From Leptolyngbya sp. SIO1E4 (GTDB lineage: Bacteria > Cyanobacteriota > Cyanobacteriia > Phormidesmidales > Phormidesmidaceae): a stretch of 64,000 nucleotides of DNA. The notes under the pieces were generated by a model that was given only the letters and a program-made list of their open reading frames with translations, was not told the origin of the DNA and ran no database searches. Below, piece after piece: positions 1 through 64,000 of the stretch (position 1 is the stretch's first letter; each line of letters begins with the position of its first letter). The stretch covers positions 1,922,001 to 1,986,000 of the forward strand of contig JAAHFU020000001.1 in the NCBI GenBank assembly GCA_010672825.2, in the 5' to 3' direction. A program made the translations under genes and the position numbers.

Positions 1-1211
1 TAATGAGGATCCTCCTGTTGGATATCAGCGATCGCCTGCTGAACAGCCTCAGGAGTCACGGTTGGCCCGACATGTTGCCAGAGACGATGTTGCCCAACCG
101 CCTGGCAGGTGGGGAAAGTTTCCGAACTCACCCCAGCCGCTGCTAGCAATTCTAGATACTCCGTCCCCACAAACCCCACAGTCCCTACGCGACCACTGCC
201 ATGCTGACGCATTTCATGCCAGGCTCGCTTAAAGGCACTGGGGAATTCATTCATCATGACGCCCCCATTTTCGCCATCGCTGATCTGGCTCACCAGGGGC
301 GGCACCCTAATATCGCCCAACCTAGAAGGATTCAGGGTCTTCGCTTCCGCTAACGGCTGCATTTGACCCACTAACTTCGTATCCGACCCCTGGGTCTTAA
401 TTAAGGCTGTAATCTGTACAGTTTCTCCTTGAGAATTCCTTGCCACTAGGCGATGGGGCAAATGAGGTTGGTGGAGAGGCTGGCCATTCAGAGTCTCTAC
501 CGTATGCTCCTGAACCAGTAACCACTGATAGCCACACTCCAACAGCGCTTTCACGAAAGCATAGAGCGTATCTGGATGATTCGGTAGATGCATTTCGGGG
601 GGAGAAAACCCCCGCACTCGGGCTAAGGCATCCCAGCCAAACAGAGCTGCAAAATGATGCTGCCAGGCCCGCATGTGAAGTGCAACATCCGGAATGGGTG
701 TGGAAGGAACCACCGCATGGCCCCACAATGTCCCCATCCATTCGACATAGGGCTGATAAGTGGGATCACAGGTAATGCGGCGCAACTTATCTAAAATGTC
801 GTGACGCCCCATTTGCTGCAGACCCCACAGCAGCGTTCCGGAATAATCCAGCATGACACGAGGATTGCAGCCTTGTTCCACCAGTTCTGGAATGAAGTCC
901 CCCATGCGGGCATAGCAATACGCGAACGGCCCGGCATTGTGATTATCCCCTTCGTAGGGGTGGTCAAACATGTACTGCAGATTGTTGATAAGGCTGCCAT
1001 CAGGGCCAGCAGGAATCGTCGGCTGATGCATGTGCAGGGCGATCGCAAACCCCGCCTGAATATCCGACAACCGCAGGTTAGTGCGCTCTAGGAAAACGGG
1101 TTTTGAAGCTTGAGTCACTGATTGAATGCGCTCTTCCCATCCCGCCAGGGGGGGCATGCCATCAATCAAGTCAGGCAGGTGTTCAGAGGTAAACGGAGCA
1201 GCTGCAACCAT
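1..1211 (-). CDS. Glycoside hydrolase family 57 protein (3' end beyond window)
   Basis: The minus strand is open from an ATG at 1211 to the window edge, giving 403 residues without a stop. Near residue 57 it reads FAIALHMHQPTIPAG, the histidine-containing first conserved region of GH57 enzymes. It continues with YEGDNHNAG, MLDYSGTLLWG and PPEMHLP, the last probably the region of the catalytic acids. GH57 includes amylases, branching enzymes and 4-alpha-glucanotransferases, all cytoplasmic and acting on alpha-glucans. Which of these it is cannot be settled because the C-terminal part is missing. It is transcribed leftward and diverges from the radical SAM gene on its right. Family assignment is firm; the substrate is not. 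Confidence 0.85.
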   Translation of the reverse strand, partial: MVAAAPFTSEHLPDLIDGMPPLAGWEERIQSVTQASKPVFLERTNLRLSDIQAGFAIALHMHQPTIPAGPDGSLINNLQYMFDHPYEGDNHNAGPFAYCYARMGDFIPELVEQGCNPRVMLDYSGTLLWGLQQMGRHDILDKLRRITCDPTYQPYVEWMGTLWGHAVVPSTPIPDVALHMRAWQHHFAALFGWDALARVRGFSPPEMHLPNHPDTLYAFVKALLECGYQWLLVQEHTVETLNGQPLHQPHLPHRLVARNSQGETVQITALIKTQGSDTKLVGQMQPLAEAKTLNPSRLGDIRVPPLVSQISDGENGGVMMNEFPSAFKRAWHEMRQHGSGRVGTVGFVGTEYLELLAAAGVSSETFPTCQAVGQHRLWQHVGPTVTPEAVQQAIADIQQEDPH

Positions 1212-1519
1212 GAAGCCTTTAGTGCCAAAAACTTTTCTTCAGTGTCGCACCTCTAACCCTAAATTCAGACTTTTTTATACGTTTGATAAACGATATTTAA
1301 CGTTCTCTAAGCAAAGTTACATACTGAGCCTCAGAAAACGGCAGTGAAGCGGCGCTGAAGCTCCCCCGTCAGAGCTTTCAGTCCCGACCCACGCCCCCTT
1401 TGTCCGTTGAGCCTGCCAGCCTGCCAACCCCCGCCAAACCATTTCAGATTATTGCTAAGGCACTCCGACTTTTGGCAGCTGATTCAAATTGGAGAGATAG
1501 ACCTTCTCTATCAGGGTGC
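1212..1519. other. Divergent intergenic region, GH57 / radical SAM
   Basis: This 308-base stretch separates the divergent GH57 and radical SAM genes and should hold both promoters. The radical SAM frame stays open back to a TTG at 1400, but the extra 40 residues resemble nothing in the family. Around 1270-1330 the DNA is AT-rich. I see no clear operator or RNA. Confidence 0.4.
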
Positions 1520-2344
1520 ATGATGATTTGTTCGACCTCGGTTCCTGCTGTTTACGGGCCTGTGAGATCGTGGCGTTTTGGACAATCCTTGGGCATTGAT
1601 GTCATTGGGAGCATTTCAACGTGCTCTTTTAACTGTCTCTATTGCCAGCTCGGAGGCATTGAGCAAATCACGTGCGATCGTGGCTTGTTTGTCTCGACCG
1701 CTGCTCTCCAGGAGGAATTAGCCCAACAATCTTGGCAGGATATCGACGTCGTCACCTTTAGTGGCAGCGGTGAACCGACACTGGCCCTCAATTTGGGGGA
1801 AATCATCCAGATCGTGCACGAACTGACTCCCCGCCCTGTCGTCGTCCTGACCAATGGCACCCTGTTGGGAAATCTCAGCGTTCAGCAAGAACTCGCCACC
1901 GCCGACATCATTGCTGTCAAGTTAGATGCCGTCTCCTCGGATCGCTGGAGGCGAGTCAACCGCCCAGCGCCAGGTTTGCTTTTAGAAACGGTCTTGCAAA
2001 ATATGATTGCTTTTCGGGAAAAGTACAGCGGACACTTAGCCATACAGACCATGGTGATGGAACCCTGGTCTACCACTGAAGAGCAACGCTACATCGCCAT
2101 TCTCAACGCCATGCAACCTGATGAAGTTCAGCTCAATACGCCCTTGCGCCCCCGTCCCGTGACTCACTTAGTCGAGGCACGGGGCAACCATGATGCCACC
2201 CCTGATGTCACTTGGCGACACCCCCGCCATGTCACCCTAGACACCTTAAAAGCGATGGGCGATCGCCTGCAGTCAGAGCTGGCTATCCCCATCAAACTCC
2301 CTCTTGATCACTCTCGAGCCCAGACCAACATGATGGCATCATGA
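1520..2344 (+). CDS. Radical SAM protein, COG0731-like
   Basis: The protein carries the radical SAM cluster motif CX3CX2C as CSFNCLYC, which binds a [4Fe-4S] cluster and S-adenosylmethionine. It is preceded by VYGPVRSWRFGQSLGID, typical of the start of this family. Later motifs are FSGSGEPTL (the GGE-like SAM-binding strand) and VVLTNGTLL. I chose the ATG at 1520 (a second follows at 1523) because the family begins just before the VYGP motif; a TTG at 1400 would add 40 unrelated residues. The stop overlaps the next ATG (ATGA), so this gene and the NUDIX gene are probably translationally coupled. The substrate is unknown. Confidence 0.85.
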   Translation: MMICSTSVPAVYGPVRSWRFGQSLGIDVIGSISTCSFNCLYCQLGGIEQITCDRGLFVSTAALQEELAQQSWQDIDVVTFSGSGEPTLALNLGEIIQIVHELTPRPVVVLTNGTLLGNLSVQQELATADIIAVKLDAVSSDRWRRVNRPAPGLLLETVLQNMIAFREKYSGHLAIQTMVMEPWSTTEEQRYIAILNAMQPDEVQLNTPLRPRPVTHLVEARGNHDATPDVTWRHPRHVTLDTLKAMGDRLQSELAIPIKLPLDHSRAQTNMMAS

Positions 2345-2877
2345 CGAGGTGGCACCTCCGCGATCGCTTTCTGGCACTCAAGACACGCTGGTTTGCGCTC
2401 ATTGGGGAGCATTGGGACACGGAGCAGGGAATGCTGGAATACTGGCGCATAGAACGAGACCATTCTGTCGTGGTGCTCCCACTCCTGGCTGGCAGCTTTG
2501 TGCTGCCGGAGCCGATTTATCGTCCAGGTGTTGGACAAGCGACCCTCGATTTTCCAGGCGGTCGCATCGCACCAGAGCAATCTCCTAGCATTGCCGCTAC
2601 CCAGGTTTTGCAACGGGAACTAGGAATTTCAGCGGATGCCGTCGCGACCCTCACCGTCTTGAACTCGGACGGGTGGGCCATCAACAGCTCTTTTTCTAAT
2701 CAGCTGCTGTATGGCTGTATGGCAGAGTTGAAACCCGATACGGTTCCCTCAGTGCCCTATCAACACTTTTCTGTCAATTCTGAAGGTATCCAAGCCCTGA
2801 GCCAAGCCTTAACGTGTCTGCAATGTCGGGCCGTCTTGCGGGAATGGCAGGCGCGACACCTGAGCCCAGGCAGTTAA
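2341..2877 (+). CDS. NUDIX-fold protein with degenerate NUDIX box
   Basis: The 178-residue product has a NUDIX-like strand and helix around LDFPGGRIAPEQS and VLQRELGI at residues 62-86. The canonical box GX5EX7REUXEEXGU is only partly kept: the leading GG, one acidic residue and the terminal ELGI remain, while the RE pair is absent. It may therefore bind a nucleotide or similar ligand without efficient hydrolysis, or act on an unusual substrate. Its ATG overlaps the stop of the radical SAM gene by four bases, so the two are likely co-translated. Its end overlaps the end of the convergent gene on the other strand by four bases. Fold moderately sure, activity unknown. Confidence 0.65.
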   Translation: MTRWHLRDRFLALKTRWFALIGEHWDTEQGMLEYWRIERDHSVVVLPLLAGSFVLPEPIYRPGVGQATLDFPGGRIAPEQSPSIAATQVLQRELGISADAVATLTVLNSDGWAINSSFSNQLLYGCMAELKPDTVPSVPYQHFSVNSEGIQALSQALTCLQCRAVLREWQARHLSPGS

Positions 2878-3239
2878 TCTTCTGGCTTAGTTTCTAGATC
2901 TACGGTGAGTTCGTCTCGCAGCCAGTTAATAATTTGTTGACGTTCGCCTGCGGTGAGATAAAAGTGTCCAGTCTGTCGCAGACGATCATTGATATCTTCG
3001 ATATCTGCCGATGTCAATAACCCCGCTGTGGTGCCGATACTGCAGAGCAAATCATCACGACCTTGTTGATCTAAATCGTCATAACGATAGCGGGCAATTT
3101 GCTTGCTCAGGCGATCGAAGGTGTAGCTGCCCCACGCAAGCCGCTGTTTCCGCTCTTCAGGAATCCTTTCGCCAGCCGCAATCTTGGCATAATCAGTATC
3201 CAGAAGATTAAGATGGACGATGTTAGGTTGCTGACTCAC
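2874..3239 (-). CDS. Conserved hypothetical protein, 121 aa
   Basis: A soluble, charged 121-residue protein, predicted mainly helical, with no signal peptide or membrane segment. It is rich in Asp, Arg and Gln and has no cysteine cluster or catalytic motif that I recognise. It converges on the NUDIX gene with a four-base overlap of stop codons. Codon use matches the neighbours, which supports a real gene. I do not recognise the family and assign no function. Confidence 0.65.
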   Translation of the reverse strand: MSQQPNIVHLNLLDTDYAKIAAGERIPEERKQRLAWGSYTFDRLSKQIARYRYDDLDQQGRDDLLCSIGTTAGLLTSADIEDINDRLRQTGHFYLTAGERQQIINWLRDELTVDLETKPED

Positions 3240-3654
3240 AAGCAGGTAATCCTAATTTCGTCAATTTAGCCTAGCGCAAGAAACGAAGATCTCTCACTAA
3301 AAATAATGAGATTGCCAGGCTTCAATTCACAGGATAAGGTCTTTCTTCTCAAGACAAAGATACCTATCAGGAATTCTTTAGCTCCCCTTATCTGCTTTTT
3401 TGATCCAGTACCCTAGCTAGCTGCCAGTAAATTGCGGCAAAGATTCGGAATTGGCCTCACAAACGCGTAGTGAGTCAGTAGGCAGTCATACGGAGTCAAC
3501 CTGAATACTCATGGCCCCACCCCATTTATTTCCGCGAGATCACGGCTGGTGGGTCTTAAACGGTGATGCTTATAGAACTGGTTACGTGCATCACTCAGCG
3601 TATCGATTACATGACATACGTAGATAATGTTGTTGTATCCCCTGATTTAGCAAG
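3240..3654. other. Intergenic, promoter side of collagen-like gene
   Basis: These 415 bases lie between two divergent genes. They contain short AT-rich stretches but no ORF with a ribosome binding site, no strong hairpin and no match to the repeat families found elsewhere in the window. Presumably they hold the promoters of both flanking genes. Confidence 0.4.
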
Positions 3655-5022
3655 ATGAAATCTCAGGCTCCTGTTGGGCTCATTCTGGTTGCGATCGCCC
3701 TGATTACCGCAGTGCCACTAGCAGACCCCCTGCGCGGCCCTCTTATTGCGTTAGCCGATAGCATCCGCTCGTATGGCACCGATGGCTCAGCAGGGCGCAA
3801 TGGGCGCAACGGGCGCAATGGGGAAGCCGGTCGACCCCGCACCATCCGCGCCGATGGCACCCCCCAAGAGGTGTATTTAGTGGGCACCCAGGGACGTGAC
3901 GGCGAAGATGGGGAACATGGCGATCGCCCCTATTGTCGCGCCCAGCCTCGCAACGTCGAGTATGACCTGCAAGCGGCTGATGGCGGCAACGGGGGCGATG
4001 GCGGCAACGGGGGCAATGGCGGCAACGGCGGCGACGCCACCATTTACTACACCGATCCGGCGAACCTGCGCCTCACTTATGTTGATGCCCGCGGCGGGGA
4101 GCCCGGACGAGGCGGTCGCGGGGGGCTTGGTGCCGAGGGGTGCGAATGTGACGATCACGGCTGGCGTGTACAAATTTGCAACGATGGTCAGTGTGAAGAG
4201 GAACGCTACATTTGTCGCGATGGGGACGATGGTAGATATGGTCGCCATGGTCGTGATGGGTCGGTCGGTGAGCCCGGCCAAATCCAGCTAATTAATCAAT
4301 TAGAACCGCTGGCTCCGGACGCCTCAACGCAAACCCAGACCCTAGAAACCTTTCTCCAGCAATCCGTGTCGTTATCTAAAAACCTGTGGGAAACCAGAAC
4401 TGGCGCTGCAGCCCAATTGGCGGGGGGGTCTATTGTTGCAGACACCTACCAATATTATCTGGGTCGCGTTGTCGGGCAGGCTCAAGTAACGTGGGCAGCT
4501 CCGCAATCACAAGCAGCCTTCTTAGCCATGTCTCCCACCGTAGCGCTGCAAGATTCAGGGGACATTCAGTTTCAGTTTCCCGACACCCTCTGGGTAGAGG
4601 GACGTCAAGATCGCACTGATGCGGTGGCCACATACACCATCACGGGGATTGTTCGAGCTGACGATGCGACTCGCTTAGCCTTGGGCAACATGAGCGGGCA
4701 AGGGAATGACCTGACAGTAGCGGTCGTGGATCTGGCTGCAGAGTCTGACTATCTCGATACTCAGTTTGAGTTAATTTATCGCACCGCCAATGGGGATCCG
4801 CGAGACGATCGCCGACTTCGCTACAGAACTCGCTACGATGGTGAAATTCCTGCCGATCTCATTACCCGTGACAACAATCGGTTTTCATTGGCCCTAGGGA
4901 AGTTGCCCATCAACACGCGCTATTTTCGAGCGGGTACCTATGTACAGGCTGAACTGCGCATCACGCGTTCCCTCGGCACTCACTCTGCAACTCAGACTCT
5001 CAACTGGCAGAGACAGTTGTAA
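3655..5022 (+). CDS. Secreted collagen-like (Gly-X-Y) protein
   Basis: The 455-residue product starts with a hydrophobic segment (about residues 6-24, VGLILVAIALITAVPLA) acting as signal peptide or anchor. Residues 40-210 hold blocks of Gly-X-Y triplets: GSAGRNGRNGRNGEAGRP, then GRDGEDGEHGD, a GGN/GGD run, and GDDGRYGRHGRDGSVGEP. Cysteine-containing inserts (CECDD and the CNDGQCEEERYIC region) separate them. The remaining 240 residues lack triplets and look like a beta-rich globular domain. Such proteins are likely extracellular or cell-wall fibres; a structural role is inferred. It overlaps the convergent def gene by 23 bases. I do not know a named family for the C-terminal domain. Confidence 0.75.
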   Translation: MKSQAPVGLILVAIALITAVPLADPLRGPLIALADSIRSYGTDGSAGRNGRNGRNGEAGRPRTIRADGTPQEVYLVGTQGRDGEDGEHGDRPYCRAQPRNVEYDLQAADGGNGGDGGNGGNGGNGGDATIYYTDPANLRLTYVDARGGEPGRGGRGGLGAEGCECDDHGWRVQICNDGQCEEERYICRDGDDGRYGRHGRDGSVGEPGQIQLINQLEPLAPDASTQTQTLETFLQQSVSLSKNLWETRTGAAAQLAGGSIVADTYQYYLGRVVGQAQVTWAAPQSQAAFLAMSPTVALQDSGDIQFQFPDTLWVEGRQDRTDAVATYTITGIVRADDATRLALGNMSGQGNDLTVAVVDLAAESDYLDTQFELIYRTANGDPRDDRRLRYRTRYDGEIPADLITRDNNRFSLALGKLPINTRYFRAGTYVQAELRITRSLGTHSATQTLNWQRQL

Positions 5023-5545
5023 GCTGAGCCAAATATTCGGCCTCACTGATTAACTGGCGAGAATCAGCCACCCGATCCACAAATACGGTGCCTTCCAGGT
5101 GATCCTGTTCGTGTTGAAAAATGCGCGCAACAAAATCTGTGAGAACTTGTCGCTGCAGAGTGCCTGTGCGATCGCAATATTCCACCTCAATTTCTGGATA
5201 GCGATCAACCTGACCCCGTTGATCGGGCACGCTGAGGCACCCTTCCCACCCGGCTACCTGAGCATCTGCATGAGCCACTATACGCGGGTTAATCATGGCC
5301 GTAGGTGCCATCAGCGGTGCATTGGGATACCGCAAATTGGGACGCGAGGCAACAATAAATAGCCGCAGTGAAGCGCCGACCTGGGGAGCAGCAATCCCGA
5401 CCCCGTTGGTTTTCTCCGCTGTCCAGATCAGATGATTGATCAGCGTTTGGAGGCGATCGTCAATCTGCTCAACTGGTCGCGCCACTAACCGCAAACGCGG
5501 ATCCCCTAGCTGCAGTACCGATAATGCCTCTAATGCTTCACCCAT
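5000..5545 (-). CDS. def: Peptide deformylase
   Basis: All three deformylase motifs are present in order: GVGIAAPQVG, EGCLSVP (with the metal-ligand Cys) and HEQDH (two metal-ligand His and the catalytic Glu). The enzyme removes the formyl group from the N-terminal Met of new proteins in the cytoplasm, using Fe2+ or another divalent metal. At 181 residues it has normal length for bacterial deformylases. It converges with the collagen-like gene (23-base overlap of 3' ends) and lies just downstream of the protease gene on the same strand, a 51-base gap that may mean co-transcription. Confidence 0.95.
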   Translation of the reverse strand: MGEALEALSVLQLGDPRLRLVARPVEQIDDRLQTLINHLIWTAEKTNGVGIAAPQVGASLRLFIVASRPNLRYPNAPLMAPTAMINPRIVAHADAQVAGWEGCLSVPDQRGQVDRYPEIEVEYCDRTGTLQRQVLTDFVARIFQHEQDHLEGTVFVDRVADSRQLISEAEYLAQLTTVSAS

Positions 5546-5596
5546 TGTTTAGCCCTATCACCCCATCAGTCATTTTCGCCACTTACCCGATCAGGT

Positions 5597-6844
5597 CTAC
5601 CCTACAGGCATGGCCTCGGGCTGAACCGTTAACTCTACAATTTGCCCTTGTCGATTGATCTCCAGCGTTAGCGGTGCTCCAATTTCGCTGCCTTGCACAA
5701 TCGTCTGGACAGTGGCCGCTTCCCGGATCGGTTGCTCTGCCATCCTCAGGATGACATCCCCTGGCCGCAACCCGGCCTTAGCCGCCGGGGAATCACGCTG
5801 GATGCCCAAAATGACGACGCCTTCTTCTGCTTCGATCTTGAGATCCTCAGGGGCCTCAGCATTGATGACTTCACGAACAGCAGGCGTCAGCGTCCGCATT
5901 TGAATGCCCAAATAGGGATGATCAACATAGCCTTTGGCAATCAGCTCTTGGGCAATCTCCTGAGCCGTATTGATGGGAATGGCAAACCCTAATCCTTGCG
6001 CCCCGCCAATAATCGCCGTGTTAACGCCAATGACTTCTCCGCGTTCATTAAGCAGAGGACCGCCCGAATTTCCTGGATTAATCGCAGCATCTGTTTGGAT
6101 AAAGCTGACTCGTTTGTCAGGCACGCGGATTTGGGTACTGGATCGCCCCGTGGCGCTAATAATCCCAGCTGTAACCGTATTGTCAAGCCCCAGAGGATTC
6201 CCGATCGCGATCGCCCACTCTCCGGGTCGTAATTCCTCAGAATCCCCTACCGTAACCACAGGCAAATCCGATGCTTCGACCCGAATAACCGCGACATCCG
6301 TCAACGGATCTTCACCGAGCACCTCCCCTGGAAATTCACGCCCATCCTTCAAGGTGACGAGTACCTGATCAGCCCCTTCAATGACATGGGCATTGGTCAA
6401 GATTAAACCCTGGGCATCAATAATAAAGCCCGATCCAGTCCCCTGTTCTACCCGTGTTCGAGGTTCATCAGGGACACCCATATCTCCAAAGAACTGACGA
6501 AAAAACGGGTCATTAAACACGTTAGGAAAACGCTGCTCCACCGTACGAGCAGCATCAATCCGCACCACCGATGGCCCCACCCGTTCCACCGCTGCCGCAA
6601 TAAAATTACCCGCTTGCATGTGCGGAATGAGCGCTGTGTTTGACGTCGCCGGTAATTGCGCTAGGGGCATCGGTTGATTCGTCAACTCTGCTAACGTTGC
6701 TTGGGATGGGGTAGTCTGGCTGAGGAGCACCAAAGCCCCCGTCCCAAGCAACGTTAGAACACCATAGGTCGTAGCTTTGCCGTTTTGAGTACGGCCCTGA
6801 GCAGGAGACCGGGGAGTACGATTTGAGGAATTGGAAGGTCGCAT
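5597..6844 (-). CDS. HtrA/Deg-family serine protease with one PDZ domain
   Basis: A trypsin-like protease with the catalytic triad in place: His in LTNAHVIEG, Asp in DVAVIRV and Ser in GNSGGPL. A single C-terminal PDZ domain follows (GDVILRMAEQPI). Residues 25-50 form a hydrophobic segment ending in SQA, an export signal or membrane anchor, so it should act in the periplasm or thylakoid lumen. This layout fits cyanobacterial HhoA/HhoB/HtrA proteases, which handle stress-damaged proteins; I cannot say which of the three. I start at the ATG at 6844, which has GAGAG seven bases upstream, rather than the TTG at 6874. Confidence 0.93.
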   Translation of the reverse strand: MRPSNSSNRTPRSPAQGRTQNGKATTYGVLTLLGTGALVLLSQTTPSQATLAELTNQPMPLAQLPATSNTALIPHMQAGNFIAAAVERVGPSVVRIDAARTVEQRFPNVFNDPFFRQFFGDMGVPDEPRTRVEQGTGSGFIIDAQGLILTNAHVIEGADQVLVTLKDGREFPGEVLGEDPLTDVAVIRVEASDLPVVTVGDSEELRPGEWAIAIGNPLGLDNTVTAGIISATGRSSTQIRVPDKRVSFIQTDAAINPGNSGGPLLNERGEVIGVNTAIIGGAQGLGFAIPINTAQEIAQELIAKGYVDHPYLGIQMRTLTPAVREVINAEAPEDLKIEAEEGVVILGIQRDSPAAKAGLRPGDVILRMAEQPIREAATVQTIVQGSEIGAPLTLEINRQGQIVELTVQPEAMPVG

Positions 6845-7824
6845 AAGCAGTCTCTCAATAGGAATGGGCTTCAAAGGATGATGATTCGATGGTGAGCCTA
6901 GGTCATCCCGTCAACCCATGGCACCCAGTAGGAACGCACTTAGAAAATTTAGATTCAACAGACTCTGGCACAGGATTCACAGCTCAGTTACCCGCTAACT
7001 TGCAACATCGCTCCGCACCTACCCACCAAAGTCCCCGTGATACGCGCAATCACGCTGACTTTGCAATCGACTTGACGACCCAGACAAACGTGAGGTTCCT
7101 GTCTTCTAGTGTAACGAATGATGCCTGACTATTCGGCGCCATCCCTCTGTCAACTGCACCTCCGACCTACCAATACCCCATCCTGATAGCAATTGAGCTT
7201 GATAGGTCATGCAAAATGCCACCTGGCTAGAGGGGAAACCGGTGAACGCTGCCGCGATCAAGTTTTGATAGCATGGGCATCATTACAGGCAAGATTCAAA
7301 GCATTCGAAGCGGTAACCTCTATCACTGACAAGCCGGTGAAATTCCATATGCAGCGTTGACAGTTAGGGAGGCACGCTAAATGCAGATTTTCTCACTGCC
7401 TTTTAGGAGAAGATCGAGTACGCTAGTAAGTCCAAGTTGATGACTGCATCCGCTGTCCATTGGAGATACGTCTCAGGGGCAGCATCATTCAGATCCGTCA
7501 GGGCGTCTTAGGCGTTGAGCATATATTTGAGGCGTATATTCACTCGCGTTCTCCATGAGCGTTTATTTGATTGAGCACAATTTGCCCTGCAGAATACAGG
7601 GTAACAATCCCGAGGGTCTGCTGGGAACGCTCAAAACATTAGGATCTTGACTCAGGATCCAGAGAGCTGAGAGCTCCTTTGCCTGCTTCGGAGTACCGAG
7701 AGTGGCAGCATGAACAATAGCCCCAAAGAGAACGTTTCTAATGATGCCTAGAGACAGGCCATCGTTGGGCATCTTCCTGGGTGAAGGCTAGATTTAAATT
7801 CTTGGCAAGTGGTGGAGGTACGGT
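6845..7824. other. Long intergenic region upstream of dnaA
   Basis: About 980 bases without a gene I can support, between the divergent protease gene and dnaA. A 69-codon minus-strand frame at 7563-7772 has no recognised similarity. No DnaA boxes of the kind found beyond dnaA are seen here. The dnaA promoter must lie at the right end. The rest may be decayed coding sequence. Confidence 0.4.
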
Positions 7825-9207
7825 GTGGACAAGGCGCTAGATGGACTATGGGAACAGGTATTAGATCAGCTACAACACCAGCTCAGTCGTCCTACCTTTG
7901 AAACCTGGATTAAGCCAGCGCGCCCCCAAACCCTGACAGATCAGACGCTAGTCATCACAACACCAAACCCGTTTGCTCGCAACTGGCTGCAAAAGCACTA
8001 CATGGGCACGCTCTCAGCAGTGGTGCAAGACATTCTGGGGCGATCGGTAGAAATTCAGGTGGTCGTCGATGCGGGCGAGGGTATTAGCCCCAACGCCATG
8101 GGGGAAGGAGCTGCTGATGTCACCTGGCCACTCCCGATCACCAGCCCATCCACAGAAGATGCTTCTGGCTCTGATTCTCGGGTTGCGGGATTAAATCCCA
8201 AAGCTATTTTTTCGCGGTTTGTGGTCGGTGCAAACAATCGCATGGCCCATGCAGCAGCATTGGCCGTCGCCGAATCACCAGGTCGAGAATTTAATCCTTT
8301 GTTCCTCTGTGGCGGTGTCGGGCTGGGTAAGACTCATTTAATGCAGTCAATTGGGCATTACCGCCTAGAAATCAGCCACAACGCTCGTGTTTCCTACGTT
8401 TCAACCGAGCAGTTTACCAATGACCTGATTGGGGCTATCCGCAAAGACAGCATGCAACAGTTCCGGGAACGCTATCGGGCGATGGATGTTCTGCTGGTAG
8501 ATGACATCCAGTTCATTGAAGGCAAAGAATATACCCAAGAAGAGTTTTTCCACACCTTCAACACGCTCCATGAGGCTGGCAAACAAATTGTCCTAGCATC
8601 CGATCGCCCCCCCAACCAAATCCCACGCCTACAAGAACGACTCTGCTCACGATTTTCCATGGGGCTGATTGCAGATATCCAAACCCCAGATTTTGAAACT
8701 CGCATGGCGATCTTGCAAAAAAAAGCTGAATATGAAAATGTCCGGCTGCCCCGCAGTGTGATTGAGTACATTGCTTCAACCTACACGTCGAATATTCGAG
8801 AACTCGAAGGCGCTTTGATTCGGGCGATCGCCTATACCTCCATTTCTGGGCTGCCGATGACCGTTGAGAATTTGATGCCTGTACTTAACCCGGCTTCCGA
8901 GAAGGTTGAGGTCGCTCCCGAGACAGTCATCGAAACCGTTTCAGAAATGTTTGGCGTTGCCTTAGAAGACCTCAAAGGCAATTCCCGACGGCGAGAAATT
9001 AGCCTGGCTCGGCAAGTCGGCATGTATCTCATGCGCCAGCAGACTGACCTTAGCCTCCCCAAAATTGGTCATCTGTTTGGCGGTAAAGACCACACCACCG
9101 TGATGTATAGCTGCGACAAGATTGCCAAATTGATTAATAAGGATCCAGACCTCGCCCAGATGGTGCGCAAAGTCAGCGATCGCGTCAATCTCATCGAACA
9201 GTCTTAA
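7825..9207 (+). CDS. dnaA: Chromosomal replication initiator DnaA
   Basis: DnaA binds DnaA boxes at oriC and, with ATP, opens the duplex for replication. The 460-residue protein shows all four domains: an N-terminal helical domain ([22 protein letters not shown]), a variable linker, an AAA+ domain with Walker [10 protein letters not shown] (about residue 165) and Walker [10 protein letters not shown], and the DNA-binding signature [15 protein letters not shown] near residue 430. The start is GTG at 7825, with GGAGG about eight bases upstream. The following intergenic region carries a DnaA-box cluster and leads to dnaN, so this looks like the chromosomal origin. dnaA is not linked to oriC in all cyanobacteria, so the linkage is informative. 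Confidence 0.98.
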
Positions 9208-9599
9208 TACCTCCCACGCGCTACTCTCTCAAGCCCTAATCCTCATGTTTGCCATCTCATACATTAGCCCCTGAAAGGCCTCTCAACACGAAGGCCATCA
9301 GACTCTGAATTCGCGCGGTAAAGGGTGTCTTCATCAACAATTTTTATTGATGAGTTGGCGCGGCATTCTGTAAGGTGACCAATTTGCATTCATCCCGGAT
9401 TCCAGCAGTAACAAGGGTTGCTCTCAGCGTTTAATAGCTGAATTGCTGCGATCTAAAGGCTTTTTTCTAAGAACTTATGGGCTTCTTGAATGCCTTAGAG
9501 GCATGACAGTTCATCATGTCTTTGAGCTAAACCACCGTACACCCTGGCATTGACAAGGATCTCAATCCAGCGAATCACATGCATTTTCTCAACCGCTGG
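9208..9599. other. Non-coding region left of the DnaA-box cluster
   Basis: Nearly 400 bases with no credible ORF. A short inverted repeat (TCATCAA at 9331-9337 with TTGATGA at 9347-9353) has a T-rich loop and could be a weak terminator of dnaA or part of the origin. Nothing else is recognised. Confidence 0.4.
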
Positions 9600-9870
9600 A
9601 CGGGCATTAACTTTTATGAAATTCTTTCGCGATCGCACTGTGGAAAAAGTGCGCTTCCGTGTGGAAAACATCTGATTTAGTCTCAGGATTTTTACAGTGA
9701 TTTGTGGAAAAGATTCGGTCTCTGTCAGGGTTGTGGAGAACAGGTCATTCTATCCCCAAGTTTTCCACAAGGCTGGGGACGCGAAATCGCTTGAATTTTG
9801 GGCGATCCCCACGTTCTCCACAATTTCCTCAAGGCTAACTACTACTCCTATAAAAAAATTTTGATTAGGA
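9600..9870. other. oriC: Putative replication origin (oriC) with six DnaA boxes
   Basis: Between dnaA and dnaN lie four perfect 9-mers TTTTCCACA: on the minus strand at 9639-9647, 9660-9668 and 9703-9711, and on the plus strand at 9761-9769. Two one-mismatch copies (TTCTCCACA) lie at 9732-9740 (minus) and 9814-9822 (plus). The first four sites face left and the last two face right, with an AT-rich stretch at 9844-9866 that could be the unwinding element. This arrangement is what bacterial oriC regions show; function here is inferred. Confidence 0.85.
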
Positions 9871-10006
9871 AGGTTCTTTCCTGCCCTGCAGTGAAATGGG
9901 GAAAATCCAGAATGGTACGATTGGCATCCGGTTAATATTGACGGTATCCCCCACAATATCTACACGCTTTGCTGACGTTGACGTTGACATCTGTCCGAGC
10001 ACCTCT

Positions 10007-11146
10007 ATGAAATTTGTTTGCCCCCAAAGTGATCTCAATACCCACTTGTCTTTAGTCAGCCGGGTGGTTCCCGCTCGTCCGAGTAAACCTGTTCTCAGCA
10101 ATGTTCTCATCAAGGTTGATGAAAGTCAGCAACAGGTAACGCTGATTGGATTTGATGAAACAATCGGGGTACAAACTGCATTTACAGCAACAGTTGAAGA
10201 GCCAGGCGAACTAACCCTCCCAGCTAAGTTGTTAGAAAGCATCGTGTCTCGCTTACCCGCTGAGGATATTGCTATTCAGGAAATTGAAGAAGATGCCGCA
10301 GTGACAATCACGTGTTCTTCTGGAGAGTATCAGGTGCGAGGGCTCAGCGCAGAAGACTATCCTTCTCTCCCCACTATTGAAGAAGGTCAGGCGGCCGAAC
10401 TCTCAACCGAGTCGCTTTTGGCGGGTTTGCGAGGGGCTCTGTTTGCAACCAGTGCCGATGAAACTAAGCAAGTACTCACCGGTGTTCATCTGATGAGCGA
10501 AACCGATACCCTAGAGTTTGCCGCAACCGATGGGCATCGATTGGCAGTCGTACAAACGACAGACGAATCTGGGGCAGCATCGCCAGATGCCGTCATGATG
10601 AATGTGACCGTGCCTGCTAAAGCACTACGAGAACTCGAAAAGATGTTGCAGGCATATCAATCTTCAGAGCCCATCTCGCTGAAGTTTGACAGAACTCAGG
10701 TAATTTTTGAGCTTGGCAATCAACGTCTGACAACGCGCTTGTTAGAGGGGCAATATCCTAACTACCGGCAACTTGTGCCTAAACAGTTTGAGCGGCAGGT
10801 GACGGTTGATCGTAAGCAGCTGGCTGATGCGCTAGAGCGCATTGCAGTCTTAGCAGACCAGAAAAACAATATTGTCAAACTATCTTTAGATCCCGATCAG
10901 CAATCGATGGCTATTTCTGTTGAGGCTCAAGAGATCGGCAGCGGCCGTGAAGTGGTTGCAGCACAGATCACAGGCGACCCTCTAGATATTGCTTTTAATG
11001 TGCGCTATCTGCTCGATGGTCTCAAGGCGTTGGGCACCAATGAAGTTCAGATGCAGTGTAATGCTGCAACGAGCCCGTCTGTAATCATTCCCCTGGGGGA
11101 ATTACAAATGACCTATCTGGTGATGCCAGTTCAAATTCGAGGGTAA
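10007..11146 (+). CDS. dnaN: DNA polymerase III beta subunit (sliding clamp)
   Basis: The product begins MKFVCPQSDLNTHLSLVSR and contains RPSKPVLSNVLI, ATDGHRLAVV and a C-terminal LGELQMTYLVMPVQIRG, all typical of the beta clamp. The clamp is a ring-shaped dimer that tethers DNA polymerase to DNA. At 379 residues it has the normal family length. An in-frame ATG at 9896 would add 37 residues unlike any clamp, so the start is placed at 10007. It lies directly right of the DnaA-box cluster, on the same strand as dnaA. Confidence 0.97.
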   Translation: MKFVCPQSDLNTHLSLVSRVVPARPSKPVLSNVLIKVDESQQQVTLIGFDETIGVQTAFTATVEEPGELTLPAKLLESIVSRLPAEDIAIQEIEEDAAVTITCSSGEYQVRGLSAEDYPSLPTIEEGQAAELSTESLLAGLRGALFATSADETKQVLTGVHLMSETDTLEFAATDGHRLAVVQTTDESGAASPDAVMMNVTVPAKALRELEKMLQAYQSSEPISLKFDRTQVIFELGNQRLTTRLLEGQYPNYRQLVPKQFERQVTVDRKQLADALERIAVLADQKNNIVKLSLDPDQQSMAISVEAQEIGSGREVVAAQITGDPLDIAFNVRYLLDGLKALGTNEVQMQCNAATSPSVIIPLGELQMTYLVMPVQIRG

Positions 11147-11325
11147 CTGACCCGTAACGGCGTAGCATCCGTGCAGCCCAATCAGCAGATTTGTCAAGGT
11201 AGGTAGCCCCCGCCTGTTACTCTTCTCAGCAGTCGGGTACTTTAAACGCGTTAGAAAGGCTATCCTTCTGTTCAAGAAAGATTTTGCCCAAATCGTGTTG
11301 AAAGTACCTCAGCGAGGTGAGTGCT

Positions 11326-11400
11326 ATGGATTTGGCAATTGCAGTGTTCGTTTTTGGAACGGTTTTGGTGCTCTTCACACGGGATGTCTTTGACAGTTAA
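11326..11400 (+). CDS. Small single-pass membrane peptide, 24 aa
   Basis: An ATG at 11326, with GAGGTG nine bases upstream, opens a 24-residue reading frame: one hydrophobic helix (LAIAVFVFGTVLVLF) followed by a short polar tail, TRDVFDS. The size and layout resemble small photosystem or cytochrome b6f subunits, but it matches none I know (PetN, PetL, PetG, PsbM, PsbT, PsaM). Its stop overlaps the end of the convergent perR gene by four bases. The good ribosome binding site and clean membrane helix favour a real gene. Function unknown. Confidence 0.55.
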   Translation: MDLAIAVFVFGTVLVLFTRDVFDS

Positions 11401-11843
11401 TCACTCTCCTCTGGATGCCGGAGGCCATAAAAATCAACGCGATATCCCGTAATCTTAGTTCCAGTTTGCGCTTCAATTTGCTGGATCAAGGATTCTGGTA
11501 GCTCGACTTGGACATCAATAATTTGTTGTGTATCCAGGCAGTTTACGTGGCTGTGGGCATCGCTAATATGACCGTATAGGCGGCCATCGGAGCGTTCAAT
11601 ACATTCGATAATGTCCTGCTCTGAAAGGGCCTCAAGATTTTGGTAGACCGAAGTGTGGCCAATGTCACACCCTTGACGGTTCAAGCGGTCATAAATCTCA
11701 CGGGCAGAGAGATGCTCTTTGACGTCCCAAAGCAGCTCAAGAATATAGCGACGTTGGCGACTCAGTCGCATACCCAGCGCTTGACACCGCGCTAAGGCAT
11801 CTTCTAAGGATCGAATAGGCTGAACTGCCGCAGGGCTTTGCAT
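11397..11843 (-). CDS. perR: Fur-family regulator, PerR/FurC type
   Basis: The 148-residue protein has the Fur winged-helix domain (MRLSRQRRYILELLW, SAREIYDRLN, GHTSVYQNLEALS) followed by a metal-binding and dimer domain with HSHVNCLDT. It lacks the usual CXXC zinc pairs of Fur, as in Anabaena FurC, which acts as PerR, a peroxide-responsive repressor. The close likeness through IRSLEDALARCQALGMRLSR supports this. Its role would be control of peroxide defence genes and probably its own gene. The promoter must lie in the roughly 320-base region upstream. It overlaps the small membrane peptide gene at the 3' ends. Confidence 0.85.
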   Translation of the reverse strand: MQSPAAVQPIRSLEDALARCQALGMRLSRQRRYILELLWDVKEHLSAREIYDRLNRQGCDIGHTSVYQNLEALSEQDIIECIERSDGRLYGHISDAHSHVNCLDTQQIIDVQVELPESLIQQIEAQTGTKITGYRVDFYGLRHPEESD

Positions 11844-12052
11844 GGGTGTCTACTCCAGACTGCCTACAAAGTTTGGAACCAGTCGATCTTGACTCGTGCT
11901 GGTTTTGAATGAGTTTGAGTATAGAAAGAAATGGGTCACTCATTGCAAGAAATTGCAGCCTTGCTATGAAGCCCATGCCCTTATCGCCATTGAACAAGTC
12001 TCTTACTCATACTCAGTACCACTTTAGCTTGTGCTGTAAAGTATCGTCTACC

Positions 12053-12074
12053 ACCCATCATTTGGATGATGGGT
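12053..12074. other. Perfect 9-bp hairpin between perR and the secreted protein gene
   Basis: ACCCATCAT at 12053-12061 pairs with ATGATGGGT at 12066-12074 across a four-base loop. It lies downstream of the minus-strand gene ending at 12167, so it may end that transcript. No clear T-run follows on the minus strand, so an intrinsic terminator is only possible. Confidence 0.45.
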
Positions 12075-12166
12075 TTGTCTAGCAAGCATGGCGACGCTAC
12101 TTTGGCTCTAAAGCTCAATGATGCTGACGCGTCTTGCCACGCGTGACAGGGATCTCAAAATAAACG

Positions 12167-13984
12167 CTAGGGCTGATTCAATAATGTCTCAACCTCGCCT
12201 GCTTCGGTTTTGTTCACAGGCGTCGCGTGAGTTTCTTGAGGGGTTAAGGGCAGGTGCGATGATGGAGAAAGCGGTGACGAGGCTGGGTTGCTGTCGGGGC
12301 GCTCCTGATTGATGGGTTGATGCACATTCGGGCTGGAGAAGGGGGCTATGGCAGCAGGTGCTATCTGCACAACCGCAGATGTTGACGATGCTGCTTTTGC
12401 GCGCGTTCTCTCCGGTGAGTGAGGGGTTGACTCTGCGGCAGAGAGAGGGGTATTCGCTGTGGTTTCTGAGGCCGGAACGGCGTCGATGTCCGGTGCTTTT
12501 GCCGGTAAGGTGGGGGTCGGCGTGATGGTTTCAGTGGGGGCTTGAAAGGCTGGCAGGAGAGACTGATCTTGGTTCGCTGAGGCCGATGCTGATCGCAGGT
12601 CAGTATTGGCCTCAGCAGGCTGAGTGGCCTCAGAAGACTGAGGAGCTTGCTTGGCCGAGTCTTGGGTCAGATCTAAGCCTGCGGCGAGTAGTGTTGCAGG
12701 TGCCTGCATGAGAAAATCATCGAACAATAGAGCGATCGCTTCCGGGGGTTCTGCGGTGTCTACATTTTCTGCAGGGGTATGGGTGGCGGCTGTAGAGACG
12801 TCTACTTCTGGTGGCAGGCTGGGTAAGGTTTTAACCGTCATTGCCCGGGCGATCGCGTTGGCCCGTCGCGATTGATCGCGGGAAATGGTGTGAATGTTGT
12901 TGCCTAAGCCAGGGGCATTCCACCGCTGAGTATCGGGATCTAAAAAAGAGCGGGTGCGGGCCCAAACGATGGCGTCTGGCCCGGTGATTCCAAGCTTATG
13001 AGCTTCGACGAGCCACTCGACATAGCCACCGCGATCAAGGGCGGCCATTGGTGCCTGGTTTGCCAGATCAATGCCGTTCAGAAGTTCTTCTAAAGATAAA
13101 TCCACCCCATTCGCTTGAGCTTTTTGTTTTAGGGACAGGGTCTGTGACCTTAAGCGATTAAGCTGGCGGGCATCGGCTTCTTCTGGAGTTTTAGCCTGGT
13201 GCTGATAAGAAAATGTCCCTAAGTTCCACACTCCGTTGCCAGGGTCTACGTGGCCAAAATAGGCAGGGGTTTTATGTCCTTCTGGTGTACGAGTCCCTTC
13301 TGCGCTGCCTACGGCCCGAGCGACCAGCGACTCTGTGCCCCCTGCAAACAATCGCGTCACCACCTCGGCAGTATCGATGGTTGCGACAGGTTCCTGGGCA
13401 GGCTGAGGAGTCACCATCGAAGTCGTAGGGATAATCTGAGGGGGAACCTCTAAATCAAACCCCAAGAGAATTTCATCAATAGGTTCTGCCGATAGGGGTG
13501 AGGGGGTTGTTGTCTGGCTTGGGGAAGTAGCTGCAGAGAAGGTAGAGGCGGGCTGTTTCGACGGTGCAGTCACCGGTGTTTTGATTGGGGGCGGGGCGGG
13601 AAGCGGTCTCTGGTCTGGAGTGTTGCGATCTCTTAACGCCAGGGCTTGCCCGCCCCCGTACACACCTGTCGGTAACGCGGTGTCGCTAGCGACAGGGGGG
13701 TAAAAAGCTGCAGGCGGTACGGGTAACGGCGCTGCATCTTCTGCAGAAGCCGGGGTGTCTGCAGGAGCCGAGGTGCCAGATGGGGCTGAATCAGGCGCTG
13801 CTGACTTAGGGGCTGCCGTTGTCGCTCGGGCGATCTCCGTTGAGGTCTGAGTGGCGGTGTCACCATCGTTAATAGGTTTGAGTTCAAAGGAAAGCCCCAG
13901 TTCCTCAGTGGCTTTAGCAGCAGGGCTCATGCCTAAAGTAAAGGCCAGGGTCCCCAGGGTTAAAAAGGTGCAGGACGGTTTCAT
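12167..13984 (-). CDS. Secreted protein with lysozyme-like core and Ala/Pro/Thr/Ser-rich flanks
   Basis: The 605-residue product starts with a signal peptide (MKPSCTFLTLGTLAFTLG, cleavage likely after AKA). Residues 30-200 and 395-600 are low-complexity, rich in Ala, Pro, Thr and Ser. The ordered core, about residues 205-375, contains AVGSAEGTRTPEG and HVDPGNGVWNLGTFSYQH, then helices with ARTRSFLDP and RDQSRRANAIARAM. The EGxR and AY...D...G spacing recalls lysozyme-like folds, and a peptidoglycan-related role is only inferred. It follows the lipoprotein gene by 40 bases and probably ends a minus-strand operon. Confidence 0.65.
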   Translation of the reverse strand: MKPSCTFLTLGTLAFTLGMSPAAKATEELGLSFELKPINDGDTATQTSTEIARATTAAPKSAAPDSAPSGTSAPADTPASAEDAAPLPVPPAAFYPPVASDTALPTGVYGGGQALALRDRNTPDQRPLPAPPPIKTPVTAPSKQPASTFSAATSPSQTTTPSPLSAEPIDEILLGFDLEVPPQIIPTTSMVTPQPAQEPVATIDTAEVVTRLFAGGTESLVARAVGSAEGTRTPEGHKTPAYFGHVDPGNGVWNLGTFSYQHQAKTPEEADARQLNRLRSQTLSLKQKAQANGVDLSLEELLNGIDLANQAPMAALDRGGYVEWLVEAHKLGITGPDAIVWARTRSFLDPDTQRWNAPGLGNNIHTISRDQSRRANAIARAMTVKTLPSLPPEVDVSTAATHTPAENVDTAEPPEAIALLFDDFLMQAPATLLAAGLDLTQDSAKQAPQSSEATQPAEANTDLRSASASANQDQSLLPAFQAPTETITPTPTLPAKAPDIDAVPASETTANTPLSAAESTPHSPERTRAKAASSTSAVVQIAPAAIAPFSSPNVHQPINQERPDSNPASSPLSPSSHLPLTPQETHATPVNKTEAGEVETLLNQP

Positions 13985-14024
13985 GGCAAAACAGGCTCAG
14001 GATGGCATCAACGGTCAAAATTTC

Positions 14025-14531
14025 TCAATACCGTTCGAGCGATCGCTCCAGTACATGGGTGGAAGGTTCAACGATGACCCAAGTTCCTTCAGGTTGGCGA
14101 CGCAGGGTAGCAAAGTGCAGAAAGTTGGCTTTTCCCATGGATTGGCCTGCTCGTATGGCTCCCAACTGCGGATTTCTGAGACCGCAGTAGCGAAAGAGAT
14201 AAGCAGGAACTTCTGGAGAGGAAAAAAAAATGCAACGGTCTCCTGAAGCCGCTAGCTCGATTTCACCTTGGAACGGAGCACTCACAGAGGCACCATTCAT
14301 CTGAATAGAGATATCGCCGAGGCTGGCGGCGACTAAAAATCCTTCAATGGTGTCTCCAGGGACGAGTTCCCAGGACTGCTGGAGGGCAATTCTGCGGGGA
14401 GTGGCGCTGGCCTGGTCACGGCAGCTTGTGAGTAGAACACTGGCAGCAAAGCTGACAGCAGCCAACAGGCCTGGCTTTAGCCAACGGTAGAGGGGTGGCA
14501 AGGCACGGCAGAGATGGCCGGGGTGGGTCAT
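14025..14531 (-). CDS. Putative lipoprotein, 168 aa
   Basis: From the ATG at 14531 the product has a hydrophobic signal ending in LLTSC, a good lipobox, so it is probably lipid-anchored after cleavage before Cys. The mature part is a beta-rich domain with PGDTIEGFLVAASLGDISI and QMNGASVSAPFQGEI. A longer reading from 14654 would overlap the preceding gene by 110 bases, so the shorter start is preferred; it lies 13 bases after that gene's stop. I do not recognise the family. It is most likely an envelope protein acting with its operon neighbours. Confidence 0.65.
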   Translation of the reverse strand: MTHPGHLCRALPPLYRWLKPGLLAAVSFAASVLLTSCRDQASATPRRIALQQSWELVPGDTIEGFLVAASLGDISIQMNGASVSAPFQGEIELAASGDRCIFFSSPEVPAYLFRYCGLRNPQLGAIRAGQSMGKANFLHFATLRRQPEGTWVIVEPSTHVLERSLERY

Positions 14532-14544
14532 AGCACCCCTGAGC

Positions 14545-14958
14545 CTATTCAAAATTGAAACGGTAACCGGCATACTCATCGTTCTCGTACAAGATGACCA
14601 ATCGCGTCTTGGGATCAAATTCGAGCGGATAGGCCTCTCGCTCTGCCTTGACACCAGAACGGACAGTTAAGCCTGCCAGGGTACAGTAAGGTTCTGCCAC
14701 AATTTGTCGAACACGCTCTTTAGAATCCCGCTCAGGGATGGTCAAGAGCTGGGCTAGCTGCCCGCGAGATAACGTTGCTTCTGTTTGAATGATTTCTTCA
14801 CAGGCATTGTCATGGGGCTGGCTTTGCGATCTCGATAACCACGATCGCATGTTTTGAAAATCGACGAGCACTAGAGCCGCTGCGATGATTACGCCACCGG
14901 CAACCAAAGATTTAGCTGGGGAATTAAATGGGGGGCGACGGGGAGATTGGGCAATCAT
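14545..14958 (-). CDS. Membrane-anchored hypothetical protein, 137 aa
   Basis: One N-terminal membrane helix (about residues 17-33, SLVAGGVIIAAALVLVD) is followed by a compact soluble domain with TLSRGQLAQLLTIPERDSKERVR, CTLAGLTVRSGV and DEYAGYRFNFE. Two cysteines (in NACEE and PYCTL) could form a disulfide in an oxidising compartment. It is the first gene of an apparent three-gene minus-strand group with a lipoprotein and a large secreted protein. The family is not recognised; an envelope role is inferred from the anchor and neighbours. Confidence 0.65.
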   Translation of the reverse strand: MIAQSPRRPPFNSPAKSLVAGGVIIAAALVLVDFQNMRSWLSRSQSQPHDNACEEIIQTEATLSRGQLAQLLTIPERDSKERVRQIVAEPYCTLAGLTVRSGVKAEREAYPLEFDPKTRLVILYENDEYAGYRFNFE

Positions 14959-15115
14959 GGCAATAGGCTCCTAGAAAGCAGAAAAATGGTGGTGAGGTGG
15001 GGTTTCCGGCAGACACGTTTGAGAGAACAGCTAGTCGAAGATTGGCTGGGTTAAAGGGACTCGAAAAAGACCTGGATAGCGCCTGACTTCCTTGTCAAGT
15101 TAAGGGCTGACGGCA

Positions 15116-16030
15116 CTAGAGCTGACCCCCTAAGGCGAGGCCAACCAACGCTAAGAACAGCCGAGTGACAAAAGCAATATCGGGACGAGGGGCCAATAGC
15201 AGGCGATACAACGCCAAGGCAACAGCCCCCACGGTGGCACCGACTAACCAAGGCCAAAGACCTGGCAGTGCAGCTAAGGCCAGTTCTAAGGCGAGGCGAC
15301 CAATGAGGCCTCCGCCCAGCCAAATCACAACGTCCAGGGGGGTCAGACGCGAGCGGGTCTCTAAGGTGCTGGTTAAGACTTGCCAGCAGGTCTCCACAGT
15401 TGCCAGTGGATCTTGGATCAGCGTCAGCCAGCCAGCGGGCCTGTGGGGACTGTGCTGTGATCGAGCCCGAGAGAATGACCGAATATCTTGGGCCGTTTGC
15501 GAGGCTTGGCGTTCGTCTTCGTATAAGTCAACAGCTACGTTGGTGAGCACGAGCTTGCCATGGTCATCCTGGGTGATTTGTGAAACCATGGGGGCTTGTA
15601 ATTCACAAAAGTGTTCAAATTCAAACCCAGAGGAGGCGGGCTGTTTACGTAGGCTCCAGGCTAAGCGGTCGGCACTGCGTTTGAAATTTTGAATGGCGAT
15701 CGCCTGCTTTTGGGCCAATTCATTAATCGCGATCGCTTCTTGTTGCAACCGCTGCCAGTGAAGATTGACCGTGGGTGGAATGGGAGCAGCCGCCGCTTCA
15801 GTCTCCTCCGGGCTAATGTGAGCCCCAACCTGATTAGAACGCTGTTGCAATGCCTGCACAGCGGCTGCAAGCTGGGTCTGACTGGCATGGGTTCGCGTGG
15901 GTTGCGTGATGGGGAGTTCCAGCGATCGAGGATGATCCCAAGGCGGTTCCGAGCCTTCTGGCTGAGATTCGCTAGTTCGCTTAAGCGTTTCCAGTCGCTC
16001 GCGAATAGGGGCAAGGTCTGATTTCTTCAT
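15116..16030 (-). CDS. Hypothetical protein with coiled coil and C-terminal membrane helices
   Basis: From the ATG at 16030 (MKKSDLAPIRERLETLKR) the product has about 304 residues. The first two thirds are hydrophilic, with a predicted coiled coil around LQQEAIAINELAQKQAIAIQ. The C-terminal 90 residues hold three or four hydrophobic segments (PLDVVIWLGGGLIGRLALEL, PGLWPWLVGATVGAVALAL, FVTRLFLALVGLALGG). An alternative start at 16063 adds 11 residues. Its promoter region carries a LexA-box-like palindrome at 16073-16086, which suggests SOS control. Function unknown. Confidence 0.6.
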   Translation of the reverse strand: MKKSDLAPIRERLETLKRTSESQPEGSEPPWDHPRSLELPITQPTRTHASQTQLAAAVQALQQRSNQVGAHISPEETEAAAAPIPPTVNLHWQRLQQEAIAINELAQKQAIAIQNFKRSADRLAWSLRKQPASSGFEFEHFCELQAPMVSQITQDDHGKLVLTNVAVDLYEDERQASQTAQDIRSFSRARSQHSPHRPAGWLTLIQDPLATVETCWQVLTSTLETRSRLTPLDVVIWLGGGLIGRLALELALAALPGLWPWLVGATVGAVALALYRLLLAPRPDIAFVTRLFLALVGLALGGQL

Positions 16031-16072
16031 AGGACTGACCAGGCAGAAGATATGAGGAGACAATATGCAATA

Positions 16073-16086
16073 AGTACAAGTGTACT
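16073..16086. promoter_or_regulatory. LexA-box-like palindrome
   Basis: AGTACAAGTGTACT at 16073-16086 fits the cyanobacterial LexA consensus RGTACNNNDGTWCB at every position. It lies 43 bases before the ATG at 16030 of the minus-strand hypothetical gene, where a repressor could block transcription. The match is seen in the sequence; that LexA binds here is inference. NtcA is less likely, because its site needs eight bases between GTA and TAC and here there are six. Confidence 0.55.
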
Positions 16087-16364
16087 AATTTTTAAGAGAA
16101 ATGCAATACATGTGCTGAAAAGCTTTGCAACATGGGTGTTGGCTGAGTTCCTATTAACCCGTGTTTAAGTGAGAAAACCCTGCGATAATCCCTCTGAAGG
16201 GGCGATTTGAAGGTGTTGATGGTGTCCTAAATCAGGAGACTCCATTCCCGATTTTTTCCCGATCAAGGTTTATTGTGCAAACAACGATCTCCTTGGCTTC
16301 TACAGGTTTCTGTCAGCCAGTTGCCATCTGAGGGTTCTCGATCTATCGCCATTTGAGGACGGCG

Positions 16365-17324
16365 ATGGTGCTAGTGGGCCTGGCAAAGTGTCTGCAACTG
16401 CCTGTGGCTCAAGTCCGAGGCATGTTCGTCTACAGTCTGATAAAGCCTCTGAAGCGAGTGGCCATTGCCGTTATGCTGAATCCCTTTCGGATCACCTCTC
16501 CTGATACCTATGGCATGATGCGCCGTCGATCAGGGGCATCTCAAGGATCTCCCGGTGTATCGCTGCCGGCCCGCTCCTGGCTGTATCACATCTTGATGGC
16601 GTTGATATTGGGCGGGCAAGTGCTAGTGCGCCTCTTGCGGGGGCGAGTCCGGCGCAGTCAGGTTATGGAGCATATGATTGCCGCTGGTCCCGGGGCACTG
16701 ACGCCGGTGCTGCTAACCAATTTGTTTGCGGGCATGATCTTTTCTATCCAGACGGCGCGGGAAATGGAGCGGTTTGGGGTGATTCATGCTTTAGGAGGCG
16801 CATTTGCCCTGGGGTTTTGTCGCGAGTTAGCTCCGATTTTGACGGCTGCTATTCTCGCAGGGCAGGTCGGTTCTGCCTTTGCCGCTGAAATCGGTGGCAT
16901 GAAAATTACAGAACAAATTGATGCGCTGAAGGTGCTGCGGACAGACCCGATTGACTATCTGGTGGTGCCCCGGGTTGTCGCTTGCTGTGTCATGTTGCCG
17001 GTCTTAACCATGCTGGGCTTAGTCCTGGGGGTAGGCGGTGGGTTATTGGCCGCTATCCAGTTCTACGGTGTTCAAGGATCTATCTTTTTAGAGTCTGTGC
17101 AGATGCTGTTAGAGCCCAGGGATCTCATGGCGGTGTTGCTAAAGTCAGTGATTTTTGGCGCCATGATTGCCTTGGCAGGCTGTGCCTGGGGGCTGACAAC
17201 CACCTGTAGCAAAGGGCTGGGGAGATCGGCGACTGCCGCGGTGGTGACCACCTGGGTTTCACTCTTTGTGGTGGATTTTTTCATTACGGTACTGCTGTTT
17301 CATGGCGTGCAGTTGAACTATTGA
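16365..17324 (+). CDS. MlaE/YrbE-type ABC transporter permease
   Basis: A permease with five or six membrane helices and the hallmarks of the MlaE family: RELAPILTAAILAGQVGSAF, EIGGMKITEQIDAL and TDPIDYLVVPRVVAC. MlaE permeases work with an ATPase and an MCE-domain protein to move lipids between inner and outer membranes; in plants and cyanobacteria the equivalent is the TGD1-type system. No ATPase or MCE gene is next to it here. The ATG at 16365 has GAGGAC six bases upstream. The N-terminal 80 residues before SWLYHILMALILGGQ are longer than in most relatives, so a later start is possible. Confidence 0.85.
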   Translation: MVLVGLAKCLQLPVAQVRGMFVYSLIKPLKRVAIAVMLNPFRITSPDTYGMMRRRSGASQGSPGVSLPARSWLYHILMALILGGQVLVRLLRGRVRRSQVMEHMIAAGPGALTPVLLTNLFAGMIFSIQTAREMERFGVIHALGGAFALGFCRELAPILTAAILAGQVGSAFAAEIGGMKITEQIDALKVLRTDPIDYLVVPRVVACCVMLPVLTMLGLVLGVGGGLLAAIQFYGVQGSIFLESVQMLLEPRDLMAVLLKSVIFGAMIALAGCAWGLTTTCSKGLGRSATAAVVTTWVSLFVVDFFITVLLFHGVQLNY

Positions 17325-17376
17325 GGCTCAGAGCTGGCATGTTTACTAGCGATTTGCCATCGACAGAATCGACGTT

Positions 17377-18696
17377 TTAGAACACAAATCGAATGGCAAC
17401 ATCCCAGGTGTCCCCGTCTCGGGTGATGAGTACGGTTTGAATAAATTCTCGCAGATACACTCGTCGTTCTGCTTCTGATAAATCTTGCCAGAACTGAGGG
17501 ATTGAGAGGGTTTGCACAATCTGCAAAAGGTTCTCTGGTGGCAATTGAGACACTTGCTGCTTTAAGGTTGAGATCTCACCGCGTAGAGTATAGGCCCGTA
17601 GGCTAGCAGTGGCTTCATCCAGAATTCCTTGATTGAGCAAAGCGGGGATTTGATCAAGGGCCTCCTCTTTCTGCTGGATTTGACCCATCAGCACCCCTTT
17701 AATGGCGCTAACGGGCGGCCCTTGTAGCGTCTCAACAGCGCCGGGCAGATCTTGACAGACTCGGTCGATAGTACGGGCTAAAACCGCTTCATAGGGAATG
17801 GCTTTGCAAGATTTCGCCGATCGCCCACAGCGCATGGGCCGCAAATACAGATATTCCTGGGTTTGGCGGGGTCGCGTCACCCGCGAAACCTTTAATTTGC
17901 TTTGGCATTCTTGGCACTGCACGAGCCCTGCCAACGATCGCGAGGCACTGGCGGTTCGAGGGGGTAAGCGACGGTTGCGACGCAGCAGCCGATCAACCTG
18001 CGCAGCTTCTTCCCTAGAAATGATGGGGGTGTGGGTGTCGCGAATAATGCTGCCATCTTTATAAACCAGATCGCCCCGGTAGACGGGGTGCGTCAGCCAC
18101 CGCTGCCCGGTGGAGGCCGAGATGCGTTTGCCGTAGTTTTTGTCTAAGTAGCGTACAGCTCCCCGAATAGAACCAAATAAAAGAAATCGGTCAAAAAAAT
18201 CTTTCACCACCGGGGCAGCGGCCCGATCCAGGGCATAGCGATCGCGGCCGCGCCGATAACCATAGGGGGCGCGACCAGGCGGCGGCAGGACGTTGACTCG
18301 GTTATGGGCATGACCGGCTTGCAGCCGGTGGCTACGCTGCTGAGCTTGAATCTCTGTGGCTAGCTGCACCCAATCACTGCGCCCTGGCAGCGGTTCTGAG
18401 GCATCTGGGCTGCGGTAAGACTGGTCGAGCGCCAGAACAGTAATGCCGCTAGCCTCAAGCGTTTCCACACAGGTCATCACCGCAGTTGCAGAGGCTCCCA
18501 AATCAGCTAACCGCCGCACTAGGACAGTGTTGGGAGGGGTGGCTGCGCAATCTTGCAACAGCTGTTGCAACTGTGGTCGCGGGTCAGCCAGGTGGCCTTG
18601 GTCTAGGTATAGGTGATCGATCGCCTGCCCCCAGCTGTCTAGCGTGGGCGGGTCTTCTAAATACGGATCGATGCAGGTGTAGGCGACGACAAGCAT
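17377..18696 (-). CDS. Serine-recombinase-like protein with degenerate catalytic domain
   Basis: The middle of this 439-residue protein is a clear large-serine-recombinase domain: PPPGRAPYGYRRGRDRYAL, then HPVYRGDLVYKDG. A zinc-ribbon-like segment follows (CQECQSKLKV, later CGRSAKSC) and a C-terminal coiled coil. The N-terminal resolvase-like domain is altered: where active enzymes read YxRVS, with the catalytic Ser, this protein reads AYTCID, and the usual Arg after RL is missing in RRLADLGAS. It may bind DNA without cutting. It converges with the permease gene and diverges from the NDH-2 gene. I see no att-like repeats beside it. Confidence 0.75.
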   Translation of the reverse strand: MLVVAYTCIDPYLEDPPTLDSWGQAIDHLYLDQGHLADPRPQLQQLLQDCAATPPNTVLVRRLADLGASATAVMTCVETLEASGITVLALDQSYRSPDASEPLPGRSDWVQLATEIQAQQRSHRLQAGHAHNRVNVLPPPGRAPYGYRRGRDRYALDRAAAPVVKDFFDRFLLFGSIRGAVRYLDKNYGKRISASTGQRWLTHPVYRGDLVYKDGSIIRDTHTPIISREEAAQVDRLLRRNRRLPPRTASASRSLAGLVQCQECQSKLKVSRVTRPRQTQEYLYLRPMRCGRSAKSCKAIPYEAVLARTIDRVCQDLPGAVETLQGPPVSAIKGVLMGQIQQKEEALDQIPALLNQGILDEATASLRAYTLRGEISTLKQQVSQLPPENLLQIVQTLSIPQFWQDLSEAERRVYLREFIQTVLITRDGDTWDVAIRFVF

Positions 18697-18826
18697 AAAA
18701 CCAGCATGCAGCCCGGTAGAGATGAGAGACTCCCTGGCTCGACACGCAGTGAAATCAGTTGTTAAATCATGTGATGATCATGCCAGACCATTATCTTAAA
18801 GAAGGAACTGCCATCAACATTCATCT

Positions 18827-20020
18827 ATGACTGAATCAGCGCAACGTATTTGTATTCTAGGCGGTGGCTTTGGTGGGCTGTATACGGCCCTGCGTCTCAA
18901 CTCGTTGCCGTGGAACCCGTCTGAGCCAGTCGAAATTGTCCTGGTGGATCAACGCGATCGCTTTCTGTTTTTGCCACTGCTATATGAGTTGGTAACGGGG
19001 GAACTGCAAACTTGGGAAGTCGCCCCCCCCTATGCAGAACTGCTCGCGGGCACTCAGGTGCGGTTTGTGCAAAGTGCTGTAGATGCTGTGAACTTGGCTG
19101 ATCAGCAGGTCATGCTGAGTATTGGGGAAACGCTGCCCTATGATCGCCTGGTGTTGGCCTTGGGAGGAGAAACGCCGATGGATATTGTGCCCGGGGTCTC
19201 TGAGTTTGGGATTGCCTTCCGGACGGTGCAAGATGCCTATCACCTGCAGGCGCGTTTGCGAGAACTGGAAACGTCTGAGGCAGAAAAAATCCGAGTCGCG
19301 GTGGTTGGCGGTGGCTACAGTGGGGTGGAATTAGCCTGTAAGGTGGCCGATCGCCTGGGCGATCGCGGTCGGGTGCGATTAATCGAACGGGGCAATGATA
19401 TTCTGCTGAGTTCGACCGAATTTAACCGTAAAGCCGCTCAGCAAGCACTGTCAGAACGAGGTATCTGGATTGATATTGAAACCATGGTCGAGAACGTGAC
19501 CGCCGATACCATAACCCTTCGTTACCGTGATCAGGTAGACGAGTTGCCCGTTGAGGTGGTGCTGTGGACGGTGGGGACGCGGGTGGTGCCCTTAATTCAA
19601 TCTCTGGATTTGCCGTGTAATCAACGCCAGCAAATACTGGTTCAGCCGACGCTACAGGTGCTCGATCATCCCGAAATTTATGCCTTGGGAGATCTGGCAG
19701 ACTGCAAAGATGCGACTGGGCAGCAAGTCCCCTCCACGGCCCAGTCTGCCCTGCAGCAGGCTGATTACGCAGGCTGGAACCTGTGGGCTTCTCTGACCCA
19801 TCGCCCGCCACTGCCTTTCCGATATCAGCACCTGGGCGAAATGATGACCCTCGGCGTTGACAACGCCACCCTAACTGGGTTGGGCGTGCGGTTAGACGGG
19901 GTTATGGGCCATGTGGCGCGACGGTTGACTTACCTGTATCGTATGCCTACCCTAGAACATCAAATTCGGGTCGGGTTGAATTGGATGCAACAACCCTTGC
20001 GAGACCTCTTGTCTGTATAG
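18827..20020 (+). CDS. Type II NAD(P)H dehydrogenase (NDH-2)
   Basis: Two dinucleotide-binding folds are visible: ILGGGFGGLYTALRL at the N-terminus for FAD and VAVVGGGYSGVELA near residue 162 for NAD(P)H. The C-terminal IYALGDLADC marks the second FAD contact. The length, 397 residues, fits NDH-2 enzymes, single-subunit, non-proton-pumping quinone reductases on the membrane surface; the C-terminal LTYLYRMPTLEHQIRVGLNW is the usual membrane-contact segment. Cyanobacteria have several (NdbA, NdbB, NdbC) and this is closest in length to NdbB, but I do not assign it. The HAD gene follows after nine bases, a likely operon. Confidence 0.88.
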   Translation: MTESAQRICILGGGFGGLYTALRLNSLPWNPSEPVEIVLVDQRDRFLFLPLLYELVTGELQTWEVAPPYAELLAGTQVRFVQSAVDAVNLADQQVMLSIGETLPYDRLVLALGGETPMDIVPGVSEFGIAFRTVQDAYHLQARLRELETSEAEKIRVAVVGGGYSGVELACKVADRLGDRGRVRLIERGNDILLSSTEFNRKAAQQALSERGIWIDIETMVENVTADTITLRYRDQVDELPVEVVLWTVGTRVVPLIQSLDLPCNQRQQILVQPTLQVLDHPEIYALGDLADCKDATGQQVPSTAQSALQQADYAGWNLWASLTHRPPLPFRYQHLGEMMTLGVDNATLTGLGVRLDGVMGHVARRLTYLYRMPTLEHQIRVGLNWMQQPLRDLLSV

Positions 20021-20028
20021 CGATCGCC

Positions 20029-20688
20029 ATGCTAGAGCCCAAAGTAATCTTTCTGGATGCCGTCGGCACGCTCTTCGGTGTTGAAGGCAGTGTCGGCCAA
20101 GCTTATGCCGAAATTGCGCAACGGTTTGGGGTGACTGCTAAGGCTGAAGTGCTCAACAAAGCCTTTTTGCAACACTTTAAGGCAGCGGATCCGATGGCTT
20201 TTCCAGGGGTTGTCCCGACTGATATTCCTGCTCAAGAATATGCCTGGTGGAGAGCGATCGCAGAAAAGACGTTTCGAGAGGCTAAACAGCTGCACCAGTT
20301 TGAAAATTTTGAAGCATTTTTTGCAGAACTCTATGCTTACTTTGCAGGAGCTGAACCCTGGTTTGTGTATCCCGATGCCTACCATTCCCTCGAGCGCTGG
20401 CGAGGCATGGGCATTGAACTGGGCATTATTTCCAATTTTGATTCACGTCTCTATGCCGTGTTAGATTCTCTCGCTTTGGCTGATTTCTTTACATCTATTA
20501 CCATTTCGACTGAAGTCGGCGTTGCTAAACCTGATCCTTTAATTTTTGCAACAGCCTTAGAAAAACATGGATTTCAAGCATCAGAAGCATGGCATGTTGG
20601 AGATACCTACGCTGATGACTATGAAGGGGCTCAAACAGTAGGAATTCGTGGCATTTGGCTGCGTCGCCCCAGCGGTAATTCTGCGTAA
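20029..20688 (+). CDS. HAD-superfamily hydrolase
   Basis: HAD motif I is FLDAVGTLFG, motif II ISNFDSR, motif III VAKPDPLIF and motif IV HVGDTYADDYEGA. The nucleophile Asp is present, but the second Asp of DxD, which acts as general acid/base in phosphatases, is Val. This is also seen in HDHD3-like members, so phosphatase activity may be weak or absent. I chose the ATG at 20029 because the protein then begins MLEPKVIFLD; an upstream TTG would extend into NDH-2. It follows NDH-2 by nine bases. A terminator-like hairpin lies 25 bases after its stop. Confidence 0.88.
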   Translation: MLEPKVIFLDAVGTLFGVEGSVGQAYAEIAQRFGVTAKAEVLNKAFLQHFKAADPMAFPGVVPTDIPAQEYAWWRAIAEKTFREAKQLHQFENFEAFFAELYAYFAGAEPWFVYPDAYHSLERWRGMGIELGIISNFDSRLYAVLDSLALADFFTSITISTEVGVAKPDPLIFATALEKHGFQASEAWHVGDTYADDYEGAQTVGIRGIWLRRPSGNSA

Positions 20689-20713
20689 TCATACGGCATG
20701 AAGAATTATGTCG

Positions 20714-20736
20714 CTGCCAGCGATCTGGTGGTTTTT
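20714..20736 (+). terminator. Probable intrinsic terminator of the NDH-2 / HAD operon
   Basis: CTGCCAG at 20714-20720 can pair with CTGGTGG at 20725-20731 (two G-U pairs), with a CGAT loop and five Ts directly after. It lies just beyond the HAD stop codon. The stem is short. Confidence 0.5.
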
Positions 20737-20799
20737 CCCTTATCTCTAGAAAAGGTGATTAGTTAGAACTACTGTCATCTAGTCTTAAAGGTGACTCAA

Positions 20800-20883
20800 A
20801 TGGATGTGTTCCTATTGGCTTTTGTTGTAATCGCAACGGTTTTTGGATTGCTTCTGGTTTACAACCGGGTGGTGACTGGTTAA
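20800..20883 (+). CDS. Small single-pass membrane peptide, 27 aa
   Basis: An ATG at 20800, preceded by AAAGGTGAC as a ribosome binding site, encodes 27 residues with one hydrophobic helix (VFLLAFVVIATVFGLLLVY) and a short tail, NRVVTG. It stands alone between the HAD and DUF1016 genes. Like the 24-residue peptide at 11326 it begins with M-D and is almost all membrane helix, so both may be small subunits or regulators of membrane complexes. I cannot match it to a named photosynthetic subunit. Confidence 0.5.
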   Translation: MDVFLLAFVVIATVFGLLLVYNRVVTG

Positions 20884-21073
20884 GAAAAGTGTCTAACTGG
20901 TAAATTTCTTCGCAGATTCTTTGCATCTAAACCGCTTTTTATGAAGCCTTAAATGGCTTTGATGCTGTGCTCAATATTTATCCATAAGACTTAACTTAAA
21001 GACATTATTTTTGAGGCTGAATACGATTGCAACAGCTTGTTGCAGCAAGTCGGTGGGTGTTAGGCTCTCCCAC

Positions 21074-22138
21074 ATGACTGATGCACTTTTTGGGATTAAC
21101 CCAGATTACGACCAGTTTTTTCACAGCCTGAAAAACCGTATTCGTCAGGCCCAGGTTCGATCTGCACTGGCAGTCAACCGCGAACTCGTGGTGCTGTACT
21201 GGCAGATTGGCCGAGAGATTCTGCAACGCCAAACTGAACAAGGGTGGGGCAGCAAAGTGATTGAACGCCTAGCCCAGGATCTGCGGCGTGAGTTCCCTGA
21301 TATGAAAGGGTTTTCGCCCCGCAACCTACATTACATGCGGGCGTTTGCAGATGCTTACCCCAACGAATCAGTTGTGCAACAGGTTGTTGCAAATTTGCCC
21401 TGGGGTCATAATGTGCGCCTGTTAGATGCGCTGGATGAGACGGAAGAGCGTCTCTGGTACGCGCGGCAAGCGATCTCCCAGGGCTGGAGCCGCAATACGT
21501 TACGCCTACAAATCGAAAATCGGCTGTATAGCCACCAGGGCGGTGCGGTTACCAACTTTGAGCGCACGTTGCCCAGCTCCCAGTCCGATTTAGCCCGTCA
21601 CCTCATTAAAGATCCCTACAACTTTGATTTTTTGACGCTGGCGGCAGACGCCCAAGAGCGCGATCTCGAAAAAGCCCTGGTCGATCATATTCGCGACTTT
21701 TTGCTAGAGCTTGGTGTCGGGTTTGCCTTTGTCGGCAGCCAACATCGCTTAGAAGTGGGTGGAGAAGAGTTTTATTTAGATCTGCTGTTCTATCACCTGA
21801 AGTTACGATGTTTTGTCGTGATTGACTTACAGATGGGAGATTTCAGGCCTGAATACTCGGGCAAAATGAACTTCTATGTGTCTGCGATCGATGATTTGCT
21901 TCGGCATCCCGATGATCAGCCCACGATTGGGATTATCCTCTGTAAGTCTAAAAATAAAACGATTGCTGAATACGCCCTGAGAGATGTTACAAAACCGATT
22001 AGCGTCTCTACCCATCGTATTTCCAATGAGCTGCCCGATCCGCTGAAAGCTCGCCTGCCCTCTATAGAAGCCTTAGAAAAAGAGCTAGAAACTGTAGAGC
22101 TCACCCCCTCTCCAGGGGCTACCAGGGACAACGGATAG
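21074..22138 (+). CDS. DUF1016/YhcG-family PDDEXK nuclease-like protein
   Basis: The N-terminal half fits DUF1016_N: SALAVNRELVVLYWQIGREI, KVIERLAQDLRREFPDMKGFS, NLHYMRAFADAYP and LPWGHNVRLLD. The C-terminal half has a PDDEXK-type core with EFYLDLLFYHLKLRCFVVIDL. Family members are often linked to mobile elements or defence loci, but the biochemical role is poorly known. The ATG at 21074 gives MTDALFGINPDYDQF, as in relatives; an earlier ATG at 21011 adds 21 unsupported residues. It stands alone about 300 bases upstream of an IS630 element. Confidence 0.88.
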   Translation: MTDALFGINPDYDQFFHSLKNRIRQAQVRSALAVNRELVVLYWQIGREILQRQTEQGWGSKVIERLAQDLRREFPDMKGFSPRNLHYMRAFADAYPNESVVQQVVANLPWGHNVRLLDALDETEERLWYARQAISQGWSRNTLRLQIENRLYSHQGGAVTNFERTLPSSQSDLARHLIKDPYNFDFLTLAADAQERDLEKALVDHIRDFLLELGVGFAFVGSQHRLEVGGEEFYLDLLFYHLKLRCFVVIDLQMGDFRPEYSGKMNFYVSAIDDLLRHPDDQPTIGIILCKSKNKTIAEYALRDVTKPISVSTHRISNELPDPLKARLPSIEALEKELETVELTPSPGATRDNG

Positions 22139-22462
22139 TTGGGTAAAGAGGCTGATGAGGCGATAGCGTCAGCGAGAATATTCCACGGCCAAATTATTAT
22201 TTGAAATGCTTAATAGTTGCAGCGAAGCTGTCAGTCAATCTCTAAAACTAGAAGCCTTTTGTTTCCTTGACTATGTGAAGTTTCTGTGAAGAGATTGACA
22301 GAAAATCTCGCTGAATTGGAAGCGTATATGTGTGGATTGATCGGCGTATTCCCACAATATTGAGTCAGCTGTTATGTCTCAAGCGCTTTCTACAAGGAAG
22401 CAATATTCTAAAGTTTCCATAAATCTACAATGAGTAACCTTGCATCACTCTAAAGGAATTTA
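22139..22462. other. Intergenic region left of the IS element
   Basis: These 324 bases have no ORF with a ribosome binding site and no match to the short repeat families of the window. They simply separate the DUF1016 gene from the left end of the IS630 element. Confidence 0.4.
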
Positions 22463-22494
22463 TAAGTAGATGCCCTTAAATAAACGTCGCCCTG

Positions 22495-23130
22495 CTAAGT
22501 GGTGAGAAAGTTGGGGTTGGCTTGACGTTTGGAAGCGAAATTAAACCGTTTGAGGACATAGCCAGCCTTCGCGCCTCTGCCATTCAATCCGGCAATGACG
22601 CCGATGGCTAAGTCATAGGTATCTTCAAACATCTCTCCGCGCATCCCATGGGCTTTGAGTTGATGCCATTCGGTCTCAATCGGGTTCATCTCCGAGCAAT
22701 AAGGGGGCAGCTGAAAGAACTCCAGTCCCTGAGCCTGCCAAATCGGGAGCCGCTGTCGAACCGCTTTGCTGGTATGGATTGAGGCATTATCTTGGACAAT
22801 GACTGTGGCGATACCTGTGCGCTGAAACAGGCGGTGGGCGCGAGTGGCTTGCCAATCCATGAAGCGGATATAGGTGGCACTGGTGAGACTACCCACGACT
22901 AAGCCGTAGCTCATCTGGCGTCCCGGTTCCCAAAGGCCCAGAATACTCAGTCGCCGGCTGCGTTTGCCGGTCTGCTCTTGGCGCTTCTGAGTGCCGACTA
23001 ACGACCAACTGTAGCTGACGGGACTCCAGCTATCGAAACCCGACTCATCAAGGTACTGCAACCGAATATAGCCATCTTGAGCCGCTTGCTCAAGCAGCTC
23101 TAAGTCTGCCTGTTTTCGGGCTCGCAGCAC
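22495..23130 (-). CDS. IS630 transposase, catalytic part (ORF B)
   Basis: The catalytic domain has the DDE triad: first Asp in LQYLDESGF, second Asp in VIVQDNASIHTS, and Glu in EMNPIETEWHQLK, which is the typical IS630 spacing. Written alone it would start at a GTG at 23130, but it more likely continues from ORF A: shifting frame at the seven-A run just before ORF A's last ten codons gives RYRWKRTRHSHRRRQDPVLR and leads straight into this frame. It should cut and join DNA at TA sites. The frame is intact to its stop at 22495. Confidence 0.88.
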   Translation of the reverse strand: MLRARKQADLELLEQAAQDGYIRLQYLDESGFDSWSPVSYSWSLVGTQKRQEQTGKRSRRLSILGLWEPGRQMSYGLVVGSLTSATYIRFMDWQATRAHRLFQRTGIATVIVQDNASIHTSKAVRQRLPIWQAQGLEFFQLPPYCSEMNPIETEWHQLKAHGMRGEMFEDTYDLAIGVIAGLNGRGAKAGYVLKRFNFASKRQANPNFLTT

Positions 23131-23152
23131 TGGGTCTTGGCGACGGCGATGG

Positions 23153-23587
23153 CTATGACGAGTGCGTTTCCACCGATATCGTTTTTTTGAGGAGGCGTCT
23201 CAGATGGCTCCGGCTCAGGTGAATCCCATGGGCCTCAGCCAGATGTTCCACCAGTTGACGACTGTTGACGGTGCCTTCCTCAGTGGATATGTGCTGCCTC
23301 AACGCCGTCATCACCGCGCTCGAACAGCGCGGCGGTCGACCGCCGCGGGGCTGATCCCATAACCCATACAACCCGTCCTGTTGCCACCGATGAATCGCCT
23401 TACGGGCAGTGGCAACTTGCCAGCCCAGATATTCGGCAATCTGGTGTGGCGTCCATCCTCGATGGCTTAAGCGCAGGGCCTCTGCTCGATCTTTCGTCCG
23501 TTGAGGCACGCTCGATGCCGCGCGGAGCTCTTGCAGGGTGCGATCTTCCTCTCGGCTCAGTTCGGCTCGCAAGATTGGGGTTGACAT
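23153..23587 (-). CDS. IS630 transposase, DNA-binding part (ORF A)
   Basis: A helix-turn-helix protein of 144 residues, with SHRGWTPHQIAEYLGWQVATARKAIHRW and a second helical domain (TVNSRQLVEHLAEAHG, SRSHLRRLLKK). This is the usual N-terminal half of IS630 transposases, which binds the element ends. After LLKK the frame passes a run of seven As and soon stops. A +1 shift (or loss of one A) at that run joins it to ORF B. Either programmed slippage or a disabling mutation could explain this. Confidence 0.85.
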   Translation of the reverse strand: MSTPILRAELSREEDRTLQELRAASSVPQRTKDRAEALRLSHRGWTPHQIAEYLGWQVATARKAIHRWQQDGLYGLWDQPRGGRPPRCSSAVMTALRQHISTEEGTVNSRQLVEHLAEAHGIHLSRSHLRRLLKKTISVETHSS

Positions 23588-23933
23588 CGTTCAGATAACC
23601 TCAATAAGAAGGCTCTTCAGCATACCTCCACTGCTACGTTTAATTCTGCTCCCCTACTTAGCTTCTAAATAATCTCATGGCTATCTGAAAAGGGAATGAG
23701 ATTGAACGCAAATTCTTTCCATAGAGTGAATCTGAGAGCACTTCAAAACTCATATCAAGATGCAATAAAAGACTGATTCATTTTATTTGAATAGTCCGTG
23801 AGTTTTGAAAACACTATTTGGCTGAACTGACAAAACGACCGAACATCAAAGCACTGAAAGGATATCTCACCGTTTTCCTTCTTTTTCTGCAAGGCCTTTG
23901 GTGAGACTAGGGTGATGTAATCAGGGGACTGCC

Positions 23934-25280
23934 ATGAAAATAGTTCATAATTTCCATCGATTTTTTCCAGAAGCTTGTGGAGGTATTCAGATCCATTTAA
24001 GTGAGCTGATGCCGCATTTAAAGTTAGAAGGGGTTTTTAGCAAAGTTGCTGCAGCGATCGAGGGCCAACAAGCCCAGGCATATGCATATCATGATGTTGA
24101 CGTATATCGGTACCCTACTTTTCCTGAACCCCCTCTAGAACCCAATCATGGTGCATTTAAGCATGGCAGGTTCCATCTCTTTTATGAGTGGTTGATGCAA
24201 GAAAAGCCTGATGTTTATCATCAGCATCAGTGGACACGAAGGTGTGGGCTAGAGCATCTAAAAATTGCTAAACAGCTCAATATTAAGACAGTGGTGACAC
24301 TTCATCTCCCAGAGGCTATTTGTTTACGCCGTACGTTAATGTTTGAAGGTAAAACAGCGTGCAACGGGAGAATTACGGTTTCGAAATGTAGTAAATGTGT
24401 TGATACCTACTCACAGAAGCTACCGAATCCAATGCTTTCTTTGTTAGGACAGCTTCCAACAAGTGTTATCAATCAACTCTCACTACCGGATGTTTCGTAT
24501 CTTGGCCATCCTGTACACAGCAAAAAAGCTGCTTTGACTAGGCCTCTTGTGATGCCTAGCTACGTCAATGAAAGATTGCGAAGCTTACGCCAGCTCTCAA
24601 AATTTTCAGATCGCATTATCGTAGTCTGCGATTGGCTAAAGCAAGCGCTATTGGTCAATGGTATTCCGGAACAAAAGATTGGGCTGTGTAAATACGGAAT
24701 TGAATTACCCAGTATTCTACAAGATAAGCCAAAATCGGGTAGATCAAAAGCTGCAGCACTAAAAATTGCTTTCTTAGGGAGATGGTATAAAACCAAAGGT
24801 CTTCATATTTTAGTGGAAGCCATGAACTTAATCTCACCAGACATTAGCATTAAGTTATACATTCATGCGATTCCCCAAGATGAGAGTTATCAGCAAAAGA
24901 TGACTCAACTGATTCAAACTAATCAGCGTATTCGAATTGAGCGACAAATTCCTCGTTCTGAATTGCAGTCAACATTAGCTCAATATGATGTTCTTGCAGT
25001 CCCTTCCCAATGGCTGGAAACAGGGCCTTTAGTGGTATTAGAAGCTCACTCAATCGGTATTCCTGTTGTTGGCTCTAACCTAGGAGGAATTGCAGAGCGT
25101 GTTCGTAATAATGTTGATGGAATTCTAGTGGAAGCCAATAATCCCCACGCATGGGCTAACGCGTTCACCCAGCTAGCCTGCGATCCCTCATTTTTGGAAA
25201 AACTCAAGCAAGGGATTCAACCTGTGAGAACGATTTCTCGGGAAGCTCGGGAGTTAGCACAAATGTATAGGCAGCTCTAG
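23934..25280 (+). CDS. GT4-family glycosyltransferase
   Basis: The product has the two-domain GT-B layout. Residues 1-15 contain the glycine-rich acceptor loop (EACGGIQIHL). The C-terminal domain has IAFLGRWYKTKGLHILVEAM and the donor-binding EX7E region around LETGPLVVLEAHSIGIPVVG. It should transfer a sugar from a nucleotide donor, at the cytoplasmic membrane face, during surface polysaccharide assembly. Residues 140-165 contain four cysteines (CLRR, ACNG and CSKC) that could bind zinc, an insert uncommon in GT4. It is the first gene of the cluster and is separated from the next by 1.6 kb of repeats. The acceptor is unknown. Confidence 0.88.
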   Translation: MKIVHNFHRFFPEACGGIQIHLSELMPHLKLEGVFSKVAAAIEGQQAQAYAYHDVDVYRYPTFPEPPLEPNHGAFKHGRFHLFYEWLMQEKPDVYHQHQWTRRCGLEHLKIAKQLNIKTVVTLHLPEAICLRRTLMFEGKTACNGRITVSKCSKCVDTYSQKLPNPMLSLLGQLPTSVINQLSLPDVSYLGHPVHSKKAALTRPLVMPSYVNERLRSLRQLSKFSDRIIVVCDWLKQALLVNGIPEQKIGLCKYGIELPSILQDKPKSGRSKAAALKIAFLGRWYKTKGLHILVEAMNLISPDISIKLYIHAIPQDESYQQKMTQLIQTNQRIRIERQIPRSELQSTLAQYDVLAVPSQWLETGPLVVLEAHSIGIPVVGSNLGGIAERVRNNVDGILVEANNPHAWANAFTQLACDPSFLEKLKQGIQPVRTISREARELAQMYRQL

Positions 25281-25294
25281 GAAAGAAACCCGCA

Positions 25295-25389
25295 TACAGT
25301 GTTTCTGAAGCTAGTGAGGTACAAAAAATAGCCCGAAATCCTTGCTCCTAGGGAAGCGGATGTACCTCACCGGGCAAGGAAACGCTGTA
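25295..25389. repeat. Short inverted-repeat element, family A (95 bp)
   Basis: The element runs from TACAGTGTTTC at 25295 to AACGCTGTA at 25389. Its ends are inverted copies sharing ACAG, TTTC and GTGAGGTACA. A second 95-bp copy lies at 54830-54924 and a modified copy at 32863-32974. TA stands at both ends, as for elements moved by IS630/Tc1-type transposases. It encodes no protein and looks like a MITE. Confidence 0.8.
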
Positions 25390-25397
25390 GCCTTTGA

Positions 25398-25493
25398 TAT
25401 AGCGGTATGCAGGCTAATCAAGCACACCCTAGACCCCAAACCCTAGACCCTGTCTTGACCCGGATGTACTGGACTCACCTGAGCAAGGCTATA
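25398..25493 (-). repeat. Short G-run element, family B (96 bp)
   Basis: Read on the minus strand it starts TATAGCCTTGCTCAGGTGAG and ends GCATACCGCTATA. In between lies GGGTCTAGGGTTTG followed by GGGTCTAGGGTGTG. The copy at 54965-55060 is nearly identical and of equal length (96 bp). It lies eight bases from the family A element. The outer ends are imperfect inverted repeats beginning TATAGC. The four G-runs could form a G-quadruplex on this strand. Confidence 0.8.
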
Positions 25494-25648
25494 TGTCCTC
25501 AGATTTCTCCGATGCTGTCATGAGGGGTATCTGTTATCAATGCGGCTGTCTGGAATCTTGATGGATGCTTGCAACTTACAGAGGCTTGCATTCGGATAAA
25601 GCGCATGCTCTTCTGCTTTCTGCTTTTTGCTATATGTGTTGGATGCTT

Positions 25649-25685
25649 GAAACCTATGCGATCAGAGCCTGACTCCATAGGTTTC
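25649..25685. other. Perfect 10-bp inverted repeat
   Basis: GAAACCTATG at 25649-25658 pairs with CATAGGTTTC at 25676-25685 across a 17-base loop. It lies in the gene-free repeat tract and is not followed by a T-run. Its role is unknown. Confidence 0.5.
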
Positions 25686-25829
25686 AGGTTGCGCACACCT
25701 GCCCTTGGCGTCACGCACCTATCGATGTTTCAGAAGGATATGACGCGGATTTGACCTCAGATTTCCATGTCAATACCTGAAGCCGTTTAGGCCAAAATCC
25801 AATTTCACAGGTAGCCCCAAACTCCAGGA

Positions 25830-25925
25830 TTCAGGGGTATGCAGGTTGATCAAGCGTATCTTAGACGCACAACCTAAACCCTGAATTGAGCAAGAGGGAT
25901 GGGACACCTCTGAGTCAGGCTACTA
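25830..25925 (-). repeat. Degenerate family B element (96 bp)
   Basis: Aligned end to end with the copy at 25398-25493, it keeps the 96-base length and much of the ends (GGTATGCAGG, TGATCAAGC, CTGAGTCAGGCTA) but has lost the strict G-run core. It seems to be an older copy of the same element. Confidence 0.6.
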
Positions 25926-26912
25926 AGGGAACCAATCAGCAGATTTTGCATTACACGTGAACGGCTGGCAACGCTGCAAAGCTTGCAAAGTTTTTATGAA
26001 GTGGCTGAAGAGTATAAGCAATCAAGTAGAGTTGTTGAATCTAGTCTATGAAGCTATAGCGAGAAACCTCAGGAAAATGCTGATTTCGAAGGATCTGCTG
26101 GCAGTAAACTTTCCAGGCTAATCAACGAAAGCCGATGTAATTTCTTCTTGAAGGGAGTATTAATTGTGCTTACTTGACACCCTCACATGAAGACTTGGCA
26201 TCTTCACATAAAGTTCATACAAAGATACAGATCAGGGGCTTGTAGGGACTTGAGTGAAACTTTACAGTCAACTGAGTTAGCGTAGCCAAACTTACTGAGT
26301 CAAAGACGTGCTTGAGCTTTTGCTTCAAGAGGTATGAGCTAATTGATGGGTACTGTGTTTTGCTGTTAAAGCCTTTCTTATGCAGATAAAAGACGCAGAG
26401 CTGTTGAACTTATATCTCACCAGTTTGGAAAGTTCTGTCAGTTGTCTGGTGATGTCTGGAATTGCAGGATAGTAGTACACGACACTACGGTGATTTGCAA
26501 CGAGGATTAACCCATTCTTAGCCCAGTTAATCTCTCTATAGAACATAAGAGTTTTCTCATCGTGGTTTCATTAAACTCATTTTTTGATTGTCTATCTTAG
26601 ACTTCAGAAAAAGTGTCTGATGAGTAGTTAACTTCTTGGTTGGCTGCAAGATTTGTGCAAAATTATTTGGATTGACGGTAGGTTGTGTCACGCGTGACTA
26701 CAGACCTTATTGCGTGGTTTCGAAGAGTGTGAAATCAAAACTTTCCACTGTTGCTACGCCTTTTCTGTTATTCAAGCTGTTTCCTATAGATTCAGGATTT
26801 TTTGAATATGAAAATGAGATCTAAAGGACAAGACTAACTGATTCGAAAAATCCCTAAGGTTTTTTGAACCGATTTCAATGAGTGACAAGTTCTCTTAGCG
26901 TGTGGTTTCAAG
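25926..26912. other. Gene-poor AT-rich tract before the second glycosyltransferase
   Basis: About 990 bases without a gene I can support. A 73-codon minus-strand frame at 26325-26546 has no recognised similarity and no convincing ribosome binding site. The DNA is more AT-rich than the flanking genes. It may be decayed sequence left by insertions between the first GT4 gene and the rest of the polysaccharide genes. Confidence 0.4.
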
Positions 26913-27947
26913 ATGAAAACATCTTCAAGCAGCATTTCTATTGTTATTCCTGTCTATAACGGTGGAGAAGATTTCCGTCGATGTTTAGCCAGCATTCAGG
27001 AGAGTCGCCGCCTGCCTGATGAGGTGATTGTGGTCTCTGACGGCGATACCGATGGCTCATGGCGAGTTGCGGAAGCCTTTGGAGCTAAAGTATTGCGATT
27101 ACCGACGCCTGGTGGGCCTGCCCGAGCAAGAAACTTAGGGGCTCGGGCAGCTCAGGGAGATATTCTGTTCTTTGTAGATGCGGATGTGACACTCCATCCC
27201 AACACGTTATGCCTTGTCGAGCAGGAATTTAGACAGCAGCCAGTTTTAGCTGCGCTGATTGGTTCTTATGATGATGCACCCGGGGCTGATAATTTCCTTT
27301 CTCAGTATAAGAATCTATTTCACCACTACACCCATCAAGTGTCTTCAGAAGTTGCATCGACTTTTTGGGGAGCCTGTGGGGCGATTCGCCGATCGGTTTT
27401 TCAGACCATAGGTGGGTTTGATGAAAGCTATCGCAAACCCTGTATTGAAGATATTGAATTGGGCTATCGCCTGAAGCGTGCAGGGTATTCTATTCGTCTT
27501 TGTAAAAACATTCAAATTAAACATTTAAAGCGATGGCAGCCCCTGTCTTTACTGAGGGCAGAGATTTTTTATAGAGCCTTGCCTTGGGCACAGTTGATGT
27601 TGCGCGATCGCCAGTTTGAAGCGGATTTGAACCTGAACCAAACCAATCAGCTGAGCGTCATTTTTGCATTTGCGCTGTCAGGCAGTCTAGTGACCCTTGG
27701 CCCGTTGCCTGGGCTCTGGATGGTAACAGTGGCCTTAGCGGTAGGGCTGCTGTTGCTCAATGCAGATGTTTATCGATTTTTTCACGATAAACGAGGGCTA
27801 GTGTTTGCGCTGCGCGTGATTCCTTGGCACTGGTTTTATTTCCTTTATGGCGGTGCTGCTTTTGCCTATGCCACGATCAGCCACTATTTAGGTCGCTTAT
27901 CATTTCCTGTGCCAGCGATGGCTTTAGGAATTCGCAAATCAAAATAG
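26913..27947 (+). CDS. GT2-family glycosyltransferase with C-terminal membrane segments
   Basis: The GT-A domain starts SIVIPVYNGGEDFRRC, with VVSDGDTDGS, the metal-binding DAD in FFVDADVTL, and the acceptor-side GGFDESYRKPCIEDIELGYRL. After residue 250 come two or three hydrophobic segments (VIFAFALSGSLVTLGPLPG, MVTVALAVGLLLL, IPWHWFYFLYGGAAFAYA), so it is held in the membrane. It should use a nucleotide-sugar to extend a lipid-linked glycan. The flavoprotein gene follows after 55 bases in the same direction. Confidence 0.88.
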   Translation: MKTSSSSISIVIPVYNGGEDFRRCLASIQESRRLPDEVIVVSDGDTDGSWRVAEAFGAKVLRLPTPGGPARARNLGARAAQGDILFFVDADVTLHPNTLCLVEQEFRQQPVLAALIGSYDDAPGADNFLSQYKNLFHHYTHQVSSEVASTFWGACGAIRRSVFQTIGGFDESYRKPCIEDIELGYRLKRAGYSIRLCKNIQIKHLKRWQPLSLLRAEIFYRALPWAQLMLRDRQFEADLNLNQTNQLSVIFAFALSGSLVTLGPLPGLWMVTVALAVGLLLLNADVYRFFHDKRGLVFALRVIPWHWFYFLYGGAAFAYATISHYLGRLSFPVPAMALGIRKSK

Positions 27948-28002
27948 CGCCGTACAGCAGATAAAGAGCACACAGAGTACATATAATTGGGGTCTTCTGA
28001 AT

Positions 28003-29493
28003 ATGAATTCTCGTCCTGTCGTCATTATTGGTGCTGGCCCTGCTGGGCTTACAGCAGGGTATGAATTGATGAAAAATGGTGTCAATTCAATCATTCTTGA
28101 AAAAGCCAATAAAGTAGGTGGAATTTCTCGTACTGAAACCTATAATGGCTATCGTTTTGATATTGGCGGTCACCGATTCTTCACCAAAGTGAGTGAAGTT
28201 CAAGATATCTGGCACGAAATTCTGGAAGATGATTTTATTCAAGTTCCCAGGCTATCGCGCATCTATTATGATGGTAAGTTTTATGACTACCCATTGTCCC
28301 TCTTTAAGACTCTCCTGAATTTAGGGCCTATCCGCAGTTTCCTAATTCTGATGAGTTATCTCAAAGCTAAACTCAGACGGCGTTTAAATCCTGATCTGAA
28401 GCTAGAAACCTTTGAAGATTGGGTGACAGACTGTTTTGGTGAGCGTCTCTACCGAATTTTCTTCAAAACCTATACTGAAAAAGTGTGGGGTATTCCCTGC
28501 AATCAAATCCGGGCTGACTGGGCGGCACAGCGCATCAAAAATCTATCGCTGAAGCAGGCGGTGCTGAATGCCTTGTTTGGGGGGCAAAATGCCAAAAGCC
28601 TGATTAAGAAGTTTGACTATCCCCGCTTAGGGCCGGGCATGATGTGGGAACGTTGCCAAGAAATCGTTGATGCCAATGGTTCCCCCGTGCACCTTAATAC
28701 CGAAGTTGTCCGGGTTGAGCGTAAAGGGAAGCGCATCACCAAAGTCATTGCCAAGCAAGGCGATCGCACGTTTGAGCTAACTGCTGATCACTTCATCAAC
28801 TCTATGCCAGTGACGGCTTTGCTCCATCGCCTCGATCCCTTACCCCCAGAGCATGTTTTAGCTGCAGCCCGAGGCTTGAAGTATCGCGACTTTTTGATTG
28901 TGTCGCTGATTATCAATCGTGATCACCTGTTCCCCGACAACTGGCTTTACATCCATAGCCCTCAGTTCAAAGTAGGTCGCATTCAAAACTTTAAGAACTG
29001 GAGCCCCGACATGGTGCCTGACGCCAGTCAGACTTGCCTGGGGATGGAATATTTTTGTAGCGAAGGGGATGAGCTTTGGGAGATGCCTAACTCGAAATTG
29101 ATTGAGTTAGCGTCTCAAGAAATCGTCAATCTGAATTTAGGCGTCAGACCTGGCCACATTCACGATGGCTGCGTCATTCGACAATATAAGGCCTATCCGG
29201 TCTATGACAGTGAGTATCGTCAGCATTTACAAGTTCTGCAGGAGTATCTCGAAACCTTTGAGAACCTGCAAACGGTGGGGCGTAACGGCATGCATCGCTA
29301 TAACAACCAGGATCATTCCATGCTGACAGCGCTACTGGCGGCCAAGAATATTTTGGGTGAGCACCATGATTTATGGAATGTGAATGTTGAACGGTCGTAC
29401 CACGAAAACTTTACCGATAAAGAGTGGTCACAGCTCAAGCAGAAGCCTAAAAAAACGATCACTGGCCTCAAACCCCTATCGGATGCTGCCTAG
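28003..29493 (+). CDS. FAD-dependent oxidoreductase, UDP-galactopyranose-mutase-like
   Basis: The N-terminus VVIIGAGPAGLTAGYELMKNG is an FAD-binding Rossmann fold, followed by GGISRTETYNGYRFDIGGHRFF, the typical second contact of amine-oxidase and UDP-galactopyranose-mutase-like flavoproteins. The C-terminal NLQTVGRNGMHRYNNQDHSM contacts the flavin. At 496 residues it is longer than classical Glf but matches a flavoprotein group common in polysaccharide loci. Ring contraction or oxidation of a sugar nucleotide is plausible but not shown. It sits between two GT2 genes with short gaps, so it is probably co-transcribed with them. Confidence 0.8.
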   Translation: MNSRPVVIIGAGPAGLTAGYELMKNGVNSIILEKANKVGGISRTETYNGYRFDIGGHRFFTKVSEVQDIWHEILEDDFIQVPRLSRIYYDGKFYDYPLSLFKTLLNLGPIRSFLILMSYLKAKLRRRLNPDLKLETFEDWVTDCFGERLYRIFFKTYTEKVWGIPCNQIRADWAAQRIKNLSLKQAVLNALFGGQNAKSLIKKFDYPRLGPGMMWERCQEIVDANGSPVHLNTEVVRVERKGKRITKVIAKQGDRTFELTADHFINSMPVTALLHRLDPLPPEHVLAAARGLKYRDFLIVSLIINRDHLFPDNWLYIHSPQFKVGRIQNFKNWSPDMVPDASQTCLGMEYFCSEGDELWEMPNSKLIELASQEIVNLNLGVRPGHIHDGCVIRQYKAYPVYDSEYRQHLQVLQEYLETFENLQTVGRNGMHRYNNQDHSMLTALLAAKNILGEHHDLWNVNVERSYHENFTDKEWSQLKQKPKKTITGLKPLSDAA

Positions 29494-29516
29494 GATTGGC
29501 TATCAGGTAAAGCATC

Positions 29517-30440
29517 ATGGAAGATCCTCAATATCCCTTTGTCTCGGTGATTATTCCTGTCTTTAATGACGAGGAAGACTTGAAGCTGTGCTTGGCTGCT
29601 TTAAGTCGGCAGACCTATGGCCGATCGCGCTACGAAATTATTGTTGTAGATAACGGTTCTGATCAGCCGGAAGCCGTGAAAGCTGCGATTGGCTCTGATG
29701 ATCGGGTGGTGCTGACCCGTGAGCTCACGCCTGGTTCTTATGCAGCTCGTAACCAAGGTCTTGCCCTGGCAACCGGGGAGATTATTGCCTTCACCGATGC
29801 TGATTGTATTCCGGCACCAACCTGGCTAGAGGCAGGGGTTCAGCAGCTCACCGAAGTTTCCAATTGTGGTCTAGTGGCTGGCCAAATTCAGATGTTTGTC
29901 CGGAATCCCGATCGCCCCACCATGGTGGAGCTTTATGAGAGTGTCATGGCGTTGCCCCAGCAAATGTTTCTGGAAAAGCATCACTATGGTGCTACCGCCA
30001 ACGTGTTTACTACTCGACAAGTGATTGAGCAGGTAGGTGGATTTGACGCTGATTTAAAGTCCAGTGGCGACTTGGAATGGGGGCAACGGGTTTATGCCCA
30101 TGGCTATCAGCAGGTTTATGCGGCATCAGCGCTGGTTCAGCACCCGACCCAGGCTTCGTTTCGAGACTTTTATACCCGTACCCGGCGACTGGCCGGGGGC
30201 CACTATGATTTGCGGCTGAAACAAGCGCGATCGGCGTGGCAGCGTCAGGTCGTTTTCTTGCTCACCCTGGGGCAAAATCTGATCCCCCCTGTTTTCTTTG
30301 CGATCAATACCCTGCTAGATACTCGCCTCAGCGGGCTGGGGCAAAAACTCAAGGTGTCACTGATGATGGTTTTGGTGCGTTACGTCAGCGCTTGGGAGAC
30401 GCTGCGGCTGAAGCTAGGCGGTGTCTCCAATCGCGCGTAA
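29517..30440 (+). CDS. GT2-family glycosyltransferase
   Basis: The GT-A core is complete: FVSVIIPVFNDEEDLKLCL, IIVVDNGSDQPE, the DXD-type FTDADCIPAP, and GGFDADLKSSGDLEWG on the acceptor side. Two weak hydrophobic segments near the end (VFLLTLGQNLIPPVFFAI) may touch the membrane. It starts 24 bases after the flavoprotein stop and ends nine bases before the next GT4 gene, so it lies in the same transcription unit. It adds one sugar to the surface polysaccharide; donor and linkage are unknown. Confidence 0.88.
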   Translation: MEDPQYPFVSVIIPVFNDEEDLKLCLAALSRQTYGRSRYEIIVVDNGSDQPEAVKAAIGSDDRVVLTRELTPGSYAARNQGLALATGEIIAFTDADCIPAPTWLEAGVQQLTEVSNCGLVAGQIQMFVRNPDRPTMVELYESVMALPQQMFLEKHHYGATANVFTTRQVIEQVGGFDADLKSSGDLEWGQRVYAHGYQQVYAASALVQHPTQASFRDFYTRTRRLAGGHYDLRLKQARSAWQRQVVFLLTLGQNLIPPVFFAINTLLDTRLSGLGQKLKVSLMMVLVRYVSAWETLRLKLGGVSNRA

Positions 30441-30449
30441 GGAGGGGCT

Positions 30450-31739
30450 ATGCGAATCGCCTTTTTAGTGAATAACTTTCCCAGACTTTCAGAGACTTTT
30501 ATTATCAACCAGGTGACCGGGCTGATCGACCGAGGCCATGAGGTTGATATCTACACCCATCACGCTGAAGCCTGGTCAAGGGTACATCCGGATGTCACCC
30601 GCTATCGTCTGTGGGAACGCACCTACCCGATGCAGGCGATTCCCCAAAACTACCTGTGGCGTATTTTGAAAGGGGTGTGGCTGGGGCTCACCCATTTTCA
30701 CAAAGCGCCTCGGCTGATTGGGCGATCGCTCAATGTGTTTGCCTATGGTGAACAAGCGATCAACCTGTGGCTCTTGTATTCCGCCATTTCTCTCATTGGC
30801 CAGCACCCCAGCTACGATGTGATTCACTGCCAGTTTGGCACTCAAGGATACCGTGGCTTGGCCTTTAAGCGATTGCTACAGCCCACCCCGAAACTCCTCG
30901 TGATGTTTCGAGGGTTTGACATTAGCTGCTATGTCAACCAGGGGGGCGATCGCGTTTATCGACACCTCTTTAAAGATGTGGACTATTGCCTGGCCAATTG
31001 CGATTTCTTTCGCCAGCGAGTCATTCAACTAGGATGGGATTCTGAAAGAATCTCAGTGCATTTCTCAGGTCTGGCTGTGCAAAAGTTTAGTTTTCGTTCC
31101 CGTCAATTACGACCTGGAGAGCCGGTACGGATTGCTACCACCGGTCGATTAGTTGAGAAAAAAGGGATTGAGTATGCGATTCGCGCGGTTGCTCAACAGG
31201 CACAACAGTTCTCAAACTTGACCTACTACATCCTGGGAGATGGTTCGCTGCGGCAATCCTTCGAAACTTTAATCCGAGAGCTGGGGGCTGATGCTTATAT
31301 TCACTTGCTCGGTTGGAAAGATGAAGCTGAAATCATCGAGATCCTGAATACCTGCCATCTCTTTATTGCCCCAAGCGTGACCGCCTCCGATGGTAACCAA
31401 GATGCCCCTATCAATGTCTTAAAAGAAGCCATGGCCATGGGCTTACCCGTCATTAGCACTCACCATGGCGGGATTCCAGAGCTGGTAGAAGATGGCATCT
31501 CAGGATTTTTGGTGCCTGAGCGAGATGCTAACGCCTTAAGCGAGAAGCTCGCCGATTTATTGGCCCATCCTGAGCGTTGGCCTGAGATGGGGCAAGCCGG
31601 GCGCACGTTTGTAGAAAATCATTTTGACCTAAATCACTTGAATGACCAGCTTGTTCGTCGCTATGAGCAGCTATTAGGCCAAGAGCGCTGTACGCCCAAG
31701 CTGCCCGTTCAGGAGAGTGCTCCCTGTGCCCCCCTTTAA
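30450..31739 (+). CDS. GT4-family glycosyltransferase, WcaL-like
   Basis: The start MRIAFLVNNFPRLSETFI is typical of colanic-acid WcaL-like GT4 enzymes. Donor-domain motifs are RIATTGRLVEKKGIEYAIRA, YILGDGSLR and EAMAMGLPVISTHHGGIPELV, with the EX7E motif placed around ASDGNQDAPINVLKEAMAMG. It acts in the cytoplasm on a lipid-linked intermediate. GGAGG lies five to six bases before the ATG. The closely spaced genes before and after suggest a single operon through 32784. Confidence 0.9.
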   Translation: MRIAFLVNNFPRLSETFIINQVTGLIDRGHEVDIYTHHAEAWSRVHPDVTRYRLWERTYPMQAIPQNYLWRILKGVWLGLTHFHKAPRLIGRSLNVFAYGEQAINLWLLYSAISLIGQHPSYDVIHCQFGTQGYRGLAFKRLLQPTPKLLVMFRGFDISCYVNQGGDRVYRHLFKDVDYCLANCDFFRQRVIQLGWDSERISVHFSGLAVQKFSFRSRQLRPGEPVRIATTGRLVEKKGIEYAIRAVAQQAQQFSNLTYYILGDGSLRQSFETLIRELGADAYIHLLGWKDEAEIIEILNTCHLFIAPSVTASDGNQDAPINVLKEAMAMGLPVISTHHGGIPELVEDGISGFLVPERDANALSEKLADLLAHPERWPEMGQAGRTFVENHFDLNHLNDQLVRRYEQLLGQERCTPKLPVQESAPCAPL

Positions 31740-31779
31740 GTCAAGAGAATCTAACTGCCCTTCTACACACTAGGAGTGA

Positions 31780-32784
31780 ATGATGACTGATCCCACTGTC
31801 ACGATTGTGGTCGTTCCTCGCGAGCGCTTTAGCTATGCCCCAACTTCTTTGGAAAGCGTGTACGAACACACCCAAATACCATTCAAATTGATCTATGTAG
31901 ACGGCAACTCTCCCGAGAAATCAAAAATTTACTTGGAAGAGCAAGCTCACAGTAAAGGATTTAAGCTTTTACGGACTGATTGTTATCTATACCCGAACCA
32001 AGCTAGAAATATTGGCGCTCAACACGCAGATACGAAATATATTGCATTCGTCGATAATGATGTCGTGGTCTCCTCAGGATGGCTGCAAGCCCTCATTCAA
32101 TGTGCTGAAGAGACTAATGCCGCTGTGGTTGGCCCCCTCATGTGTCAGCATGAACCCATCCATCAAGAGATTCACTTTGCTGGCGGTGAGTCCCATATTT
32201 GGGTCGATAAATTAGGACGGCGCCGCTTGCGAGAGAAGATGTTTTATCAGGGGCGCAAAGTGACTGAAATGCGGAACCAGCTCCAGCGAATGACAACGGA
32301 GCTGGCAGAATTTCATTGCGTTTTGGTCAAGCGATCGGTCTTTGAGAAAATTGGTCCCCTAGATGAAGCCATGCTGAACACTAAAGAGCATCTAGATTTT
32401 TGCATGACCGTGCGAGAAGCGGGGGACACTGTCTATTTTGAACCTGATTCATTAGTGACCTATGTTCCTGGCCCGCCTCAAGAGTTAGCAGATGTTCACT
32501 ACTACATGCTGAGATGGAGTGATGCTTGGACGCTCTCTAGCCTGAAGCGGATGCAAGAAAAGTGGAATCTAGCTGAGGATGGATACTTTAAGAGCAAGTA
32601 TAAAAAATTGGGTTGGCGCCGCTATATGACATTGATTGAGCCATTGGCACAAAAGCTCACATTTGGTGTCGGCAGTCGCCTGTTGGCTCGAGCCATTGGT
32701 AAAGCTGAGCATGGATTGAACTGGTACCTCACCAATCGTCATCGCTTTTTGACGAAAAAGTTCAATAATCAGGTTTCTAGCTAA
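31780..32784 (+). CDS. GT2-family glycosyltransferase
   Basis: A GT-A fold with VTIVVVPRERFSYAPTSLES, LIYVDGNSPE and the metal-binding DND in AFVDNDVVVSSGW. The acceptor side has KIGPLDEAMLNTKEHLDFCM. The first strand reads VVVPRERF in place of the usual SIVIPxYN, a mild departure. AGGAGTGA precedes the ATG pair at 31780. The following 390 bases contain a repeat element, so this may be the last gene of the first polysaccharide transcription unit. Confidence 0.85.
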   Translation: MMTDPTVTIVVVPRERFSYAPTSLESVYEHTQIPFKLIYVDGNSPEKSKIYLEEQAHSKGFKLLRTDCYLYPNQARNIGAQHADTKYIAFVDNDVVVSSGWLQALIQCAEETNAAVVGPLMCQHEPIHQEIHFAGGESHIWVDKLGRRRLREKMFYQGRKVTEMRNQLQRMTTELAEFHCVLVKRSVFEKIGPLDEAMLNTKEHLDFCMTVREAGDTVYFEPDSLVTYVPGPPQELADVHYYMLRWSDAWTLSSLKRMQEKWNLAEDGYFKSKYKKLGWRRYMTLIEPLAQKLTFGVGSRLLARAIGKAEHGLNWYLTNRHRFLTKKFNNQVSS

Positions 32785-32862
32785 CGCTCATGGTCAGGCT
32801 GGTCAAGTGTGTAATTCCTGTGGCTTCATGACTCGAATGCTCGAAAAATAATCAGGGTTAGA

Positions 32863-32974
32863 TACAGCCTTTCTTAGCTGAGTGAGGTACATCCTGGTCG
32901 CAATAGGGTCTAGGGGCTAGGGTCTGGGGTGTGGGGTCTAAGGCGAGTACTTCATCAGAGTGAGAAACGCTGTA
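32863..32974. repeat. Hybrid element: family A ends with family-B-like G-rich core (112 bp)
   Basis: The outer ends are family A (TACAGCCTTTC at 32863 and GAAACGCTGTA ending at 32974, with GTGAGGTACA inside the left end). The core is G-rich like family B: GGGTCTAGGGGCTAGGG, then GGGG and GGGG. It appears that family B sequence has replaced or inserted into the middle of family A. TA stands at both ends. Confidence 0.65.
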
Positions 32975-33176
32975 ATACCCCTTCAACTTGTTGGGAGATC
33001 CCTCTCATCTCCTTTTCAAAAAAGGGCAGATCCATCCAGGTAGTCAATCTTTTTTCCGTAAATGCAGCTTATCTGGAAGGTATAAGGAATATCGAGGGAT
33101 CTCCAATCTAGAGCGTAAATATTGAGGCTTGGCATCAGCTTTGCTGATTTTTATTGATAGATGAAATGAGTACTTA

Positions 33177-34667
33177 ATGATGTACCTGCATCGTAGGCAA
33201 TTTTTGATTGGCCCTCAAAAATTCATGCTCAATGAGTCCTGGAAAGCGTATCCGGTCAATGACTCAACTTGGCTTTCCTGTTGTCCAGATCTGCAAATTC
33301 TGAAAGCGGTAGATGCCAATGGAAATGCCTGGTATCTTTTGGGCCTAGCAGTAGAAACTCTAGACAAGAAGGTCTCGCCAGAGCGTGAAATTGCGCGCAC
33401 TCAAAGTGCCCAAGTTCCAGATCTTTACGCGAGTTGGGCGGGGCGTTGGGCTTTGGTGAGCAGCAGGCACTGTCATTTAGATGCCAGTGGATTGTTGGGG
33501 TGCTTTTATGGCCATGACTCTGAGGGGCACCTGTGGGCTTCCAGTAGCGCAGCCTTGGTAGCCCAAGTGCTCTTTTCTGGCCAATCCCCTGAAATTGATC
33601 CGCGCCGCTTGAGCTATGAAGCGGGTATTTCTTGGTATACGCCGCCCTGCTCACGCTTTGCAGGTATTTCGCGCCTGTTGCCCAGCCAGGTACTAGATCT
33701 GCAGTCAGGAAAGATCTTACCCCGACCCCTAATGCCTGAAATTTGTCTGGAGCGAGATTACGAAGACATCCTCCAGCAAATTCAGCAGCGTTTGGTCACA
33801 ACGCTCCAGCAGCTGGCTCAATTGAACACTGAACTCTGGTTAGGGTTAACCGCCGGGTACGATTCTAGATTAATGTTGGCGCTGAGCGAGAGGGCCGGGA
33901 TTCCAGTTCGTCCCTTTACGCGTATAACGGCTAGGATGTCTGTTGCCGATCGCATCCTGCCGCCAAAGCTCGCTGAAGTCTGTCAGTTCACGCATATCTT
34001 TATTCGCAACCAGCATCGGTATCCTGAGCGCAAACGATTGGCAGAGCTACAGACTGCCTGTCACGTTTCAGAGGGAGATGCCGAACCCTTCATTCAAGGT
34101 ATTCGAGATAACTTGAGCGGTATTGCTTTCGGCGGGCATGGGTTTTCAGTCGCCAGCGGCTTTGCACAGCTTCATACGCTTCCAGACGCTGTAACGAGTG
34201 CTGAGGACGGTGCTAGACAAATTGCCCACATTTTTCAAGAACCTGTCGAGTCTAGCGCAACGGCTGGCATCCAGCGTTGGCTGTTATGGGCGCTTGAACA
34301 TCCTCAAAAAAATCTGAATTGGCGAGACCGTGCTTTTATTGAGCAGCGACAGGCAGGTTGGTTGAGTTCAAAGGAGCAGCTGTACGATTTAACCGATCTC
34401 ACTCGGTTTCCCATTTTGAATTCGGCCTACTTATATTCGCTGCTATTAAGCGTTCGAGCGGAAAAGCGAGTGGGATCAAGCATCCAGGAAGATTTGCTGA
34501 GGCAGCTCAACCCTCAATTAATTCAATACCCTTTCAACCCAGGTGATTTTTATTTTAACCCCCTAGATGTTTTGACCTGTAAGGCTCAACATTTGCCGCA
34601 ATATATACGACTTAAATTCTTAAAGAAGACGCGCAGTCTTTGGAATTCATTCATGCTTAGATACTAG
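33177..34667 (+). CDS. Asparagine-synthase-like protein in polysaccharide cluster
   Basis: The C-terminal part has an ATP-pyrophosphatase loop, LGLTAGYDSRLMLALS, equivalent to SGGxDS of asparagine synthetase. The N-terminal 150 residues resemble the amidotransferase beta sandwich (WALVSSRHCHLDASGLLGCFYG) but lack the initiating Met-Cys nucleophile, so glutamine hydrolysis is unlikely. Such proteins recur in exopolysaccharide loci and may amidate or otherwise modify a sugar; their reaction is not settled. The C-terminal KFLKKTRSLW is basic. It starts at ATG 33177 (another ATG follows directly) and is followed after 12 bases by the flippase gene. Confidence 0.78.
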   Translation: MMYLHRRQFLIGPQKFMLNESWKAYPVNDSTWLSCCPDLQILKAVDANGNAWYLLGLAVETLDKKVSPEREIARTQSAQVPDLYASWAGRWALVSSRHCHLDASGLLGCFYGHDSEGHLWASSSAALVAQVLFSGQSPEIDPRRLSYEAGISWYTPPCSRFAGISRLLPSQVLDLQSGKILPRPLMPEICLERDYEDILQQIQQRLVTTLQQLAQLNTELWLGLTAGYDSRLMLALSERAGIPVRPFTRITARMSVADRILPPKLAEVCQFTHIFIRNQHRYPERKRLAELQTACHVSEGDAEPFIQGIRDNLSGIAFGGHGFSVASGFAQLHTLPDAVTSAEDGARQIAHIFQEPVESSATAGIQRWLLWALEHPQKNLNWRDRAFIEQRQAGWLSSKEQLYDLTDLTRFPILNSAYLYSLLLSVRAEKRVGSSIQEDLLRQLNPQLIQYPFNPGDFYFNPLDVLTCKAQHLPQYIRLKFLKKTRSLWNSFMLRY

Positions 34668-34679
34668 AGATGATTGGAT

Positions 34680-36149
34680 ATGAGTATTGAGCAAAAAGCG
34701 CTTAAAGGTGTGCTTTGGTCTGGTATTCAAAATTGGGGTGGGCAGTTCGGTTCGCTCATCGTTCTTTTTGTTCTGGCCCGTTTATTGCAGCCAGAAGATT
34801 TCGGCTTGGTTGCCCTGGCCAATTCATTTCTAGCATTTGCGCAAATCTTTCTTGAGCAAGGCTTTTCACAAGCCATTATTCAGCGAGAAGATTTAGAAGC
34901 TGAGCATCTAGATACGGCCTTCTGGACTAATCTGGCGATCGGGTGCATGTTGGCCATCGTCAGTTTATTGACCGCCGGATGGATTGCAGATGGGTTTAAA
35001 CAATCCGAACTCACGCCTATTTTGCGCTGTTTCTCTCTACTTTTCGTGATCAGGTCGCTGAGCAGCACTCAGCAAGCGATCTTAGAGCGTCACTTTGCAT
35101 TTAGAGCGATCGCGGTTCGCTGGCTAATCGGTGTTCTTGTCGGCGGTGCCATTGGGATTGCTATGGCGCTGGCTGGTTTCGGAGCCTGGAGTCTAGTGGT
35201 TCAACAACTGGTGCAAGAGAGTATCGGAGTTCTAGTGCTCTGGAAAGCTAGCCATTGGAGACCCCGCCTTCGCTTTTCCCCCACGCATCTCAGGCATCTT
35301 TTCGGCTTTGGGGTTAACATTCTCATTCTGAACTTTCTCAATTACTTTAATAATCGCATCAATGACTTTCTCATCGGGTATTTTTTAGGCCCGATCGCAT
35401 TGGGATATTACACGATTGCCTATCGGATTTTGCAAGCAGCGACACAGCTGCTCGTGAGAACCAGCAGTGCAGTTTCGCTACCTACTTTTTCTCGGCTTGC
35501 TAGCGATCCTGAGCGCTTGAAAGGTGCGTTTTACAAAGCGACTCGCTTAACCAGTGCGGTGGCCCTTCCAGCCTTTATGGGAATGGCCGTCCTAGCCCCT
35601 GAACTGATTGAGATACTCTTTGGAAAGCAATGGTTGCCTTCCACACCATTGCTACAAATTTTAGTCGTTGCCGGTATCTTCCGCTCTGTCACTTTTTTCA
35701 AAAATGCTGTCTTTATGGCGATGGGAAAACCCACCTGGACAGTGTGGTTCAATTTGTTGAGCGTGTCGCTGAACCTGATTGGATTTGCGATCGCGATCCC
35801 TTGGGGAATGATCGCAGTCACCCTTGCCTTTACTATCCGGTTTCCGATTAATTTCTTGATTAGTCAGTCGGCGATCAGTCGCTTAACAGGTATTCCCCTC
35901 TTACCTTATCTGCGCCAATTTTTAACGCCAACAATATGTTCATTGACCATGGCCGTTTTGTTGTGGGTGTCACGTAGCTACTTTGTAGCGATCTTTGACA
36001 GAAAGATTTATATATTGGCTGTATTAGCGATGATAGGGGCTCTTTTATATGTGCTCCTGATTAGAGTGTTCGCTAAAAAGCTGTTTGATGAATTGCTGAA
36101 TATTTTTAAGCTGTATAAGTCAGAAGTCAAGCGCACGAAACCTAGCTGA
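34680..36149 (+). CDS. Wzx/WzxC-type polysaccharide flippase
   Basis: A membrane protein with about 12-14 hydrophobic helices. It begins MSIEQKALKGVLWSGIQNWG, the standard start of the polysaccharide-export PF13440 group. RLLQPEDFGLVALANSFLAF and FLEQGFSQAIIQRED are also typical. It should flip lipid-linked repeat units across the cytoplasmic membrane. The ATG at 34680 is preferred over a TTG six bases earlier. No Wzy polymerase is seen in the window. A hairpin lies just after the gene, before the last glycosyltransferase. Confidence 0.88.
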   Translation: MSIEQKALKGVLWSGIQNWGGQFGSLIVLFVLARLLQPEDFGLVALANSFLAFAQIFLEQGFSQAIIQREDLEAEHLDTAFWTNLAIGCMLAIVSLLTAGWIADGFKQSELTPILRCFSLLFVIRSLSSTQQAILERHFAFRAIAVRWLIGVLVGGAIGIAMALAGFGAWSLVVQQLVQESIGVLVLWKASHWRPRLRFSPTHLRHLFGFGVNILILNFLNYFNNRINDFLIGYFLGPIALGYYTIAYRILQAATQLLVRTSSAVSLPTFSRLASDPERLKGAFYKATRLTSAVALPAFMGMAVLAPELIEILFGKQWLPSTPLLQILVVAGIFRSVTFFKNAVFMAMGKPTWTVWFNLLSVSLNLIGFAIAIPWGMIAVTLAFTIRFPINFLISQSAISRLTGIPLLPYLRQFLTPTICSLTMAVLLWVSRSYFVAIFDRKIYILAVLAMIGALLYVLLIRVFAKKLFDELLNIFKLYKSEVKRTKPS

Positions 36150-36172
36150 AAGCGATAGAGACCATAAACTTA

Positions 36173-36195
36173 GCAGCATGAAATATCCATGCTGC
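36173..36195 (+). other. Perfect 8-bp hairpin after the flippase gene
   Basis: GCAGCATG at 36173-36180 pairs with CATGCTGC at 36188-36195 over a seven-base loop. It could end or attenuate transcription between the flippase and the next glycosyltransferase, but no T-run follows. Confidence 0.45.
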
Positions 36196-36249
36196 GTGAT
36201 TGTTACCTAATCTCGATAAAGTTCTGCATCTTACCAGGAGGATAATTTG

Positions 36250-37458
36250 ATGACGCAAAACATTTCTCATCCACCAAACCCCACGTTAACGAATCTAGCT
36301 AACCACGCATTCTCTCAAGACACCTTATTGGATGTTCACCCATCATCTGAACCGCTGCCTCTCGTGTCCGTGATCATCCCTGCCTACAATGCGGAGGCTT
36401 TTATTGCTGAAACGCTGGAATCGGTTTTGACGCAGACCTATCGTCATATCGAAGTGTTAGTGGTAGATGATGGTTCTCAAGATAGAACGGCAGAGATTGT
36501 TCGCAGGTTTGCGGATAAAGATGCTCGTGTTTCTCTGATTCAACAAGCGAATGCAGGCGTCGTCGCCTCCCGTAATCGCGCTATTCAGCTGGCAAAAGGC
36601 GAACTGATTGCCCCCCTTGATGCTGATGATATCTGGATGGCAGACAATTTAGAAAAGCAGGTTAACTGTATACGGCACGCAGATGCCTCTGTTGGGGTCG
36701 TTTATGCCTGGTCTTTTGATATCGATGAGCAAAGCCAGCCTACTGGCAAGTTTCATGCTTTTACAATCGAAGGCAGTGTTTATGGAACCCTCCTTTGCCA
36801 TTGTTTTCTGAGTAATGCCAGTTCTTCTTTGATTCGGAAAACTTGCTTTGAGAAATCTGGACTCTATAGAACTCAAAAAGATCTACCGCAAGGGTGTGAA
36901 GATTGGGATCTCTATCTTCGCCTCGCAGAATTTTATGAATTTAAAGCGGTTCCCAGTTTTTTGGTGGGTTATCGCAAGCATTTCAACAGCATGACGAATA
37001 ACGCTGAAGTAATGGCGAGATTCCTGAGCCTGATGTGGGATTCGATCCTCGATGAGTATCCAAAGATGCCGAAACTAATTTATAGAATTTCTAATGCCAA
37101 CTTTTTCCTGTATCTAGGCTGGCAAAGCGATCTGCTCGGTCAATCTGAAAGCAGCCTGTTTTGGCTACGTCAATCTGTGAAGGTGGGATTTTTTCTACCC
37201 CTTGTACGCCCCGTTTTTTACATTGTCTTAGTCAAGAGTTTGTTATGTCGATGGGGGCTGCTTAGCGCTCAACCAAACACCCCCAGTCCTTCAAGCACAG
37301 GGCCAAGGTCTATTCCCGTAGCGACTCCATCCGGATCTCTTCAGGCGCCTGATGAGCAACAGTGGCCCGTTCGTATGCAGACCCTCATGGGTAATTGCTT
37401 ACACTGGTCTATTTCGACTTTTTTTGGAAATCCAGAACCTTGGAAAAATGCCGGTTAA
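36250..37458 (+). CDS. GT2-family glycosyltransferase
   Basis: A GT-A enzyme with VSVIIPAYNAEAFIAETLES, VLVVDDGSQDRTAEIV and the metal site DADD in IAPLDADDIWM. The acceptor side reads LPQGCEDWDLYLRL. The N-terminal 35 residues are polar and variable. AGGAGG lies nine bases before the ATG at 36250; a TTG three bases earlier is also possible. It is the last recognisable gene of the polysaccharide cluster. The last 70 residues after LLCRWGLL are low in similarity to the family and Pro/Ser-rich. Confidence 0.88.
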   Translation: MTQNISHPPNPTLTNLANHAFSQDTLLDVHPSSEPLPLVSVIIPAYNAEAFIAETLESVLTQTYRHIEVLVVDDGSQDRTAEIVRRFADKDARVSLIQQANAGVVASRNRAIQLAKGELIAPLDADDIWMADNLEKQVNCIRHADASVGVVYAWSFDIDEQSQPTGKFHAFTIEGSVYGTLLCHCFLSNASSSLIRKTCFEKSGLYRTQKDLPQGCEDWDLYLRLAEFYEFKAVPSFLVGYRKHFNSMTNNAEVMARFLSLMWDSILDEYPKMPKLIYRISNANFFLYLGWQSDLLGQSESSLFWLRQSVKVGFFLPLVRPVFYIVLVKSLLCRWGLLSAQPNTPSPSSTGPRSIPVATPSGSLQAPDEQQWPVRMQTLMGNCLHWSISTFFGNPEPWKNAG

Positions 37459-37548
37459 AAGCGATGGACGCCAACCGCTCAGATTTGTCTGGGATGCTGT
37501 GCTTGAAGGTGCTGATCTGACTGGCTATGCACTGCCGATCTCAGTCGA

Positions 37549-38601
37549 TCAGGGCACTTGCCATATGCGATCGTGATATTGCACGGGTTCCGCATAAGGA
37601 TCGACCATTGAATGGTTGTGGCTGTGATCGTGGTGATGCCCGTGCCCATGACCATTGTGAGGAGCGTGAGAGTGAGCATGCCCATGCGTGTGATCGTGCG
37701 TGGTCGCTGCATCGGCGACTGCCGCTAAGCGAAACTTGCACATTTCGCAGTTCATGGCTACGGTCCCTGTCTGGATTTCAATTTCTCGACGGCGCATAAC
37801 AGCCATAAGCTGGGGATGCAGCCCCATTTCGGGTAAACAGACCACCTCCGTTTCTGGAAACTGCTGCTGCTGTTGCGCTGCAATGCCCTGAATTTTCTTC
37901 ATGAGCACCCCTGTGAATAGGAAGTATGGCAGCACAATAATGCGTTTGGGATGGTAAAACCTGGCCCGCCGAAAGCCCTCTTCTAAGCGAGGATGGCTAA
38001 TGCCAATAAAACAGGTTTCCACGGTGTCGTAGCCGCTGCCTTCCCAGAGCACCCGTGCCAGCTTGCAGACATCGCCGTTGGCATCGGGGTCGCTGGCGCC
38101 TCGCCCCACAAACAAGAGCACTGTATGTTGGCGTTCAATCCTGTGGGGATTGTAGTCAGGCTGATCAAGCAGGGTCAGGCGATCGCGCCATAAATCAATG
38201 ATTTCTGGGGTGATGCCAAAATGGCGACCGTAGTGAAAGCTCACGTGAGGATAGCGTTGGCGGGCGCGATCTAGCTCGTTGGTGACATCGAATTTATTGT
38301 GACGGGCCGCAAACAATAAGACAGGTAACGCCGAAATCTCGGTGTATCCTTCAGCAACGCAGCGCTCCACCCCTGCTTGAATCGTCGGTTCTGTCAGCTC
38401 CAAAAAGCAGGGAATTACCGGACGCGAATGATCGAGGGATTGGTAGGCTGCCGCAAAATCTAATAGATTTTGGCGTCCCTGAGCATCACGACTTCCATGC
38501 CCTATCAACAACAAGGGGCGTTGCTGAGGGAGCGGTTCCAGCATGGGGGCTACCCCTGAATTGAGGGTGCTGGCATTCGTCAAGATATGAGCAGTTGTCA
38601 T
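37549..38601 (-). CDS. cbiX: CbiX-type sirohydrochlorin chelatase with His-rich tail
   Basis: Two CbiX repeats are present ([13 protein letters not shown] with [14 protein letters not shown], and [16 protein letters not shown] with [14 protein letters not shown]). CbiX inserts cobalt, or a related chelatase inserts iron, into sirohydrochlorin. The C-terminus has an MXCXXC motif, MNCEMC, which binds a [2Fe-2S] cluster in Bacillus CbiX, and then a stretch in which about half the residues are His ([14 protein letters not shown] and onward), probably for metal storage. A cobalamin riboswitch lies directly upstream, which favours the cobalt/B12 branch. The gene runs against the polysaccharide cluster. 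Confidence 0.9.
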
Positions 38602-38652
38602 CGGTTGGGGGTACTCCAGTCCTGTGCTTCGCAGGCGATGAGAGACACGAAA

Positions 38653-38833
38653 CCACCTGCGAGCATTCTGACTTCGGGCGAGTTGCGCTTACGAATGTGA
38701 GTCTTGGTTGTATGGGTTCAACCCTCACAGCTCACGCCTCCCAACGGCCCATTCACAGCTGCGGCACAGTGTCGGACTTGTGGGGTATCTAGCCAAATAC
38801 ACTTCCCACGCACCGAGCTTTCCTCCCAAGTGG
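38653..38833 (-). promoter_or_regulatory. Cobalamin (B12) riboswitch upstream of cbiX
   Basis: Read on the minus strand, the 5' part has CCACTTGGGAGGAAAG and GGGAAG, followed by CAAGTCCGACACTGTGCCGC and AGCTGTGAATGGG, which is the conserved B12-box core in its cyanobacterial form. The 3' part has GAAGTCAGAATGCTCGC. The outer helix P1 forms between CCACTT (38828-38833) and AGGTGG (38653-38658). About 50 bases separate it from the cbiX ATG. It should switch off cbiX when B12 is plentiful. Confidence 0.82.
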
Positions 38834-39026
38834 CGGTATCAAAATTGCTCTGATATCTTAGCCTACCGGAGCAGGCTAAAAAATGCGGGGGCAGGGGAGA
38901 GAGCAGCGCACTTTATGCCTGCAGAGAGGTCATGTACCCCTCCAAAACTATTAAGAATGTTGGCGCAGTTGCCATTACTAGGCTGTGTGATGATTTGCCC
39001 GGATCCAGAATAGGGTTTTGAAGGGG
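38834..39026. other. Spacer between riboswitch and family B element
   Basis: Contains the probable promoter of the cbiX transcript on the minus strand. I see no gene and no clear -10 or -35 elements to name. Confidence 0.3.
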
Positions 39027-39108
39027 CATAGCGATTTGCATGTGAATAAAGGACACCCTGGACCTGGTCTTGATCGAGATGACCTGGACTCAACTGACCA
39101 AAGCTATA
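39027..39108 (-). repeat. Family B element, 82-bp deletion copy
   Basis: The ends match family B (CATAGCG at 39027 and AAGCTATA ending at 39108). The copy is 14 bases shorter than the 96-bp form, exactly one unit of the internal tandem repeat, so one G-run unit was lost. It lies between the riboswitch and the PEP-CTERM terminator. Confidence 0.65.
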
Positions 39109-39148
39109 AGATCTGATCACATGAGACCAAATTTATTTGGATGGATCG

Positions 39149-39199
39149 CAAAAAATAAATCGGTTGAAAAGACATCATCAATGACGTCTCTTCAACCGA
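39149..39199 (-). terminator. Intrinsic terminator of the PEP-CTERM gene
   Basis: On the minus strand TCGGTTGAA (from 39199) pairs with TTCAACCGA (ending at 39160), with a nearly continuous inner stem (AGACGTC and GATGTCT). The sequence TTTATTTTTT follows. It lies 58 bases after the PEP-CTERM stop, a textbook rho-independent terminator. Confidence 0.85.
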
Positions 39200-39256
39200 G
39201 ATCAAGCAAGTTCAATCTAGCGTTCAATACTGACTAATGTGCGACCTAATGCGCGA

Positions 39257-39982
39257 CTAAACCGATTTTTTCAACATGAAACTGCCGCCTGCGATCGCTA
39301 GCAGTCCGAGGATGCTGGCTGGCTCAGGGACGCTGGCAGCAGGTTCACCCGAGAGGCGAAAATCAACGCCATCGCCAGTTCCTTGAGGTCTATCCAAACC
39401 AAACTTAATAACAATCGACTCGACATCGGTGAATGTCTGAGAAGCGATATTCCCGTCTGCGCCCTTAGAAACAAAGTCAGGATTCCCGATTTCTTGACCA
39501 TTGATTGCTAGCACCCCAGTTGTCCCAGAAGACTCAGTGTCAAAGAAATCAATCGTGAGTTCAGCTAGCTTTGTAGAGAAGTTAAAAAGATAAGTTCCGA
39601 CTTCTAACTGACCTTTCTCTTCTGAAAATCCTGTGCTCTCATTATATTCAGAGGGGCGGAACCAAAACCCATCAGCAGTAGTGCCTGCATCGCGAGTCTT
39701 TAAACGGATATTGCCGTTGTCAAAACGTTGCTCAGTATCTCCCTCGCCAAAGTAGTCAACGAAGAGGCGACTACGACTCCCGGTGGTTTCATCTTCTAAG
39801 GAGACGATGCTGTCAAAGATACTACCAGGATCGATACAGTTATCCAGACACCCTAGCCCAACATTGATTTCTCCCTGTTGTTGAGGAACAAAGTCATAGG
39901 CTAAGGCAGAGGGAGCTATTGCCCCAAGAATTACAGTAGATGTGACCGCTGAAATAGTCGCGAGTAGATGAGAGCGTTGCAT
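39257..39982 (-). CDS. PEP-CTERM protein, LEVG-type
   Basis: The 241-residue protein has an N-terminal signal peptide (LATISAVTSTVILGAIAPSALA) and a C-terminal PEP-CTERM tail: VPEPASILGLLAIAGGSFML, then KKS. This tail is recognised by exosortase, which processes proteins for the outer surface of polysaccharide-making bacteria. The internal GQLEVGTYLFNFS contains the LEVG motif of one PEP-CTERM subfamily. Its position near a polysaccharide cluster fits a sheath or matrix protein. A strong terminator follows. Exosortase itself is not in the window. Confidence 0.88.
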   Translation of the reverse strand: MQRSHLLATISAVTSTVILGAIAPSALAYDFVPQQQGEINVGLGCLDNCIDPGSIFDSIVSLEDETTGSRSRLFVDYFGEGDTEQRFDNGNIRLKTRDAGTTADGFWFRPSEYNESTGFSEEKGQLEVGTYLFNFSTKLAELTIDFFDTESSGTTGVLAINGQEIGNPDFVSKGADGNIASQTFTDVESIVIKFGLDRPQGTGDGVDFRLSGEPAASVPEPASILGLLAIAGGSFMLKKSV

Positions 39983-40203
39983 GAATGTTTTTAGACGTTG
40001 TTTTAACGCTCATTAGTCTATAAAACCTATCGTGAAATAAGAATAAAAACGACCGCTATAAATATGAATAGTGTGCGAGGTTTTGAGCTAATTCTTAAGA
40101 TGAAATTCCGAGTTTTTCCTGATTGAAATTTTCCAATAATTCTCAAAATCTGTAGTTTTACTTATGCTTTTATTGCTCTATCGTAGAAGTACGTAGGTGT
40201 TTA
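39983..40203. other. AT-rich promoter region of the PEP-CTERM gene
   Basis: Strongly AT-rich DNA upstream of the minus-strand gene, containing its promoter. No ORF or strong hairpin is seen. Confidence 0.35.
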
Positions 40204-40290
40204 TAAGTAGGTCGCTATCAATACTCCTCACCTTTGTCATATCGTTGGCGCAGCCGCTCCTTCGGAGCTGTGGAGCAGGGCGAAATCGAG
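40204..40290. repeat. Family C element fragment
   Basis: It starts TAAGTAGGTCGCTATC at 40204 and continues with TGTCATATCGTTGGCG, then CTCCTTCGGAGCTGTGGAGC. The same order of sequences is found at 54117-54230. The right end, expected as CTACTTA, is not found, so this copy is truncated or decayed. Confidence 0.65.
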
Positions 40291-40448
40291 ATATCTCGGT
40301 TGCCTGTGGCTTGCTCGCGATGATGATGCAACAGCATGTCAGGGTGGTGTGTGGGGCTTCCCTGTTGGGGCCAACAGTAGGATGATGAGTGCGATCGCTA
40401 TCCCTAAATACAATCAACACCAGCGTTTGTTGGCTTCGAATAAACACC

Positions 40449-41378
40449 ATGACGCTCAAGGAACGGATTGCAGCCTATTTAGATGACACCAACCGAGAAA
40501 CGGGAGGCTGGGTAACAGGGGCGATCGCCGCCCTGATTGTTTTATCAGCCATTATTTTTGTCGTCGAAACCTATGTGATTTCGCCGCAGCTTCGCAGTAT
40601 TCTCACAGGTCTTGACTGGCTCATTTTGAGTATCTTCGTGGCAGAATATCTGCTGCGCTTGTGGACAGCAAAGCACTGGTGGGCCTACGCTCTTAGCCCG
40701 TATGGCCTGGTCGATTTGGTCGCTATCTCACCGTTTGTTCTGGGCTTATTAGACATGCGGTTTGTGCGGCTGCTGCGGTGGCTGCGAATCTTAAGGCTGA
40801 TTCGATTTTTGGGCGATCGCGCCATTGTGGGACGGCTAACTGCTGCAGATACCCTGGCGGTGATCCGAATTGTTTTTACCCTGTTTGCCATCATCTTTAT
40901 TTATGCGGGCATCATCTTTCAGGTCGAGCAGCGCTATCATCCTGCAACCTTTAGTTCTTTTTTAGATGCGGCCTATTTTGCAGTCGTTACGATGACGACC
41001 GTGGGCTACGGCGATATTACACCCGTTTCAGACGCGGGACGGCTCTGCACCATCTTGATGATTTTGACCGGCATCGCTCTGATTCCAACCCAGCTCGGGG
41101 ACTTGATTCGTCGGATTGTGAAAGTCTCCCAAGCAGTGCAGGTGCCGTGTGGTCACTGTGGTTGGCACACCCATGACCCTGATGCTCAATTTTGCAAGCG
41201 GTGTGGCGCTGCCTTACCGTTGCAGGGGATTCCCTCCAACGATGGCAAGGGTGATCATCCGCCGCCAGTCATGCCCGCTTTACCCTTTGCCCCGCAATCT
41301 GTGATGCCTGTGTCCGAAGCAGCAGATCATGGTCAACGACAGTCACCCCCTGCGTCGTCTCCCGAAGAGATGCCTTAA
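40449..41378 (+). CDS. Voltage-gated potassium channel with C-terminal zinc ribbon
   Basis: The protein has six membrane segments. A voltage-sensor-like S4 shows regular Arg residues (RFVRLLRWLRILRLIRFLGDR), and the pore loop reads TMTTVGYGD, the K+ selectivity filter. After the pore a soluble tail holds CGHCGWHTHDPDAQFCKRCG, a CX2C...CX2C zinc ribbon, then a Pro-rich end. It should conduct K+ across the cytoplasmic or thylakoid membrane under voltage control. The zinc ribbon is an unusual cytosolic domain for this class. The start is the ATG at 40449; an earlier one at 40389 gives 20 unrelated residues. Confidence 0.9.
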   Translation: MTLKERIAAYLDDTNRETGGWVTGAIAALIVLSAIIFVVETYVISPQLRSILTGLDWLILSIFVAEYLLRLWTAKHWWAYALSPYGLVDLVAISPFVLGLLDMRFVRLLRWLRILRLIRFLGDRAIVGRLTAADTLAVIRIVFTLFAIIFIYAGIIFQVEQRYHPATFSSFLDAAYFAVVTMTTVGYGDITPVSDAGRLCTILMILTGIALIPTQLGDLIRRIVKVSQAVQVPCGHCGWHTHDPDAQFCKRCGAALPLQGIPSNDGKGDHPPPVMPALPFAPQSVMPVSEAADHGQRQSPPASSPEEMP

Positions 41379-41447
41379 AGATTGCCGCAATTTTTGCAAT
41401 CGCCGCTCCCCCCCTGGGCGATACAATTAAGCCTCTTACAGTAAGCG

Positions 41448-42056
41448 ATGGATGGACGGGTGTTCTCACCACTGGATCTACTGTGGGCCTTGATGGGCCT
41501 GATTTTAACAATCACCGCCACCTGGTTAGATGCCTTTATCATCAATGCCCCTTGGAACTGGAGCACGACAGGGGTACAGATATCGCTAGGGGTGAGCTTT
41601 CAGGTTGGGGCCGTACTGCTGACGGCCTGCATGGGAGGCAAAAATGCTGCCGCTCTGGCTCAAATTGCCTACGTCATCCTCGGCTTGTTGCTCTTTCAGT
41701 TTTTTGGATTTTCGATTTTCACCCAAGGGGGCGGGCTCGGGTACGTGCGAGAACCCAGTTTTGGGTATTTGCTGGGCTTTATCCCTGCTGCTTGGGTGTG
41801 TGGCTATCTTGCGTTCCAAGAACGACCTAAACTGGAAACGCTGGCTTACAGTAGTTTGTGTGGCCTCGGCATTATCCATGGGTGTGGTCTGCTGTATTTG
41901 GCGATCGCCTCTCTAGGGGGCTGGCTCGAACAGGTCAGCGCACCTGCCTGGGAGGAGATTTTGGCCTATTCTCTGGCACCCTTGCCGGGGCAACTCATTA
42001 TGGTCTGTGCTGTCTCAGTGTTGGCTTATCTGCTGCGACAGTTCCTGTTCTATTGA
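41448..42056 (+). CDS. bioY: Biotin transporter BioY
   Basis: A membrane protein of 202 residues, with about six helices and the BioY signature GGGLGYVREPSFGYLLGF. BioY is the substrate-binding S component of an ECF transporter and imports biotin, alone or with the shared EcfAT module. No ECF ATPase is nearby. lspA starts five bases after its stop, and bioY-lspA pairs are common in cyanobacteria. I looked for a biotin riboswitch or BirA site upstream and found none. Confidence 0.9.
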   Translation: MDGRVFSPLDLLWALMGLILTITATWLDAFIINAPWNWSTTGVQISLGVSFQVGAVLLTACMGGKNAAALAQIAYVILGLLLFQFFGFSIFTQGGGLGYVREPSFGYLLGFIPAAWVCGYLAFQERPKLETLAYSSLCGLGIIHGCGLLYLAIASLGGWLEQVSAPAWEEILAYSLAPLPGQLIMVCAVSVLAYLLRQFLFY

Positions 42057-42061
42057 GGTTT

Positions 42062-42562
42062 ATGAGGTTGAGAAACCAACTTTTTTGGGTCGCGGCGATT
42101 GTGGGGCTTGTGTTCGACCAGCTGACCAAGCAGTGGGTCGTCCGAACGTTCGAATTGACCATTCCACCAGAAACGATTGCTTTGTGGCCTGGGGTGTTTC
42201 ACTTTACCTATGTCACCAATACCGGTGCTGCTTTTAGCCTCTTCAGCAATAACGGCGAGTGGTTGCGCTGGCTTTCGCTGATCGTGAGTTTGGCGCTAAT
42301 AATTTTGGGTTTGGCCGTTCCGTTAGCTAATCGCTGGGAACAGGTGGGCTATGGGCTGATTCTGAGTGGTGCCCTGGGCAATGGCATTGACCGCTTTTTG
42401 AATGGGGAAGTGGTAGACTTCCTAGATTTTCGTTTGATTCGCTTTCCTATTTTTAACGTGGCTGATATTTGCATCAATATCGGCATTGTATGCCTTGTGA
42501 TAGCAGCCTTTCGGACGCCGAGTAATGGCCATAGCAGCGGCGGCAAAAAGTTAAGATCTTAG
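42062..42562 (+). CDS. lspA: Lipoprotein signal peptidase (signal peptidase II)
   Basis: Four membrane helices and both catalytic aspartates are present: one in GALGNGIDRFLNG and one in FNVADICIN. LspA cleaves the signal peptide of lipoproteins after lipid attachment, in the cytoplasmic membrane. The conserved FDQLTKQW near the start and VTNTGAAFS in the loop fit the family. I start at the ATG at 42062, five bases after bioY; GAGG overlaps the bioY stop. Length is 166 residues, normal. Confidence 0.96.
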   Translation: MRLRNQLFWVAAIVGLVFDQLTKQWVVRTFELTIPPETIALWPGVFHFTYVTNTGAAFSLFSNNGEWLRWLSLIVSLALIILGLAVPLANRWEQVGYGLILSGALGNGIDRFLNGEVVDFLDFRLIRFPIFNVADICINIGIVCLVIAAFRTPSNGHSSGGKKLRS

Positions 42563-42646
42563 GGAACTCAACGGAACTGCCCACTGCTTTCCGTAATCCT
42601 TTCTCCAAGGTGAGTAGAATATGGCTGAGATCTCCTTCCCTGCGAC

Positions 42647-44908
42647 ATGAGTTCGTCTAAACCGCCGACCCCGCAACGCACTTTCCTGGGCAACGTTACC
42701 CAAGCCTTCAAGGCTGTCCAGCAAAAGATCGACTTTTCGCAGATTGCGCTTAAATCGGGTGCTCGACCGGCGGTGCTGGAGGTGGACTATCAGGGAACCG
42801 TAGAGCACTATCCGCTGCTGGGCGATCGCTACCTGCTGGGCCGCAGTTCCCAAAGCAGCGATATTGTCATTGGCAGCCCCATCATTAGCCAGGTTCACGC
42901 CTCTTTAACCCGAGACCCTAATCGCCCTGGTCGCCCCTTTGTCATCAAAGATAAAAAATCTACCAATGGTCTCTATCGGGGCAAAAAGCGTTTGAACTAT
43001 TGGGTGTTACAACATGGTGACACCCTGAGTCTGGGGCCAACGGAGTTGGCCGATGCGGTGACCGTTCGCTATGTCAATCCACCCCCCTGGTATTTTCAGG
43101 GGCTGCGCTACGGACTCTATGGTTTTACCGGGATGACTGCTCTGGTGGGGGTGTGGATTGTCGGGTTGGAATGGCCCAAGATCCACATGCGGCCAATTCC
43201 AGAGTCGGTGCAGGGACCCGTAATTATTTATGCTGAAGAAGGGAGTGACATTATCCCGCTGCGGCCAGAGCCCACCCAAGCCCATCAGGAAAAAAAGCGG
43301 CTTGCGGAATTTTCTCCCTACTTGCCAAAGGCGGTAATTGCCTCTGAAGACTCTCGCTATTACTGGCATTTGGGGGTGGATCCTATTGGCATTGCCCGTG
43401 CCCTGGTCACCAACATTCGCGGCGGCGAAATTCGTGAAGGGGGCAGCACCTTGACCCAGCAATTGGCCCGCAGCGTTTATCGCGAGTATGTAGGGACAGA
43501 AGACTCTGCAAGCCGCAAAATTCGTGAAGCGATTGTTGCCCTGAAGCTGGAGAGTTTTTACAGCAAGAACAATTTGCTGCTGCTGTATCTGAATCGGGTT
43601 TACCTGGGAGGTAACCTCTATGGCTTTGAAGATGCGGCGCGATTTTATTTTGATAAATCTGCCACTGACCTGACGCTGTCTGAGGCGGCTACGCTGGTGG
43701 GCATTTTGCCAGCCCCGAATGCGTTCAACCCGGTGCAAGATTATGAGGCTGCGATCAAGTATCGTAATCGTGTTCTTGATCGCATGGCTGGCTTGGGCAT
43801 GGTCAGTGCTGAAGAAGCCCGGCGCGCCCGACGCTCGCGTATCGAAATTAGCCCCAAAGCCCGAGAAGAACTCCAAAGTATTCGGGCGCCCTATTTTTAT
43901 GCCTATATTTTTGAAGAACTGGAGGCAACCTTAGGCACCGAACTGGCGCGGGAAGGCAACTTTATTGTTGAAGCTACCCTCGACCTGGATATGCAGGAAG
44001 ATGCGGAAACTGCCCTGCAAGCAGATATTGCCAGTAATGGACAAACCCTGAACTATTCCCAAGGGGCGATCGTCACGCTTGAGGCCGAAACATCTGAAAT
44101 TCGAGCGTTTGTTGGTGGTATCGACTACCAAGCTAGCCAGTTTAATCGAGCCTCGCAGGCCGTTCGTCAGCCAGGCTCTACCTTCAAGGTATTTGCCTTT
44201 GCTGCAGCCTTAGAGGAGGGAATGTCTCCGGGGCGAACTTTTGCCTGTAGTGACCTGACTTGGAGCGGTCAGTTCTTTGAGGGCTGCCGCTCTGGAGGGG
44301 GGGCTCTGGATATGTATCGTGGGTTTGCCCTGTCAGAAAACGTTGTGGCTCTGCGGATTGCTCAAGCAGTTGGCTTAAATGCAGTCATGCAAGTCGCTCA
44401 GCGGTTGGGCATCAAAAGCGACTTAAATCCGGTGCCAGGGATGGTATTAGGGCAAAGTGAAGTGACGCCTTTAGAACTGACAGGGGCATTTGGGGCGATC
44501 GCAAATGAGGGTGTTTGGAACCCTCCCCACGGGATTCGGCGCGTCCTGGATAGTAGTGACTGTGCTGATCCTGATGACGCGAATAGCTGTCGCGTTATTT
44601 ATGAGTTTGGCCAGGTTGGTGATAGCAATCAACAGGCCTTATCGCCTCAGGTGGCCCAGGTAATGACAGGACTCATGCAGGGAGTGGTGCAGAGTGGTAC
44701 CGGGCGGGGGGCCTACTTAGGTTTGGGGGAAGCTGGCAAAACGGGCACCACCAATGACAACCGCGATCTTTGGTTCGTAGGATTTCTACCCCAGCAAGAT
44801 TTAGTCACAGGCATATGGCTGGGTAATGATGACAATGCCCCGACCGATGGGAGTAGTGGCCAAGCGGCTGACCTTTGGGGGCGCTACATGGACGATGTGG
44901 TGCGATGA
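42647..44908 (+). CDS. Class A penicillin-binding protein with N-terminal FHA domain
   Basis: Residues 50-135 form an FHA domain (YLLGRSSQSSDIVIGSP, HASLTRD, STNGLY), which binds phosphothreonine. A membrane helix follows at about 152-172. The glycosyltransferase domain (GT51) has the catalytic Glu in SEDSRYYWHLGVDP and EGGSTLTQQLAR. The transpeptidase has SXXK as STFK (near residue 509), SXN as SEN, and KTG as GKTGTT. It polymerises and cross-links peptidoglycan outside the membrane, while FHA faces the cytoplasm and may tie the enzyme to Ser/Thr kinase signalling. It starts 84 bases after lspA. Confidence 0.95.
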   Translation: MSSSKPPTPQRTFLGNVTQAFKAVQQKIDFSQIALKSGARPAVLEVDYQGTVEHYPLLGDRYLLGRSSQSSDIVIGSPIISQVHASLTRDPNRPGRPFVIKDKKSTNGLYRGKKRLNYWVLQHGDTLSLGPTELADAVTVRYVNPPPWYFQGLRYGLYGFTGMTALVGVWIVGLEWPKIHMRPIPESVQGPVIIYAEEGSDIIPLRPEPTQAHQEKKRLAEFSPYLPKAVIASEDSRYYWHLGVDPIGIARALVTNIRGGEIREGGSTLTQQLARSVYREYVGTEDSASRKIREAIVALKLESFYSKNNLLLLYLNRVYLGGNLYGFEDAARFYFDKSATDLTLSEAATLVGILPAPNAFNPVQDYEAAIKYRNRVLDRMAGLGMVSAEEARRARRSRIEISPKAREELQSIRAPYFYAYIFEELEATLGTELAREGNFIVEATLDLDMQEDAETALQADIASNGQTLNYSQGAIVTLEAETSEIRAFVGGIDYQASQFNRASQAVRQPGSTFKVFAFAAALEEGMSPGRTFACSDLTWSGQFFEGCRSGGGALDMYRGFALSENVVALRIAQAVGLNAVMQVAQRLGIKSDLNPVPGMVLGQSEVTPLELTGAFGAIANEGVWNPPHGIRRVLDSSDCADPDDANSCRVIYEFGQVGDSNQQALSPQVAQVMTGLMQGVVQSGTGRGAYLGLGEAGKTGTTNDNRDLWFVGFLPQQDLVTGIWLGNDDNAPTDGSSGQAADLWGRYMDDVVR

Positions 44909-45200
44909 GGCGCGATCGCCCCTAACTGCAAAACGCTTGAATCTTTAAGGAACGTGAAACAGCCCGCAATAAATTGCAAGCACTTCTGTAAAAGTTCTTA
45001 AGTTTCTGACTTATCATCCCTCAGCAGAATCAGGCACGCTGATAAGCAGGACGCTGGTGTAGCTAGAGTACGCCGTCCATCCCTAGAGCCGTCGCCCCTG
45101 AGGATGGGGCATTGTATGGGTTGTCTGGATTCTTACTTAACAGCCTCCAGTCATATTCCTGATCATGTTGCCTGCAAACCGTGGGCATGATGATTGACCC

Positions 45201-48200
45201 ATGTCCTCAGTCCATTGGCGATCGCTCGATTCCCGCGACCCGTTTACAGGACTTGCTATGCTCAGCGATCGTCTGCTCTATGAGCACACCCCAGCCCTCT
45301 TACAGGCCATCGATCAGGAGGGTCGCATTATTGCTGTCAGTCATCAGTGGCTAATGACGATGGGGTATGGTCGAGACAGCGTTATGGGGCAACCCTGGCA
45401 AACTTTTCTGACGCCAGCCTCCCAACGCTTGGCGGCTCAGTATTTCTCATCTGCAGGCTGGCACCAAGCGTCTGACCTGACCGTAGAGTTAGATTTCGTG
45501 CCCTATGCAGGGGGGGTGATGACGATGTCCCTCTCAGCTAACGTCGTGCCCGATGAAAGGGAGCCGCTGGGCTATTGTCTAGCCGTCCTCACACCAGTGA
45601 TCTCCCCCCAATCCGGACAACACGCTTCTGGGCAATATCGCGAAAATTTAGACCAGAGGGTTCGCGATCTCACAGCTGAGCTTGCCGTAGTCAATCAGCG
45701 GTTGCAGCAAGCAGTTCGCGATCGCACGCTGGCTGAAAATGCGCGGCTGCAGTCAGAACACCGATTTCGCTTAATTGCTGAAACCATCGAAGACGTTTTC
45801 TGGATTGATGACGCTCAACGCCAGCGTCCGCTATATACCAGCCCCACCCTTAAAAAAGTTTGGGGCCTTTCCCCAGAAAGTTTAGAAGACGGGTTCGAAC
45901 CGCTTTTGGAGTGCGTCTATCCCGAGGATCGCGATCTTTACCAACGCTGGACAGATAACTCTTTCATTGACCCCAACCCCAGTGCTGTTGAGTTTCGAAT
46001 TTATCATCCTAGCGGTGAAGTTCGCTGGCTGTATGAGCGCTGTTTTCCAGTGTTGAATGACACGAACGCGCCCCACCAAATTCTAGGCATTATCACAGAT
46101 ATTACAGCCCGCAAACGGGCTGAGGAATCCCTCCGGCAATATGAGCGCATCATTTCTGCAACCCCCGATCCTATCTGTCTGATTGATCGCACTTATACCT
46201 ATCGCCTCGTTAACCAAGCGTATGAAAACTGGCTGAACCAGGGGCAAACCTTAGCGGGGGCACCCTTGGTTGACGTGATCGGCAGCGATTTTTTTACAAG
46301 AATTGTGCGCCCCCGCCTGGACAAAGCGCTGGCCGGAGAAACCCAACGGTTTGAAGAGTGGGCCTACAATCCCAGCAACGCTGAGGACGAATTTATCAGC
46401 ATCACCTATGCCCCTTACTATGAGGCTGACGGCACCATTTCTGGGGTTGTCAATAGTGTGCGTAACTTGACTGCGCTAAAGCGAACCCGCGATCGCCTCA
46501 CCAAAACGACCGAGCGCCTGCGCTTACACATTGCTAACTCTCCGTTGGCCGTTATCGAATGGGATATGGATATCCGCATTCAGGGGTGGTCTTCTCAAAC
46601 CATGGCGCTGTTTGGCTGGTCTGCTGCGGAGGTAGAGAACAAGCACTTCACTGAAATTTCTCTCTTTCCGCCTGAGGATTTGTCCACCATCCGCACCTAC
46701 TTCGACGAACTCTGCCACGGACAAAACCATCACCAAATCATACTCACCCGTAACCATAATCGTCAGGGAAACATCATCTACTGCGAGTGGTATAACTCTG
46801 CATTGCTAGACGATGCTGGCAATCTCATCTCGATTTTGTCCTTGGTGCAGGATGTGACCCAAAAATATCAGGCTCAAGCAGCCCTCCTGGCAAGTGAGGA
46901 GCGGTGGCAATTGGCCTTGCGGGGCAGCAACGACGGTATTTGGGATTGGCAAGTTGCCACCAATGAGGTGTTTTTCTCCGCTCGCTGGAAAGAGCTCTTA
47001 GGCTATGCCGATCATGAACTAACCAATACTTATCAAACCTGGGAAAATTTGGTGCACCCAGAGGATTTACCCAGTGTGCTCATCCAGCTCGAAGCTCACC
47101 TCAGCGGTGAAACGCCAAGCTACCATGCCGAATATCGCATGCAGACTAAAACTGGGGAATATAGATGGATCTTGGCACGGGCTAAAGCCATTTTTGATGA
47201 AGTCGGTAATCCGATTCGGGTTGTCGGCTCCCACAGCGATGTGACCGATCGCGTCCAGGCTGAAGCAGCGCGGCGCCAAGGGGATCTCCGATTCAAGGCA
47301 TTTTTTGAACAATCTGCCATCAGCATGGCGCAGATTGCCCTGGATGGCACCTATATCCGGGTCAATCCAGCGTTTTGTCAGCTCGTGGGCTATGACGCTG
47401 CAGACCTGATTGGTGAGCATGCTGCCAAAGTCACCCACCCAGATGACCTGCCCTGTGATACCCGGCTGAGTCATGAAGTCGCTATTGGGAAGATACCGGC
47501 TCACTCTTTTGACAAACGATTTGTGCGCTCGGATGGGGAAGTCCGCTATGTGCAAGTTGTGGTGACAGGGGTCTCAGGTGACCAGAATTCCCCTGTATTT
47601 CTAGCCTCTGTATACAACGATATCACTGAGCGGGTGACCGCTGAAAATGCTTTGCGGAATGTGGTTGAGGGCACTGCAGCCGTTGTTGGCGACGACTTTT
47701 TTCCCGTATTGGCTCAGCAGTTAGCCCAGAGCTTAGAGGTGGATCATATTTTGATTAATCAGTTAGAGGGTGAGCAGCTAACGACCCTTGTTTTTTGGAG
47801 TCAGAATCAGATCCAGACTGGCTTTACCTATCCCATTATTCACACCCCCTGCGCCCATACCCTGGCTGAAGGGTGTTACTGTTGCCCGGCCAATGTCCAG
47901 GCGATGTTTCCCCAAGATGCTGACCTGATCCGGTTGAACGCAGAAAGTTATCTGGGCGTCGTCCTGATGGGCGAGACTGGCAACCGCCTGGGCGAAATCT
48001 GTGCCATTCACAGCCAGCCGATTCAACATTTAGATAACGCTGCTGCCATTTTGCGCATCTTTGCCGCTCGCGCCAGCGCTGAATTAGAGCGGCAGCAGTC
48101 AAATCAAGCCCTACGAGATAGTGAAGCGCGGTTTCAACGACTGGCGGCGAATATGCCAGGAGTTATCTATCGCTATCACCAGTATCCGGATGGCAGCGAT

Positions 48201-50723
48201 CGCTTTAGCTTCCTCAGTGCGGCCTGCCATGAGATTTGGGAACTCGACCCTGAAATTGTTTACGCTGATAGCGCAACTGTATGGGATCTGGTTTACCCCC
48301 CCGATCGCGACAAACTGCAAACTGCGATCGCGGTCTCGCAACGCCATCAAAAGCCTTTGCTTGAGGATTACCGCATCATTACTCCCTCTGGGCACCTCAA
48401 GTGGCTGCAGGTAGTGGCTCGTCCTGTGATAGAACCCGATGGGTGCTGTCTCTGGGATGGCATCTTCATCGACATTACTGAGTGCAAAGCCACAGAGCGA
48501 GCCTTACGGGACAGCGAAGCCTTAAACCGAGCCATTCTAGGGGCTCTGCCAGATCTGCTGCTGCGCATGCGCGGCGATGGTCTCTGTCTAGATATGCAAT
48601 ACCCCAAAAACTTTCCTGTGGTGTGCTCTAAAGAAGCCCATCTTGGGCGTAAAGCTCAAGACGTCTTGACCCCAACGGTCGCTGCAGCCCGAATGGTTGC
48701 GATCGGACAGGCTCTGAAAACGGGGTCAACACAAATCTATGAGTACCAAATTCCAATTGACGATCAGAATCGCTGGGAAGAGGCCAGGGTAGTGCCTTTA
48801 GCCACCAACGAGGTGCTGGTGCTTGTCCGAGATATTGACGATCGCAAACAGGCGGAAGCCGCCTTACGGCAAAGTGAGGTCATGAATCGAGCCATTATTG
48901 GGGCCTTGCCCGACTTATTCATCCGGTTACGCCGGGATGGTCTCTGTCTGGATCTGCAATACCCATCCCACTACAGGATTATCTGTCCGCCTGAGCAGCA
49001 AATTGGGCGCAGCATTCAAGCTGTGATGTCTTCAGACCTCGCGGAACAACGATTAGAAATGGTGGCTAGAGCCCTAGATAACAACACTATTCAGATATAT
49101 GAGTATCAAATTTTGCTCGATGGGCAATGGCGCTGGGAAGAAGCGCGTGTGGTACCCATTGAGGCAGATGAAGTCTTAATTTTGGTGCGGGATATTGACG
49201 ATCGCAAACAAACTGAAGAAGCCCTAAAGGCCAGTGAGACCTTGAACCGGGCCATTGTGGAAGCGTTGCCAGATATGTTGATTCGCATGCGCAAGGACGG
49301 GCTTTGTCTAGGGTTAAGCTATCCCCCTGAATGCTCGACGGTACTCGGGAATGACTATGCAATTGGGCGTAATATTCGAGACATTCTTCCCCCAGAAATT
49401 GTGGAGCAACGATTAGCTATCTCAGCCCAAACCCTCGCCACCCAAAAAACCCAAATTGCGGAATATCAGCTGACTGTGCAAGGGCAACTGCGGTGGGAAG
49501 AGTCTCGAATCGTGCCCGTCGCTGAAAATGAAGTCTTAGTGTTAGTCCGCGACATCGATGAGCGAAAGCAGGCTGAACAAGAGATTCACCGCCTTAATCA
49601 AGAGCTAGAACAACAAAATCACCACCTTGAAGAGTTGGTTGAACAACGCACTTCAGAACTGATGACCTTTATGAATGCCTTGCCCGATCAAATCTTTGTT
49701 GTTGATTGCGCGACTAATCAAATGACGTTTGGTAACGATGGTATGGCGCGGTTTGCTGCAAAACAGCATCGGAAGGAGTTTGAAGGCCGAACTGTATTCG
49801 AGTGTTTTCCACCGGCGCAAGCAATTTATTATCACCGACAGAACCGTGAAGTATTTAACACCGGCCAAGGTCTCCATGTTGAAGAATCGATGGAGACGCC
49901 CGCTGGCACGCTCTATCTGGATACCTACAAAATTCCCTTAACGCGCCCAGATGACAGTGTATATGCTCTTATCAGCACTTCTCGCGATGTCACAGAACTG
50001 GTGCAAGCCCGTGAAGCGCTCACCGCTCAGACCGCTCAGCTAGAAGCTACGAATCAAGAACTGCAGGCTTTTTCTTATTCCGTTTCCCATGACTTGCGGG
50101 CACCCCTCAGGCACATTAATGGGTTTATTGCAGCCCTACAGCAACGCTTGCAGGTAACAGCTGCAACGGATGCTAAAGTCGCCCATTACCTGGATATCAT
50201 CAGCAGAAGTAGCCAAAAGATGGGGCTATTAATTGATGGGCTGCTGACGCTATCGCGGGTTGGACGCCGGGAGCTGGTTATGCGGCCAGTGGCATTAAAA
50301 CCTTTAGTTGAGAACACCCTGGCCCTCTTAGAAGTTCCTCTGCAGCCATCTCAGCCGCTTCAGATCACCCTGGATGACTTGCCCACAGTGCAAGGAGACT
50401 CTACGCTACTGCAGCAAGTCTTTACCAACTTGTTAGACAATGCGATGAAGTTTAGTCGCGATCGCACCCCAGCCCAAATTCACATTGGGTATCGTTCTGA
50501 CGGCACCTTCTGGGTACAAGACAATGGTGTCGGCTTTGATATGGCTTACGCTGACAAGCTGTTTAGCCCCTTTCAGCGCCTGCATAGTTCAGAACAGTTT
50601 CAAGGCACAGGGATTGGGCTCGCAATTGTGCAACGCATCATTCACCGCCATGGCGGGCAAATTTGGGGAGAGAGTGCGCCAGATCGCGGCACCACCATTT
50701 TCTTTACCCTACCGAGTCTGTAA
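45201..50723 (+). CDS. Multi-PAS/GAF sensor histidine kinase, 1840 aa
   Basis: A soluble kinase made of many sensor modules. PAS-like domains start near residues 20, 190, 315, 440, 565, 690 and 975, and a GAF domain lies at about 820-970. Three near-identical 120-residue PAS-like units occupy 1094-1453, and a further PAS follows near 1485. The HisKA helix carries the phospho-acceptor His in YSVSHDLRAPLRHI. The ATPase has LDNAMKFSRD, VQDNGVGFDM and GTGIGLAIV. There is no receiver domain and no membrane helix, so it should pass phosphate to a separate regulator. Ligands are unknown; no Cys typical of bilin binding is obvious in the GAF. Confidence 0.92.
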   Translation: MSSVHWRSLDSRDPFTGLAMLSDRLLYEHTPALLQAIDQEGRIIAVSHQWLMTMGYGRDSVMGQPWQTFLTPASQRLAAQYFSSAGWHQASDLTVELDFVPYAGGVMTMSLSANVVPDEREPLGYCLAVLTPVISPQSGQHASGQYRENLDQRVRDLTAELAVVNQRLQQAVRDRTLAENARLQSEHRFRLIAETIEDVFWIDDAQRQRPLYTSPTLKKVWGLSPESLEDGFEPLLECVYPEDRDLYQRWTDNSFIDPNPSAVEFRIYHPSGEVRWLYERCFPVLNDTNAPHQILGIITDITARKRAEESLRQYERIISATPDPICLIDRTYTYRLVNQAYENWLNQGQTLAGAPLVDVIGSDFFTRIVRPRLDKALAGETQRFEEWAYNPSNAEDEFISITYAPYYEADGTISGVVNSVRNLTALKRTRDRLTKTTERLRLHIANSPLAVIEWDMDIRIQGWSSQTMALFGWSAAEVENKHFTEISLFPPEDLSTIRTYFDELCHGQNHHQIILTRNHNRQGNIIYCEWYNSALLDDAGNLISILSLVQDVTQKYQAQAALLASEERWQLALRGSNDGIWDWQVATNEVFFSARWKELLGYADHELTNTYQTWENLVHPEDLPSVLIQLEAHLSGETPSYHAEYRMQTKTGEYRWILARAKAIFDEVGNPIRVVGSHSDVTDRVQAEAARRQGDLRFKAFFEQSAISMAQIALDGTYIRVNPAFCQLVGYDAADLIGEHAAKVTHPDDLPCDTRLSHEVAIGKIPAHSFDKRFVRSDGEVRYVQVVVTGVSGDQNSPVFLASVYNDITERVTAENALRNVVEGTAAVVGDDFFPVLAQQLAQSLEVDHILINQLEGEQLTTLVFWSQNQIQTGFTYPIIHTPCAHTLAEGCYCCPANVQAMFPQDADLIRLNAESYLGVVLMGETGNRLGEICAIHSQPIQHLDNAAAILRIFAARASAELERQQSNQALRDSEARFQRLAANMPGVIYRYHQYPDGSDRFSFLSAACHEIWELDPEIVYADSATVWDLVYPPDRDKLQTAIAVSQRHQKPLLEDYRIITPSGHLKWLQVVARPVIEPDGCCLWDGIFIDITECKATERALRDSEALNRAILGALPDLLLRMRGDGLCLDMQYPKNFPVVCSKEAHLGRKAQDVLTPTVAAARMVAIGQALKTGSTQIYEYQIPIDDQNRWEEARVVPLATNEVLVLVRDIDDRKQAEAALRQSEVMNRAIIGALPDLFIRLRRDGLCLDLQYPSHYRIICPPEQQIGRSIQAVMSSDLAEQRLEMVARALDNNTIQIYEYQILLDGQWRWEEARVVPIEADEVLILVRDIDDRKQTEEALKASETLNRAIVEALPDMLIRMRKDGLCLGLSYPPECSTVLGNDYAIGRNIRDILPPEIVEQRLAISAQTLATQKTQIAEYQLTVQGQLRWEESRIVPVAENEVLVLVRDIDERKQAEQEIHRLNQELEQQNHHLEELVEQRTSELMTFMNALPDQIFVVDCATNQMTFGNDGMARFAAKQHRKEFEGRTVFECFPPAQAIYYHRQNREVFNTGQGLHVEESMETPAGTLYLDTYKIPLTRPDDSVYALISTSRDVTELVQAREALTAQTAQLEATNQELQAFSYSVSHDLRAPLRHINGFIAALQQRLQVTAATDAKVAHYLDIISRSSQKMGLLIDGLLTLSRVGRRELVMRPVALKPLVENTLALLEVPLQPSQPLQITLDDLPTVQGDSTLLQQVFTNLLDNAMKFSRDRTPAQIHIGYRSDGTFWVQDNGVGFDMAYADKLFSPFQRLHSSEQFQGTGIGLAIVQRIIHRHGGQIWGESAPDRGTTIFFTLPSL
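48481..49560 (+). repeat. Three tandem 360-bp repeats inside the histidine kinase gene
   Basis: Units begin at 48481, 48841 and 49201 with exactly 360 bases between equivalent positions. Each contains the same set of short motifs: SE.LNRAI..ALPDLL.R.R, DGLCL, IGR, Q..EYQ, RWEE.R.VP and VLVLVRDID. The exact spacing shows recent duplication, or exchange between copies, without insertion or deletion. Confidence 0.9.
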
Positions 50724-50889
50724 ACAATACTAGTGGTCTGTCAAGACTAAATTTTGGGATTGACACTTTCTGGAAGCCTTGTATACGAGCAGTTTTCAGG
50801 ATCGGCGATCCCAATTCTTAGCTTTGACGCTGCACTAGGCTTCAACATCACAGGTTTTTATTTTCCTTGCAATACTTTTATGTATTTGT

Positions 50890-50899
50890 ACCGATCGGT
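50890..50899. promoter_or_regulatory. Probable TetR operator (palindrome)
   Basis: ACCGATCGGT at 50890-50899 is a perfect 10-base palindrome, 45 bases before the TetR gene. Similar palindromes are bound by TetR-family repressors that control their own genes. The wider sequence begins TTTGTACC, also found before the SDR gene. Confidence 0.55.
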
Positions 50900-50943
50900 C
50901 TATAAATGTTAATATCACTCTATCCTTTAATCGTGTCAAGCTC

Positions 50944-51525
50944 ATGCCGTGGGAAAAAACATTTGAAATTCAAGATGCTGTTGACAAAGCCATGCATGTG
51001 TTTTGGGCAAAAGGATATGTAGACACCTCAATTGCAGACCTACTTGAAGCGACAGGACTCAAGCGTAGCAGTCTTTACAATGCTTTTGGTGGTAAGCGTG
51101 ATCTATTCGTTAAAGCGCTGCGTAAGTACGACCGCGAGAACAGCAGAGCCACCTTAAGCCAGCTTGAAGAAATCGAAGATCCCCATCAAGTGATCCAAAC
51201 CTTATTTGAAGGCGTGATCCAAGAAGCCCTGAGCGATCCTGACCACAAAGGGTGCTTGCTGGTGAATACGTCTCTGGAGTTACCGACCCATGATAAAGAG
51301 ATTCAAACCATTGTAAAGACTGGCTTACGGGCGGTTGAAGCTTTTTTGCAACGCCAAATTGAGCTGGGACAGGCCCGCTCTGAGCTACCTGAATCCATTG
51401 ACCCACAGGCAACTGCTAGAGCCTTAATCGCCCTGATAACAGGGATTAGAGTCCTGGGCCGAGGAGCCTTTGAAGAAAGCGCTTTGCGATCGATTGCAGC
51501 CCAGGCCCTGCGCCTCATTACCTAG
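50944..51525 (+). CDS. TetR/AcrR-family transcriptional regulator
   Basis: The N-terminal helix-turn-helix reads YVDTSIADLLEATGLKRSSLYNAFGGKRDLF, as in TetR repressors. The C-terminal ligand domain contains GCLLVNTSLELPTHDKEI, where a single Cys (in KGCLLVNT, near residue 105) is the only cysteine and could sense electrophiles. The gene is followed by an SDR, a thioredoxin-like gene and a glutathione transferase gene in the same direction, which suggests it controls them. A palindrome lies in its promoter region. The inducer is unknown. Confidence 0.9.
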   Translation: MPWEKTFEIQDAVDKAMHVFWAKGYVDTSIADLLEATGLKRSSLYNAFGGKRDLFVKALRKYDRENSRATLSQLEEIEDPHQVIQTLFEGVIQEALSDPDHKGCLLVNTSLELPTHDKEIQTIVKTGLRAVEAFLQRQIELGQARSELPESIDPQATARALIALITGIRVLGRGAFEESALRSIAAQALRLIT

Positions 51526-51661
51526 ACTCCGAGGCAACTGGATCAAATTTTTGGCATTGCTGATCCTCGGGATGACTTTAGTTGTGAGATCCCGTCAAAT
51601 GGCAATTACTCTAGACCGGTGAATCCTCTAAATCAGCAATCGCAAATTTTTCTGGAATGAG

Positions 51662-51697
51662 TGGTACAAACCCATCTTTTCGTGTTGGTTTGTACCA
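51662..51697. promoter_or_regulatory. 11-bp inverted repeat before the SDR gene, candidate operator
   Basis: TGGTACAAACC at 51662-51672 and GGTTTGTACCA at 51687-51697 are perfect inverted copies separated by 14 bases. They lie about 50 bases before the SDR start, where a repressor would block transcription. Each arm carries TTTGTACC or its complement, also found next to the TetR palindrome at 50885-50892. Confidence 0.55.
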
Positions 51698-51748
51698 AAC
51701 AGTCTAAACACTGCATCTAAATAACCCATTCATTCGGAGAATCAATCC

Positions 51749-52498
51749 ATGCAAATTCAGCCTATTCAAATTAAAAGTGCGATCGCTTTGGTGACAGGTG
51801 CTAACAGAGGAATTGGCCGAGCGTTTGTGGAAGCCTTGCAGGCTGCAGGCGCACAAAAGATTTACGCGGCAGCGCGTAATGCTGACTCCCTTGCTGAGGT
51901 CGTTGCCATAGACCCAGCTCGGATTGTGCCCGTGACTTTAGATGTGACGAATTCTGAGCAGATAGCTGCGATCGCGCAGCAGGCTCAAGATGTCAATTTG
52001 CTGATTAATAATGCGGGGGTACTTGGGGGGGGTGACTTGTTCATTGAGAGCAGCGTTGAAACAGCTCAATGGGAGATGAATGTGACTTACTTCGGGACAT
52101 TGGCAATGACACGGGCCTTTTCACCCATTTTGCAACGCAATGGAGGGGGCGCACTGGTCAATCTCTGCTCCCTCGCTTCCTATGTGAATGTTCCTTCTGT
52201 CGCCACCTATAGCGCCGCGAAAGCCGCGCTTCATTCTTTGACCCAAGCGACTCGGGCTCAGCTAGCGGCACAGGGCACATTTGTTGTCGGTCTTTACCCC
52301 GGCCCTATCGATACCAAAATGGCTGAAGATCTGCCTTTGGATAAAGCGCCCACTAGCCAAGTTGCTGATGCCTTATTGCAAGGCTTAGAGAACGGTATCG
52401 AAGATATTTACCCTGACGACACGGCTGCGCAAGTCCTCTCAGGTGTTACTGAGGGACTCAAAGCTATCGAAAAGCAGTTTGCGGGCATGTTGCCTTAA
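51749..52498 (+). CDS. Short-chain dehydrogenase/reductase
   Basis: A classical SDR of 249 residues: cofactor loop TGANRGIGRAF, NNAG near residue 88, catalytic Ser in NLCSLASY and the YXXXK pair in TYSAAK. It should reduce or oxidise a carbonyl or alcohol with NAD(P)H in the cytoplasm. The target is unknown. It follows the TetR gene by 220 bases with a strong inverted repeat between them, so it is probably under that regulator. The C-terminal half lacks clues to substrate. Confidence 0.9.
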   Translation: MQIQPIQIKSAIALVTGANRGIGRAFVEALQAAGAQKIYAAARNADSLAEVVAIDPARIVPVTLDVTNSEQIAAIAQQAQDVNLLINNAGVLGGGDLFIESSVETAQWEMNVTYFGTLAMTRAFSPILQRNGGGALVNLCSLASYVNVPSVATYSAAKAALHSLTQATRAQLAAQGTFVVGLYPGPIDTKMAEDLPLDKAPTSQVADALLQGLENGIEDIYPDDTAAQVLSGVTEGLKAIEKQFAGMLP

Positions 52499-52518
52499 TC
52501 GCGATCGCAGGAACTGTT

Positions 52519-52583
52519 GGGTTAATGCAATGTCTACTCGATAGGCGATTGCCTGCCGAAGCTGAGCCTATCTGCACTAACCC
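52519..52583. other. Imperfect stem-loop between SDR and thioredoxin-like gene
   Basis: GGGTTAATGCA (52519-52529) pairs with TGCACTAACCC (52573-52583), and an inner pair GATAGGC/GCCTATC extends the stem. It lies between two genes of the same direction and could end or process the transcript. No T-run follows. Confidence 0.4.
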
Positions 52584-52649
52584 TTATTCGGCACAACACA
52601 ATTTTCCAGCAACAACCCTCAAAAGCAATCCTTAAACAGGACATTACTC

Positions 52650-53195
52650 ATGTTACTCAACACACCCGCTTGTCAAGTCGGTCAGCAGGCTCCAGCCTTT
52701 ACCCTCTCAGATCCAGATGGAAATGCCTATTCTCTCGACAGTTTGATAGGAGAAAAAGGCTTGTTAATGGCCTTTATTTGTAATCACTGTCCCTATGTGC
52801 AGGCAGTGATTGACCGATTTGTTGCTGATGCCAAATTACTCCAGGCGGATGGGGTGAACGTGGTCGCGGTGATGTCGAACGACTACCGCTATGTGTCTGC
52901 CGATAGCCCCGCCAATATGAAGGTTTTTGCCCAACAACACGGGTTTACGTTTCCTTACTTAGTCGATGAAGACCAGTCTGTGGGGAGAGCCTACGGTGCG
53001 GTTTGTACGCCTGATTTCTTTGGTTTTAATGCTGAAGGTACCCTGCAATATCGCGGTCGGTTAGACAATGCTCGCATGGGCGATCCGACTAACCGCAAGC
53101 CTGAGCTGCTCGAAGCGATGCAATTAGTTGCGGCGACTGGCGCTGGCCCAAAGGTGCAGCACCCTAGCATGGGCTGTTCGATTAAGTGGAGCTAA
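52650..53195 (+). CDS. Thioredoxin-like (redoxin family) protein
   Basis: A 181-residue redoxin fold with GQQAPAFTLSDPDGN at the start, a CXXC motif in AFICNHCPYVQAVIDRF and cis-Pro region VCTPDFFGF. This matches the AhpC/TSA-like thioredoxin group with CNHCPYV. It is probably a cytoplasmic thiol oxidoreductase that handles peroxides or other oxidised targets. It lies between an SDR and a glutathione transferase gene, which supports a stress function. The gene ends 49 bases before the next. Confidence 0.88.
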   Translation: MLLNTPACQVGQQAPAFTLSDPDGNAYSLDSLIGEKGLLMAFICNHCPYVQAVIDRFVADAKLLQADGVNVVAVMSNDYRYVSADSPANMKVFAQQHGFTFPYLVDEDQSVGRAYGAVCTPDFFGFNAEGTLQYRGRLDNARMGDPTNRKPELLEAMQLVAATGAGPKVQHPSMGCSIKWS

Positions 53196-53247
53196 TCCTC
53201 TGGCGACCAATCCTTTTTCTGAACCGAGATAACCCAGGAGACTTGTG

Positions 53248-53916
53248 ATGACTTTAAAGTGGCCAGCCCAATACCCCGATCGCATTCAACTGTATTCGCT
53301 GGGAACCCCTAACGGACAAAAAGTTGCGATTGCGCTGGAGGAAATGGCCCTGCCCTATGAGGCCCATCGGGTCGATATCATGGCAGGTGATCAGTTTATC
53401 GATGAATTTGTGGCGATTAACCCCAACTCGAAAATTCCCGCCATTGTTGATCCTAATGGGCCTGGGGGCACGTCGCTATCGGTGTTTGAGTCGGGGGCAA
53501 TTTTGATTTATCTGGCAGAGAAGTCAGGACAATATTTGCCCACTGACCCGGCAGCTCGTAGTGCGTGTTTACAGTGGTTGTTTTTTCAAGTGGGAGGTGT
53601 GGGGCCAATGTTTGGCCAGTTTGGTCATTTTTATAAGTACGCTAAGGAAAAGATTCCCTATGGCATTGAGCGCTATCAAACTGAAGTTAAGCGTTTGTTG
53701 GGCGTTTTAGAAACACGGTTGCAGGGGCAAGACTATCTTGTTCAAGAAGGCTATACCATTGCTGACATGGCGACTTTCCCTTGGGTGGGTGCGCTCGATT
53801 GGGGGTACAACGCGGTTGAGCTACTCCAGAACTTTCCTAATGTTGTGAACTGGTATGAACGCTGTAAACAGCGGTCTGCCGCTGCTCGTGGATTGGAAGT
53901 GACGCAGTTGACTTAA
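53248..53916 (+). CDS. Glutathione S-transferase, YghU-like
   Basis: The N-terminal thioredoxin-like domain reads LYSLGTPNGQKVAIALEEM, with the GSH contact region NSKIPAIVD and FESGAILIYL. The C-terminal helical domain has DYLVQEGYTIADMATFPW. The TPNGQK segment in place of a catalytic Ser or Tyr is typical of YghU/Ure2p-like nu-class enzymes, which have disulfide-bond reductase activity. CAGGAG sits seven bases before the ATG at 53248; a GTG three bases earlier is an alternative. It closes the TetR-controlled group. Confidence 0.9.
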   Translation: MTLKWPAQYPDRIQLYSLGTPNGQKVAIALEEMALPYEAHRVDIMAGDQFIDEFVAINPNSKIPAIVDPNGPGGTSLSVFESGAILIYLAEKSGQYLPTDPAARSACLQWLFFQVGGVGPMFGQFGHFYKYAKEKIPYGIERYQTEVKRLLGVLETRLQGQDYLVQEGYTIADMATFPWVGALDWGYNAVELLQNFPNVVNWYERCKQRSAAARGLEVTQLT

Positions 53917-54116
53917 CCATCGCTGAATAAGTTGTCTTGCCAGCAAAGATGCCAAGAATCTATCCCCGAAACTCTTAAATCAAAATAGTTTCAGCCGAAA
54001 TCGTAGGTTTCTGTTCAAAGACCCCGCTGGGCTATTAGCGTGTGTGTTTCAAGGACTTACGTATAAGCGGCAGCTTTACCAAGGTGAGGATGGGAGGGGT
54101 GTATTTGTAGTGCGTC
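53917..54116. other. Intergenic region after the glutathione transferase gene
   Basis: These 200 bases hold no gene I can support. They open a 1.3-kb gene-poor island rich in short elements and hairpins. Confidence 0.4.
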
Positions 54117-54290
54117 TAACTAGGTTGTCATAAATACTCATCACACTTGTCATATCGTTGGCGTAGCTGCTCCTTTGGAGCTGTGGAACGGAGCAGCATC
54201 GAGAGATCTTAGTGCATGGCGTGAGATGAAGATTCGATTCCTCCCTTCGCTCAGAATGACATCTTAGGGATACTTTGGGCGACCTACTTA
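54117..54290. repeat. Family C element, complete 174-bp copy
   Basis: The left end is TAACTAGGTTGTCATAAATA at 54117. The right end, read inward from 54290, begins TAAGTAGGTCGCC. The middle contains TGTCATATCGTTGGCG, as at 40204-40290. TA stands at both ends. The terminal TAAGTAG equals the first seven bases of the IS630 ends at 22463, so IS630 transposase might move it. Confidence 0.65.
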
Positions 54291-54384
54291 TAGCCCTATT
54301 CAGGTCAATCCAGTACGTTTTGGTGAAGGCAGGGTCTAGGGTTTGGGGTCTAGGGTGTGCTTGATCCAAATGCACACCGCTATA
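54289..54384 (+). repeat. Family B element (96 bp)
   Basis: It starts TATAGCCCTATTCAGG at 54289 and ends CACACCGCTATA at 54384. The core is GGGTCTAGGGTTTG then GGGTCTAGGGTGTG, on the plus strand. It abuts the family C element, sharing the TA at their junction. Confidence 0.8.
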
Positions 54385-54405
54385 TCTTCCATAAAGTTAC
54401 TCATG

Positions 54406-54444
54406 GCTGTCGCTTACCTGTGGTAAACACAGGTAAGCGACAGC
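54406..54444. other. Perfect 17-bp hairpin
   Basis: GCTGTCGCTTACCTGTG (54406-54422) and CACAGGTAAGCGACAGC (54428-54444) are exact inverted copies with a five-base loop. No T-run follows on either strand. It lies about 70 bases beyond the 3' end of the minus-strand peptide gene and could end its transcript, or be a small mobile palindrome. Confidence 0.7.
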
Positions 54445-54513
54445 AGCTATCGGCGATGCAGGCGATTCGTATTGCGCTTACTGATCAATCTCTATTTCAC
54501 CCCAGTTGAGCAA

Positions 54514-54678
54514 TTACCTCCACTCTTCGATTAATTCTTTTCCCACTAATCTGCGTAAGCCTAGAGGATTGTCTAAGTTAGTAACTGCCTTGTATCCACC
54601 CCCATTAATCTGGTCAAGCTCGCGCTTAGTAATAATGTTGAGGTCGTTAGACGAACGAAGATCAGAAATTTTAATCAC
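54514..54678 (-). CDS. 54-aa peptide with double-glycine-type leader
   Basis: A GTG at 54678, with AGAGAGG eight bases upstream, opens a 54-codon frame ending at 54514. The start reads MIKISDLRSSNDLNIITKRE and continues LDQINGGGYK. The ELDQINGG segment (residues 20-27) matches the EL..I.GG pattern cut by C39 peptidases in bacteriocins and other exported peptides. The part after GG is 27 residues, charged and without Cys (ending KELIEEWR). No peptidase or ABC exporter is in the window. The ribosome binding site and motif support it; similarity is not shown. Confidence 0.55.
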   Translation of the reverse strand: MIKISDLRSSNDLNIITKRELDQINGGGYKAVTNLDNPLGLRRLVGKELIEEWR

Positions 54679-54829
54679 AATTTATACCTCTCTTTGTATA
54701 TTTATGGGTTGTGGACGACAGGCTTATTGCCACACGCAAAGTGTAGCTCCTATGCCTCGATGAAAGTATTAGCGTTAGAGAATTAATCGGTCATTTTTAC
54801 TTCAATTATGTCCTTTAAGAACAGTCTGA

Positions 54830-54924
54830 TACAGCGTTTCTGAATCCAGTGAGGTACACAGATCTACCTAGAACCCTTGATCTCAGGAAATAAGCTGTAC
54901 CTCACCTAGAAAGGAAATGCTGTA
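54830..54924. repeat. Family A element (95 bp)
   Basis: From TACAGCGTTTC at 54830 to AAATGCTGTA at 54924, with GTGAGGTACA inside the left end and its inverted copy inside the right end. Same length and ends as 25295-25389. TA stands at both ends. Confidence 0.8.
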
Positions 54925-54964
54925 AGTAGGTCGCTGTCAGTCTTCTTAAGATGGGAAAGAGACT

Positions 54965-55060
54965 TATAGCCTTGTTCAGTTGAGTCCAGTACATCTGGGT
55001 CAAGACAGGGTCTAGGGTTTGGGGTCTAGGGTGTGCTTGATTAGCCTGCATACCGCTATA
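54965..55060 (+). repeat. Family B element (96 bp)
   Basis: From TATAGCCTTGTTCAG at 54965 to CATACCGCTATA at 55060. Nearly identical, on the opposite strand, to 25398-25493. A short family C-like end (TAAGTAGGTCGCTGTCAG) lies between it and the family A element. Confidence 0.82.
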
Positions 55061-55080
55061 TCTCGAGAACCATATCTGCG

Positions 55081-55121
55081 CCCTTCCCAGCCGCCCCTTG
55101 CCAAGGGGCGGCTGGGAAGGG
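55081..55121. other. Perfect 19-bp GC-rich hairpin
   Basis: CCCTTCCCAGCCGCCCCTT (55081-55099) is followed by GCC and its exact inverted copy (55103-55121). It lies 140 bases past the 3' end of egtD on the minus strand. There is no T-run after it. Such a stable structure could stall polymerase or be a repeat-type palindrome. Confidence 0.75.
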
Positions 55122-55260
55122 TCTGATCTGTCGCTTTAGAAACGAAAATTGGGATCCGGACCTGTAGATGAGTGCCTGGACAGTCCGCTCATCTCGGATC
55201 ATGCCGTCCGGGCTTCAGGATGACGGAATGTGATGATGGAATCTTTGGCATTGCCTATCC

Positions 55261-56322
55261 CTACTGGCGTTCACATAACAGGAGGGCAAACCACTGCTTC
55301 TCATTGGTAAAGGTCTGCCTCACCCGTAGGCCATGGGTTAACAGTTCCTCAGATAACCGATGCGGGTCGAATTTACGGGAAATTTCACTCAGCAGCCGTT
55401 CTCCTTGGGTAAAGCTCAAGGTCAGATTCAGCGCCTTCAGAGTCACCGTTTGGTCGCGTAAGCTCTCGATGTACATCTCAATTTGGCGATCGCGAACGTT
55501 GTAAATCGCGATATGGCGGAATTGGGCCAAATCAAAGTTCCCTTGAAAGCGCCAGTTGAGATGGCTCAGCATATTGAGATTAAACGCAGCTGTAATCCCT
55601 TGCGCGTCGTTGTAAGCAGCTTCCAGGGTGGCCGTATCTTTATGCAGATCCACCCCTAGCAAAAAATAATCCCCGACAGCCAGCGCCTGACTCACCGCTT
55701 GAAAAAAGACCTGACAGCGGCTCGGCGATAAATTACCTAAGGTGCTGCCGATAAACGCAATCATCCGATGGGAAAATGCAGCAGTCGGTAAATTAGCCAG
55801 TGCCGACTCGTAGGTGCTCACTAAGCCATGGACTGTGAGTAAAGGATATTCAGTCAACAGGGCACGGGCGCTCTCTTCTAAAATGCCACCGCTGACATCA
55901 ACGGGCACATACCTTAAAGAACATCTACGCTGGCGGTAAACATCCAGCAGAATGCGCGTTTTGCTAGAACTGCCGCTCCCCAGTTCGACAAAATCGCATG
56001 GCCCCACCTGATCGACAATTGCCCCGGCAGACCGCTCTAAAATCTGACGCTCCGTGCGGGTTAAATAATATTCCGGTAATTCAGTAATTGCCTCAAATAG
56101 CTGCGATCCATGATCGTCATAGAAGTACTTGGGCGGCAGGGATTTGGGGGTTTGCGTCAACCCCGTAATCACATCTTGACCGTCTTCTTCTGTGGTTAAA
56201 GATGCGACTGAGGTGCGGTATTCGAGGGTCAGGCGATCGCGGGAGAGTAAGGGGGGAAACAGCGATCTTGAGGGATCTTTTTGGAAGGAGGACTGACTAG
56301 TCTGAGAGGGAGGCACAGGCAT
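55261..56322 (-). CDS. egtD: EgtD, L-histidine N-alpha-methyltransferase
   Basis: EgtD makes hercynine from histidine with three S-adenosylmethionines, the first step of ergothioneine synthesis. The protein has LPPKYFYDDHGSQLFEAITELPEYYLTRTE, VELGSGSSSKTR (SAM-binding loop) and MIAFIGSTLGN, all typical of the family. Start choice is open: ATG at 56322 or GTG at 56355; I use the ATG. The genes egtB and egtC lie upstream in the same direction, with a 240-base gap before egtD that may hold its own promoter. Length fits EgtD. Confidence 0.92.
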   Translation of the reverse strand: MPVPPSQTSQSSFQKDPSRSLFPPLLSRDRLTLEYRTSVASLTTEEDGQDVITGLTQTPKSLPPKYFYDDHGSQLFEAITELPEYYLTRTERQILERSAGAIVDQVGPCDFVELGSGSSSKTRILLDVYRQRRCSLRYVPVDVSGGILEESARALLTEYPLLTVHGLVSTYESALANLPTAAFSHRMIAFIGSTLGNLSPSRCQVFFQAVSQALAVGDYFLLGVDLHKDTATLEAAYNDAQGITAAFNLNMLSHLNWRFQGNFDLAQFRHIAIYNVRDRQIEMYIESLRDQTVTLKALNLTLSFTQGERLLSEISRKFDPHRLSEELLTHGLRVRQTFTNEKQWFALLLCERQ

Positions 56323-56566
56323 GATGTCACTGAATTCGTCAGAAGGGGGGCTCACTTGGCCACATCCAGATCCCCGGTTTTTGCCTACGGAAAAACGCCA
56401 GTTTCTATAGCAGTCGCCAGTCCGATTAGGACAAGACTGCGAGCCATTTTGATGCTGTGCTGTGCATCAGAACGAGACTCGGTGTCCTCATCAAAGTGGC
56501 CAGCGCTATCAATCGGATGTGGTTTCCAAAACCTCTGTGTATTCTGCCATCGGATTTCCAGGATGA

Positions 56567-57865
56567 CTATGCAGATAGCACACATCGAAACCCTGAGAAC
56601 AACTGCCGCACTGAGGGGTGGTACCAATTCCGAAACGTCGACCGCAACACCCAAGGGCGTGTCGCCCAACTGCCCCCCCGGAGCACCCGATGTGCCCGAT
56701 CAAAATACACCTGAGAATAGCCCTCATAAGGATAGGGGACAAACTCGGCATGCCCCTCAAACCAGCTATGTGTCCACTCCCAAACATTCCCTAACAAATC
56801 CTCACAGCCAGTAGCGCTACGCCCTGCTGGATAGATGCCAACCGGGGTGGGCCCCCCCTGTTGATCCCCAAAATTGCAGCGGCTGGCAGTCGGGAGTTCT
56901 TGCCCCCAGGGATAGGGCTGTTTTTGAGTGTGATTTGGTTGCCAACAGGCAGCTCGCTCCCATTCTGCTTCCGTTGGCAGCCGTTTGCCGACAAAACAGC
57001 TATAGGCATCCGCCTCATACCAGCTCACTCCACACACGGGTGTCTCTCCCCAGTCCGGATCGGTTCGCCAATAAAGCGGCTGGGTAATGCCGTGTTTCTG
57101 TACCCACGCCCAGCCCGCTGGATGCCACCATTGGCTGTTGTGATAGCCGCCAGCAGCAATAAAAGCAGCATATTCAGCGACGGTGACCGGGGTGCGATCG
57201 CACCAATAATCAGCCACGGTGACTCGATGGGCCGGGCGCTCATTATCTAGCGCATCCAGGCTATCGCTGCCCATCTCAAACTCACCCCCGGGGATCAACA
57301 CCATGTTTGCCGTAGAGCCCAGTTCAGGCGAAGGCTGAACGGCCTGTACATTGGCTGCAGCCGTTACCGTTTGGGGTGCGGCATGGGTCCAACGATGCAG
57401 GGCTAAGAGAAACGTCGCCGTTTCTGCATGTTGACTTTCATGCTGCACAACCCAGCGCCAGAGCCGCAGCTGATCGTATAAAGGTGCTGTTTCTAAATAG
57501 GCAAAGGTGCGATCGCGAATATCCTGCAGCAGCGCCAGGATATCAGGCAAGACCGGCAAATTCTCGCGCTCGGCTTTGGGTAACCCATCGGCAGCAAATA
57601 ACGTTTGATAGTGGGGATAAGGACAGGGATCCTCCTTCAAATGCTCCAAGAGCCACAGCGATTCGGTAAAGGCAATGTGCCCTAAGTGCCATCCCACCGG
57701 GCTAAAATCCGGATGAACCTGCTGGCAAAATTCTGCCTCGGTTAGCTGATCCAGCAGCTTCAGGGTACTTTGGCGACATGCGGCCATGTCATTTCTGAGG
57801 ATCTGGCGCAATTCAGCCAGGGTGAGATTGGCGGAGGTGGCTGAGGGAACGAAACTGAACGTCAC
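56567..57865 (-). CDS. egtB: EgtB, ergothioneine sulfoxide synthase
   Basis: The iron site is visible: GWHLGHIAF and the HX3HXE motif in VVQHESQHAE, in an N-terminal DinB-like domain. A C-terminal formylglycine-generating-like domain follows (GGEFEMGSDS, TEAEWERAA, NVWEWTHSWF, LRGGSWATRP). EgtB joins hercynine to a thiol donor (gamma-glutamylcysteine or cysteine) using oxygen. I start at GTG 57865; a TTG at 57922 or a start nearer 57787 is possible, and the true start overlaps the end of egtC. EgtB-like SenA of selenoneine synthesis is an alternative, but egtD and egtC beside it favour ergothioneine. Confidence 0.9.
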   Translation of the reverse strand: MTFSFVPSATSANLTLAELRQILRNDMAACRQSTLKLLDQLTEAEFCQQVHPDFSPVGWHLGHIAFTESLWLLEHLKEDPCPYPHYQTLFAADGLPKAERENLPVLPDILALLQDIRDRTFAYLETAPLYDQLRLWRWVVQHESQHAETATFLLALHRWTHAAPQTVTAAANVQAVQPSPELGSTANMVLIPGGEFEMGSDSLDALDNERPAHRVTVADYWCDRTPVTVAEYAAFIAAGGYHNSQWWHPAGWAWVQKHGITQPLYWRTDPDWGETPVCGVSWYEADAYSCFVGKRLPTEAEWERAACWQPNHTQKQPYPWGQELPTASRCNFGDQQGGPTPVGIYPAGRSATGCEDLLGNVWEWTHSWFEGHAEFVPYPYEGYSQVYFDRAHRVLRGGSWATRPWVLRSTFRNWYHPSVRQLFSGFRCVLSA

Positions 57866-58628
57866 AATGGGTGCCCACAGTAAACAACGAGAAGTCAGGA
57901 CAGGTCTCCCAGTTACCCTCAAATAAGGGTTCAGAAGCCACTAAAACGGCCTCAGGAAAGTGGGGATCGTCCCGCAGCCAGTATAGAGAAGGTGCAGGAT
58001 TATGGGAGGCTAAGCGAGACCCCACGAGCTTTTGTCCATCACTGACCAGCACATTTGCAGCCACGGGCGTATCGTACTCATAGGCCAGTGCCATCAGCGT
58101 TTCGAGAGTAGCTGCTAGCGCTGTCTCCAGGGTGGGTGGCTGTTCAGCGGATAACGCACTGAGCAGTAATCCCCATATGTGTTCAGAGTCGGTGCTGCCT
58201 CGCAGGGTGGTGTAGGCGCGATCGCTCATGAGTTGCCCCATCGGACGGTAGAGCGTGGTGTGAAACTGCTTCACATAGCCATTGTGAGTAAATAGCCAAT
58301 CGCCGACCTGAAAGGGCTGACAATTGCTGATATCAACCCCCTGCCCCGGCGTTGCGCTGCGCACGTAAGCTAATGCACACCTCGTCGTAATGTAGCGACA
58401 CAAAGACGAGAGGTTGGCATCATTCCAAATCGGCAAGATATTGCGATATGTAAAAGGAGCAGTTGTTTGAATGGGGTGATACCAGCCCAACCCAAACCCA
58501 TCTGCGTTGAGTTTGGCAACCGCTAACTCCTTGGGCGCATAGGCTTGCACCACTAAAGAATGGGGAACATCTAAGATCAGCGAATCGAGCTGAATCTCAG
58601 GCCCCAAGTACCCTAACAGACGACACAT
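57813..58628 (-). CDS. egtC: EgtC, class II glutamine amidotransferase-like hydrolase
   Basis: The protein begins MCRLLGYLG, with Cys2 as nucleophile after Met removal, and has FTHNGYV and STDSEHIW as in Ntn-type amidohydrolases. EgtC removes glutamate from gamma-glutamyl-hercynylcysteine sulfoxide, so the presence of egtC suggests that gamma-glutamylcysteine is the sulfur donor. It is the first gene of the unit, and its 3' end overlaps egtB by about 50 bases. No egtA or egtE is seen; gamma-glutamylcysteine can come from glutathione synthesis. A tRNA gene lies 150 bases upstream on the other strand. Confidence 0.9.
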   Translation of the reverse strand: MCRLLGYLGPEIQLDSLILDVPHSLVVQAYAPKELAVAKLNADGFGLGWYHPIQTTAPFTYRNILPIWNDANLSSLCRYITTRCALAYVRSATPGQGVDISNCQPFQVGDWLFTHNGYVKQFHTTLYRPMGQLMSDRAYTTLRGSTDSEHIWGLLLSALSAEQPPTLETALAATLETLMALAYEYDTPVAANVLVSDGQKLVGSRLASHNPAPSLYWLRDDPHFPEAVLVASEPLFEGNWETCPDFSLFTVGTHCDVQFRSLSHLRQSHPG

Positions 58629-58778
58629 AGACTTTAAATTCGAACTCCAGATGCTGGGCTGCTGCGGTGGCAGATCTCAAGGGCGGGTTGCCGATGCTTA
58701 GCGACCCTTGCAGACCTCAGGTCTAAAAAGACACCCCACCCCAGCTCGCTGAATGTATGCTAGTCTGATATCTGCCTT

Positions 58779-58849
58779 GCGGGTGTAGTTTAGTGGTAAA
58801 ACCTCAGCCTTCCAAGCTGATGATGGGGGTTCGATTCCCCCCACCCGCT
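58779..58849 (+). tRNA. tRNA-Gly (anticodon TCC)
   Basis: The 71-base sequence folds as a tRNA. The acceptor stem pairs GCGGGTG (58779-58785) with CACCCGC (58842-58848), with T as discriminator. The D-loop contains AGTGGT, the anticodon arm reads CAGCCTTCCAAGCTG with anticodon TCC, and the T-arm has GGGGGTTCGATTCCCCC. No CCA is encoded. Confidence 0.96.
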
Positions 58850-59104
58850 TTGCTCATACCCATCTCCAGAGATTGTTTCAACGGAATCCCTAAAGTGGGT
58901 TGTATGCTGTTCTTGCAAAGATTCAACGATTTGAGTGGGGCCACGCCTCCAATACCCCCTTGGCCTCTGACGCTTCATCCCCTGTCCTGACGGGTGTTTC
59001 TAACTGCTTTCCCATCCTCCCTCAGGTAAAGTGCGATCGCATTCTTCCGGGGGATGCCTTTTATACTGTGGAAAACCCTATATATCCCCCATCAAGATCG
59101 CCCT

Positions 59105-62100
59105 ATGCTGCACCTGGAGGGGTATCAGCTCCTGGAAGAGTTACATGACGGATCCAATTCTCAGGTTTATCGCGCTCGTCGTGAATCTGACAAGTCCCTC
59201 GTTGTCCTGAAATTTTTAAGGCCTGAGTACCCCACACCAGAGCAGATTGCCCGATTTCGCCTCGAATACGACCTGACCCGCAGCTTTGATATTCCTGGCA
59301 TTATTGGTGCCTATGGGCTCGAAGCTTACCAAAATACCTTTGTTTTAATTCTTGAGGATTTTGGCGCTTGCCCGCTCAAAGAGGTCTTTCAAGATAAGCC
59401 TTTATCAACCCTGGATTTTTTACAGCAGGCCTTAAAAATCACCGAGGCGTTGGAGGCTATTCATCAGAAAGATATTATCCACAAGGACATCAATCCCACC
59501 AACATCCTCATCAATCCCGAGACCCATCATGTCAAAATTATTGATTTTGGCATTGCAACTCGCCTCTCCCAAGAGCAGGCTGCCATCACTCATCTGAATC
59601 ATTTAGAGGGCACCCTCGCTTACATTTCCCCCGAACAAACGGGGCGGATGAATCGGGCTTTAGATTATCGCAGCGATTTCTATTCGTTAGGGGTCACCTT
59701 CTATGAAATGTTGACCCAGAAATTCCCCTTCGAGAGCCACGATGTGGTGGAGTTAGTTCATAGCCACATTGCCCGCCAGCCCCGTCCACCCCACGCGCTC
59801 AACCCTGCTATTCCGCCCATTTTGTCGCAAATTGTGATGCGGCTGCTCGAGAAAAATGCGGAAGCTCGTTACCAAAGCGCCTTTGGCTTGAAAACAGACC
59901 TGCAGCGCTGTCTAGAGAGTTTGACCACCATCGGCACGATCGCCCCCTTTGAACTGGGTGCCCGAGATCGGGTTGAGCGATTTCATCTCCCTCAAAAGCT
60001 CTATGGCCGCGAAACAGAGGTGGCGACCTTATTATCTGCCTTTGAACGGGCGAGCCAAGGCCGCAGTGAGGTCATGCTAGTCGCAGGATATTCTGGCATT
60101 GGTAAGTCTGTCCTGGTTCAAGAAATTTACAAGCCCATTACCCAGAAACGGGGCTACTTCATCACCGGTAAATTTGATCAGTTTCAACGCAACATTCCTT
60201 ACAGTGCCCTGATTCAGGCATTTCAAGGGCTGATTCGCCAACTGTTAGCCAGTAGCCCTGATGACATCGAGCAATGGCGGACAGCCCTGTTAGCAGCCTT
60301 GACATCTAATGCCCAGGTCATTATTGATGTCATTCCTGAGGTGGAATTGATTATCGGTTCCCACCCTCCAGCGGCTGAACTTTCCCCGAAAGAAGCCCAA
60401 AATCGATTTAATTTGGTCTTTCAGAACTTTATCCAGGTGTTTACTCAACGAGAACATCCCCTGGTCATTTTTCTGGATGACTTGCAGTGGGCTGACAGTG
60501 CTTCGCTTCAACTCATGCAAATTCTGATGGGAGAGGTGAATCCCCACCATTTGTTGTTTATCGGAGCCTACCGAGACAATGAAGTAGATAAAACCCATCC
60601 GCTCCAAGCCACACTGACAGAACTACAGACCCTTGGGGTACCGCTACACACGATCCATCTGACCCCCCTTCAGCCCGCTGATATTCGCCACTTCCTGCAA
60701 GATACTTTTCTCACTCAGGACGATGCCCCACTGTCGCCTTTGGTCGAGTTGTTACAGGAAAAAACAGGCGGAAATCCGTTCTTTATGGGGGAATTTCTCA
60801 AATCCCTCCATGGGGACAGCCATGTCCATTTCGACTTGCATCATGGTCAATGGCGGTGGGATTTAGAGCGCATTCAATCCGCTCAGATGACCAACAATGT
60901 CGTAGAGCTGATGGCGGGCAAAATTCAACGCCTGTCAGAGCCAGCTCAGCAGGCCCTAAAGTTAGCCGCCTGCGTTGGCAATCAGTTTTCCCTCTCTGTG
61001 TTAGCGATTGTGCGAGAGCTGCCCCCTGCAACGGTGGCTGCGGATTTGTGGGAAGCCATGCAAATGGGCTTGGTTGCGGCTGATGGGGATGATTACAAAC
61101 TGCTGCAGGTAGAAGATGCCTCCGTGGTTGCCCAACTGGCTGAGATGGAGGTCACCTACCGTTTCATTCACGATCGCGTGCAACAAGCAGCCTACAGCTT
61201 AATTCCCGACGACGCGAAACAGAGGGCTCACTTCCAGGTCGGGCAATTACTGCTGCAAAGCATGACCCTCGAACAACGCAGTGAGAATATTTTTGACCTC
61301 GTCAATCAGCTCAACTTTGGCCTCGAGCTGATGGCTACGGCGGCGGCCCGCCAGGAACTCGCCCAGTTAAATTTAGAGGCGGGGACAAAGGCGATCGCCG
61401 CCGCTGCCTATGGGCCAGCCCTGAGCTATTTACTCACGGGTATCCGGGCTTTAGACACTGATTGCTGGCAACAGCAATATGCCTTAACCCTGGCTCTGCA
61501 CCAGAAGGCTGCTGAGGCCGCCTTCATGGTTGGGGATTTTGAAGCGATGGATCGATTGATCGAGACAGTGCTGCATCAAGCCAGTGCTGTCTTAGATCGT
61601 ATTCCTGTTTATGCGATTCAAATCCAGTCCCTGGTGGCTCGCCACGAATTGCTTGCTGCGATTCATCAAGGGTTGGAAGTGCTCGGCTTGTTAGGCTTTC
61701 CCCTACCTGAAAATCCTAGTAAGCGACAGGTAGTGCTGGGGCTGATTAAGTCCAAAGTGGGGTTATTGGGAACCCCCGTTGAGCACTTATCGGGCCTGCC
61801 GCCAATGCGAGACTCTATCCCATTGGCGGCCACTCAGATCTTAGCCAGCATTGCCTCTGCCACCTATTTAGCAGCCCCGGCGGTCTTTCCCTTAACGGTA
61901 TTTCAACAGGTGGCACTCGCCGTCAAGTATGGAAATACCCCGCTTTCAGCCTTTGCCTATGCCACCTATGCCTTGATTTTGTGTGGTGTCGGCCAAGACT
62001 TTAAGGCCGGATACCGATTTGGGGACTTAGCCTTAAAAGTGTTAGATCGCTTCGATGCCCGTGCGATCGAAGCCAAAACCCTTTTAGTGGTCAACGCCTT

Positions 62101-64000
62101 TGTGCGCCACTGGAAGGAACCCCTCAAAAATACGCTACCCGCGTTTCAATCTGCCTTTCAAGTGGGCTGTGAAACCGGAGATACCGAATATGCCTCATTT
62201 GCAGTGCAGCTAGCCGTCATGCATGGCTTCTATAGCGGTCAAGACCTGGCTGCCTTGGAAGAACAGGCTGTGACGCAAGTCGAAGCGGTACAAAAATTTA
62301 AGAAGCAGCCCATCGTAGAACTGATTCAGATTCATTGCCAGGCGATCGCCAATCTGCGGAGCCAAAATCACAATCCTCGCCAGCTCAGCGGGAAACTCTA
62401 TGATGCTCCTGCCATGTTGCCGGGATATCTGGAGGGCAACTACCGCACTGCAGTGTTCTACATCTATTCCCACTGTGTCTCGCTGAACTATTGGTTCGAA
62501 GATTATGCCGCCGCCGTTGACTATGGTGAGCAGGCCATCCCGTTCTTGGATTCTGTGATTGCCTTGTTCGTGGTGCCCGCATTTTACTTCTACGATGCCC
62601 TGGCTTGTTTAGCCCTCGCGGATGAGGTCGCTGATCTGCAGCGGCAAACGGACTTAGTGCAGCGGGCTAAGAACACTCGCAAGCAGTTCCAGCGATGGGC
62701 CAAGGCAGCGCCAGCCAACCATGGCCATAAGCTGGCTTTAATTCAGGCAGAAATCTATCGACGTCAGGGAGAAACAGCTCTGGCCAGCAGTGCCTACGAC
62801 CGCGCTATTGATCTGGCCTTAGCGAACGATTATGGACACGAAGCCGCCTTAGCCAATGAACTCGCAGCCAAGTTCTATCTGAAGCAAAAACGCCCGAAGG
62901 TGGCGTCGGTGTATTTGCAGGATGCTCACTATCTCTATGCCCAGTGGGGAGCCACCGCCAAAGTCCAAGCTTTAGAAGATACCCATCCTCAGCTTCGCCG
63001 TCGGGAATCGAATCTCGGCACCCTATCAACCCTCTCGGCGAGTACCACCAGCACGTTACCGTCGCTCTTTACCACCAGTGGTCATCAGGATGACACCCTA
63101 GATTTGGCCACAGTGGTCAAAGCCTCTCAAACCCTCTCGCAAGAAATCCAGCTAGATCGGCTGCTGTCTAACTTGATGCGGCTATTGATTGAAAATGCTG
63201 GTGCCCAGCGGGGATTTTTGCTCCTAGAAACTGACCAAAAACTGTGGGTCGAGGCCCAGTGGAATGTAGATCAAGAAACCGTTGAGGTGTTGGAATCCCT
63301 CGACTTAGAAAGCTGTGACATGCTGTCTCCCGCGATCGTCAACTATGTCGCTCGAACCCAGTCGAGCGTGGTGCTCAGCGATGCGACAGCAGATGGCGGC
63401 TTCATTCAAGATGCCTATATTCGCCAGCACCAACCCCGCTCTGTGCTCTGCGCCCCTTTAATCAACCAAGGAAAACTGGCAGGCATTGTCTATTTAGAAA
63501 ATAACCGCACAACGGGAGCCTTTACGGCAGATCGGCTAGAGCTGCTCAACTTGCTCTCGGCACAAGCCGCAATTTCCATTGAAAATGCTCGCCTCTACAC
63601 TAACCTTGCAACCCTGAACCAAGAGTTGATTACCCTCAACAAGTCTTATGAGCGCTTTGTGCCGCGTCAGTTTCTCAAGCTGTTGGGCAAAGACAGCATT
63701 ACAGAAGTAGAACTGGGAGATAACGTCAAACAGGATATGTCGGTTTTGTTTTCGGACATTCGAGATTTCACCAGCCTTTCGGAAAGAATGTCCCCAGAAG
63801 ATAACTTTCGACTTATCAATGCGTTTCTCTCTCGCATGGATACCGTCATTGCTGAGCACAATGGCTTTATCGATAAATATATTGGGGATGCCCTGATGGC
63901 CCTCTTTAGTGGCCCTGCCGATGATGCAGTTCAGGCGGGCATCGACATGCTCGAGACATTGAAGACCTACAACCGCAAGCGCATTAAAGCCAACTATCAG
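59105..64000 (+). CDS. Ser/Thr kinase-AAA ATPase-GAF-nucleotidyl cyclase (3' end beyond window)
   Basis: The frame is open from the ATG at 59105 to the window end, 1632 codons. A protein kinase domain comes first, with HKDINPTN near residue 126 and DFG near 148. A P-loop ATPase domain follows (GYSGIGKSVL near residue 327), then a long helical repeat region. A GAF domain lies at about 1340-1500, and a class III nucleotidyl cyclase begins near 1545 (LFSDIRDFTSLS, with the first metal Asp, and FIDKYIGDALMALF, with the second). The kinase-ATPase-GAF body resembles HstK-type sensor kinases of cyanobacteria, with a cyclase in place of the histidine kinase. It may make cAMP or cGMP; the product is unknown. 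Confidence 0.9.
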   Translation, partial: MLHLEGYQLLEELHDGSNSQVYRARRESDKSLVVLKFLRPEYPTPEQIARFRLEYDLTRSFDIPGIIGAYGLEAYQNTFVLILEDFGACPLKEVFQDKPLSTLDFLQQALKITEALEAIHQKDIIHKDINPTNILINPETHHVKIIDFGIATRLSQEQAAITHLNHLEGTLAYISPEQTGRMNRALDYRSDFYSLGVTFYEMLTQKFPFESHDVVELVHSHIARQPRPPHALNPAIPPILSQIVMRLLEKNAEARYQSAFGLKTDLQRCLESLTTIGTIAPFELGARDRVERFHLPQKLYGRETEVATLLSAFERASQGRSEVMLVAGYSGIGKSVLVQEIYKPITQKRGYFITGKFDQFQRNIPYSALIQAFQGLIRQLLASSPDDIEQWRTALLAALTSNAQVIIDVIPEVELIIGSHPPAAELSPKEAQNRFNLVFQNFIQVFTQREHPLVIFLDDLQWADSASLQLMQILMGEVNPHHLLFIGAYRDNEVDKTHPLQATLTELQTLGVPLHTIHLTPLQPADIRHFLQDTFLTQDDAPLSPLVELLQEKTGGNPFFMGEFLKSLHGDSHVHFDLHHGQWRWDLERIQSAQMTNNVVELMAGKIQRLSEPAQQALKLAACVGNQFSLSVLAIVRELPPATVAADLWEAMQMGLVAADGDDYKLLQVEDASVVAQLAEMEVTYRFIHDRVQQAAYSLIPDDAKQRAHFQVGQLLLQSMTLEQRSENIFDLVNQLNFGLELMATAAARQELAQLNLEAGTKAIAAAAYGPALSYLLTGIRALDTDCWQQQYALTLALHQKAAEAAFMVGDFEAMDRLIETVLHQASAVLDRIPVYAIQIQSLVARHELLAAIHQGLEVLGLLGFPLPENPSKRQVVLGLIKSKVGLLGTPVEHLSGLPPMRDSIPLAATQILASIASATYLAAPAVFPLTVFQQVALAVKYGNTPLSAFAYATYALILCGVGQDFKAGYRFGDLALKVLDRFDARAIEAKTLLVVNAFVRHWKEPLKNTLPAFQSAFQVGCETGDTEYASFAVQLAVMHGFYSGQDLAALEEQAVTQVEAVQKFKKQPIVELIQIHCQAIANLRSQNHNPRQLSGKLYDAPAMLPGYLEGNYRTAVFYIYSHCVSLNYWFEDYAAAVDYGEQAIPFLDSVIALFVVPAFYFYDALACLALADEVADLQRQTDLVQRAKNTRKQFQRWAKAAPANHGHKLALIQAEIYRRQGETALASSAYDRAIDLALANDYGHEAALANELAAKFYLKQKRPKVASVYLQDAHYLYAQWGATAKVQALEDTHPQLRRRESNLGTLSTLSASTTSTLPSLFTTSGHQDDTLDLATVVKASQTLSQEIQLDRLLSNLMRLLIENAGAQRGFLLLETDQKLWVEAQWNVDQETVEVLESLDLESCDMLSPAIVNYVARTQSSVVLSDATADGGFIQDAYIRQHQPRSVLCAPLINQGKLAGIVYLENNRTTGAFTADRLELLNLLSAQAAISIENARLYTNLATLNQELITLNKSYERFVPRQFLKLLGKDSITEVELGDNVKQDMSVLFSDIRDFTSLSERMSPEDNFRLINAFLSRMDTVIAEHNGFIDKYIGDALMALFSGPADDAVQAGIDMLETLKTYNRKRIKANYQ

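Follow-up and report, generated by a model that had tools for sequence, protein, structure and literature searches.

A probable solitary double-glycine precursor gene among dispersed repeats of Leptolyngbya sp. SIO1E4

A 54-codon frame lying between dispersed repeats in the genome of Leptolyngbya sp. SIO1E4 carries a pair of glycines halfway along its product, which raises the question of whether it encodes the precursor of a secreted peptide and, if so, which transporter could serve it. The window analyzed here is the whole stretch of 64,000 nucleotides around this frame, and the features discussed are collected in Table 1. The frame (G000:C1:1976514-1976678) translates as VIKISDLRSSNDLNIITKRELDQINGGGYKAVTNLDNPLGLRRLVGKELIEEWR* and divides at the glycine pair into the leader (M)IKISDLRSSNDLNIITKRELDQINGG and the core given in the table. 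GTG 54678 is the sole ATG, GTG, or TTG codon 5' of the ELDQINGG motif, and because an in-frame TAA stands two codons before it, it is the only standard start. This start, the AGAGAGG eight bases upstream of it, and the placement of ELDQINGG at residues 20 to 27 all agree with the original prediction, as does the isolation of the gene among mobile-element-like repeats and hairpins, with dispersed repeats on both sides and 428 bp of single-copy DNA between them. The gene has a GC content of 41% against 51% for the window, the other small double-glycine precursors of this genome having 42 to 47%, and its codon score falls inside the range of those precursors. Scans for a sigma-70-type promoter on the gene's strand and for a T-tailed terminator at the gene found none above chance. 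The repeat of about 100 bp that is present twice in Table 1 contains GGGTCTAGGGTTTGGGGTCTAGGGTGTGC.

Table 1. Features at and around the peptide gene, in window coordinates
Feature	Position	Strand	Remarks
Coding frame, GTG start to TAA stop, 54 residues	54514..54678	-	Translation; codon score
AGAGAGG, ribosome-binding-like	54687..54693	-	8 nt to GTG; read from sequence
Leader, residues 1-27, MIKISDLRSSNDLNIITKRELDQINGG	54598..54678	-	Predicted cut after GG (codons 54598-54603)
Core, 27 residues, GYKAVTNLDNPLGLRRLVGKELIEEWR	54517..54597	-	No Cys or Ser; net charge +1
Single-copy segment, 428 bp, holding the gene	54399..54826	.	No other genome copy except the hairpin's own arms
Dispersed repeat, ~100 bp, downstream of the gene	54286..54387	.	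Dozens of near-identical genome copies
Second copy of the same ~100-bp repeat	54962..55063	.	Dozens of near-identical genome copies
Other dispersed repeat, upstream of the gene	54827..54924	.	99% copy at C1:2223773
Perfect 17-bp hairpin, ~70 nt past the stop	54406..54444	.	No T run
Perfect hairpin	55081..55121	.	
GST-like gene, one flank of the peptide gene	53245-53916	+	Named from reading of the translation
EgtD-like gene, other flank of the peptide gene	55261-56355	-	Named from reading of the translation

The leader ends in the E-hydrophobic-x-x-[IV]-x-G-G motif of double-glycine leaders. Against TIGR01847 (bacteriocin-type signal sequence), residues 14-27 align to model positions 2-15 and score 14.5-14.7 bits, just short of the curated cut-off of 15.7; several true precursors in the same genome likewise stay below this value, and by this score the window peptide ranks third in the genome, in the company of true precursors, with a genome-wide E of about 1. 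The NHLP and N11P (Nif11-like) leader models TIGR03793 and TIGR03798 gave no match at E up to 10, so that the peptide, unlike precursors in Wang et al. (PMC3140520), matches neither of these named families. On its own, the short motif is no rarity: the genome has 16 occurrences of E[LF]xxIxGG versus 10 of the reversed-pattern control. Of these 16 sites, the one in the window alone combines a short frame with a start and a ribosome site spaced from the motif as in a leader. About six short frames per genome that have a ribosome site and a looser GG motif are to be expected. Complete cases combining motif, start, and ribosome site arose about 0.5 times per 8.2 Mb of simulated DNA, and the added demand for K-I-x-D-L close to the N terminus left none in 16 Mb, although these simulated numbers are biased in the peptide's favor because the criteria were chosen after it had been seen. 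In genomic DNA, the KI-S-D-(L/F)-(R/S)...GG pattern alone was no commoner than its reversed control across 291 genomes, and the pattern MKIxD(L/F)...GG gave 20 distinct sites, with only three true leader-like peptides, versus 7 controls.

The frame could be read as a noncoding, AT-richer intergenic stretch that resembles a leader by luck behind a purine-rich run. The TIGR01847 E value, the core without a homologue, and the half a comparable frame per genome that composition supplies when no N-terminal KIxDL is required are all compatible with such an accident. However, the whole leader, from the exact IKIxDL at its N terminus to the distance separating this from the glycines, fits a family that adjoins C39 exporters elsewhere, and 16 Mb of simulated DNA never yielded both leader ends together; we consider a chance frame improbable.

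The family in question is a cyanobacterial leader type of the form M..IKIxDL...LSxxELxxIxGG, which the window leader matches. No model in Pfam or NCBIfam covers the N-terminal part of this leader. Searching the DNA pattern for KIxDL...ELxxIxGG over about 85,000 species returned 87 stretches, and the short leader-like peptides among them were four from cyanobacteria (two Nostoc, Calothrix, and Chamaesiphon) and three from Bacteroidota. Profile A1, built from five leaders including the window peptide, had matches at E 0.05 or better in 34 of 390 genomes of the class, the weaker ones being doubtful, and brought in further members such as MIKIVDIYSSNNQEDFTNLSPEELTSIVGG, MAKITISELPLAELEENSLLNTLSREEITAINGG, and MAKIKISDLSPVGSELFRDSESFLNELQADEMEAILGYGG. 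A seed profile of Nostoc and Calothrix leaders only (four leaders) gave the window peptide 9.6 bits versus 9.1 for the best decoy. Profiles of 23 and 24 members, both without the window peptide, scored it at 23.1 bits (E 4e-6) and 24.2 bits (E 2e-6), while the other 1,128 window frames scored at most 4.1 bits with a profile lacking the peptide. Some circularity remains in these scores, since the pattern that yielded the seeds was derived from the window peptide, which was also part of the profile used to gather the remaining members.

The members of this family (Nostoc L158/L159, Calothrix L185, G256 L244, G189 L238, and others) share with the window peptide an M..IKIxDL start followed by ELxxIxGG about 17-26 residues on. 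They are partly solitary and partly located beside C39 exporters, whereas their cores are unrelated to that of the window peptide, several being Gly-rich and bacteriocin-like or encoded beside APH/HopA1-type enzymes. A solitary Nostoc peptide, MSRIKITDLRPDNQVEERKLSQLELMTIIGG..., is present in two Nostoc species. This peptide, MSRIKITDL(R/Q)PDNQVEERKLSQLELMTIIGG... across the two species, is encoded at L158:632-793 (Nostoc sp. S4) and L159:5180-5341 (Nostoc sp. PA-18-2419), next to a peroxiredoxin-like gene, and is conserved, with 4 of 162 nucleotides differing versus about 16-20% of aligned flank positions. In Calothrix, two peptides of the IKIxDL type lie near genes for an ABC exporter, HlyD, and PpiC. 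Overall, members stand beside cNMP-C39-ABC exporters in five genomes (Calothrix, G189, G219, G002, and G381) and are solitary in Nostoc, G256, G366, G207, G236, G293, and G045; those outside exporter neighborhoods are mostly solitary among the ones examined. When ten member loci were read to about 10 kb per side and scanned for exporter motifs, a C39-ABC exporter of 906-924 residues was found in four (G189, G219, G002, and G381) and not in the other six. Genes for an APH-like kinase and a HopA1-family protein lie near IKIxDL peptides at L272:6967-9294 (G002), L266:6420-8917 (G256), and L271:10199-12523 (G236), the assignment being Pfam-tested in L272 only. This pairing recalls class V lanthipeptide enzymes. 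A literature search on the SESFL motif of family members gave only unrelated papers among those listed.

Homologues of the whole peptide were found neither in 59 relatives nor in 65 genomes of the order, 390 genomes of the class, or viral, phage, and plasmid records, nor did exact short words retrieve any from about 85,000 species; the genomes searched included none of the same genus. Matches in genus g12 (E 0.005 to 0.05) were rejected, as they were internal parts of a longer unrelated protein or stop-containing stretches and had no common leader. The original prediction had named the lack of a homologous frame in related genomes as a result that would refute it, and this is what we found for the core, whereas the leader does have relatives. 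The missing core homologue is not decisive, given the absence of same-genus genomes from the search and the existence of other such cores: for the mature parts of EbfG1-4, other cyanobacteria contain no homologues (Parnasa et al. 2016, PMC4997328).

A further reading would make the gene a relic, that is, a once-functional precursor left stranded when repeats broke up or moved its secretion cluster, with expression lost. Its isolation between dispersed repeats, the empty promoter scan, and the lack of a relative in related genomes fit this history. On the other hand, the frame, start, and ribosome site are all intact, the island holds no remnant of exporter or modifying genes, and solitary members with an IKIxDL leader are common, and we regard a relic as quite improbable. 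Taken as a precursor gene, the locus has several points against it, namely the core without a homologue, the scan without a promoter or terminator above chance, the seed-profile score barely exceeding that of the best decoy, the circularity, and the GTG start.

The core contains one Thr, and a possible amphipathic helix in it was no better than in shuffled sequences. It lacks the Cys that lanthipeptides combine with Ser or Thr, and no linked synthetase is present, the neighbors being the GST-like and EgtD-like genes. Likewise, the microviridin model NF033738, for a TxKxPSD-type core, gave no match at E up to 10. The core resembles neither a lantibiotic nor a microviridin nor a Gly-rich class II bacteriocin.

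Six C39 domains are encoded in the genome, and five have the catalytic Cys; double-glycine precursors other than the window peptide are numerous and lie close to these domains or at the ends of contigs. None of the six domains is on the 2.7-Mb contig of the window, which strongly upholds the earlier remark that no exporter is near. The exporter at C4:575606 consists of cNMP, C39, ABC membrane, and ATPase domains and is located in the microviridin cluster with HlyD and PpiC partners. It is 63-80% identical to the family-linked exporters, including that of Calothrix, versus 47-53% for the next exporter of this genome. In a tree with some long branches elsewhere, C4:575606 groups with the IKIxDL-linked exporters (87/99 for the group, 100/99 for its pair with G002). 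Based on this grouping and identity, C4:575606 is the likeliest candidate for the unlinked transporter. The sixth, at C2:56190-56558 (L022:8442-11579), is a C39-like domain without the catalytic cysteine in an ABC exporter, which thus probably exports without cutting.

Alternatively, the peptide may be a real precursor served by a different exporter of the same genome, such as C4:281452, possibly with a modified core. The peptide MKINDLNHLSTLSEDAPIMGGG adjoins C4:281452 and has KIxDL in common with the window leader, and the APH/HopA1-type genes beside some IKIxDL peptides indicate that modified members exist. However, comparison of the window leader with individual precursors of this genome gave no significant match; the likeness to the MKINDL...GG precursor at C4:274k is marginal, with 4.3% of shuffles as good. 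Moreover, the IKIxDL-linked exporters resemble C4:575606 and not C4:281452, and a core with neither Cys nor Ser and a single Thr provides little substrate for lanthionine chemistry. We find this alternative unlikely.

The reading that we prefer, and consider likely, is that of a real solitary precursor gene with an unlinked C39 exporter. The orphan precursor with a transporter encoded elsewhere that was originally proposed is supported by the match of the whole leader to a family, by solitary members in other genomes, and by a fitting exporter in this one. The frame, the ribosome site, the leader-family match, and the domains and grouping of the exporter can be read directly in the sequence, and on this basis the cell probably cuts and secretes the peptide with such a transporter. 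A C39 peptidase-ABC exporter, most likely the cNMP-binding/C39/ABC protein C4:575606 with its HlyD and PpiC partners, would recognize the 27-residue IKIxDL...ELxxIxGG leader, cut after GG, and export the 27-residue core, probably unmodified. Outside the cell, the core may act in communication or in the matrix or biofilm, as for EbfG1-4, the closest precedent with tested roles (PMC4997328). These roles are favored over killing because the core is neither Gly-rich, hydrophobic, nor Cys-bearing; less probably, it may be antimicrobial.

Secreted double-glycine peptides are a known kind: Wang et al. 2011 listed 290 cyanobacterial precursors, 46 of them unannotated (PMC3140520). Like those, the window peptide is short, has a GG leader of the E(I/L)xx(I/V)xG(G/A) type, and comes from a genome with short- and long-type C39 exporters. 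Unlike those, which were collected around exporters, it has no exporter on its contig. EbfG1-4 of Synechococcus elongatus are also small GG proteins, with secretion aided by the C39 peptidase transporter PteB; however, they are 9-10 kDa precursors from one four-gene transcript with tested biofilm roles, whereas the window holds a single predicted precursor of about 6 kDa (PMC4997328). What is new is a solitary member with an unrelated core, together with a leader family, outlined here, that no curated model covers. The usual precursor searches begin at exporter neighborhoods and so miss solitary precursors; if the peptide is real, the leader sequence alone can find them. The family profile picks up peptides with such leaders in many genomes of the class, and these go together with one type of exporter. 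More tentatively, and with somewhat less confidence than doubt, we suggest that a widespread, unmodeled cyanobacterial IKIxDL...GG family with often solitary genes forms an unlinked secretome: many scattered, fast-changing peptides, that of the window gene included, would be served by one group of cNMP-C39-ABC exporters. With its five catalytic C39 exporters, the strain would make the pairing of exporter and peptide testable.

Several other precursors of this genome were observed. Six GG precursors stand in a row at G000:C4:568,694-570,494 (L017:2695-4495), at least one of them matching NF033738, and have a cNMP-C39-ABC exporter and its HlyD and PpiC genes upstream. Nif11-type precursors number at least seven, several of which end in KW, and are found at G000:C3:101-6836 and C5:555,822-556,178 (L035, L036); the C3 and C5 contigs carry them at their ends and may adjoin. 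Several GG precursors also lie at C3:9-25k, and the core of another, at G000:C8:6130-6306 (L037), has the unit LRRENLDKD twice.
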